Positions 1 to 64,000 of a stretch of DNA of 64,000 nt are shown here, piece by piece. The DNA is from Rhodothermus marinus. Lineage in GTDB: Bacteria > Bacteroidota > Rhodothermia > Rhodothermales > Rhodothermaceae. Location of the stretch: assembly GCF_009936275.1 (NCBI RefSeq), contig NZ_AP019797.1, forward strand, positions 2,897,890 to 2,961,889, given 5' to 3'. The notes under the pieces were generated by a model. It saw only the letters and a list, made by a program, of their open reading frames with translations. It searched no databases and was not told where the DNA came from. How positions within the stretch are numbered: the first letter of the stretch is position 1; every line of letters begins with the position of its first letter. Made by a program: the position numbers and the translations under genes.

Positions 1-2
1 GT

Positions 3-1274
3 GACTTTCTGGTTCCCAGCCGCCTGCACCCGGGCAAGTTCTACGCGCTGCCCCAGTCGCCGCAGCTCTACAAACAGATTCTGATGGTGGCGGGGTTGGA
101 CCGCTACTTCCAGATCGTCAAGTGCTTCCGTGACGAGGATCTCCGCGCCGATCGCCAGCCGGAATTCACCCAGATCGATGTGGAGATGACCTTCCCCACC
201 GAGGAGCAGATTTTTGAACTCATCGAAGGGCTTATCCAGGCGATCTGGCGCGAGACACTGGGCGTCGAACTGCCGCGCCCCTTCCCGCGCATGTCCTACG
301 ACGAGGCGCTGCGGCGCTTCGGCTCCGACAAGCCGGACATGCGCTTCGGGCTCGAATTGCAGGAAATCGGCGAGGTCTTTCGCGGCTCCGGCTTCCGGGT
401 CTTCGAAAGCGTTCTGGAGCAGGGCGGCGAAATCGTGGCGCTGGTGGTGCCGGGCATGGGCGACCAGGGCCGGGGCTACATGGATCGCCTGGACAAAGAC
501 ATCGTGCGCAAGCAGATCGGCGCCGGCGGGCTGGTCTACTTCAAGCTACCTTCCGACGGCGGCCCGATCTATTCCTCGGTCAAGGAGCACGTGCTCCCGT
601 CGGAGTACGTCCAGCGTGCCGTGGCGAAGCTCGGCGCCCGGGCGGGCGACCTGGTGCTGCTGCTGGCCGGTCCCCGACCGCAGGTGTACCTGCAGGCCGG
701 TGCGTTGCGCCTGCACATGGCCCGCGAGCTGAATCTGGTCCCGCCGGCCGGCCAGGCGCCCTGGCACTTTCTATGGGTCACCGACTTTCCGCTGCTGGAA
801 TGGGACGAGGAGGCCGGGCGCTACTTCGCCATGCACCATCCGTTCACCTCGCCGCACCCGGACGATCTGGACCTGCTGGAAACCGAGCCGGGCCGCGTGC
901 GCGCCCGCGCCTACGACCTGGTGCTGAACGGCAACGAGATCGGCGGCGGCTCGATCCGTATCCACCGGCAGGACATCCAGCGCCGGATGTTTCGTGTGCT
1001 GGGCATCGACGCGGAAGAAGCCGAGCGGCGCTTCGGTTTCCTGCTGACCGCCTTTCGCTACGGGGCCCCGCCACACGGCGGCATCGCGCTGGGCCTGGAT
1101 CGCATCGTGATGCTGCTGGCCGGTGCCGGCTCGCTCCGCGACGTCATCGCCTTCCCGAAAACGCAGCGCGGGCAGGAACTGATGTCGAACGCGCCCGACG
1201 AGGTCTCGCCCGAACAGCTCGAAGAGCTGCACATTCGCGTGGTGCTGCCGGAGACGGAAGCCTCAGGCTCCTGA
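3..1274 (+). CDS. aspS: Aspartate-tRNA ligase, 5'-truncated by window edge
   Basis: This class II aminoacyl-tRNA synthetase charges tRNA-Asp in the cytoplasm. The reading frame is already open at the window edge (first residues DFLVPSRLHPGKFYALPQSP), so the N-terminal anticodon-binding domain and part of the catalytic core lie outside. Visible are class II motif 2 (FRDEDLRADR followed by QPEFTQIDVEM), the bacterial GAD insertion in the middle, and motif 3 near the end (GGIALGLDRIVMLLAG). About 423 residues are present of the usual ~590. The gene ends one base before a convergently transcribed lipoprotein gene. The family call is secure; whether the enzyme is discriminating or non-discriminating cannot be judged here. 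Confidence 0.97.
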   Translation, partial: DFLVPSRLHPGKFYALPQSPQLYKQILMVAGLDRYFQIVKCFRDEDLRADRQPEFTQIDVEMTFPTEEQIFELIEGLIQAIWRETLGVELPRPFPRMSYDEALRRFGSDKPDMRFGLELQEIGEVFRGSGFRVFESVLEQGGEIVALVVPGMGDQGRGYMDRLDKDIVRKQIGAGGLVYFKLPSDGGPIYSSVKEHVLPSEYVQRAVAKLGARAGDLVLLLAGPRPQVYLQAGALRLHMARELNLVPPAGQAPWHFLWVTDFPLLEWDEEAGRYFAMHHPFTSPHPDDLDLLETEPGRVRARAYDLVLNGNEIGGGSIRIHRQDIQRRMFRVLGIDAEEAERRFGFLLTAFRYGAPPHGGIALGLDRIVMLLAGAGSLRDVIAFPKTQRGQELMSNAPDEVSPEQLEELHIRVVLPETEASGS

Positions 1275-1275
1275 A

Positions 1276-1803
1276 TCAGGAGCCCTGCAACGCCGCCTCC
1301 AGGCGAGCCACCAGCGCCCGGAGCGCGGCCCGCTCCGTGTAGCCCAGTCGAAAAGAAAGCCCTCCCACGCTGCCCGTCACCTGCTGCGCTTCGGCCAGCT
1401 GTCGCAGCACCTGCGGATTGGTCTGCACCTGCACAAGCAGACCTCGTACGGGTGTGCTTTCCGGAGCGTAGCGGGGATCCTGCGCGCTTTCCCAGCGCCA
1501 GCTGGCCCCATCGGCATTCAGCACCAGATCCCGCCGTTCCAGGTAAACCGGCACCGCATCGGAGCCCGTAACCAGCCGGAGCTCCACCGTAGCCATCTCA
1601 CAGTCACCGCCCGGGCAGCGCACCTGCGCCACCAGATAAACGGGCGTCCCGCTACCATATCCCCCGGTCCCCAGGCGGAGTCCGGTATCGATCCGGCGCG
1701 TTTCGAAATAGGCGGCCTCGTCGGTCTGCCACTCGCGGACGGGCCCCGTCGAAGCGCAGCCGACCAGTAAAAGCACCCAGAGCCAGCGCAAACGTCCGTG
1801 CAT
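1276..1803 (-). CDS. Putative lipoprotein of unknown function
   Basis: This encodes a 175-residue protein with a short basic N-terminus, a hydrophobic stretch and a lipobox (LLLVGC, lipidated Cys at about residue 16), so it is probably a membrane-anchored lipoprotein. The mature part begins STGPVREWQTDEAAYFETRR and is a soluble domain with alternating beta-like hydrophobic segments. I do not recognise the family. It is convergent with aspS, with a one-base gap, and divergent from the pyrophosphatase-like gene, with about 60 bp between the two starts that must hold both promoters. Confidence 0.75.
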   Translation of the reverse strand: MHGRLRWLWVLLLVGCASTGPVREWQTDEAAYFETRRIDTGLRLGTGGYGSGTPVYLVAQVRCPGGDCEMATVELRLVTGSDAVPVYLERRDLVLNADGASWRWESAQDPRYAPESTPVRGLLVQVQTNPQVLRQLAEAQQVTGSVGGLSFRLGYTERAALRALVARLEAALQGS

Positions 1804-1863
1804 GTTCGTGAAGTGTTCTGATACCGATTGCTCGTAAAATCCGACAACCTTTAGCTTTTTGCA

Positions 1864-2301
1864 ATGGCAAAAAGCTTCACCGGCATGCTACCGACCGCCT
1901 ACAGCCCCGCGTTTCTGGAACTGTTCGCTCGCAGTTTGCACTGGGAGGCCTGGGAGCAGTTGATCCGGCAGAACGGCTGGACCATCGACCGCCCCTATCG
2001 CAGCCGACACCCGCTTTTTCCGGAAATCATCTACCCGATCGACTACGGCTACATCAACGGCACGCGCAGCAGCGACGGCGAACCGGTCGATCTGTTCGTG
2101 GGACGCGGCCACCGTGGCCTGGTGGGCGCCATTCTGACGATCGACCGACGCCGGAGCAAACGCGAGGTCAAATTCCTCTACAACTGCACGGCCGAAGAGG
2201 TCTACCTGGTCAACGGGTTCATCAACTTCGACCGGCGGCTGCTGGAGGGCTTTCTGGTCCTTCGCTATCCCATGTCGTCGCTGTGGAGCGACTCGGGATG
2301 A
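1864..2301 (+). CDS. Inorganic pyrophosphatase-fold protein, incomplete active site
   Basis: This 145-residue protein resembles soluble family I inorganic pyrophosphatases over residues about 55-80 (YPIDYGYINGT, then DGEPVDLFVG), which in E. coli PPase carries the substrate tyrosines and the first metal-binding Asp cluster. The middle Asp of the DxDPxD signature is Glu here. The later Asp/Lys cluster (D97, D102 and K104 in E. coli) has no counterpart: the matching stretch reads REVKFLYNCTAEEVYLVN. It is also shorter than a typical ~175-residue PPase. It may be a reduced or repurposed member rather than the housekeeping enzyme. Its 3' end overlaps the convergent speE gene by 37 bp. Confidence 0.7.
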   Translation: MAKSFTGMLPTAYSPAFLELFARSLHWEAWEQLIRQNGWTIDRPYRSRHPLFPEIIYPIDYGYINGTRSSDGEPVDLFVGRGHRGLVGAILTIDRRRSKREVKFLYNCTAEEVYLVNGFINFDRRLLEGFLVLRYPMSSLWSDSG

Positions 2302-3188
2302 GCCGAGGGCGCTTCGGTAAAAAGTCGCCGCACGAAGCTCGGCAGGGCAAAGGCGGCCCGGTGCAACTCCACGTTGTAGTAGCGCAGCCGATCGGCAAAC
2401 GGCGCCAGCCGGCGCGCCGCCTGCTCCGAATCGAAATCCTCCACCGGATGCAGCCGCTTGCTGGCCAGCGTGAACGACCAGAGACCCATCGGATAGGTGG
2501 GGATGTGCGCCAGATACATGTGCACCCGCGGGAAAATCCGCCCGAGCATGGCGTGCGCCGCCTGAATGGACGCCTGGAACGTGTGGTCGAAGGGCGACTC
2601 GCTCTGGGTGACCAGCACGCCTTCGTCGGTCAGGATGCGGGCGCAGTCCCGGTAGAACGACTCGCCGAACAGCCCCTCGGCAAAGTCCACCGGATCGGTC
2701 GAATCGACAATGACCAGATCGTAGGTGGCCGGGGCCGCTTCCCGCACGAAGGCCACGCCATCGGCCACGTGCAGACGGGCCCGTGGATCGTCGAAGGCGA
2801 TGCTGAGTTCCGGGAAGCAGGTGCGGGCTGCTTCGATCACCACCTCGTCGATCTCGACCAGGTCCACCTGCTCGATTTCCGAATAGCGCAGCACCTCGCG
2901 GAGCGTCCCGCCATCTCCACCGCCAACGATCAGCACGCGACGCGGCCGCGGCAGCAGACACAGCGCCGGATGGCTGATCATTTCGTGATAGACGAACTCG
3001 TCGCGCTCGGTAAGCATTACCAGGCCGTCGAGCGTCAGCATCCGGCCAAAGGCATCGGTCTGCAGCACCTGCACATGCTGATAGGCACTCTGCCGATTGA
3101 ACAGAATGCGCTCCACACCGAAGGTCAGTCCGGTGCGTGCCTGCCAGAATTCGGTATACTGGAGCTGATGTTGCTTAGGCGATGCCAT
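2265..3188 (-). CDS. speE: Spermidine synthase (polyamine aminopropyltransferase)
   Basis: This 307-residue enzyme transfers an aminopropyl group from decarboxylated S-adenosylmethionine to putrescine or a related amine. The Rossmann nucleotide motif VLIVGGGDGGTLREV, the acidic VDLVEIDEVV strand and the catalytic-loop segment VDSTDPVDFAEGLF are all present, and the length is normal. It lies about 95 bp downstream of speH on the same strand, so the donor-making and donor-using steps are probably co-transcribed. Thermophiles often make long or branched polyamines, so the true acceptor may not be putrescine (inference). Confidence 0.95.
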   Translation of the reverse strand: MASPKQHQLQYTEFWQARTGLTFGVERILFNRQSAYQHVQVLQTDAFGRMLTLDGLVMLTERDEFVYHEMISHPALCLLPRPRRVLIVGGGDGGTLREVLRYSEIEQVDLVEIDEVVIEAARTCFPELSIAFDDPRARLHVADGVAFVREAAPATYDLVIVDSTDPVDFAEGLFGESFYRDCARILTDEGVLVTQSESPFDHTFQASIQAAHAMLGRIFPRVHMYLAHIPTYPMGLWSFTLASKRLHPVEDFDSEQAARRLAPFADRLRYYNVELHRAAFALPSFVRRLFTEAPSAHPESLHSDDMG

Positions 3189-3283
3189 GACGGTTCTCCG
3201 CTTAAAGAAAAAGCGGCATGATGCGCCTCTCGCGAAGAGGTCACACCACGCCGCTGGTCCATCCTGTGGAAGGCTGAGCTACT

Positions 3284-3676
3284 TCAGACGGCAGCTTCTT
3301 CGAGCACGGGCTTGTGGGGCACGCGCTCCGGAAAGAGCCCCCGCTTGAGTTCCATGCTCGAAACGTTCCGTGCCCTGAACCGCTCCTCCAGGTACTTCTG
3401 GATGACCCAGGGATCGATGGTCTCGCCGCATGTAAAGATGTCGACGGCTGCATAGCCGTGCTCCGGCCAGGTATGGATGGCTACATGCGACTCAGCAATG
3501 ACCACGACGCCACTGACGCCGTGGGGACTGAAGGAGTGAAACGTGTCGGTGATGACGGTGGCACGGGACCGACGAGCGCCCTCGATTAAGATCTCCCGGA
3601 TCAGGGCCTCGTTGTTGAGCACCTCTCGGTCGCAGTCGTAGAACTCGACCAAGATCTGCCTTCCGAGTGCTTGCAT
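3284..3676 (-). CDS. speH: S-adenosylmethionine decarboxylase proenzyme (prokaryotic class 1B)
   Basis: This makes decarboxylated S-adenosylmethionine for spermidine synthesis. At 130 residues it matches the short prokaryotic proenzymes. The self-cleavage site that creates the pyruvoyl cofactor is the Ser in ESHVAIHTWPEHGYAAVD (about residues 62-79), and the catalytic Cys lies in FTCGETIDPW. The ATG is well supported: a strong Shine-Dalgarno sequence (AAGGAGGG on the coding strand, 3683-3690) sits 6 bases upstream. speE follows on the same strand. The leader contains nested inverted repeats (3703-3775) that may regulate it. Confidence 0.95.
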   Translation of the reverse strand: MQALGRQILVEFYDCDREVLNNEALIREILIEGARRSRATVITDTFHSFSPHGVSGVVVIAESHVAIHTWPEHGYAAVDIFTCGETIDPWVIQKYLEERFRARNVSSMELKRGLFPERVPHKPVLEEAAV

Positions 3677-3702
3677 CGGCTACCCTCCTTTTGGTTTGCA
3701 CC

Positions 3703-3775
3703 CCCCGTCTGCCACAAACGGGGAAACATTGTATGGTGAACAATCAATGCCTCCACATGGAGGCACCCCATACAA
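3703..3775 (-). promoter_or_regulatory. Structured 5' leader of speH (nested inverted repeats)
   Basis: Upstream of speH on the coding strand there is an outer 8-bp stem (TTGTATGG with CCATACAA, 3729-3736 and 3768-3775) enclosing a perfect 7-bp stem (TGCCTCC with GGAGGCA, 3748-3754 and 3759-3765). A separate CCCCGT/ACGGGG hairpin (3703-3708 and 3718-3723) follows just before the Shine-Dalgarno sequence. This could be a cis-regulatory RNA or a protein operator. I could not match it to a named SAM riboswitch class. Confidence 0.4.
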
Positions 3776-3780
3776 CCGCA

Positions 3781-4227
3781 GTCCTGGTGAGCGAAGGGTA
3801 GGAGGACGCCGGAAGACGCTCGGCCACGCTACAGACGCGTCCTCTTTAGCTTACGAACTCACCAGCCGCTAGCGCATCACGAGCGCATCCCGCTGCTGCA
3901 GGACGCCTCGTGAAAAAACGCATTCAAAGAACGCGGGCGTTGCGGTTCAGGATCGCACCTGGTGGCAGCAGGCCCTTTCCTGAAGGAGGAACAACAAAAA
4001 TTACGCAGCAGAACGATCTTTGTAAAACCCGGTTTTCCCCGACCTTATTTTTTCACAAACCGCCCCTCGCACCGGGGGGCTGATGAACGAGTCCACTCCA
4101 CCGGGGTTCCATTACCGGCCGTGCAGGCGTTTGCCCAGCCCCCCATTTAACATTTTTTAACACACCATCCCGAGCCGGCCCGTGGAACCCGTCTGGATAC
4201 CGGGCGTTGGCCGTTTCAAACTGAACA
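3781..4227. other. Non-coding stretch with no recognised gene
   Basis: This interval lies between the speH leader and the promoter-like element at 4228. The short open frames here lack a convincing start context or conserved motifs. I see no tRNA, transposon end or named riboswitch. It probably contains the speH promoter on the minus strand, but no element stands out. Confidence 0.5.
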
Positions 4228-4258
4228 TTGACGAGCCGACGTTCGGTTCTTATCTTTA
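4228..4258 (+). promoter_or_regulatory. Bacteroidota-type sigma-A promoter candidate
   Basis: TTG at 4228-4230 is followed 20 bases later by TATCTTTA (4251-4258). This resembles the Bacteroidota -33 TTG / -7 TAnnTTTG consensus. Transcription would start near 4265, just before the hairpin-rich element and about 345 bases before the sulfite reductase start codon. Confidence 0.4.
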
Positions 4259-4264
4259 GCGCGT

Positions 4265-4435
4265 TCGGTTCAAACGAGCACTTGCCATGACGCATCGGCC
4301 AACCACACGGCACCAGGCATTGCGGCGCTGCTGGCCTTTCCGGACCGCAGCCATGCTGCAGGTGGCTGGTCGATGTTGCTGTATGGGCTGATCGCCTCTC
4401 GCTCTGCCCCGGTCTGAAGGCTTCTTCCCCCTTTT
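4265..4435 (+). ncRNA. Candidate structured RNA or leader of the sulfur operon
   Basis: The segment folds by eye into a long rod. CATCGGCCA (4293-4301) pairs with TGGTCGATG (4367-4375) through one G-U pair. Inside it CACC (4311-4314) pairs with GGTG (4361-4364), GCAT (4317-4320) with ATGC (4353-4356), and TGCGG (4321-4325) with CCGCA (4345-4349). Weaker outer pairs are GAGC/GCTC (4276-4279, 4401-4404). A pyrimidine-rich tract ending in five T residues occurs at 4424-4435. The promoter-like element at 4228-4258 is correctly placed. Size and rod shape recall 6S RNA, but I cannot assign a family. It may equally be a cis-acting leader for the sulfite reductase gene. Confidence 0.35.
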
Positions 4436-4608
4436 TCACCACCTGCGGGAGTATTCTATCTCCCTGTACCTGTATCCGCTGACGTAAAGCGGAAACGTCG
4501 AGCCTTCCGGATCGGTGGCCTTGCGCAGGTTACGCTTCCTCGGTGCATTCCGGCGGCATAGCCGTTCGTGTGCATTTTCCCCACGGTTCACCAAAGCCCT
4601 GTAGCCTT

Positions 4609-6540
4609 ATGTCGGAGACGAAAACCTTTGTCCGTTACGGGCGGCGCGCCCAGGAACTCAACTGGGAGCTGGTACTCAAGCGCAACAGCATCGAACGCCT
4701 CAAGCAGGAGCGTCCCCCGCTGCGCGTCGTCGAGGAGCTCCCGGAGCTGATCGAACGCGGCTACGAAGCCATCCCCGAAGAAGACATCGTGCGCCTCTAC
4801 TGGTACGGCATCGCGCACGACAAGCCCAAGGTAGGCACCTTCATGGTGCGCATCAAGGTGCCCGGTGGTCTGCTGCGTCCGGACCAGCTCCGGGCCATCG
4901 GAGAGATCGCCGGACGCTACGGCCGCGACTACGGCGAGCTGACCACGCGCCAGGGCATCCAGCTCCACTGGGTGGCCATGGACAAACTGCCCGAGGTGCT
5001 GGAAGCCATCGGCCGGGCCGGACTGACCACTGTGGGTGCCGAGGGCGACACGGTGCGCAACATCACCAGCTGCCCGGTCAACGGCATCAACCCGGACGAG
5101 TTGTTCGACGTCCGGCCCGTCATCGAAGAAGCCGCCCGCTTCTTCTGGGGCAACCCGGACTACTCCAACCTGCCCCGCAAGCACAAATTCACGATCAGCA
5201 GCTGCCCCCACCAGTGCAACGCCCCGGAAATCCATGACATCGCGCTGATCGGCGTGATCAAAGACGGGCGGCCGGGCTTCGCCGTCAAGGTGGGCGGCGG
5301 CCTGTCGGCCACGCCGCGCCTGGCGCGTGACCTGGGCGTGTTCGTGCCCGTGAACGAGGCGGTCGAGGTGCTGGCCGCCATCACGGACGTCTGGCAGGAC
5401 AACCTGCGCTACCGCCTGAGCCGGGCCAAGTCGCGCATCAAGTTTCTGGTGGACGACTACGGCCCGGAAGGCGTGCGCGAGATGGTCGAGGAGCGCCTCG
5501 GCCGCAAACTGGAAGACTTCCGCGCGCCCGATCCCGTGCCCGGCGGCAACCATCTGGGCATCCATCGCCAGAAGCAGGAAGGCTTCTACTACGCGGGTTT
5601 CCCGGTGCCTTCGGGACGGGTGACCGGCACGCAACTGCGCCAGATCGCCGACATCCTGGAAGACGTTGGCGGCGACATCCGCTTCACGCGCGAGCAGAAC
5701 TTCATCCTGGGTAACATTCCGGAAGATCGACTCGCCCGGGTGCTCGACCAGATGCGGGCCGTGGGCTTCCCCATCGAGCGCCATCGGCTCTACGGCACCT
5801 CGACGGCCTGCACCAGCCACCAGTTCTGCAACTACTCCGTCGCCGAAACCAAGGAAAAGCTCGACGAAATCATCGCCGAGCTGGAAGCCCACTTCGGCGA
5901 CGAAGTGCAGGACCTGACGATCTACATGGACGGCTGCCCGCACGCCTGCGCCCATCACTGGGTGGGCGACATCGGGCTGCAGGGCACGCGCACGGCCGGC
6001 CCCAACGGCACGAAGATCGAAGCCTACGACGTGACGCTGCGGGGCGGACTGGGCGTGCACGCCGCCATCGGTCGCCCCATCCTTCGACGCATTCCCTCCG
6101 AGGAGATCAGCCAGGCCATCGTCCGGCTGGTGGGTGCCTGGCTGCAGGAGCGCCGCCGCCTGGGCGACCACTACACGTTCCAGGCCTTCTGCGAAGCCCA
6201 CACGAACGAGGAGCTGCAGGCCATCGCCCTGGGCGAAGTGACGGCCGAGGAAGTGGAGGCGGCCGACGTGGCGCTCATCCGCATCCCCGGTCCCCTGCTG
6301 GAGCTGACCGACGGCAGCGACGTCATCGAAGTGCGCGCCCCCACCGTGCGCGTCGCGCTCGAGCAGGCCGGCCGTCGCTATCCCCGACTGAAGGAGACCG
6401 TGCTCACGCCCGACGGCCAGGTCAACGAAGCCTTCAACCTCTACGTGAACGAAGAGGACATTCAGGGCCTCCAGGGGCTCGACACCCCGCTCAAGCCGGG
6501 CGACGAGCTGCTCATTCTCATGGCAATGTCCGGTGGTTAA
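4609..6540 (+). CDS. Siroheme sulfite reductase fused to a MoaD/SAMP-like sulfur carrier
   Basis: This 643-residue protein has two parts. Residues 1 to about 550 form a ferredoxin-type nitrite/sulfite reductase with the siroheme/[4Fe-4S] cysteines in TACTSHQFCNYS (CX5C) and MDGCPHACAHH (CX3C). Residues about 560-643 form a beta-grasp domain like archaeal MoaD/SAMP1, with VNEEDIQGLQGLDTPLKPGDE and a C-terminal MSGG. An exposed Gly-Gly tail is what E1-like enzymes adenylate before thiocarboxylation. The APS reductase gene lies 30 bp downstream, which favours sulfite rather than nitrite as substrate. I chose the ATG at 4609 (MSETKTFVRYG), where the reductase homology begins; an in-frame ATG at 4543 would add 22 unlikely residues. 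The fusion suggests nascent sulfide is loaded on a tethered carrier (inference). Confidence 0.9.
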   Translation: MSETKTFVRYGRRAQELNWELVLKRNSIERLKQERPPLRVVEELPELIERGYEAIPEEDIVRLYWYGIAHDKPKVGTFMVRIKVPGGLLRPDQLRAIGEIAGRYGRDYGELTTRQGIQLHWVAMDKLPEVLEAIGRAGLTTVGAEGDTVRNITSCPVNGINPDELFDVRPVIEEAARFFWGNPDYSNLPRKHKFTISSCPHQCNAPEIHDIALIGVIKDGRPGFAVKVGGGLSATPRLARDLGVFVPVNEAVEVLAAITDVWQDNLRYRLSRAKSRIKFLVDDYGPEGVREMVEERLGRKLEDFRAPDPVPGGNHLGIHRQKQEGFYYAGFPVPSGRVTGTQLRQIADILEDVGGDIRFTREQNFILGNIPEDRLARVLDQMRAVGFPIERHRLYGTSTACTSHQFCNYSVAETKEKLDEIIAELEAHFGDEVQDLTIYMDGCPHACAHHWVGDIGLQGTRTAGPNGTKIEAYDVTLRGGLGVHAAIGRPILRRIPSEEISQAIVRLVGAWLQERRRLGDHYTFQAFCEAHTNEELQAIALGEVTAEEVEAADVALIRIPGPLLELTDGSDVIEVRAPTVRVALEQAGRRYPRLKETVLTPDGQVNEAFNLYVNEEDIQGLQGLDTPLKPGDELLILMAMSGG

Positions 6541-6570
6541 GGAAGTCGTAGACCAAACCCGAACGAGACC

Positions 6571-7377
6571 ATGGCACGCCAGCCACTGTTTGACGACCTG
6601 GAAATCGGCGAAATCGCGCTCCAGCTCGACGATCAGGAGCCGGAGGACGTGATCGCCTGGGCGCTGGAGACCTTCGACGAAGATCGCATTGCCATTGTCA
6701 CGGCGCTCCAGGCCGACGGCATGGTGATCCTGGACATGGCCTACCGGATGAAGCCGAACATCCGGGTGATGACGGTCGATACGGGCCGTCTGCCCCAGGC
6801 CACCTACGACTTCTACGAGCAGGTGCGCGAGCGCTATCCGGAGGCGCGCTTCGAGGTGCTCTTCCCGGACTACCGGGAGGTGGAAGAAATGGTGCGCCGC
6901 CACGGCATCAACCTTTTTTACCAGTCGGTCCCGATGCGCCTGCTCTGCTGCCACGTGCGCAAGGTGCGGCCGCTCATCCGGGCGCTCAACCAGCTCGACG
7001 CCTGGTTCACAGGGCTGCGCCGCGACCAGTGGGCCTCGCGGGCGGCCATCCGCAAGGTGGAAATCGACCACGACCACGACGGCGTGATCAAGATCAATCC
7101 GCTGGCCGACTGGACCAAGGAGGACGTTTGGGCCTACATCGAAGAATTCGACGTGCCCACGCATCCGCTCTACGCCGAGGGCTACACGAGCATCGGCTGC
7201 GCGCCCTGCACCCGACCCATCCAGCCCGGCGAAGACGACCGGGCCGGCCGCTGGTGGTGGGAGACGAACGCGCCCAAGGAGTGCGGCATCCACTGCCCCA
7301 TCGAAACCGGAGGTTTCGAGCACGAAATGGAGGCCATCGTCGGCCACGGACACCACGAAAACGGCCACGCCCACTGA
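6571..7377 (+). CDS. cysH: Adenylyl-sulfate (APS) reductase, thioredoxin-dependent
   Basis: This 268-residue enzyme of assimilatory sulfate reduction reduces adenylyl sulfate to sulfite. The paired cysteines in LLCCHVRKVRPL together with IGCAPCTRP form the CC-X~80-CXXC ligand set of a [4Fe-4S] cluster, which marks the APS-using type rather than PAPS reductases. The C-terminal ECGIHC carries the catalytic Cys that forms the sulfonate intermediate. The start follows the sulfite reductase stop by 30 bp, so the sulfite made here would pass to the neighbouring enzyme. No ATP sulfurylase gene is in the window. Confidence 0.94.
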   Translation: MARQPLFDDLEIGEIALQLDDQEPEDVIAWALETFDEDRIAIVTALQADGMVILDMAYRMKPNIRVMTVDTGRLPQATYDFYEQVRERYPEARFEVLFPDYREVEEMVRRHGINLFYQSVPMRLLCCHVRKVRPLIRALNQLDAWFTGLRRDQWASRAAIRKVEIDHDHDGVIKINPLADWTKEDVWAYIEEFDVPTHPLYAEGYTSIGCAPCTRPIQPGEDDRAGRWWWETNAPKECGIHCPIETGGFEHEMEAIVGHGHHENGHAH

Positions 7378-7392
7378 ACCTGTGACGCTAAC

Positions 7393-7848
7393 ATGCCGCT
7401 GACCATTCCCGAAGCAGCCCGGGAGCCGCTGGTACAGGAACTGGAAAATTTTGCTGCCTCGATGCCGGACCCGAGGGCCCGTGACCTGTACCGGCGGCTC
7501 CTGGAAGCTGTCGCCACCGGGGAGGTGGACGAAACGCTGGACGAACCGCTGGGGCGCTTCCTGGAGGTGGCGCTGCAGACCGGCCGCATCCGACAGCAGC
7601 ACGGCCCGCACGAAGAAAAGGCGCTGCGGGCACTCTATCACCAGACGCAACGCGGCCGTCAGATTCTGGAGGCCATCCAGCAGGCCAACGAGGCGCTGCG
7701 GGCACTGCAGGGCCACACGCTGCGCGAGCTGACGTTCACTCCCCACAATCCCGGCACCTATCGGCTGACGCTCGGCACCGACCAGGTGCGCCTGACGCTG
7801 GAGATCAACGCACAGGGCGTCTGGGTCGACAATCTTGTCGTCGGATAA
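7393..7848 (+). CDS. Conserved hypothetical protein in the sulfur operon
   Basis: This 151-residue soluble protein sits 15 bp after cysH and 2 bp before the TrpD2-like gene, so it is probably translated from the same transcript. Residues 1-110 are predicted to be strongly helical and rich in Glu, Arg and Leu. The last 40 residues alternate like beta strands (YRLTLGTDQVRLTLEINAQG). No catalytic motif, cysteine or signal peptide is visible and I do not recognise the family. A role in sulfur assimilation is only suggested by position. Confidence 0.75.
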   Translation: MPLTIPEAAREPLVQELENFAASMPDPRARDLYRRLLEAVATGEVDETLDEPLGRFLEVALQTGRIRQQHGPHEEKALRALYHQTQRGRQILEAIQQANEALRALQGHTLRELTFTPHNPGTYRLTLGTDQVRLTLEINAQGVWVDNLVVG

Positions 7849-7850
7849 CC

Positions 7851-8891
7851 ATGCAGGCCTTCATCCCCTACGTGCAGGCCGTCGGGCGCGGCGAAAAACT
7901 CAAGCGCGACCTGACCCGCGAGGAAGCCCGCGAGGCCATGCGCCTGATGCTCGACGGCACGGCCACCCCTGCCCAGATCGGCGCCTTTCTGATTACGCAG
8001 CGCGTCAAGGGCGAGACGGCCGACGAGATCGAAGGCTTCGTCGAGGCGGCCCGGACCTTCTGCCAGCAGATTCGTCCCCGTGTTCCGAATCTGCTGGATC
8101 TGGGCGTGCCCTACGACGGCAAGGCACGCACGCCCCAGCTCGCCCCGGCCATCGCATTGATCGTGGCGGCGGCCGGACAGCCCGTCGTGCTTCATGGCGC
8201 GCCCGGTGTGCCCACCAAGCAGGGCGTTACGCCGGCCCACGTACTCGAGGCGCTGGGCATTCCGGCCGAGCAGGCCCCCGAGGCCGTTGCCCACCAGCTC
8301 GAAACGCTGGGCATCGGTTACCTGCACGCGCCCCGCTTCGCGCCGGCCTGGCACGCGCTGACGCCCATCCGCCAGCAGTTCGGCCTCCGCACCGCACTCA
8401 ACACGGTGGAAAAGCTCCTCAATCCGGCCGGCGCTTCCCGCTGCGTGGCCGGTTTTTTCCATCGCAACTACCTGCTCCGGATGCGCGCGGCCGTCCATCG
8501 GCTCTTTCCCGGAAGCTGGCTCGTGCAGGGCATCGAGGGATCCATCGAATGCCGGGCGGGTCGCACCACGCACCTGTATCCGGTCGATGAAGCGGCCGAG
8601 CCGCTTGTGGTCGAAGCACCGAGGCTGGGCTTTGCCACGTCGGACGATACCGAAGTGCCCGCCGATCCCGCCGTCCATGCTGAGATTACCCGGAGCATTC
8701 TGACCGATCGGCCGAGTCCCAGTCGGGATACCGCCCTGCTGACGGCCGGCGTCCTGCTTTACGTGAGCGGCCGGGCCGACCGGCTGGCCGACGGGATCGA
8801 ACAGGCCCGGGCCACGCTCGCCGACGGAAAAGCCTTCCGTCTGCTACAGCAGTGGATGGAGACGGTGCGCACCTCGGTCCCGAGTTCTTGA
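7851..8891 (+). CDS. TrpD2/YbiB-like anthranilate phosphoribosyltransferase homologue
   Basis: The 346-residue product has the helical N-terminal domain and alpha/beta domain of the anthranilate phosphoribosyltransferase/thymidine phosphorylase fold (LTREEAREAMRLMLDGTATPAQIGAFLI near residues 20-50). The glycine-rich phosphate loop of true TrpD is replaced by LDLGVPYDGKARTPQL, as in the YbiB/TrpD2 subgroup, members of which bind nucleic acid rather than make tryptophan precursors. No other trp gene is nearby. It is the last gene of the apparent sulfur operon. A 176-bp dispersed repeat lies directly downstream. Confidence 0.8.
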   Translation: MQAFIPYVQAVGRGEKLKRDLTREEAREAMRLMLDGTATPAQIGAFLITQRVKGETADEIEGFVEAARTFCQQIRPRVPNLLDLGVPYDGKARTPQLAPAIALIVAAAGQPVVLHGAPGVPTKQGVTPAHVLEALGIPAEQAPEAVAHQLETLGIGYLHAPRFAPAWHALTPIRQQFGLRTALNTVEKLLNPAGASRCVAGFFHRNYLLRMRAAVHRLFPGSWLVQGIEGSIECRAGRTTHLYPVDEAAEPLVVEAPRLGFATSDDTEVPADPAVHAEITRSILTDRPSPSRDTALLTAGVLLYVSGRADRLADGIEQARATLADGKAFRLLQQWMETVRTSVPSS

Positions 8892-8899
8892 ACGGACGT

Positions 8900-9075
8900 T
8901 ATACGATTTCCAGAAAATCCATGTGAGAAAGCACGGGCGCACACGGCAATGCGCCCCTACAGATCCTTGACGTTTTCCCTATCCCGTAGGGGCGGACCCC
9001 TGTGTCCGCCCGATCATACCCGCCGGACCACGTCCGCCACACGGGGTGTGGCACTCTCTCATGCACCGGTAAATC
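8900..9075 (+). repeat. Dispersed 176-bp structured repeat, copy A
   Basis: This copy and the one at 42459-42637 share most of their sequence in the same orientation, from TATACGATTTCCAGAAAATC to CGGTAAATC. Inside are three nested or adjacent inverted repeats: GGGCGCA/TGCGCCC, GCCCCTAC/GTAGGGGC and GGGCGGA/TCCGCCC. It lies between convergent genes and directly follows the TrpD2-like stop codon, so it may act as a terminator or RNA-stability element. No coding potential is evident. Confidence 0.85.
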
Positions 9076-9639
9076 TTACCCTTCCTGCAGCGCGGCCACC
9101 GCCTGGCGACAGAAGGAGAGCACCAGCCGAAGATGCGTGTGGAGCACCGGCACCAGCGCCAGCCGCTCCATGCGCTCCTGCGGGAGTTCCGGAAGGCCCG
9201 GTGGACTGATCCGTCCCATCCAGAGCGCCATCTTTTCCCTAAGCAGCCGCTCGCCAGGGAACTGTCCGGCCGGAAGATGCGCCTCGTAGAAGGCCTGCTT
9301 GCGCTGCAATCGGCCATACACCTCCTGCCCGGTCGCTTCCAGTAGGGTCCGGTCTTCCGCGCTGAGCAGCATACCGCCCAGCAGGTAGTCGCGATAGGTG
9401 AACGGAAGGGCCTGCAGGGCAGGGACGACCGCCTGCGTCAGTTCGGCCTGCTCCCGGAGCCCCACCTCGGCCGCCCGAGCCGTCGCCGTGGCCACCAGAC
9501 AGAGCGTCTCTTCGGCCACCAGCTCGGGATCGGCCATGTCGATGGATTCGAGCACGCGGCCGATCAGGTCCTGCGTCGTGCTCAGCGCTCCCGTCGTCGC
9601 AAACGTCGCAATCCGGGCCGCCTGGGTAATCAAACGCAT
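9076..9639 (-). CDS. Hypothetical helical protein
   Basis: The 187-residue protein starts at the ATG giving MRLITQAARIATFATTG. Upstream in-frame codons have low-complexity coding and overlap the divergent regulator gene, so the longer reading is unlikely. The sequence is predicted mostly helical, with many Leu, Ala and Glu residues and no transmembrane segment, cysteine motif or nucleotide-binding site. I do not recognise it. It is divergently arranged with the REC-GGDEF-REC gene, and only 73 bp separate the two starts. Confidence 0.65.
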   Translation of the reverse strand: MRLITQAARIATFATTGALSTTQDLIGRVLESIDMADPELVAEETLCLVATATARAAEVGLREQAELTQAVVPALQALPFTYRDYLLGGMLLSAEDRTLLEATGQEVYGRLQRKQAFYEAHLPAGQFPGERLLREKMALWMGRISPPGLPELPQERMERLALVPVLHTHLRLVLSFCRQAVAALQEG

Positions 9640-9712
9640 TGAATCGACGGTATAACCTTTGCTGTACGGTTGTTGTCCTACCGGAATGCCCAGGCATTGT
9701 GTTCCGCAAAAG

Positions 9713-11281
9713 ATGCCCTCACTGCCCCCCGCTACCCAGGAAGGAATTGTTGCCCTCCTTGACAGCCTGGAAGTAACCCTGTTGAATCTGGAAAATGGTT
9801 CACCGCAGGCGGTGATTACCGGGCTGCGTCTGCTGGTGCGCACTGCCCAGCTACTGGCTCCCTTTGCCAATCAACCCGAAGTTGCTGCGTTGCAACGGGA
9901 AATTCAGCAAATTCTTGCTTACTCAGAGTTCTCGCAGACCCAGCCGGTCCGAGAAATTCTTGTCGAAACCAAAAAGGTTCTGGAGCAACTCGCTGCCCGC
10001 ATGACCGGTGTTCAGGTACGCCTCCTGCTCGTAGAACCGGATGACGGGCTGGCGGATCTTTTAACCACCATGCTACAGACCCCGTATCGTCAGATCCATC
10101 GCGTTGCCACTGCTACGGAAGCCCAGCAGTGGTTGCAACAGCAGTCGGCCCACCTGATCATCACCGAGCTTTTTCTGCCGGATCTGGACGGACGCTCGCT
10201 GATCCTGTGGATTCGCCAACAGCCGCAAACGCAACAGACACCCATTCTGGTGCTTTCGGCGCATCTTTCGTCGGCCGTCAAAGCAGAATGCTATGCACTG
10301 GGCGCCGACGACGTACTGGAAAAGCCCTTTGATCCTGCCGAATTGTCGCTCATCGTCGCCTCGCTACTGCAGCGCATGATTCTACAGCAGGGGAGCGATC
10401 CCTTAACCGGATTACCGGGCCGGGCATTGCTGGAAGAAACGTTCGGGCGGCTGCAACAGCTGCATCGCCAGACCGGAGCCCCCTTCTGCGTCGCATTTGT
10501 CGATCTGGATCGCTTTGCCGAAATCAACAAACGCTACGGTACGGCCATTGCCGATGCCATCCTGCGTCAGGTTGCCTGGCATTTCGGGCGGCTGTTACGA
10601 CCTGGAGATGTGGTGGGCCGCTGGGAGGCCGACACATTCTGTCTTTTGCTGCCGGATACGTCCGAAACCCAGGCCCGTCTGCTGCTGGAACGTATCCTGG
10701 AAGCCCTGCAGACGGAGCCGATCAAACTGGCGGAGACGCCACCCCTCACGCTTTCGTTTTCAGCCTGCATCTTTCCACTTTCCGGAAACAAGCCGGTACG
10801 TCTGATGGATCTGCATCAACAGAGCCAGCAGTGCCTGCAGCGACGGCGTGCGGATGCGCCTGTTCGGTCAATTCAGGAACATGTCACACACAAACCCCGC
10901 ATTCTGTTGGTCGAAGATGACCCCGACATTGCCAGCCTCATCCAGATACGACTGCAGCGCGATGGGTACGAAGTCGTGCACCTGGCTAACGGCCGCGAAG
11001 CTGCCGAATGGGCCCGACAGCACACGGCCGATCTGGTCATTCTCGATGTCAAACTACCCGGAATGGACGGCTTTGAGCTGCTCGCTTTTCTGCGAGCGCA
11101 GCCCGCTTTTGCCGAAGTGCCCATTGTGATGCTGACCAGCCTGAGCCAGGAACAGCATGTCGTTCGGGGTTTTGAGCTGGGTGCCGACGATTACGTGGTG
11201 AAGCCCTTCTCGCCGGTTGAATTGAGTGCCCGGGTGCGCCGGCTGCTGCATCGACAGACGCCGCAACTGGTTACGCTCTGA
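9713..11281 (+). CDS. REC-GGDEF-REC response regulator with degenerate active sites
   Basis: This 522-residue cytoplasmic signalling protein has a helical N-terminal region (1-100), a receiver domain (about 100-220), a GGDEF domain (about 225-385) and a second receiver (about 395-520). In the first receiver the phosphoacceptor Asp is Glu (LIITELFLPDLDG). In the GGDEF domain the signature is EADTF, so cyclase activity is unlikely, yet the RxxD product-binding I-site remains just upstream (RPGDVVGRWEADTF). The C-terminal receiver looks intact (LVEDDPD, LVILDVKLPGMDGFE, conserved Lys in VVKPF). ATG at 9713 gives MPSLPPATQEG; an in-frame ATG at 9659 is possible. The HEAT gene starts 7 bp downstream, so the pair is likely an operon. 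Confidence 0.85.
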   Translation: MPSLPPATQEGIVALLDSLEVTLLNLENGSPQAVITGLRLLVRTAQLLAPFANQPEVAALQREIQQILAYSEFSQTQPVREILVETKKVLEQLAARMTGVQVRLLLVEPDDGLADLLTTMLQTPYRQIHRVATATEAQQWLQQQSAHLIITELFLPDLDGRSLILWIRQQPQTQQTPILVLSAHLSSAVKAECYALGADDVLEKPFDPAELSLIVASLLQRMILQQGSDPLTGLPGRALLEETFGRLQQLHRQTGAPFCVAFVDLDRFAEINKRYGTAIADAILRQVAWHFGRLLRPGDVVGRWEADTFCLLLPDTSETQARLLLERILEALQTEPIKLAETPPLTLSFSACIFPLSGNKPVRLMDLHQQSQQCLQRRRADAPVRSIQEHVTHKPRILLVEDDPDIASLIQIRLQRDGYEVVHLANGREAAEWARQHTADLVILDVKLPGMDGFELLAFLRAQPAFAEVPIVMLTSLSQEQHVVRGFELGADDYVVKPFSPVELSARVRRLLHRQTPQLVTL

Positions 11282-11288
11282 CGCCTGT

Positions 11289-12377
11289 ATGCTGGAGACC
11301 CTCCTGCAGAAGTTACTGGAGTTTACATTCGGAGATCGGCTCTTTCGGGTGGCGCTACTCATGCTCTACGGGCTGAGTGCGCTGGCCGGCTTGCTCATCA
11401 TTACCGCCGTGCTGCTACGTGCCCTACGCGACTATCAGCAGCGGCAGCGCCAGAAGCGGGAACAACGCTGGTATCCTCTTTTACTGGCCGTTTTAACCGA
11501 TGCACAACCGCCCCAGGCCCTATGGGCCCAGGTATCTCCCAAAGAGGCAATGGATTTCTGTGCATTCCTGTACCGATTCGCCCGGCGTGTAACCGGAAGC
11601 GAGCTGGAACGACTGCACGCGCTGGCAGCCCCTTATTTGCCCCGACTGGAGCGGCAAGTGTTTCGGGGAACACCGGAAGAGCGGGCCTTCCGCCTCCAGA
11701 TTCTCGGCGTATTGGGCCGACACACGCAAACCGAGCTGCTGGTTCAGGCGCTGGACGATCCGGCCCCGCTCGTAGTCCTGGTCGCGTTTCGCCAGCTGGC
11801 CCATCCAGAGACGGCCTATCTTGCGCCGATTCTGATCGATCGGATGCCCCGTTTGCATCAGACATCACCAGCGCTCTTAGCTGCATTACTGGCCCGGCTG
11901 GGCTTTGATGCCCTGCCTGCCCTGCGCCAGGCGTTGCTGGACGAACACCGGCCGGTATGGGTGCGCGTCGTGCTGGCCGATGCCCTGCACCGCCTGAACG
12001 ATCCACGAGGAGCGCATCTGGCGGCCGATCTGCTGCAGCATCCCGACCTTCCGGCCGAGCTGGTACAGGCGTTGCTCCGATTGATCACGGTGGCTGGCAC
12101 ACCCGCGCATCAGGAAGCCATCCTCCCCTACCTGCAACACCCGGACGAAGCCGTTCGGGTGGAAGCGGTCCGTTCCCTGGGCGCCGTCGGCAGCGAAGCA
12201 CAACTTCCACGGCTGGCGGCGTCCCTTCAGGATCCCTCGCCATGGGTCGCCATGGCGGCGGCCCGTGCTCTCAAACAGCGCCAGGCCATCACGCTACTAC
12301 AGGAGGCCGCCCGCCAGCCAGCGCTGCGCCCTCTGATCGAACAAGTGCTGCACGAAGACTCGGCAAGTATCCCATGA
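11289..12377 (+). CDS. Membrane-anchored HEAT-repeat protein
   Basis: The 362-residue protein has one hydrophobic segment (about residues 19-42, VALLMLYGLSALAGLLIITA) followed by a basic stretch (LRDYQQRQRQKREQR) and then a run of alpha-helical HEAT-like repeats with Asp/Pro turns (DPAPLVVLVAFRQLAHPE, HPDEAVRVEAVRSLGAVGSE, DPSPWVAMAAARALKQ). HEAT arrays usually bind other proteins. The topology suggests a cytoplasmic scaffold tethered to the inner membrane. It follows the response-regulator gene by 7 bp, so it may be its partner. An IS-like element begins 34 bp after its stop codon. Confidence 0.8.
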   Translation: MLETLLQKLLEFTFGDRLFRVALLMLYGLSALAGLLIITAVLLRALRDYQQRQRQKREQRWYPLLLAVLTDAQPPQALWAQVSPKEAMDFCAFLYRFARRVTGSELERLHALAAPYLPRLERQVFRGTPEERAFRLQILGVLGRHTQTELLVQALDDPAPLVVLVAFRQLAHPETAYLAPILIDRMPRLHQTSPALLAALLARLGFDALPALRQALLDEHRPVWVRVVLADALHRLNDPRGAHLAADLLQHPDLPAELVQALLRLITVAGTPAHQEAILPYLQHPDEAVRVEAVRSLGAVGSEAQLPRLAASLQDPSPWVAMAAARALKQRQAITLLQEAARQPALRPLIEQVLHEDSASIP

Positions 12378-12410
12378 GCCAGGCGTTGCTTGCATTGCTT
12401 GCTGTTCACC

Positions 12411-13523
12411 AGGGTTGTCACTCTATGCAGTAGTGATTATAATTAGGGGCAGGAGGTGAACCATGGCTCGAAAAGCATCACCGGACAACCCACCCTGTCC
12501 CCGTTGTGGCGACAAGCACACGGTCCGCAACGGGCATAAAGATGGCCGCCCGCGCTGGGTCTGTCGCGGCTGCGGCCGTTCCTTCGGTCTCACCCTGGGC
12601 ACCCCGATGTATCGCCTGCGCACCCCACCGGCCGAAGTGGCCCGTGCCCTGCTCCTCGTCATGCGGCGGGGGAGTTTGAGCGCCGCCGAGGAGATCACGG
12701 GCCACAAGTATGAGACGATCGGCCGTTGGCTGCGTCGGGCGGCCGACCATGCGGAGGCCATTACCCGGGCGTTGGTCCAGGAGCTCCAGCTGAGCCAGCT
12801 GGAGGTGGACGCCTTTTGGTCCTTTGTCAAAAAAAGTGTGCGGATGCTGGAGCAGGGTCGGGCCAGACAGGCGAAGTGGGCCCTCGTTGGGGATGTTTGA
12901 GCCAGGACCGGGCCAGTCGCTTTGTGGTGGCCTGGGCCTTTGGAGCGACGGAGGACGAGCTGGCCCCTGAGGTGGTGCGCCTGACGCGCCAACGCACCCG
13001 TGCGCAGGCCGGTGTGCCCTGGGTCAGTGATGGCCGGAAGGTCTACCGCAGGGTCATTTGCCAGGTGTATCGCGCCCCCAACCGACCGGCAAACGGGGGC
13101 GTCCACCGCTGGTGCTGCGGGAGGATGTGCGTCTTACGCAGGCCGTCAAGCGACGCGTGGGCGGGCGGGTCGTCGGTGTTGCGGTGCGCCCGGTCGTGGG
13201 GGAGCCGGTCGCCTGTCCCTACTGTGTGCACGCGGAACGCCTCAACGGGGTGTTGCGAGATCGGCTCAACGCCTTGACGCGCAAAACCCATGCTTTTGCG
13301 AAGAAGCCGACGAGCTGGGAGGCGCTGGTGCGGCTTTGTTTGTTCGAGCACAACTGGATGCGTCCGCATCGGGCGTTGCGAGAGCGCGTTGGAGGCTTGC
13401 CGGGCGGGCGGCGCTATCGGCCCCGCACGCCAGCTATGGCGATTGGCCTGGCTGAGCATGTCTGGAGTTGGGAAGAATTCCTGAGTTTCAGACATTATCA
13501 ATACAAGAGGGAGTGACAACCCT
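12411..13523 (+). mobile_element. IS1-like insertion sequence with 13-bp terminal inverted repeats
   Basis: The element is bounded by perfect inverted repeats: AGGGTTGTCACTC at 12411-12423 and GAGTGACAACCCT at 13511-13523, for a total of 1113 bp. It carries one transposase reading frame broken twice (see separate entry), whose stop codon overlaps the right repeat. I see no clear target-site duplication in the flanks (CACC on the left, CGATC on the right), which suggests an old insertion or later rearrangement. Confidence 0.85.
12463..13516 (+). pseudogene. IS1-family transposase, interrupted by two frameshifts
   Basis: The N-terminus is a zinc ribbon (CPRCG then CRGCGRSFG) followed by a helix-turn-helix region, as in IS1-type transposases. 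Three acidic catalytic candidates are spread over three reading frames: Asp in LEVDAFWSFVKK (frame 1), Asp in VPWVSDGRKVYRR (frame 3) and Glu in HAERLNGVLRDRL (frame 2). The first shift falls near 12890-12900, where frame 1 stops at a TGA. The second falls at or near the C5 run at 13075-13079. IS1 elements use one programmed -1 shift, so the first could be functional; the second is most simply a mutation. The reading frame starts after a good GGAGG site. Confidence 0.85.
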
Positions 13524-13551
13524 CGATCGGGCTGTTGTATCGCCGGTAGGC

Positions 13552-14541
13552 TCAGGCGCCGTCCGCGTCCTCCTCGGTCGCGCCGCTGATGGCCCGGCGC
13601 ATCTCGGTGTCGGCCTGGATGTTGCGCAGGTTGTAGTAGTCGAGCACGCCCAGGTTGCCGTTGCGCAGCGCCTCGGCAATCGCCTTCGGGATCTCGGCCT
13701 CGGCCTCGACTACCTTGGCCCGCATCTCCTGCACGAGCGCCCGCATTTCCTGCTCACGCGCCACGGCAGCCGCCCGCCGCTCTTCGGCTTTGGCGCGCGC
13801 CACGCGCAGGTCGGCCTCGGCCTGGTCGGTCTGCAGCTTGGCCCCGATGTTCTCACCGACGTCCACATCGGCAATGTCGATCGACAGGATCTCGAAGGCG
13901 GTGCCGGCATCCAGCCCCTTCTCGAGCACGGTCTTCGAAATGCGGTCCGGATTTTCCAGCACCTCCTTGTGCGAATCGGCCGAGCCGATCGTCGAGACGA
14001 TACCCTCACCCACGCGCGCGATGATCGTCTCCTCGCCGGCGCCACCCACCAGGCGTTCGATGTTCGCCCGCACGGTCACGCGGGCGATGGCCCGCACCTG
14101 AATGCCGTCCTTGGCCACGGCCGAGACGGGCGGCGTTTCGATCACCTTGGGATTGACCGACACCTGCACCGCTTCGTACACATCGCGTCCGGCCAGATCG
14201 ATGGCGGCCGCCCGCTCGAAGGTCAGGTCGATGTTGGCCTTGTCGGCGGAGATGAGGGCGTTGACCACCTTCTGCACGTTACCGCCCGCCAGGTAGTGCG
14301 CTTCGAGCTGGGCCGTCTCCAGATAGATGCCCGCCTTGTGCGCCGTGATGAGCGGCTTGACGATCAGATGCGGCGGCACCTTGCGCAGCCGCATGCCCAC
14401 CAGATCGCGCAGCAACTTGAGCCGGACGCCCGAGAAATAGGCCGTAATCCAGAGACCGACCGGCACAAAGTAGAAGAACAGCGCCAGCCCGGCCACGATG
14501 AGCACCAGCAGAATCAGGCCGGAAGAGAACAGGAATTCCAT
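13552..14541 (-). CDS. floA: Flotillin-like protein FloA
   Basis: This 329-residue protein of the UPF0365/FloA family organises lipid-ordered membrane microdomains. Residues 5-28 form a hydrophobic membrane hairpin or anchor ([21 protein letters not shown]). It is followed by the SPFH-like domain ([25 protein letters not shown]) and an Ala/Glu/Arg-rich coiled-coil tail ([20 protein letters not shown]). Length and motif order match Bacillus FloA. A strong hairpin terminator separates it from the upstream moaC, so it should have its own promoter. The gene begins just inside the right flank of the insertion element. Confidence 0.95.
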
Positions 14542-14553
14542 GGCGATCTCCAG

Positions 14554-14593
14554 AAAAAATTTAGCCGCGTGGTGCTACAAGGTACCACGCGGC
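14554..14593 (-). terminator. Rho-independent terminator downstream of moaC
   Basis: A perfect 10-bp stem (GCCGCGTGGT 14564-14573 with ACCACGCGGC 14584-14593) is followed on the minus strand by an AT-rich tract ending in six T residues. It lies between moaC and floA, which are transcribed in the same direction. Confidence 0.8.
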
Positions 14594-14618
14594 GTGTACG
14601 TGCGCAACCGGCCGAAAG

Positions 14619-15134
14619 TTACTCCGAACGGGCCGGCATCTTTCGGTAGTCGCCGCTGGCACCGCCGGTCTTGGCCAGCAATTGAATATCGGTGATGACG
14701 ATCTCCTTCGAAAGCGATTTGCACATGTCGTAGATGGTCAGCGCCGCAATCGAAACGGCCGTCAGCGCCTCCATCTCGACGCCGGTCGGACCGGTGGCTT
14801 TCGTGTAGGCGCGAATTTCGATGCTGTTCGTTTCTTCGTTGGGTTTCAGTTCCAGGTCGACAGCCGTCAGGTTCACGTGATGGCAGAGCGGGATGAGCAG
14901 GCTGGTCTGCTTGGCGCCCATGATGCCCGCAATCTGGGCCACCGTCAGCACGTCGCCCTTGCGCACCTGATTTTCGGTGATGGCTCGGAGCACCTCCGGC
15001 GGTACGATCACGCGTCCGCTGGCCACGGCCGTCCGCACGGTCAGTCCTTTAACCGAGACGTCCACCATGCGCACGCCCCCTTCCGGATTCAGGTGCGTCA
15101 GCGCGTAGGCCGGTGTCTGCAGTTCGTCGGTCAT
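14619..15134 (-). CDS. moaC: Cyclic pyranopterin monophosphate synthase
   Basis: MoaC works with the radical-SAM enzyme MoaA in the first step of molybdenum-cofactor synthesis. The 171-residue product has the family signatures GGVRMVDVSVKGLTVRTA, IPLCHHVNLTAVD (substrate-binding His pair) and TGPTGVEMEALTAVSIAALTIYDMCKS, ending in the conserved KTGGASGDYR. It stands alone: no other molybdenum-cofactor gene is in the window, and it is bounded by a terminator and by the start of an unrelated amidohydrolase cluster. Confidence 0.96.
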   Translation of the reverse strand: MTDELQTPAYALTHLNPEGGVRMVDVSVKGLTVRTAVASGRVIVPPEVLRAITENQVRKGDVLTVAQIAGIMGAKQTSLLIPLCHHVNLTAVDLELKPNEETNSIEIRAYTKATGPTGVEMEALTAVSIAALTIYDMCKSLSKEIVITDIQLLAKTGGASGDYRKMPARSE

Positions 15135-15210
15135 CGTTACGACACTTGATGCTTAGATAAGGTATCGGCTTGCAATCCGGCCGAATAAACGGTCCGATTC
15201 GCAAGGAAGT

Positions 15211-16905
15211 TCACGGCGAAGCCGGGCACAGGCCGGCGGCTTCAGGGTCGTGGTAGACGCACCGCCCCCCGAAAAAGGTGGCCAGCACCCGGGTTTGCAG
15301 GATTTGCTCCGGCGGCACGGTCATGATGTCGTGTGAAAGCACGACGAAATCAGCATACTTGCCGGGCGTCAGCGAGCCCAGCTCGTGCTCCTGAAAGGCG
15401 GCATAGGCGGCGTCGAGCGTAAAGGCGCGGAGTGCTTCCTCGCGCGTAAGCCGCTGCTCGGGATACCAGCCACCTTCCGGCCAGCCCTCGGCGTCCTGCC
15501 GCGTGATGGCCGCATAAAAGCCCAGCAGCGGGTTGGCCGACTCGACGGGAAAGTCGGACCCGAAGGCCAGCCGCACGCCGTGCTCCAGGAACGTGCGCCA
15601 GGCGTAGGCACCGCGCACGCGCTCGGGGCCCAGTCGGTCCTCGGCCCAGTACATGTCGCTGGTGGCGTGCGTCGGCTGCATCGAGGCGATCAGGTCCAGC
15701 TCGGCAAAGCGGGCAAAATCCTCCGGCGCCACCACCTGGGCATGCTCCACCCGGTGGCGGCCTACCGTGCGCCCGAGCGTGCGCAGCGCCTTTTCGTAGG
15801 CATTCAGCACCACCCGCACACCCCGGTCGCCGATGGCGTGCGTGTTGACCTGGAAGCCGCACTTCATCGCTCGCTGCACCATGTCGGCAAACACCTCGGG
15901 CTCGTGGCGCAGCAATCCACGGTTACCCGGATCGTCGCTGTAATCCGCCAGCAGCGCAGCTCCCCGGCTACCCAGTGCCCCGTCGATGTAGAACTTGACG
16001 GAACGCACGGTCAGACGTCCGCCGTAGTCCAGCAGCGGACCATGCTCGCAGAAGTAGTCGAATGCTTTCCCGAGGCCGTCCACCATCACGTAAAGCCGAA
16101 GCGTCAGCGTGCCCGCATCAACGGCCTGTTGATAGCGACGAATGGTTGCCAGACCGGCCCCGGCGTCATGCACGCCCGTCAGCCCGAAGCGATTGGCCTC
16201 GGCCACGGCCCGGCGCAAGGCCTCTTCCAGCTCGGCCTCGGAGGGCGGCGGGATATGCCGGGCGATCAGGTCCATTGCCTCGTCGATGAACACGCCCGTG
16301 GGGCTTCCCTCGGCATCGCGCACGATGTGTCCGCCTTCGGGATCGGGAATCTGTTCGGTGAGCAGTGCCGGATTGGCCCGTCGGATGGCGGCCGTATTGG
16401 CCCAGGCGGCGTGTCCGTCGATGCGCACCAGCCAGACCGGCCGCTCCGGAAAGACCTCGTCCAGCATCTGCCGGGTGGGAAATTCCTTCACGGGCCAGTC
16501 GTTCTGGTCCCAGCCCCGGCCCAGCAGCCAGGCGTCCTCGGGGAGCTGGCGCGCAAACTCTCGCAAACGCTCCAGGATTTCCTCGACGGAACGCGTGCCG
16601 GTCAGATCGGCCCGCAGGCGGCTCAGTCCCAGGCCCATCAGGTGGGCATGTGCGTCGATGAAGCCCGGCACGACGGCGCGGCCCTGCAGGTCGATGTGCG
16701 GCGCATCGGGATAGGCGGCCGTCAATTGCGCGGTGGTACCGACCATCAGGATGCGGTCGCCCCGCACGGCCATGGCCTCGGCCACCGGCTGCGCCGGATC
16801 GACCGTGTAGAGCCGGCCGTTGATCAGCACGTAATCGGCCTGTCCACGTACCTGCATGGGAAGTAGCAACATGGCCGCCAGAAGTATAGCACCTCCGCCT
16901 TTCAT
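15211..16905 (-). CDS. Exported amidohydrolase (YtcJ-like)
   Basis: This 564-residue metal-dependent hydrolase of the amidohydrolase superfamily begins with a signal peptide ([18 protein letters not shown], then VRGQA). It has the metal-binding HxH of the first TIM-barrel strand ([13 protein letters not shown]), later histidines in [11 protein letters not shown] and HRVEHAQVV, and the catalytic Asp in FGSDFPVES. The YtcJ/LAF3 group acts on N-substituted amides or formamides; the real substrate is unknown. Its ATG overlaps the dtd stop by 4 bp, so it is translationally coupled to the dtd-rdgB genes, even though it is predicted to be exported and they are cytoplasmic. Confidence 0.9.
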
Positions 16906-17363
16906 GACAGTGCGTTCTTCGGCTTACGTTCCACCCAGAGCGTGACGGGCCCGTCGTTGACCAGCCGCACGCGCATCATGGCGCCAAAGACGCCCGTCGG
17001 CACCGGCCGTCCCAGCTCCTTTGAAAGTTGTTCCACGAAGTACCGGTAGAGCGGTTCGGCCTTTTCGGGCGGGGCCGATTCGGTAAACGAGGGCCGGTGC
17101 CCACGCGAGGCATCGCCGTAGAGCGTGAATTGCGACACGACAAGTGCCTCGCCGCCGATGTCGCGCAAGGAGCGATTCATCTTTCCTTCCTCATCCGGGA
17201 AAATACGGAGGTTGGCGCACTTGCGGGCCAGCCAGTCGGCCTCGGCTTCCGTATCGTTGCGGTGCACACCCAGCAGAATCAGCAGGCCCGTTCCGATGGC
17301 GCCGGTGATCCGGCCATCCACTTCCACGGAAGCTTCCGAAACGCGCTGCACTAATGCAACCAT
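16902..17363 (-). CDS. dtd: D-aminoacyl-tRNA deacylase
   Basis: Dtd hydrolyses D-aminoacyl-tRNAs and mischarged glycyl-tRNA-Ala. The 153-residue product starts at [17 protein letters not shown], the conserved N-terminus; an upstream in-frame start would add nine residues lacking in homologues. Key motifs are [17 protein letters not shown] and the cross-subunit GxVPxGV-like segment ([12 protein letters not shown], with the Gly-cisPro replaced in order as seen in the family). It sits between rdgB (2 bp away) and the amidohydrolase (ATGA overlap). Confidence 0.95.
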
Positions 17364-17365
17364 CT

Positions 17366-17986
17366 TCAGCGATCCTGTTCGTTCAGCCATTCCCGGAGAA
17401 AGCTAACAAACGCCCGCAACGCCTGCCCGCGATGGCTGATGCGGTTTTTCTCTTCCATGGGCATTTCGGCGAAGGTCTGCGTGTAGCCTTCCGGCACAAA
17501 CAGCGGGTCATAACCGAAGCCGCCGCTGCCCCGCTCTTCTTCCAGAATCCATCCCGGGCAGATCCCCTCGAACAGATGGAGCGTGCGGGCATCGGGTGCG
17601 AAGGCCAGCACCGTCCGGAAACAGGCCCGGCGATTCTCGACGCCCTTCAGACGCTCCAGAAGCAGCGCCCGGTTGTCGGCATCGGTGGCCGTCGGACCGG
17701 CGAAGCGGGCCGAGTGCACGCCCGGCGCGCCGCCCAGCGCCTCGACTTCCAGACCCGTGTCGTCGGCCAGCGCGGGCAGGCCGGTGAATTCCTGCAACGC
17801 CCGCGCCTTGCGCGCCGCATTGCCTTCGAGCGTGGCCGCATCTTCTTCCACTTCGGGGGCACCGGGAAAATCGGTGGCTGCCCGGAGCTGAACCGGTAGA
17901 CCGGCCAGCATCGCCTGCAACTCGGCCAGTTTGCCAGGATTGCGCGTGGCCAGCACCAGCGTGATAGGCTGTGAAGCTTTTTCCAT
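17366..17986 (-). CDS. rdgB: XTP/dITP pyrophosphatase (HAM1/RdgB)
   Basis: RdgB removes inosine and xanthosine triphosphates from the nucleotide pool. The 206-residue product begins [20 protein letters not shown], where the SxNxxK substrate motif appears as [11 protein letters not shown]. Later motifs are [22 protein letters not shown] and [13 protein letters not shown]. In-frame codons further upstream would run into the rpsU promoter region, so the inner ATG is preferred. The downstream dtd gene starts 2 bp after its stop. Confidence 0.95.
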
Positions 17987-18132
17987 AAACAACCGGACAA
18001 CCTGTCGTTTAACAGAGGTTTCACAGGGGGTGAGGCGAAACCTCCCGGCGCTTTGCTTGTTGCAAAGCCTGCCGCTTTCGGGCGGCTCTAATTTAAGGAA
18101 TGGCATCCCGAAACCAAACCGGAGGAGCAACC

Positions 18133-18336
18133 TTGGCACGCCCAGGCGTAGGCATCAAAGTTCGCGAGAACGAACCGATCGATCGTGTGCTGCGGCGTTT
18201 CAAGCGCGCCGTCAACCGCAGCAAGATTCTGCGCGAGTACCGTCAGCATATGTTTTACATCAAGCCTTCCGAACGGCGGCGCATCGAGCGCCAGAAGGCG
18301 CTGCGCAATGCACGCCGGCATTCGCAGCAGTCCTGA
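18133..18336 (+). CDS. rpsU: 30S ribosomal protein bS21
   Basis: This small, basic 67-residue protein matches bS21 ([21 protein letters not shown], then [20 protein letters not shown]). The start was chosen as TTG at 18133 because a strong Shine-Dalgarno sequence (GGAGGAG) ends five bases before it. An in-frame ATG at 18100 has no such site and adds 11 residues absent from the family. In Bacteroidota, where most mRNAs lack a Shine-Dalgarno sequence, rpsU is known to keep one and bS21 influences its use (established for Flavobacterium). A rare TTG start adds to the impression of translational control. A terminator follows at 18363. Confidence 0.92.
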
Positions 18337-18362
18337 GCCAGAGGCCGGATCAGCACTTTTCG

Positions 18363-18391
18363 GCGACCTGCAAACGGTGGGTCGCTTTTTT
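18363..18391 (+). terminator. Rho-independent terminator of rpsU
   Basis: GCGACC (18363-18368) pairs with GGTCGC (18380-18385), followed by six T residues. It lies 27 bp after the rpsU stop and within ten bases of the convergent AhpD-like stop codon. Confidence 0.8.
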
Positions 18392-18399
18392 GTTTGCTT

Positions 18400-18957
18400 T
18401 CAGTATCGGTATCCCTGCACTTCCTCCGGCGTCGGCATCACGCCCAGTCCCAGGGCAATCCGATTGACAAAGTTGAAGTAGGCCACGATCAGCGTAAGGT
18501 CCAGAATGTCCCGATCGGTCCATCCCAGCGCCCGGAGCCGATCCAGATCCGCCTCGGTCACCCGGTCGGGCGTGCGCGTCAGTTTGACGGCATGATCCAG
18601 CAGGGCGCGCGTGCGCTCCGGCAATGCCAGCTTTCGGTAATCCCGAACGGCCTGCTCTACCTGTTCCGGATCTTTCCAGTAGGCCCTGAGTGCCTCGGCA
18701 TGGTGCTGCACGCAGTAGGTGCAGCGATTGGTGGCCGACACCACCACGGCCACCAGTTCGCGTTCGGCCCGGCTGAGCCCTGAACGGGAAAACATCACCT
18801 GCAGGTACAGCTCCAGATGCGCCCGCAGGGCACCGGGGTGCAGGCTGTGCACGGCCAGAATGTTCGAGATCTTCCCCCGACGCTGCCGGATCTCTTCATA
18901 AAGGGTCTTCAGTTCGCCCGTGGCGGCCTCTTCCGGAATAATTTCAATCCAGGCCAT
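18400..18957 (-). CDS. AhpD/carboxymuconolactone decarboxylase-like peroxidase-related protein
   Basis: The 185-residue product begins MAWIEIIPEEAATGELK and contains the AhpD-fold core with the redox CxxC and His (NRCTYCVQHHAEAL, about residues 90-103). Such proteins reduce peroxides or act as alkylhydroperoxidase partners. The C-terminal segment DRDILDLTLIVAYFNFVNRIALGLGV is typical of the uncharacterised peroxidase-related subfamily. Its start codon overlaps the 3' end of the DUF3179 gene by 14 bp on the same strand, so the two are probably co-expressed. Confidence 0.88.
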   Translation of the reverse strand: MAWIEIIPEEAATGELKTLYEEIRQRRGKISNILAVHSLHPGALRAHLELYLQVMFSRSGLSRAERELVAVVVSATNRCTYCVQHHAEALRAYWKDPEQVEQAVRDYRKLALPERTRALLDHAVKLTRTPDRVTEADLDRLRALGWTDRDILDLTLIVAYFNFVNRIALGLGVMPTPEEVQGYRY

Positions 18958-19774
18958 CGCTTGTCTGGCTTTCGGTGTACAGAGAACCCTCCGGTTGGAA
19001 CACGGCCCACACAAACCAGAAGACCGTGTGGTGTACCAGAGGCGTCAACCGTCGCCCCCGAAGCGGTCCGGCCACGGCCTGACCGGTGATCGTCCAGCGG
19101 CTGCCGGTCTCCCGGTCGTAAAACCCCTCGGACCGTGCCTCAAAGGTAAGGATCCGGCCGTTTATCTGCCGAAGGAATACGCCGACGCTTCCCTCCTTGC
19201 GGCCTTCGGCCATCCGCCTCCCATCCAGTGCCGCAGCGGTCCCGTCCTGCCAGAAAACCACCAGGGGAACGGCGCCCAGTGTGTCCATGACCACCCGATG
19301 CCGTCGCAGCAGCGCCAGCGGATAGGCACGCGCCTGCTCTTGATACACCACGCCCACCACCTTCTGCATGGGCAGCAGGCGGTCGTCCTCCAGTTTGTGC
19401 AGAAGCAGAGGCGGACGGTCCAGCCGTTCATAGCCCGGATAAGGATTCCGCCCGCAGGGACGACGGTAGCCCGTCTGCCGTGAAAGCACACGCCCCTGGG
19501 GATACTGCTGTTTGAAAGTGCGCCAGTCGATCAGCATGGCCGGAAGGCTACGCAGCCGATAGCCGGCCAGCCGGCCCACAATGGCCTGCCCCTCAAATTG
19601 CTGCCACCAGCTCTCGGTCTGGCGATCCCACATGACCAGGTCGCTGTGTCGCAGATTGCCCGTGGTGCCGAATGTCAGGCGAACGCCGTCCACCTCGGGC
19701 CGCTCGACGACTAGGGCCGCATGACAGAGCGGGCAGAATAGAGGAAGGCAACTGCTCCATGCCGTTTGAAGCAA
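18944..19774 (-). CDS. DUF3179 protein, apparently missing its N-terminal half-domain
   Basis: The 276-residue product has the DUF3179 signature starting almost at its first residue: FCPLCHAALVVERP, TFGTTGNLRHSDLVMWDRQT, WWQQFEGQAIVG and LSRQTGYRRPCGRNPYPGY. Homologues usually have a signal peptide and roughly 70-100 further residues containing a first copy of the GEARAYPL...HEIVND segment; neither is present. The start is a TTG with an in-frame stop nearby upstream, and the other frames upstream do not supply the missing part. It may be a 5'-deleted gene or a compact variant. Function of the family is unknown. Confidence 0.75.
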   Translation of the reverse strand: MLQTAWSSCLPLFCPLCHAALVVERPEVDGVRLTFGTTGNLRHSDLVMWDRQTESWWQQFEGQAIVGRLAGYRLRSLPAMLIDWRTFKQQYPQGRVLSRQTGYRRPCGRNPYPGYERLDRPPLLLHKLEDDRLLPMQKVVGVVYQEQARAYPLALLRRHRVVMDTLGAVPLVVFWQDGTAAALDGRRMAEGRKEGSVGVFLRQINGRILTFEARSEGFYDRETGSRWTITGQAVAGPLRGRRLTPLVHHTVFWFVWAVFQPEGSLYTESQTSDGLD

Positions 19775-19831
19775 GTCTCGAAAGCATTATATTTACAGTA
19801 GCTGCTGTCTTTTCACCCGACATGTACTGCC

Positions 19832-20071
19832 ATGCGTTCGCTTCTTCCGCTGCTGCTGATCGTTGCCATCGCCCCGCTGGCCTTTCTGTCGAAGAAGTTA
19901 CCGCCTCTGGTGAACGCAACCGTACTGGCCGGACTGGGCGTTTTCTTCCTGGTGCACGCGTTGTTCGACGCGGAGCACCGCTACGTCAGTCTGCTGTTCA
20001 GCCTCCTGGCCCTGTGGCAGGCCTTCCGTTACTGGAGCCGACACCGAAGCGCCGCAGCACCCCTGTCCTGA
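19832..20071 (+). CDS. Small two-helix membrane protein
   Basis: This 79-residue hydrophobic protein has a first helix at residues 3-20 (SLLPLLLIVAIAPLAFL), a short basic loop (SKKLPP), a second helix at about 28-45 (TVLAGLGVFFLVHALF), and a third amphipathic or membrane segment ending in a basic tail (YWSRHRS). No family is recognised. It is divergent from the DUF3179 gene and convergent with kgd. The balanced hydrophobic pattern and clean ATG support a real gene, but there is no functional clue. Confidence 0.6.
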   Translation: MRSLLPLLLIVAIAPLAFLSKKLPPLVNATVLAGLGVFFLVHALFDAEHRYVSLLFSLLALWQAFRYWSRHRSAAAPLS

Positions 20072-20079
20072 AGTGCTCT

Positions 20080-20118
20080 TAAAAAAACAGCGGCTTCCGG
20101 ATATCACCGAAAGCCGCC
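20080..20118 (-). terminator. Rho-independent terminator of kgd
   Basis: On the minus strand CGGCTTTCGG (20107-20116) pairs with CCGGAAGCCG (20091-20100) around a six-base loop with a single mismatch, and then a run of seven T residues follows (20081-20087). It lies 25 bp after the kgd stop. Confidence 0.8.
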
Positions 20119-20142
20119 ATGCCAGTAGTTCGGCGCGGGATT

Positions 20143-23805
<3,663 letters not shown>

Positions 23806-23893
23806 GGTTCGATTCGGCTGGGTTGCGTTCGCGAAAAAACACCGGCTACTGCCGTAGCTCGAACGATACGCCGGCAAGAAGGATTCCAGAAAA

Positions 23894-25213
23894 TCAGCGG
23901 ATCCGCGAAGGGTTTTCCCAGATGGGTTCGAGCAGTTCAAAGTCGCCCCGACCAGTACGGTCGACGAAGATGAAACGACGTCCCAGCCGCTGATAGTGCC
24001 AGATCTCCAGCGGTTGCGAACCTTCGCGACGTTCGACGAAGTCCGGCTCACCGAAAAGCACGACGATGTGTCCCCGATCGGTCTGCCAGCCCGGCCGGCG
24101 CCCGCCGAACTTCCGATTGGCCAGGGCCACCCGGTAGTAAAACTCCTCCATCTGCTCGTTGCGGGGCGTACCGGGCGTGGGATCACGCTTTTTCCAGAAG
24201 CTCAGAAAACGTTGCCAGCGCTCTTCGGGCGTCTTGCCCGCTTTGATGTAGTCGATGTCCTTCTGCTTGGCGATATAGCGAAGCTGTTCGATGGCTTCGT
24301 CGAGGTCCTGCACCTGCGCCAGCAATCCGCTCCAGACTGCCGTAAACGGTTTTTCGACCACGGCCAGCTCCTCGCCTTCCGGATTCAGCACGCGGATGCG
24401 AAGCACGTAGGCACCGGCCTCCAGACCTTCCGGCAGCGGAATGGTATGCACCTGTGCGATCTGCCCCGCCGTGAGCGTCTTCCAGACGGCATGCTGATAG
24501 ATCACCCGGTATTCCTCGCTCCGACCGATGCCCAGCAGTGGTCCGATCAGCGGCCAGCCGCTGCGACGTTCGGGACGCACCAGTTCATGCACGAGCTGCA
24601 CGCGCTGCGGCTGCTGCACGGCCAGCTCGTAGAAGACCGGAAAGCTTGAACGATCGGCCGTGACCGTCTGGCCCACATGGGGCGTCACCGTCTGCTGTGA
24701 CGGGTCGTAATGATCCAGCAGGAGCGGGTCGCTCAGCGCCACCGGCGCATCCAGACTGCGCACGCGCGTCTCCAGCGTCCGGCTGAGCAACCGACGCGTG
24801 GCCAGATCTTCAAGTTGCACGACCAGTTCGTAGCGGCCGGGCGCCAGGTTGAACGTGTACATCGAAAGGTCCCGGGTCTCGGCGCTGCGCGTGGCCGCAA
24901 AGTCGGGCACTGCCACCTGCCGCTGCCAGCCGGCCCGCCGGACAAACCGTCGCTGGTCGGCGCCTTCGAGCCGGTAGATTTCTACCTGCAGGTTATAGGT
25001 CGCCCGGAAGCCGCGCTCGACCTGCAGGAATTGAAGCGTCTGATAGGGAACGGCCACGTACAGATCGACCCGCGTCTGGCCGGGCGGTGCGGTGGCCGGG
25101 ACGTTGATCGCCTCCAGAAAGAAGGGAAGCTCCGCCTGCGCATGCACCCTCCCCGCCAGCAGCAACAGGCCGACGACGAAGTGCCAGCACGTCTTTGCGA
25201 ATGGCAAACGCAT
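23894..25213 (-). CDS. GWxTD domain-containing secreted protein
   Basis: The 439-residue product has a signal peptide (MRLPFAKTCWHFVVGLLLLA, cleaved near VHAQA) and long beta-rich regions with YxVxVxLxV patterning. Near the C-terminus (about residues 380-410) lies the family signature PGWQTDRGHIVVLFGEPDFVE. GWxTD proteins occur mainly in Bacteroidota and related phyla; their function is not known. It is in the same transcriptional direction as ftsY and kgd, but spacing to ftsY (190 bp, with a terminator-like hairpin) suggests its own promoter. Confidence 0.88.
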   Translation of the reverse strand: MRLPFAKTCWHFVVGLLLLAGRVHAQAELPFFLEAINVPATAPPGQTRVDLYVAVPYQTLQFLQVERGFRATYNLQVEIYRLEGADQRRFVRRAGWQRQVAVPDFAATRSAETRDLSMYTFNLAPGRYELVVQLEDLATRRLLSRTLETRVRSLDAPVALSDPLLLDHYDPSQQTVTPHVGQTVTADRSSFPVFYELAVQQPQRVQLVHELVRPERRSGWPLIGPLLGIGRSEEYRVIYQHAVWKTLTAGQIAQVHTIPLPEGLEAGAYVLRIRVLNPEGEELAVVEKPFTAVWSGLLAQVQDLDEAIEQLRYIAKQKDIDYIKAGKTPEERWQRFLSFWKKRDPTPGTPRNEQMEEFYYRVALANRKFGGRRPGWQTDRGHIVVLFGEPDFVERREGSQPLEIWHYQRLGRRFIFVDRTGRGDFELLEPIWENPSRIR

Positions 25214-25378
25214 CTTTCCGATACGAACAGCTGCGCCCTGTCTCTGTATCTTTCCAACGATGTCACGTGGCTTCTATTGTGGCAATGATCGACGGTTGAA
25301 GGCTTTCATTTTCGAAAAACCACCCCAACGGGCGCCAGGGCGCCGCCAACGGGAGAAAAGCGCTGCCGAACGGAAAAC

Positions 25379-25402
25379 GTCGGGGATTTTTCCGTCCCCG
25401 AC
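25379..25402 (-). terminator. Hairpin terminator downstream of ftsY
   Basis: GTCGGGGA (25379-25386) pairs with TCCCCGAC (25395-25402), an 8-bp stem placed directly after the ftsY stop codon on the minus strand and followed by GTTTTCC. The T tract is short, so strength is uncertain. Confidence 0.55.
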
Positions 25403-25403
25403 C

Positions 25404-26366
25404 TCAGACCAGCTCTTTTCCGAACAGGGCTTCGACAAAGGCGCGGCGGTCGAAGATCTGCAGGTCCTCGATCTTCTCCCCCACGCCGATGTACTTGACA
25501 GGGATCTTGAACTCGTTGGAGATACCGATCACGATGCCGCCTTTGGCCGTGCCGTCGAGCTTGGTGAGCACCAGACCGGTTACCTCGACGCTCTTTGTGA
25601 ACTCTTCGGCCTGGCGAATGGCATTCTGGCCGGTCGAGGCGTCGAGCACAAGCAGCACCTCGTGTGGTGCGCCTTCCACCTGGCGGCCCATCACGCGCCG
25701 GATCTTGGCCAGCTCTTCCATGAGGCCGCCTTTGGTGTGCAGCCGGCCGGCCGTGTCGATGATGACCACATCGACGTCGCGGCTCCTGGCGGCGGCCAGC
25801 GTGTCGAAGGCCACGGCGGCCGGGTCGGCGCCCGGATGCTGCTTGATGAGCGGCACGCCGGCCCGCTCTGCCCAGATCTCAAGTTGCTCGATGGCCGCCG
25901 CCCGGAACGTATCGGCCGCGCCCAGCAACACGCTTTTGCCCGCCTCCCGGTAACGGTAGGCCAGCTTGCCGATCGTGGTCGTCTTGCCCACCCCGTTGAC
26001 GCCCACCACCATGATCACGTAGGGCTTGTGGGGCAACGGGGCGTCGAAGTCGGCCGGACGCTCCGGCGCGTGGTCCAGCAGGAGCTGGGCGATCTCGTCG
26101 CGAATGATGGCGTTGAGCTCTCTGGTCGAAACGTACTTGTCGCGCGCCACGCGCGCTTCGACGCGGCGGATGATCTCCAGCGTGGTCTTGACGCCCACGT
26201 CGCTGGTGATCAGCAGCTCTTCGAGCTGGTCCAGCACCTCGTCATCGACCTGATCCTTGCCCCGGATCAGGCGATCGAGTTTGCCCAGCAGGCTCGTGCG
26301 CGTCTTTTCCAGCCCTTCTTCCAGACGCTCTTTGTCTCTCTTCCGAAACCGATCAAAAAATCCCAT
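25404..26366 (-). CDS. ftsY: Signal recognition particle receptor FtsY
   Basis: FtsY is the SRP receptor GTPase for co-translational membrane targeting. The 320-residue product begins MGFFDRFRKRDKERLEEGLE. It has an NG domain only, with a short N-terminal extension instead of the long acidic A domain. Motifs are G1 GVNGVGKTTTIGKLA, DTFRAAAIEQLEIWA, G3 DTAGRLHTK, G4 TKLDGTAKGG and the closing GVGEKIEDLQIFD. An ATG four codons further upstream is possible but less like homologues. The gene lies 24 bp downstream of the CDP-alcohol phosphatidyltransferase gene. Confidence 0.96.
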   Translation of the reverse strand: MGFFDRFRKRDKERLEEGLEKTRTSLLGKLDRLIRGKDQVDDEVLDQLEELLITSDVGVKTTLEIIRRVEARVARDKYVSTRELNAIIRDEIAQLLLDHAPERPADFDAPLPHKPYVIMVVGVNGVGKTTTIGKLAYRYREAGKSVLLGAADTFRAAAIEQLEIWAERAGVPLIKQHPGADPAAVAFDTLAAARSRDVDVVIIDTAGRLHTKGGLMEELAKIRRVMGRQVEGAPHEVLLVLDASTGQNAIRQAEEFTKSVEVTGLVLTKLDGTAKGGIVIGISNEFKIPVKYIGVGEKIEDLQIFDRRAFVEALFGKELV

Positions 26367-26390
26367 CACGCTCCTCATGTTTTTCTTCGC

Positions 26391-27017
26391 TCAGGTTGAC
26401 GACGGTACCGTCTGGCCCGATACGACCGGGCCTTCCGGTTCGGGTTGGCCGCGCCAGGCCCGCACGAAACGGACCACGTAGCGCAGGAACGAATAGCTCA
26501 GCAGCACGACCGACGACCAGAGCAGCACCCGAAACACGGGCGGATCGGCCTCCAGCAGGGCGGCCAGGATGGTCAGGGCCAGCACCGTCACGGCCACCTT
26601 GCCGGACCACAGGCTCATGTACACGCGCCGCGTGCGGTGCGCCAGCAGGGCGCCGCCCAGCACGATCAGCGCATCCCGCACCACCACGAACGCAAAAAAC
26701 CAGAGCGGCAGATCTCCCCGTGCTACCAGCGCCATCGAGACCAGTCCGGCCGTGACCTTGTCGGCCAGCGGGTCGAGCACCTTGCCCCAGTCCGAGACCG
26801 TATGGGACCAGCGGGCCACCTGTCCGTCGAACCAGTCCGTCACGATGGCCAGCAGGGCCAGCGCCAGCACCCACCGCAACGGCCCGTGCGTCAGCACCAG
26901 GTAGGCCAGCGGGAAGGCCAGCACCAGCCGCAGCAGGCTGAGCATATTGGGAATGGTCCAGAACCGCCCCAGCGGCAACAGCCGCCCGCCCGGCCGTGTG
27001 GTGCTTTGCTCCGGCAT
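26391..27017 (-). CDS. CDP-alcohol phosphatidyltransferase family protein
   Basis: This 208-residue integral membrane enzyme has the diagnostic DGxxAR-x8-GxxxDxxxD motif as DGQVARWSHTVSDWGKVLDPLADK (about residues 52-75 from MPEQSTTRPGG). Several hydrophobic helices flank it. Family members make phosphatidylglycerophosphate, phosphatidylinositol or related lipids; PgsA-like activity is plausible but not proven. The upstream alternative start at 27059 would add 14 polar residues. The gene forms a minus-strand cluster with ftsY (24 bp apart). Confidence 0.88.
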   Translation of the reverse strand: MPEQSTTRPGGRLLPLGRFWTIPNMLSLLRLVLAFPLAYLVLTHGPLRWVLALALLAIVTDWFDGQVARWSHTVSDWGKVLDPLADKVTAGLVSMALVARGDLPLWFFAFVVVRDALIVLGGALLAHRTRRVYMSLWSGKVAVTVLALTILAALLEADPPVFRVLLWSSVVLLSYSFLRYVVRFVRAWRGQPEPEGPVVSGQTVPSST

Positions 27018-27096
27018 CAGGTGCTCCCGGTCGTCTTGCGTGGATGGCGCCGGGAGCATACGCCCGAAAGCGTCTCAGGTTTGAAGTGGCGGAGGG

Positions 27097-28359
27097 CTAC
27101 TCCGCCGACGTGGCGTGCACCTGCTCGAACAGGGCGGTGAGCACGGCGCGTTCGGCTTCATCGAGCACGTGCCCGCGACGCGCCATGACCGCTTCGGCCA
27201 CGCGCAGCGCCTTCTCCAGCCGGAAGGGCACGTACCCGTCGGCCGGCGAGCCCCACGAAAACGACGGCACGTAGCGGGCATGAAAGCCGGGACCGTACAG
27301 GTTGCAGCTCACACCCACCACGGTACCGGTGTTGAACGTGGTGCCGATGCTGGTCTTCGTATGATCGCCCATGAACAGCCCCAGAAACTGGTGGCCGGTC
27401 TGTTCGAAAGCACCCAGCACCTCGTTGTAGAGCGTCACGGGTCCGTAATCGTTGCGCAGGTTCGAGCAGGTGGTACCGGCGCCCAGGTTGCACCAGCGTC
27501 CGATGTAGGCGTGACCCAGAAAGCCGTCGTGCGCTTTGTTCGAGTAGCTGTGCACGATCGTGGTATGCACCTCGCCGCCCAGCTTGACCCACGGCCCCAC
27601 CACGCAGTTGCGCAGATGCGCGCCCACGCGCACTTCGGCCCGCTCGCCGACGGCCACCGGTCCTACCAGCACGGCCCCTTCCGAGACGACGGCACCCGGC
27701 CCCACGTAGATCGGTCCGTCGCTGGCATTGAGAATGGCACCGGCCCGGATCGTCGCACCGGGCGCCAGGCGGATCCGCTCACGGGCCACCAGCACGGCAC
27801 CTGGCTGCACCACGGCCTGATCTTCAGCGCCTTCCGAACGCTCCCAGGTAGCCGGATCCGCGGCAAAGTCCCGTTCCATCCAGTCGATCAGGTGCCAGAG
27901 CCGCCCGATCAGCCGCACGCCTTCGACCTGCTCCTCGGGCAGTTCGGCCAGAAAGCTTGCGGCCAGCAACGTGTCGGGCAGCGGATGCGGCAGTCCTTCC
28001 GGAAGCCAGGCGGCCACCGTCACGCCATCCTGGACGAAACGGCGGGGCGGCTCGCGGTCGGTAGCCGCCCGCCGGATGCGCGTCAGCACCTCGCCGGGCT
28101 CGGCCAGCGCCCGCCCGTTCCACAGCAGCAGCCCGCCCTCGACCTGCGCCGGATTCACCGGCAACCCGTAGAGTCGGGCGGCCACCGGCGCCACGGTCGC
28201 ACGGGCGTGCAGGTAGGCGGCCGGCGGCCGCAACGCCCACAGCGCGCGTTCCAGGAGCGTGGGCAATCCCAGCCGCAGATCGTACACGGGACGCGTGTGC
28301 ACCAGCGGAGCCAGATGCACCGTCTCCTGATCTTCGAAAACGCAGAGCTTCCACGACAT
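27097..28359 (-). CDS. Alternative GlmU-family sugar nucleotidyltransferase/acyltransferase
   Basis: The 420-residue product matches the Bacteroidota-type alternative GlmU. The N-terminal half begins MSWKLCVFEDQETVHLAPLV and lacks the classical GxGTRM pyrophosphorylase loop. The C-terminal half (about 200-390) is a left-handed beta-helix of hexapeptide repeats (APGATIRAGAILNA, VGPGAVVSEGAVLVG, IGRWCNLGAGTTCSNL). It likely makes UDP-N-acetylglucosamine or a related activated sugar for envelope synthesis. It sits between the hypothetical secreted protein and the phosphatidyltransferase in a run of minus-strand genes. Confidence 0.85.
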   Translation of the reverse strand: MSWKLCVFEDQETVHLAPLVHTRPVYDLRLGLPTLLERALWALRPPAAYLHARATVAPVAARLYGLPVNPAQVEGGLLLWNGRALAEPGEVLTRIRRAATDREPPRRFVQDGVTVAAWLPEGLPHPLPDTLLAASFLAELPEEQVEGVRLIGRLWHLIDWMERDFAADPATWERSEGAEDQAVVQPGAVLVARERIRLAPGATIRAGAILNASDGPIYVGPGAVVSEGAVLVGPVAVGERAEVRVGAHLRNCVVGPWVKLGGEVHTTIVHSYSNKAHDGFLGHAYIGRWCNLGAGTTCSNLRNDYGPVTLYNEVLGAFEQTGHQFLGLFMGDHTKTSIGTTFNTGTVVGVSCNLYGPGFHARYVPSFSWGSPADGYVPFRLEKALRVAEAVMARRGHVLDEAERAVLTALFEQVHATSAE

Positions 28360-28468
28360 GGCTTCGGCTTCCTCCGGCTGCTTTCAGGGATTGGCTGCTT
28401 CGATCCCAAGATACGAAAGGCCGGGGACTTCACCGGACCGAAATAACCGAAAAGATCGGCGAACATGC

Positions 28469-29752
28469 TCAGTACCCCAGCAGCCGGCGCAGGTTGAGCA
28501 CCACGCCCAGCTCCGGACCACCGCCCACCAGATCGACGCCACCGACCAGCACGATCGGGTCGGCCCGAAACACCACCGCCGGCACCATGACCGGATGTGT
28601 CGTGCGCCGGCCCCGATGCTCCCGCCAGCGCAGGCCGAGCGCCAGCGCCGGCTGAAGCCGCCCCGTCAGCCACCCGCTGAACCCCAGCAGACGCACGGCC
28701 AGCTCCTCCGGCTCGGTGCGCGAGCGCTCCATGACGGCCTCGTTCATGCTCACCTGCAGCAGCACGCCCCAGTCGGGGCGCAACACCCCGCCGGTCACCC
28801 CGATCGGCGTGCGCTTCAGGTTGCCACTGTAACCGAAGCCTCCACCGGCCACGGCCACGATCGCCACCGCGGCCACCCCGGCCAGCGCGGCCGGCAGCAA
28901 TGTCTCGTGCTTTTCGTCCTCTTTGTCTTTCTCATCCTTTTCGCCTCCCCGCGACCATCCCCGGCCGCTGCTCCTTCCGCTCCGACGACCTTCCGTCGTC
29001 CGCGTGCGCGTGGCCGAGCGCCCCGTACGACGCGGTTTGCGGCCGACGGTCGTGCCGCCCCGCTTACCGGCCCCTTCCACCACGATCACTTCAGGATCGA
29101 AGATCACGTCGATGAAAGGCGGACCCGGACGCGCCCGCACGATCGACCGGGCCGTGAGGCGTCCGTCTTCCGCCACCGAAAAGGCGATCCATTCGAGCGA
29201 CAGGCTGTCGGGCGCCAGACCGGCCTGCAGCCAGGCGGCGAGCGAGTCGCGGGGGACCGGTCCGAAGACTTCCTCGATCGGAAACGCGTAGGTGGCCGAT
29301 TCGAACACCTCGGGCCACGGTCCCAGCGCCAGGCTGTCGAAGCGCAGCGGCCACGTCGTCACCGGACGTCCGCCAGCAGCAAACCGGATGCGCACGTGCA
29401 TGGCCTGAAGCTGCACGCCGTCGGGCATCTGGTCCCAGAGCACCCGGTGCCCCCGGTACAGACCCCAGGTGGCCGGATGCCAGGCCAGCGTGAAGCCGAC
29501 ATAGACCGTGTCGCCCACCACCTCGTAGCGGTAGCCCAGCACCAGCGAATCCAGAAACGGAAGCACCTCGATGCGCGACCAGGGGCCTGTTTCGTCGCCG
29601 ACGACCCGGGCCAGTTCGGCTTCCGAAGCGGGCCAGTCCACGATGCGCAGCGTACCCTGCTGCTGCGCGCGCAGCGGCCCGACGACCAGCACCATCAGCA
29701 ACCCGAAGGGCAGCAGGTGTCGTCGGAGATGAACGGGGGTGATCGCGGTCAT
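28469..29752 (-). CDS. Hypothetical exported protein with basic low-complexity linker
   Basis: The 427-residue product starts MTAITPVHLRRHLLPFGLLM with a signal peptide ending near PLRAQQQ. A beta-rich domain covers about residues 30-240. Then follows an Arg/Gly/Ser/Thr-rich linker (GRKPRRTGRSATRTRT) turning into an acidic Lys/Glu/Asp stretch (GEKDEKDKEDEKHE), a hydrophobic segment (LLPAALAGVAAVAIVAVAGG) and a C-terminal beta-rich region. I do not recognise the family. It follows the VWA gene by 65 bp in the MoxR/VWA cluster and could be exported by or work with that system (inference). Confidence 0.7.
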   Translation of the reverse strand: MTAITPVHLRRHLLPFGLLMVLVVGPLRAQQQGTLRIVDWPASEAELARVVGDETGPWSRIEVLPFLDSLVLGYRYEVVGDTVYVGFTLAWHPATWGLYRGHRVLWDQMPDGVQLQAMHVRIRFAAGGRPVTTWPLRFDSLALGPWPEVFESATYAFPIEEVFGPVPRDSLAAWLQAGLAPDSLSLEWIAFSVAEDGRLTARSIVRARPGPPFIDVIFDPEVIVVEGAGKRGGTTVGRKPRRTGRSATRTRTTEGRRSGRSSGRGWSRGGEKDEKDKEDEKHETLLPAALAGVAAVAIVAVAGGGFGYSGNLKRTPIGVTGGVLRPDWGVLLQVSMNEAVMERSRTEPEELAVRLLGFSGWLTGRLQPALALGLRWREHRGRRTTHPVMVPAVVFRADPIVLVGGVDLVGGGPELGVVLNLRRLLGY

Positions 29753-29817
29753 GGACGGTCGGCGTGCGTCTGTTGGGCCGAATGCTTCGTTCAGGAGCGA
29801 AGGGGGCTCCCGCAGCC

Positions 29818-30999
29818 TCATTCCGCAACAACGGTGCCGGGCGTCCGGCGATCCAGCGAAGCCAGCAGCCGGCCGAGCTGCTCCAGCGAGGCCAGGTTGT
29901 GCACGGGCAGGAAGTGGTCGATGTAAGGCAGGGCCGCCCGCATCCCGCGCGTGAGCGGCCGATAGTGCTCGTAGCGCAGCAGCGGATTGAGCCAGATGAG
30001 CCGATAGCAACTGCGCGACAGGCGGGCCATCTCGCGCGCGAGCAGTTCCGGATCGCCCCGGTCCAGACCGTCGCTGATGATGAGCACGACGCCGCTGGCG
30101 GGCAGCACGCGCCGGAGCCAGCGGTAGTTGAACGTGCGCAGCGTCTCGCCGATGCGGGTGCCGCCGGACCAGTCCTGTACGGTGCGGCCTACCTCGGCCA
30201 GTGCCACATCCACATCGCGCAGGCGAAGCTGGCGCGTGATGCGCGTCAGACGCGTGCCGAACACGAAGCTCTCCACGCGGCGCAACCCGCCCGTGATCGC
30301 ATGGAGAAAGTGCAGCAGCAGGCGGCTGTAGCGCTCCATCGAGCCGCTGATGTCGCAGAGCACGACCAGCGGCCGTGGTTTGGAGCGGGGCAGCCGCATG
30401 GCCAGCCGCAACACTTCGCCCTGATGGCGCAGCGCCCGGCGAAGCGTCCGGCGCAGATCGGGGCGTCCGCGCCGGGCACCCGACTGCCAGCGTCGCGTGC
30501 GGCGGGGCGGCAGCGGCCAGCGCAGCGTGCGCAGAAAAGCCCGCACCGCGGCCTCCTCCTCGGCCGTCATCTGCGCAAAGTCTTTGTGGCGCAGCACCTC
30601 GTCGGCGCTGTAGGTGAGCACCAGTTCCACCTCCTCGGCGGCCTCGGAGACCTCGGCGCGGGGACGCTCCGGATGCAACGCCTCCAGCGCCCGGGCCATG
30701 CCCGGGGGCGGGGTGGGCGGCACAGGCGACCGGGGCAACAGAGCGGCCAGTTCTTCCGGAATCGGCGAGCGTCCCTGCCAGAACAGCCGGAACAGCTGAT
30801 CGAACAGGGCCGCCTCGCTCTGTCGCCGCACGAACACGCTGAAAAGCGCCTGCCGCACGTCCTCACGTCGCGCCACGCCGACCAGCGCGACGGCCTGCAG
30901 CGCGTCGAGCACCTGATCGGTGCCGATGACCAGACCGGCCCGCCGCAATGCCTGCGCAAAGGCCACAATGCGCGCGGCAATGTCCCCACCGGTGCGCAT
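29818..30999 (-). CDS. VWA domain-containing CoxE-like protein
   Basis: The 393-residue product has a CoxE-type von Willebrand A domain in its C-terminal half: metal-site residues DISGSMERYS (DxSxS, about residues 210-220), the conserved Thr in GGTRIGETLRTF, and Asp in ISDGLDRGDPE. The N-terminal half is helical and Arg-rich. It starts 3 bp after the stop of the MoxR ATPase gene, the usual arrangement in which a MoxR AAA+ protein and a VWA partner act as a chaperone pair for metal insertion or complex assembly. The client here is not identified. Confidence 0.9.
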   Translation of the reverse strand: MRTGGDIAARIVAFAQALRRAGLVIGTDQVLDALQAVALVGVARREDVRQALFSVFVRRQSEAALFDQLFRLFWQGRSPIPEELAALLPRSPVPPTPPPGMARALEALHPERPRAEVSEAAEEVELVLTYSADEVLRHKDFAQMTAEEEAAVRAFLRTLRWPLPPRRTRRWQSGARRGRPDLRRTLRRALRHQGEVLRLAMRLPRSKPRPLVVLCDISGSMERYSRLLLHFLHAITGGLRRVESFVFGTRLTRITRQLRLRDVDVALAEVGRTVQDWSGGTRIGETLRTFNYRWLRRVLPASGVVLIISDGLDRGDPELLAREMARLSRSCYRLIWLNPLLRYEHYRPLTRGMRAALPYIDHFLPVHNLASLEQLGRLLASLDRRTPGTVVAE

Positions 31000-31002
31000 G
31001 GC

Positions 31003-31920
31003 TCAGGTTCCCCGGGTGCGTGCCGTCTCCAGCAGGCGCGTCTGCACTTCCGGCCGCTGCACCAGCTCCACGTCGTCCCGGTATTTGAGCAGGGCACCGA
31101 GCGTTTCCGATACCGTCGCCGCGTCCAGCTCGCTGCGATCCAGCGCCAGCAGCGCCTCGGCCCAGTCGAGCGTCTCGGCCACGCCCGGCGGCTTGTACAG
31201 ATCCTCCTGCCGAAGTGCCTGCACGAAAGCCACCACCTGACGGGCCAGCTGCTCGGCCAGACCGGGCACGCGCCGCCGCACGATCGCCAGCTCCTTCTCA
31301 AACGACGGATATTCGACCCAGTAGTAAAGACACCGGCGCTTGAGCGCGTCGTGAATTTCGCGCGTGCGGTTCGACGTGATCACGACGACCGGCGGCACCT
31401 CGGCGCGGACGGTGCCCAGCTCGGGAATCGAGATCTGAAAATCCGAGAGCAACTCCAGCAGAAACGCCTCGAATTCTTCGTCGCTGCGGTCCAGTTCGTC
31501 AATGAGCAGCACGGGCGCCTGCCCGTCCCGGCTCTGCTGCACGGCCTGCAGCAGCGGCCGCGCGATCAGAAAGTCCGGACTGAAGATTTCGGCCAGCAGC
31601 CGGTTGCGATCGACCTGACCGCTCGCCTCGGCCAGCCGGATTTCGAGCAGCTGGCGGGCATAGTTCCACTCGTAGACGGCCGTGTGCACGTCGAGCCCCT
31701 CGTAGCACTGCAGGCGGATGAGCGGCACCCGTAGCATACGGGCCAGCACCTTGGCCACCTCCGTCTTGCCGACGCCCGGCTCGCCCTCCAGAAAGAGCGG
31801 GCGCCGCATCCGCAGCGCCAGAAAGATCGTCGTGGCCAGACTCCGCTCGGCCACGTAGTCGTGCGCGGCCAGCGCCTGCTGCACCGCCTCGATCGACTCC
31901 GGAAACATCCCGTCCGACAT
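31003..31920 (-). CDS. MoxR-family AAA+ ATPase
   Basis: This 305-residue ATPase has Walker A (LEGEPGVGKTEVAKVLA), Walker B (VLLIDELDRSDEEFEAFLLELL) and sensor-1 region VVITSNRTREIHDALKRRC, all in the expected order for MoxR. It is a chaperone-like AAA+ protein that works with a VWA partner, here encoded 3 bp downstream. It faces away from the HxlR gene by about 60 bp on the same strand. Confidence 0.94.
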   Translation of the reverse strand: MSDGMFPESIEAVQQALAAHDYVAERSLATTIFLALRMRRPLFLEGEPGVGKTEVAKVLARMLRVPLIRLQCYEGLDVHTAVYEWNYARQLLEIRLAEASGQVDRNRLLAEIFSPDFLIARPLLQAVQQSRDGQAPVLLIDELDRSDEEFEAFLLELLSDFQISIPELGTVRAEVPPVVVITSNRTREIHDALKRRCLYYWVEYPSFEKELAIVRRRVPGLAEQLARQVVAFVQALRQEDLYKPPGVAETLDWAEALLALDRSELDAATVSETLGALLKYRDDVELVQRPEVQTRLLETARTRGT

Positions 31921-31979
31921 CGGCTCCTCCGTCTGACTTCAGCGCAAAGGACACGCGGCTGCGGCGCGAACGTTTCCCG

Positions 31980-32300
31980 TCAGCCCGGCACCTGCAGGTA
32001 GCGCCGACCCCAGGCCTCGATGGCCTGCACCACGCCTTCCAGCGCGCGGCCGGCTTCGGTCAGGCTGTAGCGCGTGCGGGGCGGCATGTGCGAGGTCACT
32101 TCCTTTTCGATCACTCCCAGCTCCACGAGCCGCTCCAGTCGTTGGGCCAGCGTGGCCGAGTTGCACCCGCCAATGGCCCGCGCCAGCTCGTTGAAGCCCC
32201 GGGGCGCCTCCAGCAGCGCCCGGATGATGTGCAGCGTCCATTTCTCCTGCAGCAGCTCGATCGCCGCATAGACCGGACAGAACCGCTCTTCTCCGTTCAT
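31980..32300 (-). CDS. HxlR-family winged-helix transcriptional regulator
   Basis: This 106-residue DNA-binding protein has the conserved N-terminal Cys (ERFCPVYAAIELLQEKW, about residue 7) used by HypR/YodB/QorR-type members as a thiol redox or electrophile switch. The winged-helix core is GFNELARAIGGCNSATLAQRLERLVELGVIEK. A GTG precedes the chosen ATG by one codon. It is divergent from a DoxX-NmrA gene pair, a layout seen for regulators of quinone or aldehyde detoxification genes, so it probably controls both itself and its neighbours. Confidence 0.92.
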   Translation of the reverse strand: MNGEERFCPVYAAIELLQEKWTLHIIRALLEAPRGFNELARAIGGCNSATLAQRLERLVELGVIEKEVTSHMPPRTRYSLTEAGRALEGVVQAIEAWGRRYLQVPG

Positions 32301-32371
32301 CACAACACGTTAACACTTTGTTACACACTTTACAAGCTAAAGCACTTGACTTTTCAAAGCAACAGGCGTTT

Positions 32372-32387
32372 ATTTGTTGAAACAAAT
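32372..32387 (+). promoter_or_regulatory. Palindromic operator candidate for the HxlR regulator
   Basis: ATTTGTT-GA-AACAAAT is a perfect 7-bp inverted repeat with a 2-base spacer. It overlaps a TTTATTTG sequence that could be the -7 element of the DoxX promoter, with TTG at 32346-32348 upstream. It lies in the 107-bp gap between the divergent HxlR and DoxX genes. Binding by HxlR is inferred from position. Confidence 0.45.
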
Positions 32388-32407
32388 AACTAACTGGAGG
32401 GTGCCCT

Positions 32408-32773
32408 ATGGAAGTCGTGTTCTGGATCGGACGCATTCTGTTCGGCGGCTACTTCATCCTGAGCGGGCTCAACCACTTCATCATGCTGAACCAGATGGCG
32501 CCGTATGCGGCCGCCAAGAAGGTGCCGGCGCCCAAGCTGGCCGTCATCGTGACGGGTCTGATGCTGCTGGCCGGCGGCCTGGCCGTGCTGACCGGCCTGT
32601 ACGTACGGCTCGGCCTGTGGCTGCTGGTCATCTTTCTGGTGTTCGTGACGCCCTGGATGCACAACTTCTGGACCGTGCAGGATCCCATGCAGCGCATGGG
32701 CGAGCAGGTGAACTTCTTCAAGAATCTCGGCCTGCTGGGCGCGGTCCTGCTGCTGCTGTACTTCTGGAGCTGA
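32408..32773 (+). CDS. DoxX family membrane protein
   Basis: This 121-residue integral membrane protein has four hydrophobic helices and DoxX-type motifs (GRILFGGYFILSGLNHF, MLLAGGLAVLTGLYVRLG). DoxX-like proteins are linked to membrane redox processes and thiosulfate:quinone chemistry in archaea, but the bacterial members are mostly uncharacterised. A GGAGGG ribosome-binding site precedes the ATG. It is divergent from the HxlR gene and upstream of the NmrA-like gene, which together suggest a redox or electrophile-stress cluster. Confidence 0.9.
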   Translation: MEVVFWIGRILFGGYFILSGLNHFIMLNQMAPYAAAKKVPAPKLAVIVTGLMLLAGGLAVLTGLYVRLGLWLLVIFLVFVTPWMHNFWTVQDPMQRMGEQVNFFKNLGLLGAVLLLLYFWS

Positions 32774-32805
32774 TGCGCTTCGGAAAAGCACGATAAAAAG
32801 CCCGG

Positions 32806-32830
32806 GCGCGCACGCTGCGCGCCTGTTTTT
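32806..32830 (+). terminator. Terminator-like hairpin after the DoxX gene
   Basis: GCGCGCA (32806-32812) pairs with TGCGCGC (32816-32822) around a three-base loop, followed by CTGTTTTT. It separates the DoxX gene from the NmrA-like gene 28 bp downstream and could be an attenuator or partial terminator. Confidence 0.7.
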
Positions 32831-32857
32831 CAATCTTTCCAAAAACCGGAGCATACC

Positions 32858-33742
32858 ATGGCTGGAATCATCGGTGTAACCGGCGCAAGCGGTCATCTGG
32901 GCCGTCGCGTGGTGGAACTGTTGCTGGAAAACGTATCGGCCGAACGGATCCGGGCACTGACGCGCCACCCGGAGAAGATCGCCGACCTGGCAGCGCGGGG
33001 CGTCTCGGTCGGCGCGGGCGACTTCGCACGGTCGGACGAACTGACCCGGGCGCTGGAGGGTGTCGAGCGGCTGCTATTGATCAGCACCGACGACCTGCAT
33101 CCCGGAGCGCGGGTCAGGTTGCACCGCCAGGCCATCGAAGCCGCCCGAAAAGCAGGGGTGCGCTATGTGGCCTATACCTCGGCCACGCGCGCCGACACCA
33201 ACCCGGTGAGCTTCATGCGCGATCACGCGGAGACCGAGGCGGCGCTCCGTGAAAGCGGCCTGGCCTGGACGCTCCTGCGCAACAACCTCTACGCCGAGAC
33301 GCTGCTCATGGTGGCGCCGGTGGCGCTCCAGACCGGCGTGTTGCAACTTCCGGCCGACGACGGGCGCGTCGGGTTCGTGGCCCGCGAGGACTGCGCCCGG
33401 ATGGCGGCGGCCGTCCTGCTCGACCCGGCTCACGAAGGCAAAATCTACGAGGTGACGGGGCCGGAGGCGCTCGGTTATGCCGAGGCGGCCGCGATCCTGT
33501 CGGAACTGAGCGGGCGGCCGGTCCGCTACGAGCCGGTCTCGCCGGAAGCCTACCGTCAGGCCATGGCGGCCGCCGGCCTGCCCGACTTCGTCATCGACGC
33601 CATGACGTCGATGTATCAGGGCGTGGCGCAGGGCGCTTTCGACCTGGTCACGTCGGTCGTGCAGGAGGTGACCGGTCGGGCGCCGCTGACCGTGCGTCAG
33701 GCGCTCGAGGCGCAGCGGGCGGCCCTGCAACCGGCCGGATGA
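32858..33742 (+). CDS. NmrA-like/QorB-type NAD(P)H-dependent oxidoreductase
   Basis: The 294-residue product has an atypical SDR Rossmann fold with the nucleotide motif [17 protein letters not shown] at the N-terminus, and follows QorB (E. coli YtfG) in overall pattern ([48 protein letters not shown]). QorB reduces quinones with NADPH. In E. coli it is paired with the HxlR-type regulator YtfH, matching the HxlR gene here. Enzyme activity on quinones is therefore likely, though not provable from sequence. A GC-rich inverted repeat at 33772-33800 follows. Confidence 0.88.
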
Positions 33743-33771
33743 GCCGTCGCGACCATTGCCCGGAATTTTTC

Positions 33772-33800
33772 GAACGCCCGGGTCATCGACCCGGGCGTTC
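33772..33800. terminator. Perfect 13-bp inverted repeat after the NmrA-like gene
   Basis: GAACGCCCGGGTC (33772-33784) and GACCCGGGCGTTC (33788-33800) form a perfect stem with a three-base loop, 30 bp after the gene. It has no T tract, so it may be a Rho-independent-like barrier, an mRNA 3' stabiliser or a protein site. Confidence 0.5.
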
Positions 33801-33908
33801 ATGTCCGCATTGAGCGAAGGCGAACGCGATGGGTCGAGGTGCCCCGACGCAGGCCAGGAGCTGAAATCCAGTAGTTCTGAGCACAGGTCACCAGGCGACT
33901 CCGTTATC

Positions 33909-34976
33909 ATGGAAATCGGACTGTACAGCTTTGGCGAACGTACGATCGATCCGGAGACCGGTCGGCTCATTTCGCCGGCCGAGCGCATGCGGCGGTTGCT
34001 GGAAGAGATCGAGCTGGCCGACCAGGTAGGGCTGGACGTGTTCGGCGTCGGGGAGCACCACCGGCCGGACTATATCGTCTCGGCGCCGGCCGTGGTGCTG
34101 GCGGCGGCCGCCGCGCGCACGCGACGCATCCGGCTCACCAGCGCGGTGAACGTGCTGAGCTCGGACGATCCGATCCGCGTCTTTCAGCAGTTTGCCACGC
34201 TGGATCTCATCTCCGACGGACGGGCCGAGATCATGGTCGGGCGAGGCTCGTTCATCGAGTCGTTCCCGCTCTTCGGTTACGATCTAAACGACTACGACGC
34301 GCTCTTCGAAGAGAAGCTGGCCCTGCTGCTCCGCCTTCGGGAATCGGAGCATGTCACCTGGCCGGGCGGCCGTTTTACGCACCCGATTCCCGGACTGGGC
34401 GTCTATCCCCGTCCCATTCAGAACCCGCTGCCGGTCTGGATCGCGGTGGGCGGCACACCGGCCTCGGCGGTGCGGGCCGGTCGGCTGGGCCTGCCCATGG
34501 CCCTGGGGATCATCGGTGGACTGCCCGAGCGCTTCGTGCCCCTGGTCGAGCTGTATCGCCAGACGGCCCGTCAGGCCGGCCATACGCCCCGGGTGAGCAT
34601 CAATTCACATGGCTTTCTGGCCGACACCTCGCAGGAAGCACGCGACACGGCTTTTCCGGCCTTCAAGCTGCAGATGGACAGGATCGGCCGCGAGCGTGGC
34701 TGGCCGCCCATGACCCGGGAGCAGTTCGAGGCTTCCTGCACGCTACGCGGGGCCAACTTCGTGGGGAGTCCGCAGGAAGTGATCGAAAAAATACTTTTCC
34801 AGTACGAGCTGTTCGGGCACGATCGGTTTCTGCTGCAGCTCACGGTGGGCACGCTGCCCCATCGGAAGGTGCTGCATGCGATTGAACTGCTGGGCACGAA
34901 GGTCGCGCCCGTCGTGCGCCGGGAGATTGCACGCCGGCGGGCGGCCGCCTCGTCCGAGATCAGTTCATCGCCATGA
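33909..34976 (+). CDS. LLM-class flavin-dependent oxidoreductase (luciferase-like)
   Basis: This 355-residue (beta/alpha)8-barrel flavoprotein begins [18 protein letters not shown]. It has luciferase-like motifs [52 protein letters not shown] and the flavin-phosphate region [16 protein letters not shown] later [18 protein letters not shown] segment is also typical. The substrate is unknown; the neighbours (VOC protein, NmrA-like oxidoreductase) point to oxidative metabolism. An in-frame ATG at 33756 would add 51 non-homologous residues. Confidence 0.9.
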
Positions 34977-36021
34977 GCAGCCCGGCCGCGTCCAGCAGGA
35001 AGACCTCGACGCGATTGTGCGAGGCGTTATAGCCGGTACCGGCCAGGTAGCGGCCGTTGTACGAGACCACGGGAGCTCCCCAGAACGTGGAGCCGCGCGA
35101 GAGCAGGCCGTCGTAAACTTTCTTCAGCCGACGCATCTTGCCTTCCTGCCAGTGGAAGGTATGCCAGACGCCTTCTTTGTCCTGAGCGACGCCGACAATA
35201 ACCGTCCCGTCCTCGGAGACCCAGACGGCCTTGCTGTCCCAGCCGCCCAGTGTGCCCAGGTCCTCCATGCCGGTTTCGGCCGTCCAGCGGAAGGCCCGGC
35301 GACGGCCCCGGGCATCTTCGGCCATGCCTACCACGACGCGTCCATCGGCCGAGACGGCCAGCGCCTGGCTCCAGTTGCCGCCCAGCGTCCCCAGGTCCTC
35401 CATGCCGCCTTCCGGCGTCCAGCGAAACGCCCGACGCTGTCCGCGTTCGTCTTCGGCCATGCCCACCACGACGCGCCCGTCGGCCGAGACAGCCAGCGCC
35501 TCGCTTTCCGAGCCGCCCAGCGTCCCCAGATCCGCCATGCCACCTTCCGGCGTCCATCGGAAGGCCCGGAAGCGTCCGTAGCCATCTTCTGCCGTGCCCA
35601 CGACCACCTGACCGCTGGCCGAGACGGCCATGGCTTCGCTTTCCGAGCCGCCCAGCGTGCCCAGATCCGCCATGCCGGCCTCGACCGTCCACCGAAACGC
35701 CCGCGTATGGCCATGGCCGTTTTCGGCCATGCCCACCACGACGCGTCCGTCACCCGACACGGCCAGCGCCTGGCTCCGCACGCCGCCCAGCGTACCCAGA
35801 TCCTGACGTCCTTCCCACACCGACCACCGGAACGCCCGGCTGCGCCCCTGCTCGTCACGGGCAACGCCCACGACCACCGCCCCGTTGGCCGAGACGCCCG
35901 TCAGCCGGTGCACTTCGGTTTCCTTCAGATCTACCCAGGTAAAGGACTGCGCATATGCCGCACTCCCGATCCACCAGGCAAAGCCCAGAAAAGCCAGCCA
36001 GAGCCACGTCAGACGTTTCAT
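34960..36021 (-). CDS. Exported HAF-repeat protein
   Basis: The 353-residue product has a signal peptide ([19 protein letters not shown], then SAAYAQ) and five tandem copies of a 45-residue HAF-type repeat (DLGTLGG ... [24 protein letters not shown]), visible as a 135-bp period in the DNA between about 35250 and 35800. HAF repeats form beta-propeller-like extracellular structures of unknown function. No T9SS sorting tail is seen. It overlaps the convergent LLM gene at its 3' end by 17 bp. Confidence 0.85.
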
Positions 36022-36138
36022 GATAGATACTTCCGGTTTGTTTACAGCCATCGAAAGGCCGAGATGCCCCTTACAGGTATCGGCGGCCTTTTGGAAAACT
36101 TTAGCGACTTTTTCGGTGGGGCTGTAAAACATACAAGA

Positions 36139-36930
36139 ATGAACACCATGCATGCAACCTTTCCGTCGCGCATTCGCGCGCTGACGCTGCGCGTGCGCGA
36201 CCTGAGCACGCAGCGCGTTTTTTACCATGAACTGCTGGGGCTGCCGCTACAGGAATCCGGCACCGATCGGCTCGTGCTGGCGCCGGAAAGCGGCGCGTTC
36301 ACGCTGGAGCTGATCGCCGACCCCTCGGCCCCGCTGCGTCCCTGGCCTACGATCGGGCTCTACCACTTTGCGCTCTTACTGCCTGATCGGACTGCTCTGG
36401 CGGCGGTGGCCGCACGGCTGCTGGCCCGGAATGTCTTTTTCGAAGGGGCAGCCGACCATGCCGTCTCCGAAGCGCTTTACTTCCGGGATCCGGAAGGGAA
36501 CGGGCTGGAGCTGTATGCGGACCGGCCGCCCGAGCTGTGGCCGCGCCGGGGCCCGCTCATGGTGACCGAACCGCTGGACCTCGAAGCGCTGCTGCGCGGC
36601 GCCCGACCGGCCCCGCTCCCTCCGGACGTGCGCATCGGACACCTGCACCTGCACGTGCCCGACCTGGACGAAGCCGAGCGGTTCTTTGCCGGCCGGCTGG
36701 GGATGACCGTAACGCTGCGCACCTATCCCGGCGCCCGCTTCTTCGCCTACGACGGCTATCACCACCACATCGGCGCCAACATCTGGGCGCGCGGACGCCG
36801 TGCGCCGGACCATGCAACCGGCCTGCTGGCTTACGCGCTGCAGGTCCCGGAAGAAATAGCCTGCACGCTCCCGCCCACGCTGCAGGATCCGGCCGGCGTC
36901 ACCGTGTATGTCCGGACCGCCGGCGCGTAG
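36139..36930 (+). CDS. VOC-family protein, catechol-2,3-dioxygenase-like
   Basis: The 263-residue product begins MNTMHATFPSRIRALTLRV and has two vicinal-oxygen-chelate modules: residues about 10-110 (LTLRVRDLSTQRVFYHELLGLPLQESG, YFRDPEGNGLELYADRP) and about 155-250 (IGHLHLHVPDLDEAERFFAGRLGMTV, GYHHHIGANIW). The second module supplies the His ligands, with His in HLHLHV and HHHIG and Glu in the first module's GLELY. This resembles CatE-type extradiol dioxygenases. It is divergent from the HAF gene, with a 117-bp gap. Confidence 0.85.
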   Translation: MNTMHATFPSRIRALTLRVRDLSTQRVFYHELLGLPLQESGTDRLVLAPESGAFTLELIADPSAPLRPWPTIGLYHFALLLPDRTALAAVAARLLARNVFFEGAADHAVSEALYFRDPEGNGLELYADRPPELWPRRGPLMVTEPLDLEALLRGARPAPLPPDVRIGHLHLHVPDLDEAERFFAGRLGMTVTLRTYPGARFFAYDGYHHHIGANIWARGRRAPDHATGLLAYALQVPEEIACTLPPTLQDPAGVTVYVRTAGA

Positions 36931-37132
36931 CCTTCAGCCGCACTGGCAGGAGTGTCGGGCAGGTCTTCAGGATCAATCTTCCATCCGACTGCTCCCAGCC
37001 GTTCGCGACCGAAGCCGTCCGTGGCCATGCAGCAATGGTCACCACGGGTGCCGACCCGAAGGCTACCCGCCTGGCCTACGAGGCGCTCCAGCGCGAGGCG
37101 GCCCGGGCTTCATACGGAACGCTTGTTTCCGT

Positions 37133-38725
37133 TCAGGTAAGCCAGCGTCCCAAATGACCCAGCGCCCATGAAATCAACACGATGAGCACAAAATAGGCCG
37201 TCAGTGTTCCGTAGGTAGGCGCGTTACGGCGAAGCTCCCGCCACAGCTCACGGCCGATCGGTTCCTCCTCGGCCGGGGAGACCCGGCGTCCCTGCAGTAC
37301 TGCGACTCCCAGCGTTACGATACAGCCAATCGCATTCCACCAGAGCCAGGACACCTCGGCCTCGAAGCGCAGCCAGAGCACCAGGTTCATGCCCACGCCG
37401 GCCAGCAACCCGGCGATCACGCCGGCCCCGGTGGCCCGTCGGCTCAGAATAGCCAGCAGGAAAGCGGCCAGTATGGGGCCGTAGAAGACCGAGCCAATTT
37501 TGTTGATGCCCTCGATGACGGTCGGTGCCAGTCCACCGGCCAGAAAGGCAAAACCGGTGCAGAGCAGGCCCCAGACCACGGTCATCAGGCGGGAGATATT
37601 CAGATAATGCCGATCGCTCGCTTCGGGCCGTACGTAGCGCGCGTAGATATCCTGCACGGTGGCCGCCGCCAGCGAGTTGAACGCCGAGTCAATGCTTGAC
37701 ATGACTGCAGCGAACATGGCGGCCAGCAGCACACCCGTGATGCCCGTCGGCACATAGTGCTTGATGAAAACCGGAATCATGTAGTCCGGATGCTCGGGCG
37801 GAACCAGCGCCGCAAATTCGGGGACCGCTTTCAGAAACCCTGCAAAGAAAAACCCGACCAGAATGTAGGAGAGCACCAGCGGAAAACGCCCGATACCGTT
37901 GATGAACAACGCACGCCGGGCCGTTTCAATCGAAGGCGTCGAGAGTACCCGTTGAATCTGGCTCTGATCACAGCCGTAGTAGGAACTGTAGAGAAAGAAT
38001 CCACCCAGCACCATGGGCCAGAAGCCGAACGTAGCGCCGTCGCCCAGGCCATGCGCCCAGTTCAGGGCGTGTACCCGTTCGTCGGGAATGAGCGGAAGCA
38101 GATTTTCCCAACCGCCTCCATAGTGAATCACATAGCCCAGCACGATAAAAATGCCAATCCACAGGACAAACAACTGTACAACGTCGCTCCATACGTCGGC
38201 CGCAATGCCCCCCATGGTCGTGTAGAGCAACGAGATCCCACCCACCAGCAGAATGGCCACCGCCAGCGATGTCCCCAGAATCGTCGAGAGCAGAATGGCC
38301 GCTGCGTAAATGCTGACCCCCGTGGCCAGTCCCCGACTGATCTGAAAGATCGCGCTAAAAGCCAGGCGCGTTCCGGCTCCGAAGCGGCGCTCCAGGTATT
38401 CATAAACCGTAATCACATTGGCCCGATGGAACGTCCGAGCCAGTACGGCCATCACCAGAATCATGGCCAGTGGTACGGCAAACTCGTACTGCAACCACTG
38501 GAGTCCCCCTCCCGGCCGCAACGCCACAAAGGCCGGTGCACTGATCATGCTGATCACGCCGGCCTGTGTGGCCATCATTGAAGCCCCGATTGCCCAGGCC
38601 GGCATGCGGCGTCCACCCAGGAAATAATCGGCGCGCCCGGCATATCGGCGCCCGATCATGTAGGAGAACAGTACCAATCCCAGGAAATATCCCCCGATGA
38701 TAAGGTAATCCAGGATGGTAATCAT
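37133..38725 (-). CDS. Sodium:solute symporter (SSS family) of the asnB cluster
   Basis: This 530-residue membrane transporter has the SSS pattern of 13-14 hydrophobic helices. Recognisable segments are GRRYAGRADYFLGGRRMPAW at the N-terminus, LLYTTMGGIAADVWSDVVQ and AAMFAAVMSSIDSAFNSLAAATVQDIY, the last typical of Na+-binding helix 8. It imports an organic solute with Na+; the substrate is unknown. It is the last gene of a minus-strand cluster, 49 bp after the isochorismatase-like gene and downstream of asnB, so its cargo probably feeds those enzymes. Confidence 0.92.
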   Translation of the reverse strand: MITILDYLIIGGYFLGLVLFSYMIGRRYAGRADYFLGGRRMPAWAIGASMMATQAGVISMISAPAFVALRPGGGLQWLQYEFAVPLAMILVMAVLARTFHRANVITVYEYLERRFGAGTRLAFSAIFQISRGLATGVSIYAAAILLSTILGTSLAVAILLVGGISLLYTTMGGIAADVWSDVVQLFVLWIGIFIVLGYVIHYGGGWENLLPLIPDERVHALNWAHGLGDGATFGFWPMVLGGFFLYSSYYGCDQSQIQRVLSTPSIETARRALFINGIGRFPLVLSYILVGFFFAGFLKAVPEFAALVPPEHPDYMIPVFIKHYVPTGITGVLLAAMFAAVMSSIDSAFNSLAAATVQDIYARYVRPEASDRHYLNISRLMTVVWGLLCTGFAFLAGGLAPTVIEGINKIGSVFYGPILAAFLLAILSRRATGAGVIAGLLAGVGMNLVLWLRFEAEVSWLWWNAIGCIVTLGVAVLQGRRVSPAEEEPIGRELWRELRRNAPTYGTLTAYFVLIVLISWALGHLGRWLT

Positions 38726-38774
38726 GGGGCAGGACGTTCGGTTGGTTCAGCCGAAAACAGGATCCCCGCGTCTC

Positions 38775-39440
38775 CTATGCAAGGATTGATGGCCGTTGCA
38801 ACAGAAAACGTCCATTGCGCTGGCGCTCCAGCCGATCAAAAAACTGGGACACCTGCAGCACCAGCCCGAAATTATCCTGCACCTCACGCAGCGTCGTTTC
38901 GTAAAAATCGTGCTCCCGCGACGCCGTCGCATCGGCCAGAAGGACAACATCGTAGCCCCGATTGAAGGCATCCCGCAGGGAAGACTCCACGCAGATGGCC
39001 GTATCGATCCCGGTAAATACCAGGGTATCCACCCGCATCGCACGCAGCCAGAGTTCCAGCTCGGTATCCTGAAAGATTGAGTCCCGACGCTTTTCCACGA
39101 TCAGATCATCCGGAGCCGGCTGCAGTGCTTCGATAATATCGGCATCCCAGGTATCCCGGATGGCAATGTGCGCGCGGCGAATGCGCTCCAGTCGCTTGGG
39201 AGGAAGGATGCGGTGCACGCGATCGAGCAGATCGATGCCCGAGCGTTCGCGAACGGCTTTGGAAAAAATAACCGGCATGCGAAGCGCCCGAGCCCGTCGA
39301 TACGCCTCCTGCACGGCCGGAACAATCTGCTGATAATGATCCCGCCGGTATCCCAGCTTGTGGAACGAGCCCCCCTCGGCTATAAAACAGTTCTGCATAT
39401 CGACAATCACCAGGGCGGGACGTAGCGAATAGGTCTGCAT
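38775..39440 (-). CDS. Isochorismatase-like cysteine hydrolase
   Basis: The 221-residue product begins MQTYSLRPALVIVDMQNCFI and shows the isochorismatase/nicotinamidase catalytic set: Asp in VIVDMQNCF (about residue 14), Lys in DDLIVEKRRDSIFQ, and nucleophile Cys in FTGIDTAICVESSLRDA. Family members hydrolyse amides or ureides such as nicotinamide, N-carbamoyl compounds or biuret. Its start is 20 bp after the asnB stop and its stop is 49 bp before the symporter start, consistent with one operon. The specific amide is unknown. Confidence 0.9.
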   Translation of the reverse strand: MQTYSLRPALVIVDMQNCFIAEGGSFHKLGYRRDHYQQIVPAVQEAYRRARALRMPVIFSKAVRERSGIDLLDRVHRILPPKRLERIRRAHIAIRDTWDADIIEALQPAPDDLIVEKRRDSIFQDTELELWLRAMRVDTLVFTGIDTAICVESSLRDAFNRGYDVVLLADATASREHDFYETTLREVQDNFGLVLQVSQFFDRLERQRNGRFLLQRPSILA

Positions 39441-39460
39441 GGCATTTTCTTTTTCTTTGA

Positions 39461-41125
39461 TCAATTGGCGGTCAGGGCGACAACCCTGGCCTTCCGATCG
39501 CGCGTAAGCGGCACCGAGCCAGGCCGGGCATCCTGCACGCGGGGAATCGCAATGCGATGCGTCCGCGTCACCTGATAGAGCAGACCGGCAATGGCCGGAC
39601 TGCTGTCCGGATCGACGCCGTAGCGATAGTTGCTGCCATAGTCGCACAACATTTCCCGCTTGCCGGGCAACGCACTACGCAGGTTTCGCCGGGCGACCTC
39701 CTCCAGCACGTCGCCCACAGAGGCCCCATCCTGGGCTCGCACCTTGGCTCCAAAAGCAATCCATTCCGGCACACCACGGCTCGCCGCCAGCCGCCGGTGT
39801 ATCCACTTCCCTTCGGCCCTGGCGTCCGGTAACTTCAGCCGCGGATCCATCCGCATGGCTACCCGCAGCAGATCGCGATCCAGGAAGGGGGCGCGCAGCT
39901 CGACACTGTGCGCCATCGAGGTACGATCCTCGCGCTCGAGCGTGTCGACATATAGCGCATCAATGTCCTCCCAGAGCCGGGCATGCAGGGCCAGTGGGCC
40001 TTCGCGCTGTAGCACCTCACGATACCAGTCGTAGCCGGCAAACAATTCGTCAGCCGCCTGTCCGGAATAAAGCACGCGATGACCATCCCGGGCGGCGGCC
40101 TTCGTAGCCAGATACATCGGAATGGCCGCTCCGACCTGGACCGGACCGTTCATTTCGATCGCCCGGATGATCTCCGGCAGTTCGGCGGCCACCAGCTCGG
40201 GCGTCAGTTCCGTCACGCGCACCGATAGTCCCAGCGTGCGCGCCAGCCGTTTCACCAACTGCACGTCCGAAGCCTCGGGCTGCCCCACGCAGTAGCCGGT
40301 CACCTCCAGGCCCCGATCCACCAGCGCCTTGGCCAGCAACGTGCTGTCCACTCCGCCGGAAAGCAATACGGCCACCCGCCGCTGGCCAATCGTGCGTTTG
40401 GCAATCGCCTGATCGAATGCATCGGCATAGGCCTCCAGGGCCTCGCTCTCCTCTCGCAGGTTGATGGGCGGGCGCTCCAGCGCTACCCCCGGCCGCACCT
40501 GCACTTCGTTCTCCTGGATGACCAGCAGATGCCCGGGCGGCAACCGCAGGACGGACGACGTGTGCGCGACCAGTGCCTTGGCTTCCGAAGCAAAACGCAC
40601 CGGCCAGGTAGGCGTGAAATAGACCGGCTTCTTCCCGAAGGGATCACGGGCCACTACGACCGCCTGCCCATCCGTTACCGCAAAGGCATACATGCCATCG
40701 AGCAGTGGCAGCGCAGCCTGTACTGCCTCGGCCAGATCTCCCCTGTAATAGCATTCGATCAGGTGAACCAGTACCTCGCTATCACTCCGGGTCTGCAGAC
40801 GATGCCCCTTCAGCAGCGCCCGCAGCTCCTGATAATTGTAGATTTCACCATTATGGATGAGCCGCAACCGCCCGTCACAGCTGGCCATCGGCTGGCGCGC
40901 GGCTGGCCCCCCGACAATTTCCAGCCGACAATGCCCCAGACTGACGCGGGCCTGTCGTCCCTGCACACGGGCGGCCAGTCCTTCCAACCGCACATCCTGA
41001 ATCACCTCCCCATCGGCATACAGGCCCACTGCATCCGGACCACGATGACGCGTGTGTTGCAGCAAGAACAGGGTTTCTTCAATAGAGGACGACTCCGAGG
41101 CTACACAGCCAACAATCGAGCACAT
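39461..41125 (-). CDS. asnB: Asparagine synthetase, glutamine-hydrolysing
   Basis: The 554-residue product has an N-terminal glutaminase domain with the nucleophile Cys right after the start Met (MCSIVGCVA), HRGPDAVGLY, and GEIYNYQELR. The C-terminal synthetase domain has the ATP PP-loop LLSGGVDSTLLAKAL and SGQAADELFAGYDWY, then HSVELRAPFLDRDLL. The loop that in AsnB carries the catalytic Lys reads FGAKVRAQDGASVGDV, somewhat divergent from E. coli. It may therefore make asparagine or another amide. It heads a three-gene cluster and is preceded by the TAACCGTTA motif 12 bp from its start. Confidence 0.9.
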   Translation of the reverse strand: MCSIVGCVASESSSIEETLFLLQHTRHRGPDAVGLYADGEVIQDVRLEGLAARVQGRQARVSLGHCRLEIVGGPAARQPMASCDGRLRLIHNGEIYNYQELRALLKGHRLQTRSDSEVLVHLIECYYRGDLAEAVQAALPLLDGMYAFAVTDGQAVVVARDPFGKKPVYFTPTWPVRFASEAKALVAHTSSVLRLPPGHLLVIQENEVQVRPGVALERPPINLREESEALEAYADAFDQAIAKRTIGQRRVAVLLSGGVDSTLLAKALVDRGLEVTGYCVGQPEASDVQLVKRLARTLGLSVRVTELTPELVAAELPEIIRAIEMNGPVQVGAAIPMYLATKAAARDGHRVLYSGQAADELFAGYDWYREVLQREGPLALHARLWEDIDALYVDTLEREDRTSMAHSVELRAPFLDRDLLRVAMRMDPRLKLPDARAEGKWIHRRLAASRGVPEWIAFGAKVRAQDGASVGDVLEEVARRNLRSALPGKREMLCDYGSNYRYGVDPDSSPAIAGLLYQVTRTHRIAIPRVQDARPGSVPLTRDRKARVVALTAN

Positions 41126-41136
41126 GGCAATCTGGC

Positions 41137-41147
41137 GTAACGGTTAC
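41137..41147. promoter_or_regulatory. GTAACGGTTAC motif upstream of asnB
   Basis: The near-palindrome GTAACGGTTAC lies 12 bp upstream of the asnB start. The core TAACGGTTAC is also found upstream of the GH28 gene (48266-48275) and the TonB receptor gene (62324-62333), so it is a candidate shared operator. Confidence 0.45.
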
Positions 41148-41355
41148 TTCGAGAATCAGATAGGTTCTTCCTTTCCCGCGGATTAGAAGATCAGTAACGC
41201 GGGCGGAGGACGACGCGCAAGCCCGAAATAGTAACCGTCCGCAAGCATCAGTTGCCTCGTAAGGCCATTCAGATAGGATCCGAACGGATATGGTTATGAA
41301 TAACGGCTATCGAATGTTTCGAATTGGACTATTTTGGCAATGAAAGATCTGACTT

Positions 41356-42354
41356 TCAGAAGGTTACATAAAACGTCCAGCGCAGGTACACATCGGTATC
41401 CAGCGCGTCCGCATCGTAGGTAACCAGCTCGATGTTGGGCATAAAGTGGACCCGATCGTTCATTGCCAGATCCAGCCCGGCAATCCAGAGCGTGGCTTTC
41501 GAGGTGGTGGCAAACGGAATGTAGGCGATCGACGAACCCTTCGGGTTCGGATCCAGCAGGCGATCGACCCGCCCGAACAGGTTCACCTTCTCACCGGCCC
41601 GCCCCACAACAAAACCCGACACGTAGCGCAGGGTACGATCCCGGCCCCGTTCCACGTCGACCTGCTGCGCCTCGTAGACCAGTCCGACACGGAGCGCCTC
41701 GGTCCGGTAGGCCCCGAAGCCATGCCAGGTGGTGGTCACGGCATTCGCAGCCGTACGGGCATAATCCACATATCCCTCCACCACGAAGGCTTCGTTCGGA
41801 AAGAACTGCAACGCCAGCGCCAGTTTCTTTCCACGGTAGCCCTCCGACCGGGTCCCTTCGCCATTGCCAAACGTGGCATGATAGCGTACCACGCCGTCGC
41901 CGGTCAGCTCGCCTCGAAGCGCCACGCCGAATTCGCGCGAAGAGCCCAGCCGCTGCAGGTCGGACGGCGCCTTTTCCACGGGGCGATAGCCCCAGACCGA
42001 TTCGATCAGATTGAACAGGGCCGATGGCGAAATGCCCAGATAGAGCTCGTGCCGATCACTGAACCGCCAGCGCAGGTAGGCATCCTTCACGAAAGGAACG
42101 GCGTCACCCGCCGTAAAATTACCAGGCGAATTCATTTCGAGCCGCAATCGGAAGGCAAAGTCGTCGCCCAAGTCGTGATCATAGGTGAAATAAATCCGGC
42201 GAAACCAGAAACCATTCTGATCCTTCAGCGCCTCGTCGTGATGGCTGGCGATGTAATAGAAATCGCCAAACGCCAGGCCGCTGATGCGCCCCTGTCCGAA
42301 GACGACGGCCGGCCATAGCAGGCACGCCAGAAGCAGTCCCGATACGTAACGCAT
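41356..42354 (-). CDS. Outer-membrane porin-like beta-barrel protein
   Basis: The 332-residue product begins MRYVSGLLLACLLWPAVVFG, a signal peptide cleaved near FGQG. The rest alternates polar and aromatic/hydrophobic residues as in a beta-barrel (FGDFYYIASHHDE, AFRLRLEMNSPGNF, AYLRWRFSDRHELYLGIS) and ends in an aromatic C-terminal Phe (FYVTF), as in BAM-inserted porins. It resembles phosphate-selective-porin-like proteins of Bacteroidota. An alternative ATG seven codons upstream cannot be excluded. The gene is separate from asnB by a 230-bp spacer. Confidence 0.75.
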   Translation of the reverse strand: MRYVSGLLLACLLWPAVVFGQGRISGLAFGDFYYIASHHDEALKDQNGFWFRRIYFTYDHDLGDDFAFRLRLEMNSPGNFTAGDAVPFVKDAYLRWRFSDRHELYLGISPSALFNLIESVWGYRPVEKAPSDLQRLGSSREFGVALRGELTGDGVVRYHATFGNGEGTRSEGYRGKKLALALQFFPNEAFVVEGYVDYARTAANAVTTTWHGFGAYRTEALRVGLVYEAQQVDVERGRDRTLRYVSGFVVGRAGEKVNLFGRVDRLLDPNPKGSSIAYIPFATTSKATLWIAGLDLAMNDRVHFMPNIELVTYDADALDTDVYLRWTFYVTF

Positions 42355-42458
42355 ACGGATCGATCCGGTTGGCATTGCGCACAGAGCGGCCGCATGTTAC
42401 ATAATCAAAACGTAATCTTTTGTTAACTTCGACCAAATTCTGCGCTCCGGCATCATGG

Positions 42459-42637
42459 TATACGATTTCCAGAAAATCATAGTGCACGTGAGAAAGCACG
42501 GGCGCACACGGCGGTGCGCCCCTACCAATCCTTGATGTTTCCCCTATCCCGTAGGGGCGGACCACTGTGCCCGCCCTATCATGCCCGCCAGATCACATCC
42601 GCTACACGGGAGGTGGATCCTCATGCATCGGTAAATC
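42459..42637 (+). repeat. Dispersed structured repeat, copy B
   Basis: Second copy of the repeat at 8900-9075, same orientation, about 179 bp, with small insertions. The three stems are conserved, including GGGCGCA/TGCGCCC and GCCCCTAC/GTAGGGGC. The third stem, GGGCGG with CCGCCC, tolerates base changes between copies. It sits in a 393-bp spacer between the porin gene and the SSS symporter. The rest of the spacer (42638-42747) shows nothing recognisable. Confidence 0.85.
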
Positions 42638-42747
42638 AGCGTTCCTATAGTACATGCGCGCGAAATTCTATGCCCTGTTTTCTTCCCCGAGCTGCAAGCT
42701 GCGTCCGCCCTGCCGCAGCCGCCGGATCACGCCCCGGGTAAGTCCCC

Positions 42748-44403
42748 TTACCGGAACCAGATCAGAATCCACGCAATGAGCACAAGCAGGCCCAGCGCCT
42801 GGATGCGGTAGTTCTGGTACCAGGGCAGGCCGGCCAGCTCACGGGACTCCTGGCGGAAGAATTCCGGCGACCAGGTCAACCCTTCCACCTCCTCGGGCGC
42901 AGGTGGCGGCTGCAGCAGGCTGACCACGACCATGGCGATCACGCTGATCGCCAGCAGAATGGGCGGCAGGTAGAGAAAGTGCAGCACGGGCACACCGGCG
43001 GCCACCAGCGCCTGCTGCTCGGGCGAAAGCGGTCCCGTCTGCACGATGAGCCGATCCGTCAGGTTCAGCCCCAGAAACACTACAGCGGCCAGATGCCCCA
43101 CCACCAGCCCGACAAAGGCACTGCTGCGCGTGGCCCGTTTCCAGAAGATGCCCACCAGGAAGCAGGCCACCACCGGCGGCGCCAGATAGGCCAGCATGGC
43201 CTGCAGGTAGGTCCACAGATTCGGGAAGCGCACGATCTGCGGCGCCCAGAGAATGGCCAGCGCCATGAAGACCGCCGTCACCCAGCGCCCGGCTCCGACC
43301 AGCTCGTGGCTGTCCCGACGTTTGAAGCGCCGGATGAAGTCCATCGTGACGAGCGTCGAGGCCGAGTTCAGCGTCGAGTCGACGCTCGACATGATGGCGG
43401 CCACCAGCGCCGTGATCACGATGCCGCGGACACCCACCGGAAGCAGATCGAACAAGAGCGTCGGGAAGACCAGGTCCGTGTTGGCCGCCAGCGCCGGAAA
43501 CTGCTCGGGCGGGTACAGGATACGGGCGAAGATGCCCGGCAGCACCATGATGAACAGCACGGGCAGCTTCAGCAGTCCGGCAAAGAGCGAGCCCCAGCGG
43601 CCGTGGTTCAGGTCGCGCGCGCCCAGCACACGCTGCACCATGAACTGGTTCGTGCACCAGAAATAGAAGCCCAGTATAAAGACCCCCGTCACCAGCCCCG
43701 GCCACGGCAGCACCGGATCGTCGGCCGGACGGATGATGCTCAGATCGCTCTCCGGAATCTGCGCCGTTACCACGTCCCAGGAGCCCACCGCCTTGAACGA
43801 GAGCACGGCCACCAGCACCGCCCCCAGCAACAGCAGCACGGCCTGCACGGCGTCGGTGTAGACGACGGCCTTCAGGCCGCCCGCCACCGTGTAGAGCCCG
43901 GCCAGCAGACCGAGCACGGCCACCGCCAGCCACATGGGCACCTGTGGGTAGAGAATCTGCACGACCAGCGCCCCGGCGTACAGCGCACCGGCCGTGTCCA
44001 CCATGATGTTGAGCAGGATGAGCAGTCCGGAAAAGTACACGCGGGCGCGCCCGTCGAAGCGCCGCTCCAGAAACTCCGGGATCGTATAGATGCGCGTGCG
44101 CAGGTAGAACGGCAGGATGAAGATCACGAAAAAGATGAGCACGAGCGTGGCCATCCACTCGTAGTTGTAGACCGAGATGCCCGTGCCGTAGGCGCTCGAG
44201 GCCAGTCCCAGCAGCGTACTGGAGGACACGTTCGAGGCGAACAGTGAAAAGCCGATCAGCCACCAGGTGAGCGAGCGACCGGCCAGGAAGTAGTCGTCGG
44301 CCGTTTCCATGCGGCGGGCCAGGTAGAGCCCCAGCCAGACGATGAAGACCACGTAGAGGCCGACGGCGGCCAGATCGAGCCAGGCAAATTCAAACGAAGG
44401 CAT
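42748..44403 (-). CDS. Sodium:solute symporter (SSS/SGLT-like) of the pectin locus
   Basis: This 551-residue transporter has an SGLT-like N-terminus (YLARRMETADDYFLAGRSLTW), the segment TLLGLASSAYGTGISVYNYEW and helix 8 LVAAIMSSVDSTLNSASTLVTMDF, with ~13-14 hydrophobic spans. It imports a sugar or uronate with Na+. Its position directly downstream of the KduD-like gene suggests galacturonate or an unsaturated digalacturonide as cargo (inference). A LacI-type TTAGCGCTTT sequence lies 20-33 bp upstream of its start. Confidence 0.92.
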   Translation of the reverse strand: MPSFEFAWLDLAAVGLYVVFIVWLGLYLARRMETADDYFLAGRSLTWWLIGFSLFASNVSSSTLLGLASSAYGTGISVYNYEWMATLVLIFFVIFILPFYLRTRIYTIPEFLERRFDGRARVYFSGLLILLNIMVDTAGALYAGALVVQILYPQVPMWLAVAVLGLLAGLYTVAGGLKAVVYTDAVQAVLLLLGAVLVAVLSFKAVGSWDVVTAQIPESDLSIIRPADDPVLPWPGLVTGVFILGFYFWCTNQFMVQRVLGARDLNHGRWGSLFAGLLKLPVLFIMVLPGIFARILYPPEQFPALAANTDLVFPTLLFDLLPVGVRGIVITALVAAIMSSVDSTLNSASTLVTMDFIRRFKRRDSHELVGAGRWVTAVFMALAILWAPQIVRFPNLWTYLQAMLAYLAPPVVACFLVGIFWKRATRSSAFVGLVVGHLAAVVFLGLNLTDRLIVQTGPLSPEQQALVAAGVPVLHFLYLPPILLAISVIAMVVVSLLQPPPAPEEVEGLTWSPEFFRQESRELAGLPWYQNYRIQALGLLVLIAWILIWFR

Positions 44404-44422
44404 GGCGTTTGACTTCCGAAAA

Positions 44423-44436
44423 TGAAAGCGCTAACA
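44423..44436. promoter_or_regulatory. LacI-type operator-like site upstream of the SSS symporter
   Basis: TGAAAGCGCTAACA contains the AGCGCT palindrome with flanking T/A bases, like many LacI-family operators. It is 20-33 bp upstream of the symporter start, in the 117-bp gap after kduD. Confidence 0.4.
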
Positions 44437-44520
44437 CCCGTCGCGCCCAAAGATCGGAAATTCTGTTCGATTTCGCCAGCCCTTTCGGAAGCGCTCCGGT
44501 CGTTTTTTTTTGTCGAAGTC

Positions 44521-45309
44521 TCAGCGCGCCATCCAGCCGCCGTCGACCACGAGGATGTGGCCGTTCACGTAGTCGCTGGCGCTCGAGGCCAGAAAGATCA
44601 CGGCGCCGGCCAGATCGGGTGGCTCGCCCCAGCGTCCGGCCGGAATGCGCGAAAGGATCTCCTGCGAGCGCACGGGGTCTTCGCGCAGCGCCCGCGTGTT
44701 GTCGGTGGCAAAGTAGCCCGGTGCGATGGCATTGACCTGGACGTTGTAGCGGGCCCACTCGTTGGCGAGCGCCTTCGTGAGTCCGGCCACGCCGTGTTTG
44801 CTGGCCGTGTAGGCGGGCACCAGAATTCCACCGGAAAACGACAGCAGCGAGGCCACGTTGATAATCTTGCCCGCGCGTCGCGCAATCATCTTGCGGCCGA
44901 AGTACTGGCACAGGAAAAACACGGCGTCCAGGTTCACACGCAGCACTTCATCCCAGGCTTCCAGCGGATATTCGGCTGCCGGATAGCGCCGGATCGTGCC
45001 GGCGTTGTTCACCAGGATGTCGATCTGTCCGGCTTTTTCCTCGGCCTCCCGGGCCATGCGCTCCAGTTCGGTCCGGTCCGAAAAGTCGGCGGCCACCTGC
45101 CAGGCCTGCCGTCCCAGCGCCCGGATGACGGCGGCCGTCTCGTCGGTGCCGCTGAGTTGACTGCTGGCACACACCACGTCGGCACCGGCCCGCGCCAGCG
45201 CCTCGGCCATGGCGCGTCCGAGTCCCCGACTGGCTCCGGTCACCAGTGCCCTTTTGCCTTCCAGTGAAAACAACTCGAGTCCTTTCATAGCGGCTGTCTG
45301 TTTTTCCAT
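44521..45309 (-). CDS. kduD: SDR-family dehydrogenase, KduD-like
   Basis: The product is a classical short-chain dehydrogenase: cofactor motif GKRALVTGASRGLGRAMAEAL, NNAG in VNNAGTIRRYPAAEY, catalytic Ser/Tyr/Lys in VASLLSFSGGILVPAYTASKHG. The closing segment GAVIFLASSASDYVNGHILVVDGGWMAR is very like 2-dehydro-3-deoxy-D-gluconate 5-dehydrogenase (KduD). In pectin catabolism KduD reduces the unsaturated-uronate-derived 2,5-diketo-3-deoxygluconate. Starts at 45315, 45309 or 45288 are all possible; none has a strong ribosome-binding site. No kduI gene is in the window. Confidence 0.85.
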   Translation of the reverse strand: MEKQTAAMKGLELFSLEGKRALVTGASRGLGRAMAEALARAGADVVCASSQLSGTDETAAVIRALGRQAWQVAADFSDRTELERMAREAEEKAGQIDILVNNAGTIRRYPAAEYPLEAWDEVLRVNLDAVFFLCQYFGRKMIARRAGKIINVASLLSFSGGILVPAYTASKHGVAGLTKALANEWARYNVQVNAIAPGYFATDNTRALREDPVRSQEILSRIPAGRWGEPPDLAGAVIFLASSASDYVNGHILVVDGGWMAR

Positions 45310-45376
45310 TTCCATTTCAAATTCCGATAGTAGCCCGTGCCTGTCCGATCCGAAGAGTCGCGCATGGGTCGCCGTC

Positions 45377-46846
45377 TCAACGCACATACACCAGCGGTTG
45401 TCGCGCCCGGTAGCCGTCGGCTTCCAGCACGAGCAGATACAGCCCGGCCGCCAGTCCGACCAGCGGCTCCCAGCGCACTTCGTGCACCCCGGCGTGCTGC
45501 GGCGCCTCAAGCAGCACCGCCACCCGTCGCCCGGTCAGGTCCCAGACGCTCAGCGACACCATGGCCGCCGAGGCCAGCTCGAAACGCACCCGCACGGCCT
45601 GCCGGAACGGATTCGGGTAGGGCGCAAGCAATCGGAACGCCACGGGCCGCTGCGAGGCCACCGACGTGGTCAACCCGAATTCGTAGGCGCCCAGGTCCGG
45701 CGCCGCCCCCACAAAAGGAAGCCCCACGTCGATCCCGGCGTCGATCAGGCGGCTCCCCTCGGCCAGCCGCAGAAAGTCGAGTCGGGGCAGGCTGCCGTCG
45801 GGCTGCCGGGGCCCGCGCACGCCCGTGGTGTCGAGGCTGAGAAAATCGTCCGATGTGGGCAGAATGCCCAGATTCCAGTTGTTGTAGGCGTCGTCGATCT
45901 CGGGGTAAATCAGCTCCCGGCCCTCGACCGACAGGTTGTTGCGCAGCACGTGGGCGCTGTTGTGCTCGTCGAAGTAGAAGTTGCGCCCGAGGTTTCGATA
46001 GGCCGTGTTGTTGTAGAGCGTGACGCCCGTCTGGTTGCCGTTTACATCGAAGCCGTGCGCCCGGTGGCCCCAGGCCAGATTGCGGATGAGCACATGGGCG
46101 CCTTCGCCATGCCCCAGCTTGAACCCGTTCGAGTCGCCCTCGAAGCTCGGATCGTTCCAGCGGTTGTAGCCGTTGTCGAACGACCAGCTATCCTCGACGC
46201 GCACGCCCTCGCCGGCCTCCCAGAAGTCGAATCCGTCGTCGCTGTTTTCGAAGGAGCGGCACCCTCGGAACACGTTGCCCGGCCCCAGCCCGAATTTGGC
46301 CGCAAAGCCATCGGCATTCTCACCGTGATTGGCCGCGTCGTAATTGCGATAGGAGTCCACGTTCAGAATCAGATTGTGTGCGGCGCCATTGTCGAGCTGC
46401 AACCCCGAGTCGCCGTTTTCGCGCACAACGACCTGTTCGATGATGTTGTAGGAGCCGTTGATGCGAATGCCGTTGTCGCCCGCCCGCTGCACCACCAGCC
46501 CTTTGATGTGCACGTACCAGCCCCGCAGCCGGATGCCTTCGTCGGGATTTCCCTCGAAGTTGAGCACGGGTGTTTCGCCCGGGTAGGCCCAGATGTAGAT
46601 GTAGGCCTCCGGGGTGCCTGCATTGTTGATGTTGACCCGGCTGGTCCAGTTGTACTGTCCACCGCGCAGGTAAATCGTATCGCCGGCGGTCACGCGCGCA
46701 ATGGCATAGTTCAACGTGGCCCACGGCGCCGTCTTGCTGCCATCGCCGGTGGTATCGTTGCCGTCGGGCGCTACAAAATAGGCGCGCTGGCCATAGGCCA
46801 CCGCAGCCCAGCTCAGGAGCAACACGCCCAGTATGTACTGCTTCAT
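45377..46846 (-). CDS. T9SS-exported right-handed beta-helix protein, probable PL9-type pectate lyase
   Basis: The 489-residue product has a signal peptide (MKQYILGVLLLSWAAVAYGQ), a beta-helix of parallel-strand repeats (YIWAYPGETPVLNFEGNP, IRINGSYNIIEQVVVREN, GVTLYNNTAYRNLGRNFYFDE) and, at the C-terminus, a type A sorting domain (LLAPYPNPFRQAVRVRFELA, YLLVLEADGYRARQPLVYVR). Sorting tails send proteins through the type IX pathway to the cell surface. PL9-type lyases cleave polygalacturonate by beta-elimination; the assignment rests on fold and context, not on identified catalytic residues. The start overlaps the GH28 stop by four bases (ATGA), implying coupled translation. Confidence 0.8.
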   Translation of the reverse strand: MKQYILGVLLLSWAAVAYGQRAYFVAPDGNDTTGDGSKTAPWATLNYAIARVTAGDTIYLRGGQYNWTSRVNINNAGTPEAYIYIWAYPGETPVLNFEGNPDEGIRLRGWYVHIKGLVVQRAGDNGIRINGSYNIIEQVVVRENGDSGLQLDNGAAHNLILNVDSYRNYDAANHGENADGFAAKFGLGPGNVFRGCRSFENSDDGFDFWEAGEGVRVEDSWSFDNGYNRWNDPSFEGDSNGFKLGHGEGAHVLIRNLAWGHRAHGFDVNGNQTGVTLYNNTAYRNLGRNFYFDEHNSAHVLRNNLSVEGRELIYPEIDDAYNNWNLGILPTSDDFLSLDTTGVRGPRQPDGSLPRLDFLRLAEGSRLIDAGIDVGLPFVGAAPDLGAYEFGLTTSVASQRPVAFRLLAPYPNPFRQAVRVRFELASAAMVSLSVWDLTGRRVAVLLEAPQHAGVHEVRWEPLVGLAAGLYLLVLEADGYRARQPLVYVR

Positions 46847-48255
46847 GAATCGATCCGTTTTCCGTTGATGCGAACGTTCTGGAGATAAAGGCCGTCCACG
46901 TGCTCGGTCAGGTTCTTCTCGACCCCGTCGAACGTGCAGTCGATCAGGCGCACGTCGCGAATGGGCGAGCGCGCATACCCGCGCAGGTAGAGCGCGTAGG
47001 GACTCTGCCGGCTGGTCAGGTTGCGCACTTCGATGTGCCGAACGATCGGATCGAACGGCCCGGCGTCGCCCTCCTCGTAGTAAAAGTTGACGCGGATGAC
47101 GGCGTCGGCCACCTGTCCCACCTCCACCTCCCGCATGTAGATGTGCTCGATGAGCCCGCCCCGCACCGAGTTCGTCTTGATACGCAGCGCCCGGTCCAGG
47201 TTCGGGCTGCTCATCTCGCACCGCTCCGCGTAGATGTGATGCGCCCCGCCGGAAATCTCACTCCCGATGACCACCCCGCCATGCCCGTCCCGCATTTTGC
47301 AGTTGCGAATGACGATGTAGGCGCTCGGCACGTTCACCCGCCGCCCGTCGGCGTTGCGGCCCGACTTGATCGCAATGCAGTCGTCGCCCGTGTCGAACAG
47401 ACAGTCTTCGATGAGCACGTAGCGACAGGACTCGGGATTGCAGCCGTCGTTGTTGGGCCCGTGGCTGCGCACCGTCACGCCCCGCACCGTCACGTTCTCG
47501 CACAGCACCGGATGAATCTCCCACATGGGCGAGTTGATAATCGTCACCCCTTCGATGAGCACATTCCGGCACCGGTAGAACTGGATGAAGTTCGGCCGAA
47601 GGTACGACCCTTCGCCCATGACGCGCTGCTCGGGCGGCACACCGGCCTCGGCCATCTCGAACAGGCGGCGGCGCGCTTCATCCTGCGTGGGCATGCCTTC
47701 CCGCCAGCCGTATTCTTTGCGCCCTTTCCAGGGCCACCAGTGGTTTTCGTCGGCCTGACCGTCGAGCACCCCGCCGCCGGTGACGGCCACGTTTTCCTGC
47801 CCGAACGCATAGATGAAGGGCGAATAGTTCATGCCCTCGACGCCCTCCCAGCGCGTGAAGACGACGGGCAGGTAGGCGGCCGGATCCTGCTTGAAGCGCA
47901 CGGTGGCGCCGTCATCCAGGTGCAGGTTGACGTTCGAGGCCAGGTGGATCGGTCCGGTCAGGAACGTGCCCCGGGGCACCACGACGCGCCCGCCGCCGGC
48001 CCGGTGACAGGCCGCGATGGCCTGGCGAAACGCGTCGGTGCAGTCGGTGCGTCCGTCGCCGACGGCACCGTAGCGGGTCAGCACAAAGTCGCGCTCCGGA
48101 AAGACGGGCGGCCGGATGTGGGCGAGGATCTCGGGCACCAGAGCCCAGCCTTCGGGGCCGTCCAGCAGCCGCCCCGGCCACAGGAGCAGACCGCCCGTGC
48201 CGGCGGCCGCCAGCTCCAGAAAGCGGCGACGCGGGAGACGCGTTTCGATCTTCAT
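46843..48255 (-). CDS. GH28 polygalacturonase
   Basis: This 470-residue enzyme begins with a twin-arginine (Tat) signal (MKIETRLPRRRFLELAAAGT). GH28 catalytic residues are visible in GPNNDGCNPESCRYVLIEDCLFDTGDDCIAIKSG (NxD and DD pair, about residues 265-300), and GHGGVVIGSEISGG (catalytic His region, about 325). It hydrolyses alpha-1,4-galacturonan linkages of pectin. It lies between the PL1-type lyase and the beta-helix protein and shares a 4-bp ATGA overlap with the latter. A TAACGGTTAC sequence occurs 11 bp before its start. Confidence 0.94.
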   Translation of the reverse strand: MKIETRLPRRRFLELAAAGTGGLLLWPGRLLDGPEGWALVPEILAHIRPPVFPERDFVLTRYGAVGDGRTDCTDAFRQAIAACHRAGGGRVVVPRGTFLTGPIHLASNVNLHLDDGATVRFKQDPAAYLPVVFTRWEGVEGMNYSPFIYAFGQENVAVTGGGVLDGQADENHWWPWKGRKEYGWREGMPTQDEARRRLFEMAEAGVPPEQRVMGEGSYLRPNFIQFYRCRNVLIEGVTIINSPMWEIHPVLCENVTVRGVTVRSHGPNNDGCNPESCRYVLIEDCLFDTGDDCIAIKSGRNADGRRVNVPSAYIVIRNCKMRDGHGGVVIGSEISGGAHHIYAERCEMSSPNLDRALRIKTNSVRGGLIEHIYMREVEVGQVADAVIRVNFYYEEGDAGPFDPIVRHIEVRNLTSRQSPYALYLRGYARSPIRDVRLIDCTFDGVEKNLTEHVDGLYLQNVRINGKRIDS

Positions 48256-48265
48256 GGCGCTACTT

Positions 48266-48275
48266 TAACGGTTAC
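48266..48275. promoter_or_regulatory. TAACGGTTAC motif upstream of the GH28 gene
   Basis: TAACGGTTAC lies ten bases before the GH28 start codon. Same core as at 41137-41147 and 62324-62333; candidate operator for the pectin genes. Confidence 0.45.
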
Positions 48276-48323
48276 GTTGCCTGCGTTCAAAAATACAGTG
48301 CCAATGGCTTCCGGGGTAGCCCT

Positions 48324-50372
48324 TCAGTAGGAAGAGGCTGCTTTCACAAAAAAGGCGGCTTCTGTCAGCGACTGCCAGGGTCGGCCGGGACCGGCCCAGC
48401 GCACCTGCACCGGCGACAGGTCCCATTCGCGCAACAGCAGCAGGCGCACGTGATGCCAGCCGGCCGCCAGCACCGCCGTGAACGGACCGGCCTCCGGCGC
48501 GCGGCCGTGGGCCACCACCTGGCCATCGATCCAGAGCCGACTGCGCGGGTCGGCCTCGAGGAAGAACCGATAGCGGCCGGTCTCGGGCACCTGCAGGTAG
48601 CCCTCGAACCAGAGCGCCGTCCCCGGCTCGTCGCCCCACAGCGTCAGATCCAGGCGGCCGATCGTGTCGGTCGCCACCGGCGGGAGCGTCTCGATGGGCG
48701 GCGATTCGTCCCAGTCGGCCGCGCGGTACCGTCGCACCAGCAACCCCGGCCGCAACGGTCCGTTCGGGTGCTGCGCGGCCAGCACCTCGGGCGCTTCGTA
48801 GAAGGCGAACGCACTGGTGGTCAGCGTCGCGTCGTCCGCCGCCACCACCCGCACCCGCACATGTGCCGGCCGGCGTACCGTGAACGGTCCACTGTAGCGC
48901 GGATCAGCCGCCGTGGGCTCGCGGCCGTCCACGGTGTAGTGGATCGGTCCGTGCGCTCCGTGCAACGTGATCGTCAGGGTGGTGTCCGGTGGAGCAGCCA
49001 GAGGATCCGGCCGAATCACGGGCGGCGCTACCCAGCGTTCCGGACGTGCGGGATCGGTGTCGTTCAGGTACTCCTCGATGTTCGTATAGCCGTCGCCGTC
49101 AAGGTCGCCCGCCGCATCAGAGGAATCGTCAGGGTTCAGCCCGTACTGTACTTCCCAGACGTCCGGCATGCCGTCGAGGTCGGCATCCGGCGGAGGCGGG
49201 GCCGTTACGAGCGGCGGCCAGCCGCCCACCTCTTCCTGGGAGTCGATCAGATGCCCCTCGCCCCGGCGGATCAGCTCCACAATGCGGCGATCGACGGCGT
49301 CGCGGCGGGGTCGCGTGGCCCCCGCTTCGGCCAGCAGCAGGGCCGGGACCGCTTCGGCCGGCACGGTCTGCACGGACGGCGCCGGGAAGGGCAACGGCAC
49401 ACGGGCACGCGCCTCGATGGCCTCGGCCGTCCAGCCGTCGGGGGGACGAATCAGTCCCCAGTCGGGACGGAGCAGGCGATCGTCCAGCCGGAGCACATTG
49501 TCTTTCAGAAAAATCCGGGTATTCGTACCCTCCAGCAGAAAAGCCCACCGGGCGTGGCGACTGTAGGCCAGCGGGTAGATGTAGTTACCCACATAGTTCA
49601 TGCGCGTCAGGTCGTTTCGGCTGTAGCCGGCCCGGTCGCCAAAGCCGTAGATCAGGTTGTTGCGAAAGTCCAGCAGCACATCCTTGGGGCGCGGGTTGCG
49701 GCTTTCGTGGAACGCGTAGATCGTGTGGTGGACGCTGATGCGGCCGCCCGAGGAAAACAGCGAGCCGTAGCCGTGGGCGCCCTTGTGGTGCACGGAACGG
49801 TTCAGACTCTCGGCGATCAGACACCACTGGATGGTCACCTCCGAGGCACGGCCGCTCACGCTCAGCACCTCGTCGGTGGCCCAGCTCACGGAGCAGTGGT
49901 CGATCACCACGTAGCTGGCCCGTACGTTGATGGCGTCCTGTTCGATGCGGGCCACGTCGCCGGGCCGCACGCGCAGGTAGCGAATGACCACGTGCGGCGC
50001 GTCGATTTCCAGGCCGTAGCGTCGGATGGTGACGCCCTCGCCCGGGGCCGTCTGGCCCGCAATGGTCAGGTAGGGGTGGCTGACGACGAGCGGACGCTTC
50101 AGGTCGATGTAGCCCGCGACGCGGAACACCACGATACGCGGCCCCTCGGCCTCGACGGCCGCCCGAAGGCTGCCCGGAATCGGCGGCTCGTCGGCGCCGT
50201 AGTCGGCCAGCGTCGTGACCAGATAGACCCGCCCGCCGCGTCCGCCGGGCGTAAACATGCCGAATCCTTCCGCGCCGGGAAAGGCCGGAACGGCGGCCGG
50301 CACCTGCGCCCGTGCATTCGGTCCGGCCACCAGAAGCAGCAGCCCGAGTCCCCACGCAATGGCCCCCTTCAT
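48324..50372 (-). CDS. PL1-type pectate lyase with chitobiase-C and PA14 domains
   Basis: The 682-residue product has a signal peptide (MKGAIAWGLGLLLLVAG, cut near ARAQV). A pectate-lyase beta-helix follows (AFPGAEGFGMFTPGGRGG, VVIDHCSVSWATDEVLSVSG, LLDFRNNLIYGFGDR). Next come a Ca-binding thrombospondin-type-3-like stretch (DADLDGMPDVWEVQYGLNPD, about residue 420), a chitobiase/hexosaminidase C-terminal-like segment (IHYTVDGREPTAADPRYSGPF) and a PA14-like domain (FEGYLQVPETGRYRFFLEAD, SRLWIDGQVVAHG). PA14 domains commonly bind carbohydrate. There is no type IX sorting tail. A strong terminator precedes it, so it probably has its own promoter. Confidence 0.88.
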   Translation of the reverse strand: MKGAIAWGLGLLLLVAGPNARAQVPAAVPAFPGAEGFGMFTPGGRGGRVYLVTTLADYGADEPPIPGSLRAAVEAEGPRIVVFRVAGYIDLKRPLVVSHPYLTIAGQTAPGEGVTIRRYGLEIDAPHVVIRYLRVRPGDVARIEQDAINVRASYVVIDHCSVSWATDEVLSVSGRASEVTIQWCLIAESLNRSVHHKGAHGYGSLFSSGGRISVHHTIYAFHESRNPRPKDVLLDFRNNLIYGFGDRAGYSRNDLTRMNYVGNYIYPLAYSRHARWAFLLEGTNTRIFLKDNVLRLDDRLLRPDWGLIRPPDGWTAEAIEARARVPLPFPAPSVQTVPAEAVPALLLAEAGATRPRRDAVDRRIVELIRRGEGHLIDSQEEVGGWPPLVTAPPPPDADLDGMPDVWEVQYGLNPDDSSDAAGDLDGDGYTNIEEYLNDTDPARPERWVAPPVIRPDPLAAPPDTTLTITLHGAHGPIHYTVDGREPTAADPRYSGPFTVRRPAHVRVRVVAADDATLTTSAFAFYEAPEVLAAQHPNGPLRPGLLVRRYRAADWDESPPIETLPPVATDTIGRLDLTLWGDEPGTALWFEGYLQVPETGRYRFFLEADPRSRLWIDGQVVAHGRAPEAGPFTAVLAAGWHHVRLLLLREWDLSPVQVRWAGPGRPWQSLTEAAFFVKAASSY

Positions 50373-50390
50373 GGGCATTTCCGAAAAGGT

Positions 50391-50423
50391 AAAAAAGGGG
50401 CGTCGGGCCGGACCCGACGCCCC
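50391..50423 (-). terminator. Strong terminator ending the T9SS cargo operon
   Basis: GGGGCGTCGGG (50397-50407) pairs with CCCGACGCCCC (50413-50423) around a five-base loop, and on the minus strand is followed by TTTTTT. It separates the large T9SS cargo gene from the PL1-type lyase gene. Confidence 0.88.
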
Positions 50424-50431
50424 GTAACTTT

Positions 50432-52987
50432 TTACTTCATCAGCACCAGCGTACGCACGGCCTGGAACGCCCCGGCGTCGATCCGGCAATAGTAGAGGCC
50501 GCTGGCCAGACCCCGCGGACGCCACTGCACGGTGTACGTGCCGGGCTGGTGATCCCGGTTGACCAGTTCGGCCACCTCCCGGCCCATCAGGTCGTACACC
50601 TTGATCACCACGCGACGCGGTGCAGCCACATCGTAGCGGATGGTGGTCACCTGCCTGAACGGATTCGGGTAGCCATCATACAGGGCAAATCGCGTGGGCA
50701 CGTCCGGAGACGGTTCGTTGGCCACCGGGTGCAGCAGGCTACCTCCCTCGTAGGAAATCGAGCCGTTCGGACCCAGCGTGAACGGAATCGTGTTGTCGAA
50801 CACCCCCGCCTTCAACCGAAGCACCCCGTCAATCCGGGTCGGCTGTGAAAGCCTGACGCCCGCCTCGTTGTCGATCACCAGATCGTTGACCACCGTGGGC
50901 ATCAACGTGCTGGTCTCCTGCGGCTCGCTGCCGTTGAAAACAAAGTTGGCGGTGGTGTCCAGTGCCACCGTCCCCAGCGTCTGGATGGAGCCGGCAACGC
51001 CACCGGGATGGGCCGTGGCCAGCGTCGCGCCGCCGTTGAGAATGAAGATCCCTTCGCCGCCCAGTTCGCTGGTGCCCATGTCCAGCGTCGTACCCTCGGC
51101 CACCTCGATCGGCAACGCCCGAATGTCGTTGCCCTCGCCCAGCACCAGACGCTGCACCCCCGCCTTCGCAAACACAAACTTCGCATTGCCAGGCGTCGGG
51201 TTCGAATTCTGCGTCGTCGCATTCGACATCTCAAAATCCCCCTCATGCAAAATCCACGTCGTCGTGCCTGTACCACTACCCTGCGAACCCCGCGAAATCG
51301 AAAAATTCCCTCCCGTCACCCGAACACTCCCGTAATGGTGCACCACAAACGTCGTGTAGGCATTGCCCGTCCCGTGCGTGGCAAACTGCCCATCCTCCAC
51401 AATCACATCCCCCATAATGGTCACCACCGACGTGTCCTGCGCCGAGGCCGACGTCAGATACCACCGCGCCGACCCCGTGCTGACCACCCGAATGTCCCCG
51501 CCAATCGTCACCCCGTCAAAACTCATGTGCAGGTTTTTCGTCTGATTCGGCGTGTTGAACACCACATGGTAATAGCTCTGATTTCGGTTGGCCGGCGCCT
51601 CGTCCACAATCCCCGTCAACAGCACCGTCGAACCCTCCTCCCAGTTGCCCGTCGGAATCGACCCACCGTTGCGCGCATGCTCGTAAACGGCACCGTTCCC
51701 GAACGTCAGCGCCGTGTCAGCCTCCAGCTCGCCCCGGTTCACCACTGTTCCCAGCACCTGTCCGCCGGCCACGTGCAGCACGCCCGTGGTGTCGACCACC
51801 AGCACCGCGGCCGCCTCCACCTCCAGCATCGACACCCGATGCGTGTCGGCCACCGCCACCCCCTCGGCGTTCGCAATCCCCAGCGTCGCCAGCGTGTCCG
51901 GCAACAGGCTGCCTACCACCTGCGCTGCCGCTCCGTTGAACACGTAGCTCGCCTGCTTGCTCAGACGCACCTCCCCGGTCGTCTGCAGATTGCCGTCCAG
52001 ACCGTCCGGGTGCCCGCTCACCAGCGTCGCCCCGTCGTTCAGGTAGAAGATGTCGTCGCCGCCCAGTTCGCTGGTGCCCATGTCCAGCGTCGTACCCTCG
52101 GCCACCTCGATCGGCAACGCCCGAATGTCGTTACCCTCGCCGAGTGTCAACCGCTGCGTACCCTGTTTGGCAAACACGAACTTCGCATTGCCAGGCGTCG
52201 GGTTCGAATTCTGCGTCGTCGCATTCGACATCTCAAAATCCCCCTCATATAGAATCCACGTCGTCGTGCCCGTACCACCGCCCTGCGAACCCCGGGAGAT
52301 CGAGAAGTTGCCCCCCGTCACCCGGACGTTGCCGTAATGCTCCACGACCACGTTGGTCGCGCTGCCCGTCCCCTGCGTCGCAAATTGCCCATCTTCTACG
52401 ATCACATCCCCCATGATCCGCACCGTATCGGACACGCCGCCCACCAGCTGCCAGCGGGCACTTCCCGTATTGATGACGCGAATGTCGCCGCGAACCGTCC
52501 GTCCATGCAGCCCGAGGTCCCGGTTGGACGACAGGTTGGGCGTGTTGAGCACGATGTGATAGTAGTCCTGTCCGCGATTGCTCGGAGCATTGCTCACGAT
52601 GCCGGTGAACATCACGGTCGAGCCGTCTTCCCAGGTAGCCTGCGGGACGCTGCCCCCATCTCGCGCATGCTCGTAAACACCCCCATCGGCGAAAGTCAGT
52701 GAGCCGTCGCCGATGGTCACTTCGCCGTCTCCTTCCACTTTAAGGTATCCTGAGATCGTTACCGGCACGTCGACCGTGACGGTATGCGTCACCGTGATAT
52801 GCTCGGTGCCCGTCGGTGCGCCGGTGGCCGCTCCCCAGGTGTTTCCGTCGAACACCTCCCAGGTAGCCGCTGCGCTCCAGTTGCCGTCTGCGGCCGAGCG
52901 ATAGTCGCCGGCCTGCTGCGCAAGAGCCAGGATCGGCCAGCAGAGGCCCAGCAGGACGGCGCCGATCTTTATGGTCATCGCTTTCAT
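50432..52987 (-). CDS. Large T9SS-exported repeat protein A
   Basis: The 851-residue product has a signal peptide (MKAMTIKIGAVLLGLCWPIL, then ALAQQAGDYR), two homologous beta-rich modules of about 330 residues each and a C-terminal type A sorting domain (YDGYPNPFRQVTTIRYDVAA, then ASGLYYCRIDAGAFQAVRTL). Each module contains TGGNFSISRGSQ, FEMSNATTQNSNPTPGNAKF and LGEGNDIRALPIEVAEGTTL. The start is set by a GGAGGAC site 5 bases before ATG at 52987. It is likely a surface adhesin or polysaccharide-binding protein; the family is not recognised. It lies 15 bp after the related gene at 53003 and ends at a strong terminator. Confidence 0.85.
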   Translation of the reverse strand: MKAMTIKIGAVLLGLCWPILALAQQAGDYRSAADGNWSAAATWEVFDGNTWGAATGAPTGTEHITVTHTVTVDVPVTISGYLKVEGDGEVTIGDGSLTFADGGVYEHARDGGSVPQATWEDGSTVMFTGIVSNAPSNRGQDYYHIVLNTPNLSSNRDLGLHGRTVRGDIRVINTGSARWQLVGGVSDTVRIMGDVIVEDGQFATQGTGSATNVVVEHYGNVRVTGGNFSISRGSQGGGTGTTTWILYEGDFEMSNATTQNSNPTPGNAKFVFAKQGTQRLTLGEGNDIRALPIEVAEGTTLDMGTSELGGDDIFYLNDGATLVSGHPDGLDGNLQTTGEVRLSKQASYVFNGAAAQVVGSLLPDTLATLGIANAEGVAVADTHRVSMLEVEAAAVLVVDTTGVLHVAGGQVLGTVVNRGELEADTALTFGNGAVYEHARNGGSIPTGNWEEGSTVLLTGIVDEAPANRNQSYYHVVFNTPNQTKNLHMSFDGVTIGGDIRVVSTGSARWYLTSASAQDTSVVTIMGDVIVEDGQFATHGTGNAYTTFVVHHYGSVRVTGGNFSISRGSQGSGTGTTTWILHEGDFEMSNATTQNSNPTPGNAKFVFAKAGVQRLVLGEGNDIRALPIEVAEGTTLDMGTSELGGEGIFILNGGATLATAHPGGVAGSIQTLGTVALDTTANFVFNGSEPQETSTLMPTVVNDLVIDNEAGVRLSQPTRIDGVLRLKAGVFDNTIPFTLGPNGSISYEGGSLLHPVANEPSPDVPTRFALYDGYPNPFRQVTTIRYDVAAPRRVVIKVYDLMGREVAELVNRDHQPGTYTVQWRPRGLASGLYYCRIDAGAFQAVRTLVLMK

Positions 52988-53002
52988 GGCGTCCTCCATG
53001 GT

Positions 53003-54565
53003 TTATTTGATCAGCATCAGCTGCCGGGTGATCACGTGCTCGGCGGACTGCAGCCGGTACCAGTAGAGGCCCGGACTCAATCGGCCGGCATCGAGCGTCA
53101 CCTCGTGGAAGCCCGCCGCCTGATGCCCTTCCAACACGGTCATGACCTCCCGGCCCAGTAGATCGTAGAGCTTGATCGAAACGTAGCCACTGGAGGGGAG
53201 GCCGAACCGAATCGTGGTGGTTCGATGGAACGGATTCGGATAGTTCTGCTCGAGCACGAACCGCTGCGGCACGTCATCGATCGGCTCGTTGGCCACCGGC
53301 TGCAGCAGGCTACCTCCCTCGTAGGAAATCGACCCGTTGGGACCCAGCGTGAACGGAATCGTGTTGTCGAACACCCCCGCCTTCAACCGGAGCACGCCGT
53401 TGATCGTGGTCTCCTGCGAGAGTGTCACGCCGGCCGGGTTGTCGATGATCAGGTCGCGCACGACGGTCGGCATGCGGGTGCTGGTCTCCTGGTGCTCCGT
53501 GCCGTTGAAGGCATAGCTGGACTCGTCTTCAAGCGTTACTTGACCGGTCACGTTTTCAAAAATAGCCGCCACGCCACCGGGAAGCGCCGTACCCAGCGTG
53601 GCGCCGGCATGCAGGTAGAAAATTCCCTCGCCGGCCAGTCGGCTCTGGCCCATTTCCAGGGTGGTACCCTCGGCCACCTCGATCGGCAACGCCCGAATGT
53701 CGTTACCCTCGCCGAGCGTCAATCGCTGCGTGCCCTGCCTGGCAAAGACGAACTTCGCGCCGCCGGGCGTGGCCGTGGAACTCTGCGTGGTGGCGTTCTC
53801 CATCGAAAAGTCCCCTTCGTAGAGGTACCAGGTGGTCGTACCGCCCGGCTGCGAACCACGGCTGATGGAGAAGTTGCCGCCCGTTACGACGATGTTGCCG
53901 TAATGGTGCACGATGAAGGTCGTATAGGCGTTGCTGGTGCCATGGACGGCGAAATTGCCTTTTTCTACGTAGACATCCCCCATGATGGTGATCTCCGAGG
54001 TGTCGTTGACGGCGGCCGTGGTCAGATACCAGCGGGCCGAGCCGGTGTCGAGCACCCGGATATCTCCGCCGATCGTCACCTCGTCGAGGTTCATGTTGAG
54101 ATTCGACAGCAGATTGGGCGTTTCGAAAATGATGTTGTAATAGGACTGGTTGCGGTCGGCCGGGGCCTGTGCTTCCACGCCGGTCAGATGCAGCGTGGAC
54201 CCTTCGGCCCAGGTGGCCAGCGGGATTTTGCCGGCGTCGCGGTCATGCTGATAGACGCCGCCGTCGCCGATGGTCAGCATGCCTTCTTCGGCATGGACCA
54301 CGCCCTGGTTGATCAGGCGCCCGGTGATCGTGACGGCCACGTCCACGTACACCGAGTCGGTACTCTGCACCGTGATCGTCTCAGCTCCGGTCGGGGCACT
54401 GGTTGCCGGCGCCCAGGTGGCCCCGGTGTATCGTTCCCAGACGGAAGCCTGGCTCCAGTTTCCACTGGCGCGCGTCCGGTAGTCTCCGGCCGACTGCGCC
54501 TTCAGCGGCAGCGCCGGCAGGAGCCCCATGCCCAGCATCAACAGCGTTGTAACAAGGCGTCGCAT
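53003..54565 (-). CDS. T9SS-exported repeat protein B, paralogue of A
   Basis: The 520-residue product has a signal peptide (MRRLVTTLLMLGMGLLPALP, then LKAQSAGDYR), one copy of the beta-rich module found twice in the adjacent protein A (TGGNFSISRGSQPGG, FSMENATTQSSTATPGG, LTLGEGNDIRALPIEVAEGT) and a C-terminal type A sorting domain (LEQNYPNPFHRTTTIRFGLP, SPGLYWYRLQSAEHVITRQL). A very strong Shine-Dalgarno sequence (GGGGAGGAGGTG) precedes the ATG. It lies 21 bp after the beta-barrel gene. Function is unknown; cell-surface binding of pectin is possible. Confidence 0.85.
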   Translation of the reverse strand: MRRLVTTLLMLGMGLLPALPLKAQSAGDYRTRASGNWSQASVWERYTGATWAPATSAPTGAETITVQSTDSVYVDVAVTITGRLINQGVVHAEEGMLTIGDGGVYQHDRDAGKIPLATWAEGSTLHLTGVEAQAPADRNQSYYNIIFETPNLLSNLNMNLDEVTIGGDIRVLDTGSARWYLTTAAVNDTSEITIMGDVYVEKGNFAVHGTSNAYTTFIVHHYGNIVVTGGNFSISRGSQPGGTTTWYLYEGDFSMENATTQSSTATPGGAKFVFARQGTQRLTLGEGNDIRALPIEVAEGTTLEMGQSRLAGEGIFYLHAGATLGTALPGGVAAIFENVTGQVTLEDESSYAFNGTEHQETSTRMPTVVRDLIIDNPAGVTLSQETTINGVLRLKAGVFDNTIPFTLGPNGSISYEGGSLLQPVANEPIDDVPQRFVLEQNYPNPFHRTTTIRFGLPSSGYVSIKLYDLLGREVMTVLEGHQAAGFHEVTLDAGRLSPGLYWYRLQSAEHVITRQLMLIK

Positions 54566-54586
54566 AGTTCACCTCCTCCCCTTGGT

Positions 54587-56083
54587 TCAGGGTGTTTGCT
54601 TTCCGAGTCGCACGGTCAGGCTGGCCGCCAGTGCATGGCGCACCGTGCTGTTCCGGCTCAATGCACTGGCCCAGGCATCCTGGTATTTCAGGTGGGCGTA
54701 TTCGTAGGCCAGATCGAAACGGAAGCGCGCCTGTACGATCCCGAGGCCGGCGCTGTAGACCTCGCAGGAGACCGCGTCGTCCGTAATAGGTGCGCCCTCG
54801 GGCACGAACACTTCGGACTCGCCCCGCAATCCGCCCCGCAGACGTAGCCAGGAGGTTGGCGCCACTTCGACGCCTACCCGAAGCAGATTGGCCGAAGTCC
54901 AGGGACGCGACGTGTTCCCCTGTGCATCGGTATAGCGGGCCGAACCGTACGGCCGCAGCTCGTAGGCGATGCCCAGCCGCAGATCCGACCGGGGTTGCAG
55001 GACCATTCCGATCCAGCCGCGCCACGGCAACCGCATCCGATCTTCTCCGCGCAACGTCTGCACCTCCTGCCGGTCGCCCGTGTCGGTCGTGACCTCCTGC
55101 GAAAACGTCCGGGTGAACGTCACCGGCGGTTTCAGCACCACCGCCACCTGCACGGAGCGGCCGTAGAGCAGGCCGCTGAGCGTGAACTCCTGGCCTTTGA
55201 AATCCGAGGTGCCGCGACGCGTGACGTGCCGGTAAACCGAATCGACCCGGAAGGCATTCGAATAAAAAGTCAGCCTCCCGCGCGCGATCTCCTGCTCCCA
55301 GTCGTCCGTGCTGCCGCGCACCACCAGACCACTCACCCCGAAGGCCACCCCGCGTTTCGGAAAGTCGAGCGCCAGCGCCCCGCCGATCCCGCGAAGCGCC
55401 CCGCTGCGTGCCCGCGCAAACTGATACCAGTCGACCTGCAGCGGGTTGTCGTCGGTCGGACGGGGCGTGGGCAACGGCCGCTGCGACAGCACGGGCGGAT
55501 TCAGCACATTGTTATTCTGGTAGTAGTGGTCCAGATTGGCGTACTCGACGACCCCCAGTCCGGCCACCAGGCGGACGCGCTCAAGCGTCAGCGGAACCGC
55601 GATCATCCCCTGCAACGGCCGGCGATAGCGGCGCGTGCGCTCCCAGTTGGGGCCAATGTCGTCGAACGGCCGCTGCACGGTGTCCCGGGGCGAAAAGCCC
55701 ACCAGCGACGTATCGGGATCCGGGATCTTGTAGGTCAATCCCTCCAGGAGCAGGCTCAGATTGGGGTAGTAGCGCACCGGTGCGTATTCCTGCACCTGAC
55801 GAAGCCGACGGCGCTCCTGATGGGCGCCGAGCGAAAGTTGCAGACCGTCGAGCGTGTAGAGCGCGGCCGGGTTCTGGAACATAACGCCGACTTCATCTCC
55901 GAGCCCGAGCGCCACGCCGCCAAAAGCCCGCACCGACGCAGCCTGCAGGCTGAGCTGGTGCAATCCCTGCATTTCCAGCGGTCCCCCGTACCCCTGCGCT
56001 CTGCCCTGCAGCGTCAGAGCAAGCCCGCCTGCCATCCAGCAGACCGTCGCGATAATGCGCCAACGTAACATCGCAGACTTCAT
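54587..56083 (-). CDS. Outer-membrane beta-barrel protein
   Basis: The 498-residue product has an N-terminal signal region (MKSAMLRWRIIATVCWMAGG, ending LQGRAQGYG) and a pattern like FadL/OmpP1-type transport barrels (AFGGVALGLGDEVGVMFQNPAALY). Strands alternate as in LRLGIAYELRPYGSARYTD and RFDLAYEYAHLKYQDAW. Its ATG overlaps the preceding PorV-like stop by 4 bp (ATGA), which fixes the start and implies coupled translation. It probably moves hydrophobic or sugar ligands, or assembles with the PorV-like protein. Confidence 0.8.
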   Translation of the reverse strand: MKSAMLRWRIIATVCWMAGGLALTLQGRAQGYGGPLEMQGLHQLSLQAASVRAFGGVALGLGDEVGVMFQNPAALYTLDGLQLSLGAHQERRRLRQVQEYAPVRYYPNLSLLLEGLTYKIPDPDTSLVGFSPRDTVQRPFDDIGPNWERTRRYRRPLQGMIAVPLTLERVRLVAGLGVVEYANLDHYYQNNNVLNPPVLSQRPLPTPRPTDDNPLQVDWYQFARARSGALRGIGGALALDFPKRGVAFGVSGLVVRGSTDDWEQEIARGRLTFYSNAFRVDSVYRHVTRRGTSDFKGQEFTLSGLLYGRSVQVAVVLKPPVTFTRTFSQEVTTDTGDRQEVQTLRGEDRMRLPWRGWIGMVLQPRSDLRLGIAYELRPYGSARYTDAQGNTSRPWTSANLLRVGVEVAPTSWLRLRGGLRGESEVFVPEGAPITDDAVSCEVYSAGLGIVQARFRFDLAYEYAHLKYQDAWASALSRNSTVRHALAASLTVRLGKQTP

Positions 56084-57126
56084 GGTACGACCACCCTCAG
56101 GCTTATCCGTTGCACACTCTCCAGGTAAGCCCCCATCGACCCGTAACTGTAATCCATGGCGATATGGACACCGCCGATGCTGTAATTCAGGCCTGCTCCC
56201 AGCGTCAGACCGTCCGAGTCGTAATTGAATTTGTAGCCACCCCGCAACGCCAGAATGTTCATGAATTCATATTCAAACCCCATATGGAATTGCTGTGCAT
56301 AATCGTTGGGATGAAAGATGTCGAAGGCGGCGCGGAGGCGATGGGTTTCCTGCCCTCCCTGCAGCAGACCGACCGGCCCCCACAGATGGGCGGCGATGCC
56401 CACCCGGAACAGCAGCGGGACCGGATAGGACTCGACGGCGTAGCGCACATCCGGCCCGAAATTCTGCACGGCCGAAGCGATCTGCACCGTTCGGAAACCC
56501 GTGTTGTAGCGCAGGCCAAAGTCAAACAGAATCCCGGAAGCCCATGTCTTTACGTTGTCATAGACGCCCTGTCGAATCATTACATTTTCGACAGTCTTCT
56601 CGCTGAAGAGCGATTCGTAGGCATATTTCGCACTCAATCCCAGCGAAAAGCGATCGGTCAGGTAGCGCCCGTACGAAATGCCCACCAGATAGCCGTATGG
56701 CCTGAAGGTGCGCCCCGTCATGCCCGGCCGCTCGGGGTCGATGATGTAGGGCAATTCGTTGGTGGTCTCTTCAAAGACACCGAAATCCACGTACTGAATC
56801 TGAAGGCCCAGGGCGCCGAAATTCCCCAGCGAAAGGGCATAAGCAAACGCCCCCTGGCGTGCATCGAACAGCCAGTCCACATAGGTCAGCGAAAACTCAT
56901 GCCGCCCGACGTCGGCCAGGCCGCCCGGATTCCAGAACACGGCCTCGGCGCCGGAGGCCCAGACGCTGTAGGCCTCGCCGACGGCAGTACCCCGGGCCGA
57001 AGGCATCACCTTCAGAAATTGCATGGAGGTGCTGCCCACCTTCTGCGCCCGTACGTTGTCGGCCCCGAGCATCGACAGGCCCGCAAAGCACAGGGCCATG
57101 AGCGCTATGTGAATCCGCATGCGCAT
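56080..57126 (-). CDS. PorV/PorQ family outer-membrane protein
   Basis: This 348-residue barrel protein has a signal peptide (MRMRIHIALMALCFAGLSML) and PorV/PorQ features (GSTSMQFLKVMPSARGTAVGEAYSVWASGAEAVFWNPGGLA; the NPGGL turn is characteristic). PorV shuttles T9SS cargo at the outer membrane and PorQ/PorZ attach it. Its place directly before two T9SS-sorted proteins suggests a dedicated cargo-handling partner. It starts 5 bp after the 57132 gene stop and overlaps the next gene by ATGA. Confidence 0.88.
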   Translation of the reverse strand: MRMRIHIALMALCFAGLSMLGADNVRAQKVGSTSMQFLKVMPSARGTAVGEAYSVWASGAEAVFWNPGGLADVGRHEFSLTYVDWLFDARQGAFAYALSLGNFGALGLQIQYVDFGVFEETTNELPYIIDPERPGMTGRTFRPYGYLVGISYGRYLTDRFSLGLSAKYAYESLFSEKTVENVMIRQGVYDNVKTWASGILFDFGLRYNTGFRTVQIASAVQNFGPDVRYAVESYPVPLLFRVGIAAHLWGPVGLLQGGQETHRLRAAFDIFHPNDYAQQFHMGFEYEFMNILALRGGYKFNYDSDGLTLGAGLNYSIGGVHIAMDYSYGSMGAYLESVQRISLRVVVP

Positions 57127-57131
57127 CGTCG

Positions 57132-59360
57132 TCAGTGAATCACGACAAACTTGCCGGTAGCCCGTTCGCCCGTTTCGTGATCTTCCACCACGAAGAAGTA
57201 CACCCCGGAGGCAATGATCTGGTTATTGATCGACAGCTGATACCACGGCTCGCCGAAGGCATCCTCGTTATGCTCGATGATGCGGACGAGCTGGCCGGTG
57301 TAGGAGTAGATCCGAATGGTGCACCGTCGCGTCAGCCCCACGAACTGAATGCGGTCCAGGATGTCGCCATGCGGATCGCTTCCCGTAAGGCCACTGGTAA
57401 CGATGAGCGGATTGGGGATGACGTACACTTTGCCCAGCCGCTGGGCCGCCGGTGCCTGGGTTTCATGGATCGTCAGGTTGGTCATGCCGCTTCGGCCGCC
57501 GGCTTCGTCCACCGAGACCACGGCGTATGCCACGGTTTCGCCCGGCCGGCTGTCCGGGTCGAGGATGGCGTACTCACCGGTCTCCGGGTTGAAGTAGCGC
57601 GGATCTTCGGGCTCGACCTCGTCGATCACCTTCCAGGGCCCCAGCGGATGCGGTGCCCGCAGCACTTCGTAGTGGCTGAAGGGGGCGCGGAGTCTGGGCG
57701 AAGTGAAGCGCTCCACCTGATTCCCCCAGATGATCCGGTTGGCGCCGGACTGGGTGTTTTCCACCCGGATGGCCGGGGCCGGGAATGGAATCGGGATCGT
57801 GTTGTACCGTCCCCGCGGGGGCGCCGTGGCCGGATCGTACTGCAGCGTATCGTACTTGGCCAGCGGCCTGCCCGTGTAGAGTTCGATGGCGCGATCGGCC
57901 ACATCCCGGATGGAAATCACCGGAGGCGTCACGTACCAGGGAAGCGGGTGCTCCGACAGATAGGTGCTGCCGATAAATCCTTTGCTGCCCAGATGCGGAT
58001 ACGCCAGTTGTTCGTACCAGCTGGGCACGGGGCTGAAGTATTCCCCGGCATCGACGCCGGCACGTACCCGTCCGCCCAGGTCTTTATAGATTTTGTCCCC
58101 CTTCTGTCCCGGACCGTAGCCGACGACTTCGGCCACCGCGAAGCGGATCGTTTCGCCCGGCGGCAGGATGTACGGGAAGAAACCGAGCGCATGCACGGCA
58201 GGCTGCCACCAGGACAGGTTGGTAGAGCCCTTTGTGCGTCCTTTCCAGTAAGGCCAGAGATCCGGCTCGAACTGCGTTACGAACCGCGTGGAATCGGTAG
58301 GCCCCTGCCAGATGGCCGTTTTGCGCCGCAGCATCGGGTCCATCCAGGTGCCGATCTTGGTCTCGTAAAGGTTGCCGTTTTCGTAGCGGAGCAGGAAGGG
58401 CTGCTTGGCCTTGCCGTTTTCGTCCCACATGCCCGCGCTGTCGGACGGCACCAGGAAAACCTGCTGCGTCTGATCCCGCGTGGCCAGATGCTCGTAGTCG
58501 TAGTGGAGCACCAACAGGCCGACGGCCTGTGGGGCATTGAGCCCGCCACGATCGCCGGGCTGGGACCACTGTTCAAAGTAGAAGGGCTCCGGAAAACCGT
58601 CGCGCGTGTGGACATAGCTCAGCCAGCGCTTCAGATCAAAGCGGGCGAACACATCCCCCGTCCCCGCCGGGGGCTGCCCGCGCAGCGAAGCCTCCGACCA
58701 GACGCCATAGTTCCGCTGCCAGCCGAACATCGACGGCCCGAAGGTCTCGGCAAACGTGATGAAAACATCTTTCAGTGTATCTGAAGTAACATTTTGAAAT
58801 TCATACTCATAGATAATGAAGCTGTCATAGCCCGGATAGCTCCAGGCGCGGCTGGTCCGCGTGACCCGGATGCCCACGGGCGTATCCCATCGTGAAATGA
58901 TGATCTCTTCGGCCTCGTCGGGATTGTAGTCGGGGTTCAGTTCGCCCGAAGCCAGCACAGGATAGTTCTCGATGCGTCGGATTTCCAGCGGAAAGCTGTA
59001 AACCCCGACGACCGGCACCGGCTCGCCGCTGGTGTTCGAGACCGCCCCGCAGAAAGCATACTGGCGCCCGGAAGGCGTCGTGGCCGCCAGCCAGATGCCG
59101 CTGCCAAAGGAGTTGTGGTGGCCGGGATAATTGCGCCGCTCCAGAATGAGGCGGGAATTCGGGGGCCATTCCAGCGAAGGACGTCCCTCCGGTACCGTCC
59201 CGCCCGCACTGTACGGCCGGCCCAGCTCACCCGTGTTGAAAACCGTCTGATGCAATAGACCGCGGCGGTGCACCTGCCACTGCCGCTCCTGCGCGGCTAC
59301 CTGAGCCACCGCCAGATAGCACAGGAGCACGCCACAGGCTATGTATTTCATCGATCGCAT
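57132..59360 (-). CDS. Secreted protein of the TonB-receptor operon, SusD position
   Basis: The 742-residue product begins MRSMKYIACGVLLCYLAVAQ with a signal peptide (cleaved near VAAQE), followed by a beta-rich sequence without a SusD (TPR/helical) pattern and a C-terminal FlgD-like or sorting-like tail (YVIPNPLIVTSGLTGSDPHG, then NQIIASGVYFFVVEDHETGE). It lies 5 bp after the TonB-dependent receptor gene, where Bacteroidota polysaccharide loci usually have susD. It is not recognisably SusD, so it may replace that glycan-binding role or belong to a T9SS-linked system. Function unknown. Confidence 0.78.
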   Translation of the reverse strand: MRSMKYIACGVLLCYLAVAQVAAQERQWQVHRRGLLHQTVFNTGELGRPYSAGGTVPEGRPSLEWPPNSRLILERRNYPGHHNSFGSGIWLAATTPSGRQYAFCGAVSNTSGEPVPVVGVYSFPLEIRRIENYPVLASGELNPDYNPDEAEEIIISRWDTPVGIRVTRTSRAWSYPGYDSFIIYEYEFQNVTSDTLKDVFITFAETFGPSMFGWQRNYGVWSEASLRGQPPAGTGDVFARFDLKRWLSYVHTRDGFPEPFYFEQWSQPGDRGGLNAPQAVGLLVLHYDYEHLATRDQTQQVFLVPSDSAGMWDENGKAKQPFLLRYENGNLYETKIGTWMDPMLRRKTAIWQGPTDSTRFVTQFEPDLWPYWKGRTKGSTNLSWWQPAVHALGFFPYILPPGETIRFAVAEVVGYGPGQKGDKIYKDLGGRVRAGVDAGEYFSPVPSWYEQLAYPHLGSKGFIGSTYLSEHPLPWYVTPPVISIRDVADRAIELYTGRPLAKYDTLQYDPATAPPRGRYNTIPIPFPAPAIRVENTQSGANRIIWGNQVERFTSPRLRAPFSHYEVLRAPHPLGPWKVIDEVEPEDPRYFNPETGEYAILDPDSRPGETVAYAVVSVDEAGGRSGMTNLTIHETQAPAAQRLGKVYVIPNPLIVTSGLTGSDPHGDILDRIQFVGLTRRCTIRIYSYTGQLVRIIEHNEDAFGEPWYQLSINNQIIASGVYFFVVEDHETGERATGKFVVIH

Positions 59361-59365
59361 CGCTG

Positions 59366-62266
59366 TTAGAATTCCAGAATCATCCCGAAATGGTAAGAGC
59401 GCGGCTGATTGCTGTAGATCAGGAAGGATTGATCGACGGCGAACGGCCCCTGCCGCCCTTTGTCCCACCAGTACCGCACGCCGTTTTCCCTGTCGTCGAT
59501 ACCATATTGTTCATAGTATTGCAACGGCAAATTCGGGTTGGTCGGCGTAGGCCTGCGGAAGAGGTAGCTGTAGTTCAATATTTTGTTATTGAACAGATTG
59601 AATACCTCAAAATAGAAGGAAGCAGAAGCCCCGAAGAAATTTCGAAATCTCTTGGCAATCTTAAGGTCTGTATTGTACTCGGCCGGGGTTCTTTTCGCGT
59701 TAATGCGACGAAGGTCTGACGGGGACGTATAGGGCCTACCACTTCGCAACACAGAGTACACAGAAAATGTCATATTATTCAGCACATATTTTCCAAAAAT
59801 TCTGGGTCCCCAGTTTGCTCCGGTCGCATAGGTAGCCGTGACGATCAGGTTGTGCCGTCGGTCAAAGTCGAGCAGAATATCGCGCGTGGGGACGTTGGTC
59901 AGATCGGTGGTCACCACGCCCAGCGTGTCCCGGTTGAAAATCGGCGTGGCGGCCGTAGCGGTGGGACTCTTTCCTGTGGCGTGACTGTACTGGTAGTTGA
60001 TGGCGCCGGTGAACGAACCCCGCCGCTTCGTCAGCGCGATGCGAAAGCCGCGGATATCCGCATAGTCCAGGTTGAAATACGAACTGACCTGATAGCCGGC
60101 CCGATCGTCGATGAAATCTGCCTGCTGGACCAGGTTTTTGACGTCTTTGTAGTATCCACTCACGTCCAGGGTAAAGCCGCCGCCCAGCGCCTGCACAAAG
60201 CCCACATCGTAGCTGTTCGTGGTTTCCGGCCGCAGGCGGGGGTTGCCCAGATAAATCGGCTCGTTTCGCAGTTGCCCGATCTGACGCGACACGATGTACT
60301 GGAACGAGGGGCGCTGCATGAACGAACCGTAGTTCAGATGAAACACGGTGGTGGACGAAATCGGAAACGAAATGCCCAGCCGTGGCTGCAGGCGCACATG
60401 TACCGGAGGTTTCTCACGAACCCCCTTCCCCGGATCAAACCTGCCTACAGAATCCGGCTTCCCGAACGGCTCGAAAAGATCCACATAATAGTCCATGCCG
60501 GAGTACCACACATCCAGGCGCAATCCTACGTTGGCGATGAGCCCTTCAAATTCCATTTTGTCCTGAAGATATACGGCGCCTTCGAAGGGTCTGGCCCGAT
60601 AGTTTTCTTCATACCTTGTCGAGCGTACATTGATAAAATTGGACACATCGATCAGGTAGCTGTTGATCTGCACGCCTCCCTGCACCAGATGGGCGGGCGT
60701 CACCTGACTGGTGAAAGATCCCTCGAAGGAAATGGTGCGCGTTTTTTCTTGCTGAAACAGATCGTTGCCCACTTGATAGTTGATGCCGTCGGGAGAGTTG
60801 TTATTGGGCCAGGAGAGGGTTCCAACCGCCCAGTTGAGATCGACCGTATCGGGCAACACCGGGGGCGTGGGGGCCGAGCCGATCTCATCGAAGGTGTGCA
60901 GCGTGCTGAGTTGCAGTTCGTAATAGGTGCTGGGGCTCAACACATGCGTCAAGCGACCGCCGAGCTGGACGTTGGTGCGCCGCCGGTCCTCGAGGCCCAC
61001 AATGCGATCCCACAGCCAGCGCTGGTAGCCGCTCACGCTGTTTCTGCCCGGAAACACGTTGTTTCGCTGGTGCGCCATGCCGCCACTGAGCCGAAACGTG
61101 GTGTTCTGCGTCACATCCACCACCACGTTGCCCATGGCCTGATATTCGACGTCCGGATTTTCCGTGGGCAGAAACGGCCACTCTTTTCGTATGCCGAGCG
61201 CCATGAACATGCGCATGCGCTCGTTGATCGGCCCGCCGGTAGCCAGCTCAAGCTGGTAGTCGATCTCGTTGCCGTACTCGCGGTTTATATCTCGACGCAT
61301 CTGCTCGTACAGCGCCCGCGCCATGGCCAACTGCGCCAGCGTATCTCCGGCGAAATAGCTGGTCAGCCCGGAGGCCATCGCTCCGTAGAAAGGCTGCGGC
61401 GTATCGGACCCGGGATCGCCGGTCAGCCAGATGTTGCCTTCGTTGTAGTAGAGCAGCTTCAGATAGGGATTGGCCTCGGGATCGAAGACGCTCGGCCCGA
61501 AGTGCTTGCGGCCGGGCGCCCGAAAGCGCGAGTCGATGCGCGTCGACCAGTGGGTCCGGCTTCCCTCTTTCATGGAGATGCGTACCACGCCGGACTGTGC
61601 ATTCCCATAGCGTGCGCTGAAGCCGCTGGTGATCACCTCCACTTCTTCCACCGCGCTCATGATCGGCATGAAGGCGGAGGAATTGTCGAGGGGATTGACG
61701 ATCCCCATGCCCTGGAGCGTGTAGTATTCTTCGCCCTGACGTCCGCCCCGGAAGTGCCCGTCGATGACGTCGGCCGCCAGCGTCAGCACATCGCCGATGT
61801 CCCGGATGCCTGGGATGGCCTGCACTTCGTCGAAGCGTACGATCTGACTGGTCGAGGTCTTGTCGCGCTCCACGTCCGGCCGCACCGCCTGCACCACGAT
61901 CTCGCCGATCTCGACGGTCGCCTCCTGCAGCGCGAAGTTCAGTTCGGTGGTCCGGTCGGCGTGCACCACCACGTTTTCGACCACGACGGGCTGATAGCCG
62001 ATCATGCTGGCCCGCACCGTGTAGCGGCCGGGCGGCACGTTCAGGATATAATACTGGCCGTCGATGTCGGAGGCCGCGCCCAGCGTCGTGCCCTCGATCG
62101 TCACGTTCACGCCGGGCAACGGGTCGCCGGTAGCCGCATCGGTCACCACGCCCGCAATACGTCCCACGTTCTGCGCGACGACGCCCGTCGGCAACAGCAC
62201 GAGCAGTCCCAGCACGCCCCACCACCGGGCCGACCGTTTCCGGAAGCCTTCCAGTCCGCTTACCAT
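59366..62266 (-). CDS. TonB-dependent receptor with carboxypeptidase-regulatory-like N-terminus
   Basis: This 966-residue outer-membrane receptor has a signal peptide (RWWGVLGLLVLLPTG, cleaved near VVAQN), a CarboxypepD_reg-like domain (GVVTDAATGDPLPGVNVTIEG, GQYYILNVPPGRYTVRASMIGY), a plug domain (about residues 120-240: QIVRFDEVQAIPGIRDIGDVL, EVEVITSGFSARYGNAQSGVV) and a large beta-barrel. It imports oligosaccharides in a TonB-ExbBD-dependent manner. It heads a tightly packed operon, with the next gene 5 bp away. A TAACGGTTAC motif lies 58 bp upstream of its start. No SusD follows. Confidence 0.94.
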   Translation of the reverse strand: MVSGLEGFRKRSARWWGVLGLLVLLPTGVVAQNVGRIAGVVTDAATGDPLPGVNVTIEGTTLGAASDIDGQYYILNVPPGRYTVRASMIGYQPVVVENVVVHADRTTELNFALQEATVEIGEIVVQAVRPDVERDKTSTSQIVRFDEVQAIPGIRDIGDVLTLAADVIDGHFRGGRQGEEYYTLQGMGIVNPLDNSSAFMPIMSAVEEVEVITSGFSARYGNAQSGVVRISMKEGSRTHWSTRIDSRFRAPGRKHFGPSVFDPEANPYLKLLYYNEGNIWLTGDPGSDTPQPFYGAMASGLTSYFAGDTLAQLAMARALYEQMRRDINREYGNEIDYQLELATGGPINERMRMFMALGIRKEWPFLPTENPDVEYQAMGNVVVDVTQNTTFRLSGGMAHQRNNVFPGRNSVSGYQRWLWDRIVGLEDRRRTNVQLGGRLTHVLSPSTYYELQLSTLHTFDEIGSAPTPPVLPDTVDLNWAVGTLSWPNNNSPDGINYQVGNDLFQQEKTRTISFEGSFTSQVTPAHLVQGGVQINSYLIDVSNFINVRSTRYEENYRARPFEGAVYLQDKMEFEGLIANVGLRLDVWYSGMDYYVDLFEPFGKPDSVGRFDPGKGVREKPPVHVRLQPRLGISFPISSTTVFHLNYGSFMQRPSFQYIVSRQIGQLRNEPIYLGNPRLRPETTNSYDVGFVQALGGGFTLDVSGYYKDVKNLVQQADFIDDRAGYQVSSYFNLDYADIRGFRIALTKRRGSFTGAINYQYSHATGKSPTATAATPIFNRDTLGVVTTDLTNVPTRDILLDFDRRHNLIVTATYATGANWGPRIFGKYVLNNMTFSVYSVLRSGRPYTSPSDLRRINAKRTPAEYNTDLKIAKRFRNFFGASASFYFEVFNLFNNKILNYSYLFRRPTPTNPNLPLQYYEQYGIDDRENGVRYWWDKGRQGPFAVDQSFLIYSNQPRSYHFGMILEF

Positions 62267-62323
62267 AGACAGCGTTACGGCTTAACGGTCTTTGCTGCGT
62301 GCGCCTGCACCCACGCAAACAGT

Positions 62324-62333
62324 TAACGGTTAC
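62324..62333. promoter_or_regulatory. TAACGGTTAC motif upstream of the TonB receptor operon
   Basis: TAACGGTTAC lies within GTTAACGGTTACTTTAACGTT (62322-62342 region). A second partial copy TTAACGGTC is at 62282-62290. Same core as at 41137 and 48266; candidate operator in the divergent yebC/TonB spacer. Confidence 0.45.
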
Positions 62334-62541
62334 TTTAACGTTGGCATCAAAGTACACGGAAGCCCTTCCTTTTGCAAGCCCTTCCTTCACCCCTTCTTTT
62401 CCTTAACACGAATTTCACATTTCTCAATCGTTCCCGAGCGCGACTTCGTCCTGTGCCCCGGGAAGCTGCTTTCGGGAACCCGTGGCTGCATACCTCGCGT
62501 TTTTCGCCTGAACGTCGAAAATCAAGCAGCATCTTGCAGCT

Positions 62542-63288
62542 ATGGCCGGACACAATAAATGGTCGAAGGTCAAGCGTCAGAAAGCGGTTGTCGATGCGCG
62601 CAAGTCGAAGATCTGGGCGCGGCTGTCGCGCGACATCATCGTAGCGGCCCGCGAAGGCGGTGGCGATCCGGAGGCCAACCCGCGTCTGGCCCAGGCCATC
62701 GAGCGGGCCCGGGCCGAAAACATGCCCAAAGAAAACATCGAGCGGGCCATCAAACGCGGCACCGGCGAGATCCAGGGCGAGGATTACGTCGAGGTCACCT
62801 ACGAGGGCTACGCGCCCGGTGGCGTGGCGGTCTTCATCGAAGCGCTGACGGACAACACGAACCGGACCGTCTCGGAAATCCGCCACCTGTTCACCAAGGC
62901 GGGCGGTAGCCTGGGCCAGCCCGGCTCGGTGGCCTACCTGTTCGAGCGCAAAGGCGTGATCGAAATTCCGGTCGAGGGCCACGACGAGCTGGAGCTGTTC
63001 GAGCTGGTGGCCGAGGCCGGCGCCGAAGACCTGACGAAAGACGACGATACGTTTGTGGTCACCACGCCGGTCGAGACCTTTTCCGACGTGCTGGAGGCGC
63101 TGCGCAACGCCGGTATCGAGCCCGTCGAGGCGGGACTGCAGCGCGTGCCCACCACCACGGTGACGCTGCCGCCCGAGGAGGCCAAGAAGGTCGTGGCGCT
63201 GCTCGAGGCGCTCGAAGCGCACCAGGACGTGCAGAACGTCTACACCACGCTTAACTTCGACGAGGCCACCCTTGCCGCCATCTCCTGA
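62542..63288 (+). CDS. yebC: YebC/PmpR family protein (translation or transcription regulator)
   Basis: The 248-residue product begins MAGHNKWSKVKRQKAVVDAR and has the three-domain YebC pattern: RDIIVAAREGGGDPEANPRL, ARAENMPKENIERAIKRGTG, VFIEALTDNTNRTVSEIRHL and TPVETFSDVLEALRNAGIEP. YebC-like proteins bind DNA as regulators and also help ribosomes at proline stretches; which one applies here is unclear. Its 3' end overlaps ruvC by 17 bp, a conserved pairing. It diverges from the TonB receptor gene, with a 275-bp intergenic region that contains the operator-like motif. Confidence 0.95.
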   Translation: MAGHNKWSKVKRQKAVVDARKSKIWARLSRDIIVAAREGGGDPEANPRLAQAIERARAENMPKENIERAIKRGTGEIQGEDYVEVTYEGYAPGGVAVFIEALTDNTNRTVSEIRHLFTKAGGSLGQPGSVAYLFERKGVIEIPVEGHDELELFELVAEAGAEDLTKDDDTFVVTTPVETFSDVLEALRNAGIEPVEAGLQRVPTTTVTLPPEEAKKVVALLEALEAHQDVQNVYTTLNFDEATLAAIS

Positions 63289-63847
63289 ACACGCGGACGG
63301 GCTGATCATCCTGGGGATCGATCCGGGCTCGCGCCACACCGGCTACGGCGTGCTGGCCGTCGAGGGCGAGCGGGCGCGTGTGCTGGCCGTCGATGTGATC
63401 CACCTGGACGAGCAGGCGGCGCACCCGCTCCGCCTGCTCCGGCTGTTCGAGCAGCTCGGCGCGATCGTAGAGCGCTACCGCCCCGACGAGTGCGCGCTGG
63501 AGATGCCGGTCTATGGCCGCAATCCGCAATCCATGCTGAAACTGGGACGGGCCCAGGCCGCGGCCATGCTGGCCGTGCTGACGCGCCAGATTCCCACCGT
63601 CGAATACACGCCCAAAGAAGTCAAAAAGGCGCTCACGGGACGGGGCAATGCCACCAAAGAGCAGGTGCGCTTCATGGTGCAGGCCCTGCTCGAACTGCCC
63701 GCCGAGGCGGCCCGCCTGGCGCTCGACGCCTCCGATGCGCTGGCCGTGGCGGTGTGCCACTGGCAACACCGCACGTGCCCGCACGCTCCCCGGCGCTACA
63801 GCAGCTGGGCCCGTTTCCTCCGGGAACACCCGGAGCGGCTCGAATGA
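63272..63847 (+). CDS. ruvC: Holliday junction resolvase RuvC
   Basis: RuvC is the endonuclease that cuts Holliday junctions with RuvAB. The 191-residue product contains the catalytic acids: Asp in LGIDPGSRHTGYGV (D of the DPGxxxTG motif), Glu in CALEMPVYGRNPQSMLKLGR, and the Asp pair in RLALDASDALAVAVCH. It begins at TTG (MPPSPEHADGLIIL) inside the yebC 3' end, a 17-bp overlap. An ATG-initiated form would be too short to include the first Asp. The N-terminal extension is about 12 residues longer than in E. coli. Confidence 0.95.
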   Translation: MPPSPEHADGLIILGIDPGSRHTGYGVLAVEGERARVLAVDVIHLDEQAAHPLRLLRLFEQLGAIVERYRPDECALEMPVYGRNPQSMLKLGRAQAAAMLAVLTRQIPTVEYTPKEVKKALTGRGNATKEQVRFMVQALLELPAEAARLALDASDALAVAVCHWQHRTCPHAPRRYSSWARFLREHPERLE

Positions 63848-63850
63848 GCC

Positions 63851-64000
63851 TCAGCGCGACCGTTCGCTGTCGTAGAAATAGCCGCGCTCCTCGTCCCGGA
63901 CGCGCACCACTTCGGCCACCTCGTCCATGTCGAGCTGGCCTTTGCTCATCAGATAGACCAGCTGGGCGATCTGCCGATCCTTGTTGGGCGCCTGATTCCA
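63851..64000 (-). CDS. Unknown protein, C-terminal fragment at window edge
   Basis: The frame is open from the right window edge to a TGA at 63851-63853, giving 49 residues: NQAPNKDRQIAQLVYLMSKG and then DMDEVAEVVRVRDEERGYFY, ending DSERSR. The fragment is charged and probably helical. I do not recognise the family; the rest of the gene lies beyond the window. It is convergent with ruvC, with a 3-bp gap. Confidence 0.65.
   Translation of the reverse strand, partial: WNQAPNKDRQIAQLVYLMSKGQLDMDEVAEVVRVRDEERGYFYDSERSR

Follow-up and report, generated by a model that had tools for sequence, protein, structure and literature searches.

A probable small non-autonomous transposon of Rhodothermus marinus carrying a nested pair of GTAG REP hairpins

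GTAG REPs have been sorted into 24 families (Di Nocera et al. 2013, PMC3733652), and the GTAG tag matters for cleavage by TnpA-REP, according to the text of PMC8266576. The nearest precedent we found for a REP pair nested inside a larger repeat, going by the main text of PMC3733652, is that of the GTAG-15 dimers of Anabaena variabilis, which lie inside long palindromes of the form TATAGGA...TCCTATA. Like these dimers, the repeat described here is a GTAG REP pair set in a larger repeat, and its two unlike REPs have their tags on the inner side, which makes it a heterodimer of the TT type of that paper; unlike them, whose palindrome was not found without REPs, it occurs in a REP-free form (the B form below) and has a demonstrated 3-bp target-site duplication (TSD). 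The same paper describes REPs inside genes, and the passages of it considered here do not name RAYT genes among them. Bacterial MITEs such as Chunjie, Nezha, NEMIS, RUP and ERIC, named in PMC3733652 and PMC10969869, offer a second comparison: as portrayed in the relevant passages of these sources, they resemble our element in being short, non-coding and self-folding, with many copies, fixed ends, a TSD and internal-deletion variants, the differences being that our element has no long and clear terminal inverted repeat and that no parent IS was found for it in its genome. A third comparison is with REPtrons and their RAYT genes (TnpA-REP, NCBIfam NF047646); the genome studied here encodes RAYT relatives whose loci carry GTAG hairpins, but in two of the three the hairpin lies in frame inside the coding sequence, and the REPs of the element have other stems.

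The window, i.e. the whole stretch of DNA that was analysed, comprises 64,000 nucleotides of the single-contig R. marinus genome G000 (3,430,829 bp; G000:C1:2897890-2961889). An earlier note on the window had reported two similar dispersed copies of a repeat, and these are indeed present, being 87% identical over the central 132 nt without gaps and 84% over the whole match. The repeat at 8900-9075 and 42459-42637 is thus real, but its ends had been placed slightly off, and are corrected to 8902-9075 and 42461-42649 from the 3-bp duplications and the empty site of copy 2. The description of it as MITE-like or REP-like is borne out on both counts, one nested in the other, with an outer shell flanked by a 3-bp TSD and an inner GTAG REP pair. 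The parts of the two copies are as follows.

8899..8901, plus strand: TSD TTA, left of copy 1 (sequence; TNA rule from other copies)
8902..9075, plus strand: copy 1, A form, 174 bp (family alignment)
8902..8919, plus strand: left end of copy 1, TACGATTTCCAGAAAATC (alignment, pattern search)
8935..8960, minus strand: REP 1 of copy 1, GTAG-tagged hairpin GTAG-GGGCGCAT..GTGCGCCC (tag-hairpin pattern)
8986..9011, plus strand: REP 2 of copy 1, GTAG-tagged hairpin GTAG-GGGCGGACCCCTGTGTCCGCCC (tag-hairpin pattern)
9036..9052, plus strand: third small hairpin of copy 1, GCCACAC-GGG-GTGTGGC, in its right part (sequence, alignment)
9076..9078, plus strand: TSD TTA, right of copy 1 (sequence)
42458..42460, plus strand: TSD GTA, left of copy 2 (single GTA in the empty site of the sister genome G004)
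42461..42649, plus strand: copy 2, A form, both ends present, 189 bp (TSD, empty site)
42500..42525, minus strand: REP 1 of copy 2, GTAGGGGCGCACCGCCGTGTGCGCCC (tag-hairpin pattern)
42551..42576, plus strand: REP 2 of copy 2, GTAGGGGCGGACCACTGTGCCCGCCC, one A-C mismatch in the stem (tag-hairpin pattern)
42622..42649, plus strand: right end of copy 2, CATGCATCGGTAAATCAGCGTTCCTATA (sequence, alignment)
42650..42652, plus strand: TSD GTA, right of copy 2 (sequence, empty site)

Both window copies are of what we term the A form, with two GTAG hairpins whose tags face inward (in copy 1, REP 1 and REP 2 form a pair with the tags inside) followed by a small third hairpin. In the A form REP 1 has the stem GGGCGCAC/GTGCGCCC and REP 2 the stem GGGCGGAC/GTCCGCCC; the stems are 8 bp long and lie beside the tag, within the 6-13 bp range that characterizes GTAG REPs. 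The element boundary lies 33 bp (copy 1) and 39 bp (copy 2) to the left of REP 1, and 64 bp (copy 1) and 73 bp (copy 2) to the right of REP 2. Copy 1 lacks the last 12 bases, AGCGATCCCATA, as does its orthologue in G004 (L041/L182), and its end was set by the family alignment together with the TTA/TTA flanks. It fills the gap between the convergent ORFs 7851-8891 (plus strand) and 9076-9870 (minus strand), and its right TTA (9076..9078) is also the stop codon of the latter (TAA on the minus strand).

Genome-wide the count comes to about 50 copies, so that the family is not one of only two members whose stems are conserved nowhere else, the outcome that the earlier note had taken as fatal to its proposal. 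Whole-genome BLAST gave 43 matches at 40 places, with three secondary matches pooled with their neighbours, and pattern searches together with the reading of neighbouring sequence added about ten diverged or variant copies; these searches recovered the diverged A copies L117, L118, L119, L398 and L399 and B copies at 1030.4, 1032.3, 1367.5, 1434.3 and 2731.9 kb, and reversed-pattern control searches of the same genome gave no matches. As in MITEs, these are short, non-coding, dispersed copies with fixed ends. The right-end pattern occurs at 35 places in G000, at 28 in the sister genome G004 (two contigs, the larger of 3,261,604 bp) and at 18 in G005, and is found nowhere in G001, G002, G003 and G006; among 114 genomes of the order it is confined to G000, G004 and G005, being absent from 111. 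Comparison of 47 G000 loci with G004 showed 18 to be shared by both flanks, including window copy 1, whose G004 flanks are 92.5% identical on both sides.

Several arrangements around individual copies were noted in passing. At L016 (G000 642851) an older copy seems to have received a younger one in its right end, the younger being flanked by TCA to left and right; this would be a nested insertion whose target is known. L113 contains three copies of a gene for a coiled-coil protein of about 190 aa within 5 kb (286-864, 2155-2733 and 3804-4403; weak CCDC90-like match, below cut-off), each with the right end of an element copy about 20-35 bp downstream. Another dispersed repeat (GTAGTCCGGCACGGAGCGCAGCGGCGTGCCG...) is present at many places in G000, G004 and G005 and adjoins several element copies (joined-flank query 2213-2300; L113 near 190-260 and 2060-2130).

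The inside of the element is a mosaic of hairpin modules which vary between copies. Most copies in G005 are of a long form, which measures 395-558 bp in the seven copies whose two ends were located and in which further hairpin modules (CAGTCGCTTCGCGACAGCTCCCCC..., CTCCCTGCCAGGGAGGGGG) lie to the left of the REP pair, and the B form of G000 has the CAGTCGCTTCGCGACAGCTCCCCC/CTCCCTGCCAGGGAGGGGG hairpin modules without the REPs. The A and B forms would be internal-deletion derivatives of the long form. As a separate observation, a Tn5-like IS (Tnp_DNA_bind, Dimer_Tnp_Tn5) is present at L390, L391 and L392 (G000 near 2730.9, 1056.4 and 1058.9 kb), at all three places inside or adjoining CTCCCTGCC / CAGCTCCCCC hairpin modules, a placement that suggests hairpin targeting by this IS.

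Most copies have a fixed left end, TAYGATTTCCGGGAAATCAT..., and a fixed right end, ...GCACCGGTAAATCAGCGATCCCATA. The aligned copies, most of which have unrelated flanks, start with TAYGATTTCC and end with GATCCCATA, and their flanks are mostly T-N-A. To be counted a copy had to match both ends (at most 4 mismatches on the left and 5 on the right), which 57 of 96 rows from 92 loci did; the tandem twin of L113 was counted once, and the count over G000, G004 and G005 omits any copy orthologous to a G000 copy that had passed. Identical flanking 3-mers were found in 15 of 25 G000 copies against 4.1 expected (0 of 20000 shuffles), and unlike ones in the other 10; where T-N-A stands on both sides (n=16), N agrees in 13 against 5.35 expected (0 of 20000 shuffles). 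Over the three genomes the 3-mers are identical in 24 of 48 copies (7.2 expected), and N agrees in 21 of 29 TNA pairs (8.0 expected), with no shuffle among 20000 reaching either value. Leaving out L113, L177, L198 and L204 gives 14 of 24 for G000 and 23 of 44 for the three genomes. The TSD that the earlier note proposed to look for is therefore present: the element inserts at a 3-bp target, mostly T-N-A, which is duplicated.

Consistent with this, the sister genome preserves sites without the element. When 13 G000 insertions were queried as joined flanks, an empty G004 site aligned across the junction for nine; at seven of these the 3-mer is present a single time (GTA at window copy 2; TGA at L005 and L004; TTA at L028 and L008; TCA at L114 and L007), and two are one base off (L003, TCG; L017, CTA). 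The flanks of L040 lie apart in G004, where the site looks occupied, and the joined flanks of L027, L030 and L002 gave no match across the junction in G004. L114 is a B-form copy without REPs; along the 200 bases that were queried, its empty site in G004 shows no difference and has a single TCA. Since a copy without REPs entered its site with a TSD of this kind, transposition does not require the REP pair, and it is therefore the ends that drive mobility, with the hairpins as passengers.

Inverted repeats at the termini are weak. They consist of TAYG/TATG and of a block, GATTT-CCG-TGCATG, that is interrupted, and in local alignment of the two ends 133 of 2000 shuffles score as high. The search for terminal repeats thus gave fixed ends with weak inverted repeats, and for this reason we do not claim full MITE membership and use the word for the mode of action. 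A partner transposase, another of the checks suggested at the outset, was not found in G000, nor was an autonomous transposon sharing the element ends seen there. The left-end pattern matches this genome 36 times and the right-end pattern 35 times, and as far as read these matches lie in or beside element copies. DDE_Tnp_1 occurs at 15 places in G000 (six of an IS427-like IS, five of a 337-aa IS, three of the Tn5-like IS and the fragment L389), and at none of the 14 whose ends were read do these equal the element ends. The IS427-like IS, with ends GAAGYCATCC / GAACTTATCC, the 337-aa IS, with ends TAGGAGTTACGCAG, and the Tn5-like IS, again with other ends, were accordingly rejected as partners. 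Transposons of the IS5/IS1031 and PIF/Harbinger types use a 3-bp target, TNA. For PIF/Harbinger a length of 3 bp is given in PMC2213677. The element resembles both groups in its 3-bp duplication and in having T and A at the ends of this in most copies, and departs from them in that no transposase with matching ends was found and that it begins with TAYG.

Turning to the inner hairpins, a tag-hairpin pattern matched G000 87 times, as against 14 times for the control. Of these matches 66 lie in 42 listed element copies. The 21 outside include two in further copies (L398, L399), one next to a copy (655050), two solo REPs that lack a shell (L400, L401), seven at three RAYT loci and nine which do not look like tagged hairpins. 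The solo REPs mean that REPs may also move alone. The exact pattern GTAGGGGCGGACCNNTGTGTCCGCCC was found in at least 120 stretches of GTDB genomes from many phyla; among the 80 matches listed are records named Geobacter, Nodosilinea, Oligosphaera, Nitrospinota, Planctomycetota, Oscillospiraceae and Bacteroidales. By tblastn a RAYT is present at 3 of these 80 loci (L286, L299 and, 5.3 kb away, L320), so most of the listed REPs are not beside a RAYT visible to this search.

G000 itself encodes three RAYT relatives, which were recovered with a Nitrospinota RAYT as query. A search with PF01797 (Pfam Y1_Tnp) gave no matches in G000 and missed all three; the absence of RAYTs which it implied was a false negative. 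Y1_Tnp loci tried as seeds were without the searched motif. In two of the three genes (L393, L394) MPNHIH/MPNHVH is soon followed by a perfect GTAG...CTAC hairpin that is in frame, and in the third (L395) a hairpin lies about 80 bp upstream of the gene; in G004 both RAYTs have the in-frame hairpin. The RAYT genes with an in-frame GTAG hairpin shortly after the HUH motif are listed here by locus.

L393, 617-1201, in G000
L394, about 568-1230, in G000
L396, 605-1219, in G004
L397, 621-1292, in G004
L286, 2466-3095, minus strand, in Nitrospinota

In L394 no ATG precedes the conserved start, and the gene, going by its sequence, may begin with GTG. The orthologues L393 and L396 differ in having two versus three GTAGGGG tags spaced by 21 bp. 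The stems at the G000 RAYT loci, GGGCACGGC and GGGCGACGC, differ from those of the element and, among the tag-hairpin matches of this genome, occur only at the RAYT loci. Beyond G000 and G004, L286 is an open RAYT gene (NF047646 at 4.5e-18, below the 80-bit cut-off; PF01797 at 4.8e-6, over the cut-off) with two GTAGGGGCGGACCNNTGTGTCCGCCC-type hairpins in frame; at L299 (Campylobacterota) the RAYT match has a REP 227 bp away, besides a related hairpin in frame within the gene itself; and G001 has a RAYT gene that is interrupted where it meets a REP array. Hence in G001, L286 and L299 the same or similar hairpins occur in or beside RAYT genes, the association expected of GTAG REPs. RAYT searches of plasmids and phages gave 4 and 1 records, respectively, all below 60% identity. 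Among the papers listed on RAYT, REP and coding sequence and on nested MITE/REP arrangements, no title or abstract opening speaks of a RAYT gene with a REP in frame within it, and Rhodothermus gave no match in the main text of PMC3733652, PMC12306157, PMC6006769 and PMC2817692.

Taken together these observations make it highly probable that the element is a small non-autonomous DNA transposon (MITE-like), with the REP pair as passenger. A cut-and-paste DDE transposase would recognise the ends in trans and move the shell, and the REP pair would have entered the ancestor by single-strand REP/RAYT insertion and been carried along since. The same inner pair, two GTAG-tagged hairpins in opposite orientation, and the RAYT relatives of G000 along with the hairpins in or beside the RAYT genes of G001, L286 and L299 could also be read as a REP/BIME (REPIN-like) unit, moved as a whole by RAYT (TnpA-REP) cutting single-stranded DNA beside the hairpins, with the outer parts copied along. 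We regard this as very unlikely, given boundaries with a 3-bp duplication that stand well clear of the REPs (33-39 bp on the left, 64-73 bp on the right), RAYT-locus stems in G000 that are unlike those of the element, and a REP-free B-form copy (L114) that moved likewise, REPs not being needed for mobility. Segmental duplication of the neighbouring DNA, or its homologous recombination, as the sole means of spread would account for some copies with common flanks within one genome, such as the tandem duplication at L113, yet most aligned copies have unrelated flanks, and as nine copies stand at sites empty in G004 this reading is refuted for those nine; as a general account its probability is close to nil.

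The earlier note had further seen in the stems a selected RNA or DNA structure, and the element might by now be a transcribed structured RNA, acting as a bidirectional terminator or a stabiliser of mRNA 3' ends, with its stems kept by selection. Copy 1 folds better as RNA than its shuffles (z-score -3.6), copy 2 has a z-score of -2.0 as DNA (5 of 200 shuffles as good), copy 1 lies between two convergent ORFs, and none of 45 copies falls inside a called ORF, although the caller was crude and missed ORF 9076-9870; an intergenic placing is equally expected from selection against damage to genes. Against this reading stands the lack of covariation. In all 72 distinct REP-pair sequences of G000, G004 and G005, in which 95.1% of the cells pair, two-sided changes occur in 1 pair against 0.8 expected when the hairpins are treated separately (280 of 500 shuffles as high) and in 4 pairs against 2.7 expected for a joint hairpin (97 of 500 shuffles as high); a set of 67 sequences, without the gapped or most diverged L151, L025, L032, L040 and L039, likewise gave no covariation above shuffles. 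The compensatory changes that mark a structured RNA were thus not seen, and a selected structure is not upheld. REP 1 and REP 2 differ by a C-G versus a G-C pair, but this sets one hairpin apart from the other and may predate the element. The comparison of third stems between the copies is correct as far as it was given, but the change in copy 2 (GGGCGGA / CCCGCCC) makes an A-C mismatch of an A-T pair and does not compensate. An Rfam scan of the window also gave no family at gathering score. We therefore consider a present role as structured RNA quite unlikely, and retain the non-autonomous transposon with its passenger REPs as the preferred reading.

The element is a clear case of REP hairpins spread as passengers of another transposon, and it cautions against taking each dispersed REP pair for a sign of RAYT activity. 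RAYT genes with an in-frame tag-hairpin span at least two phyla, probably three, and were missed by Pfam Y1_Tnp in G000. More speculatively, and on balance we think it unlikely, there might be a two-layer mobile system, in which a double-strand transposon shell carries RAYT substrates, so that one piece of DNA could be spread by either of two unrelated machines. Across phyla, the transposase gene of this RAYT clade would encode its own tag-hairpin, in frame and directly following the catalytic HUH motif, and the encoded enzyme could then bind the gene, the mRNA or the DNA strand of the gene, as self-recognition or autoregulation. Both the passenger REPs and the in-frame hairpins are directly testable in a cultured thermophile genus.

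The window contains other repeats besides the two copies. At 12411-13523 inverted repeats AGGGTTGTCACTC...GAGTGACAACCCT, about 1.05 kb apart, surround a possible broken transposase, a unit that looks IS1-like. Tandem repeats of 135 bp occupy 35176-35850, and 50657-53993 contains a set of repeats with 62-79% similarity at a spacing of about 1.0-2.6 kb.
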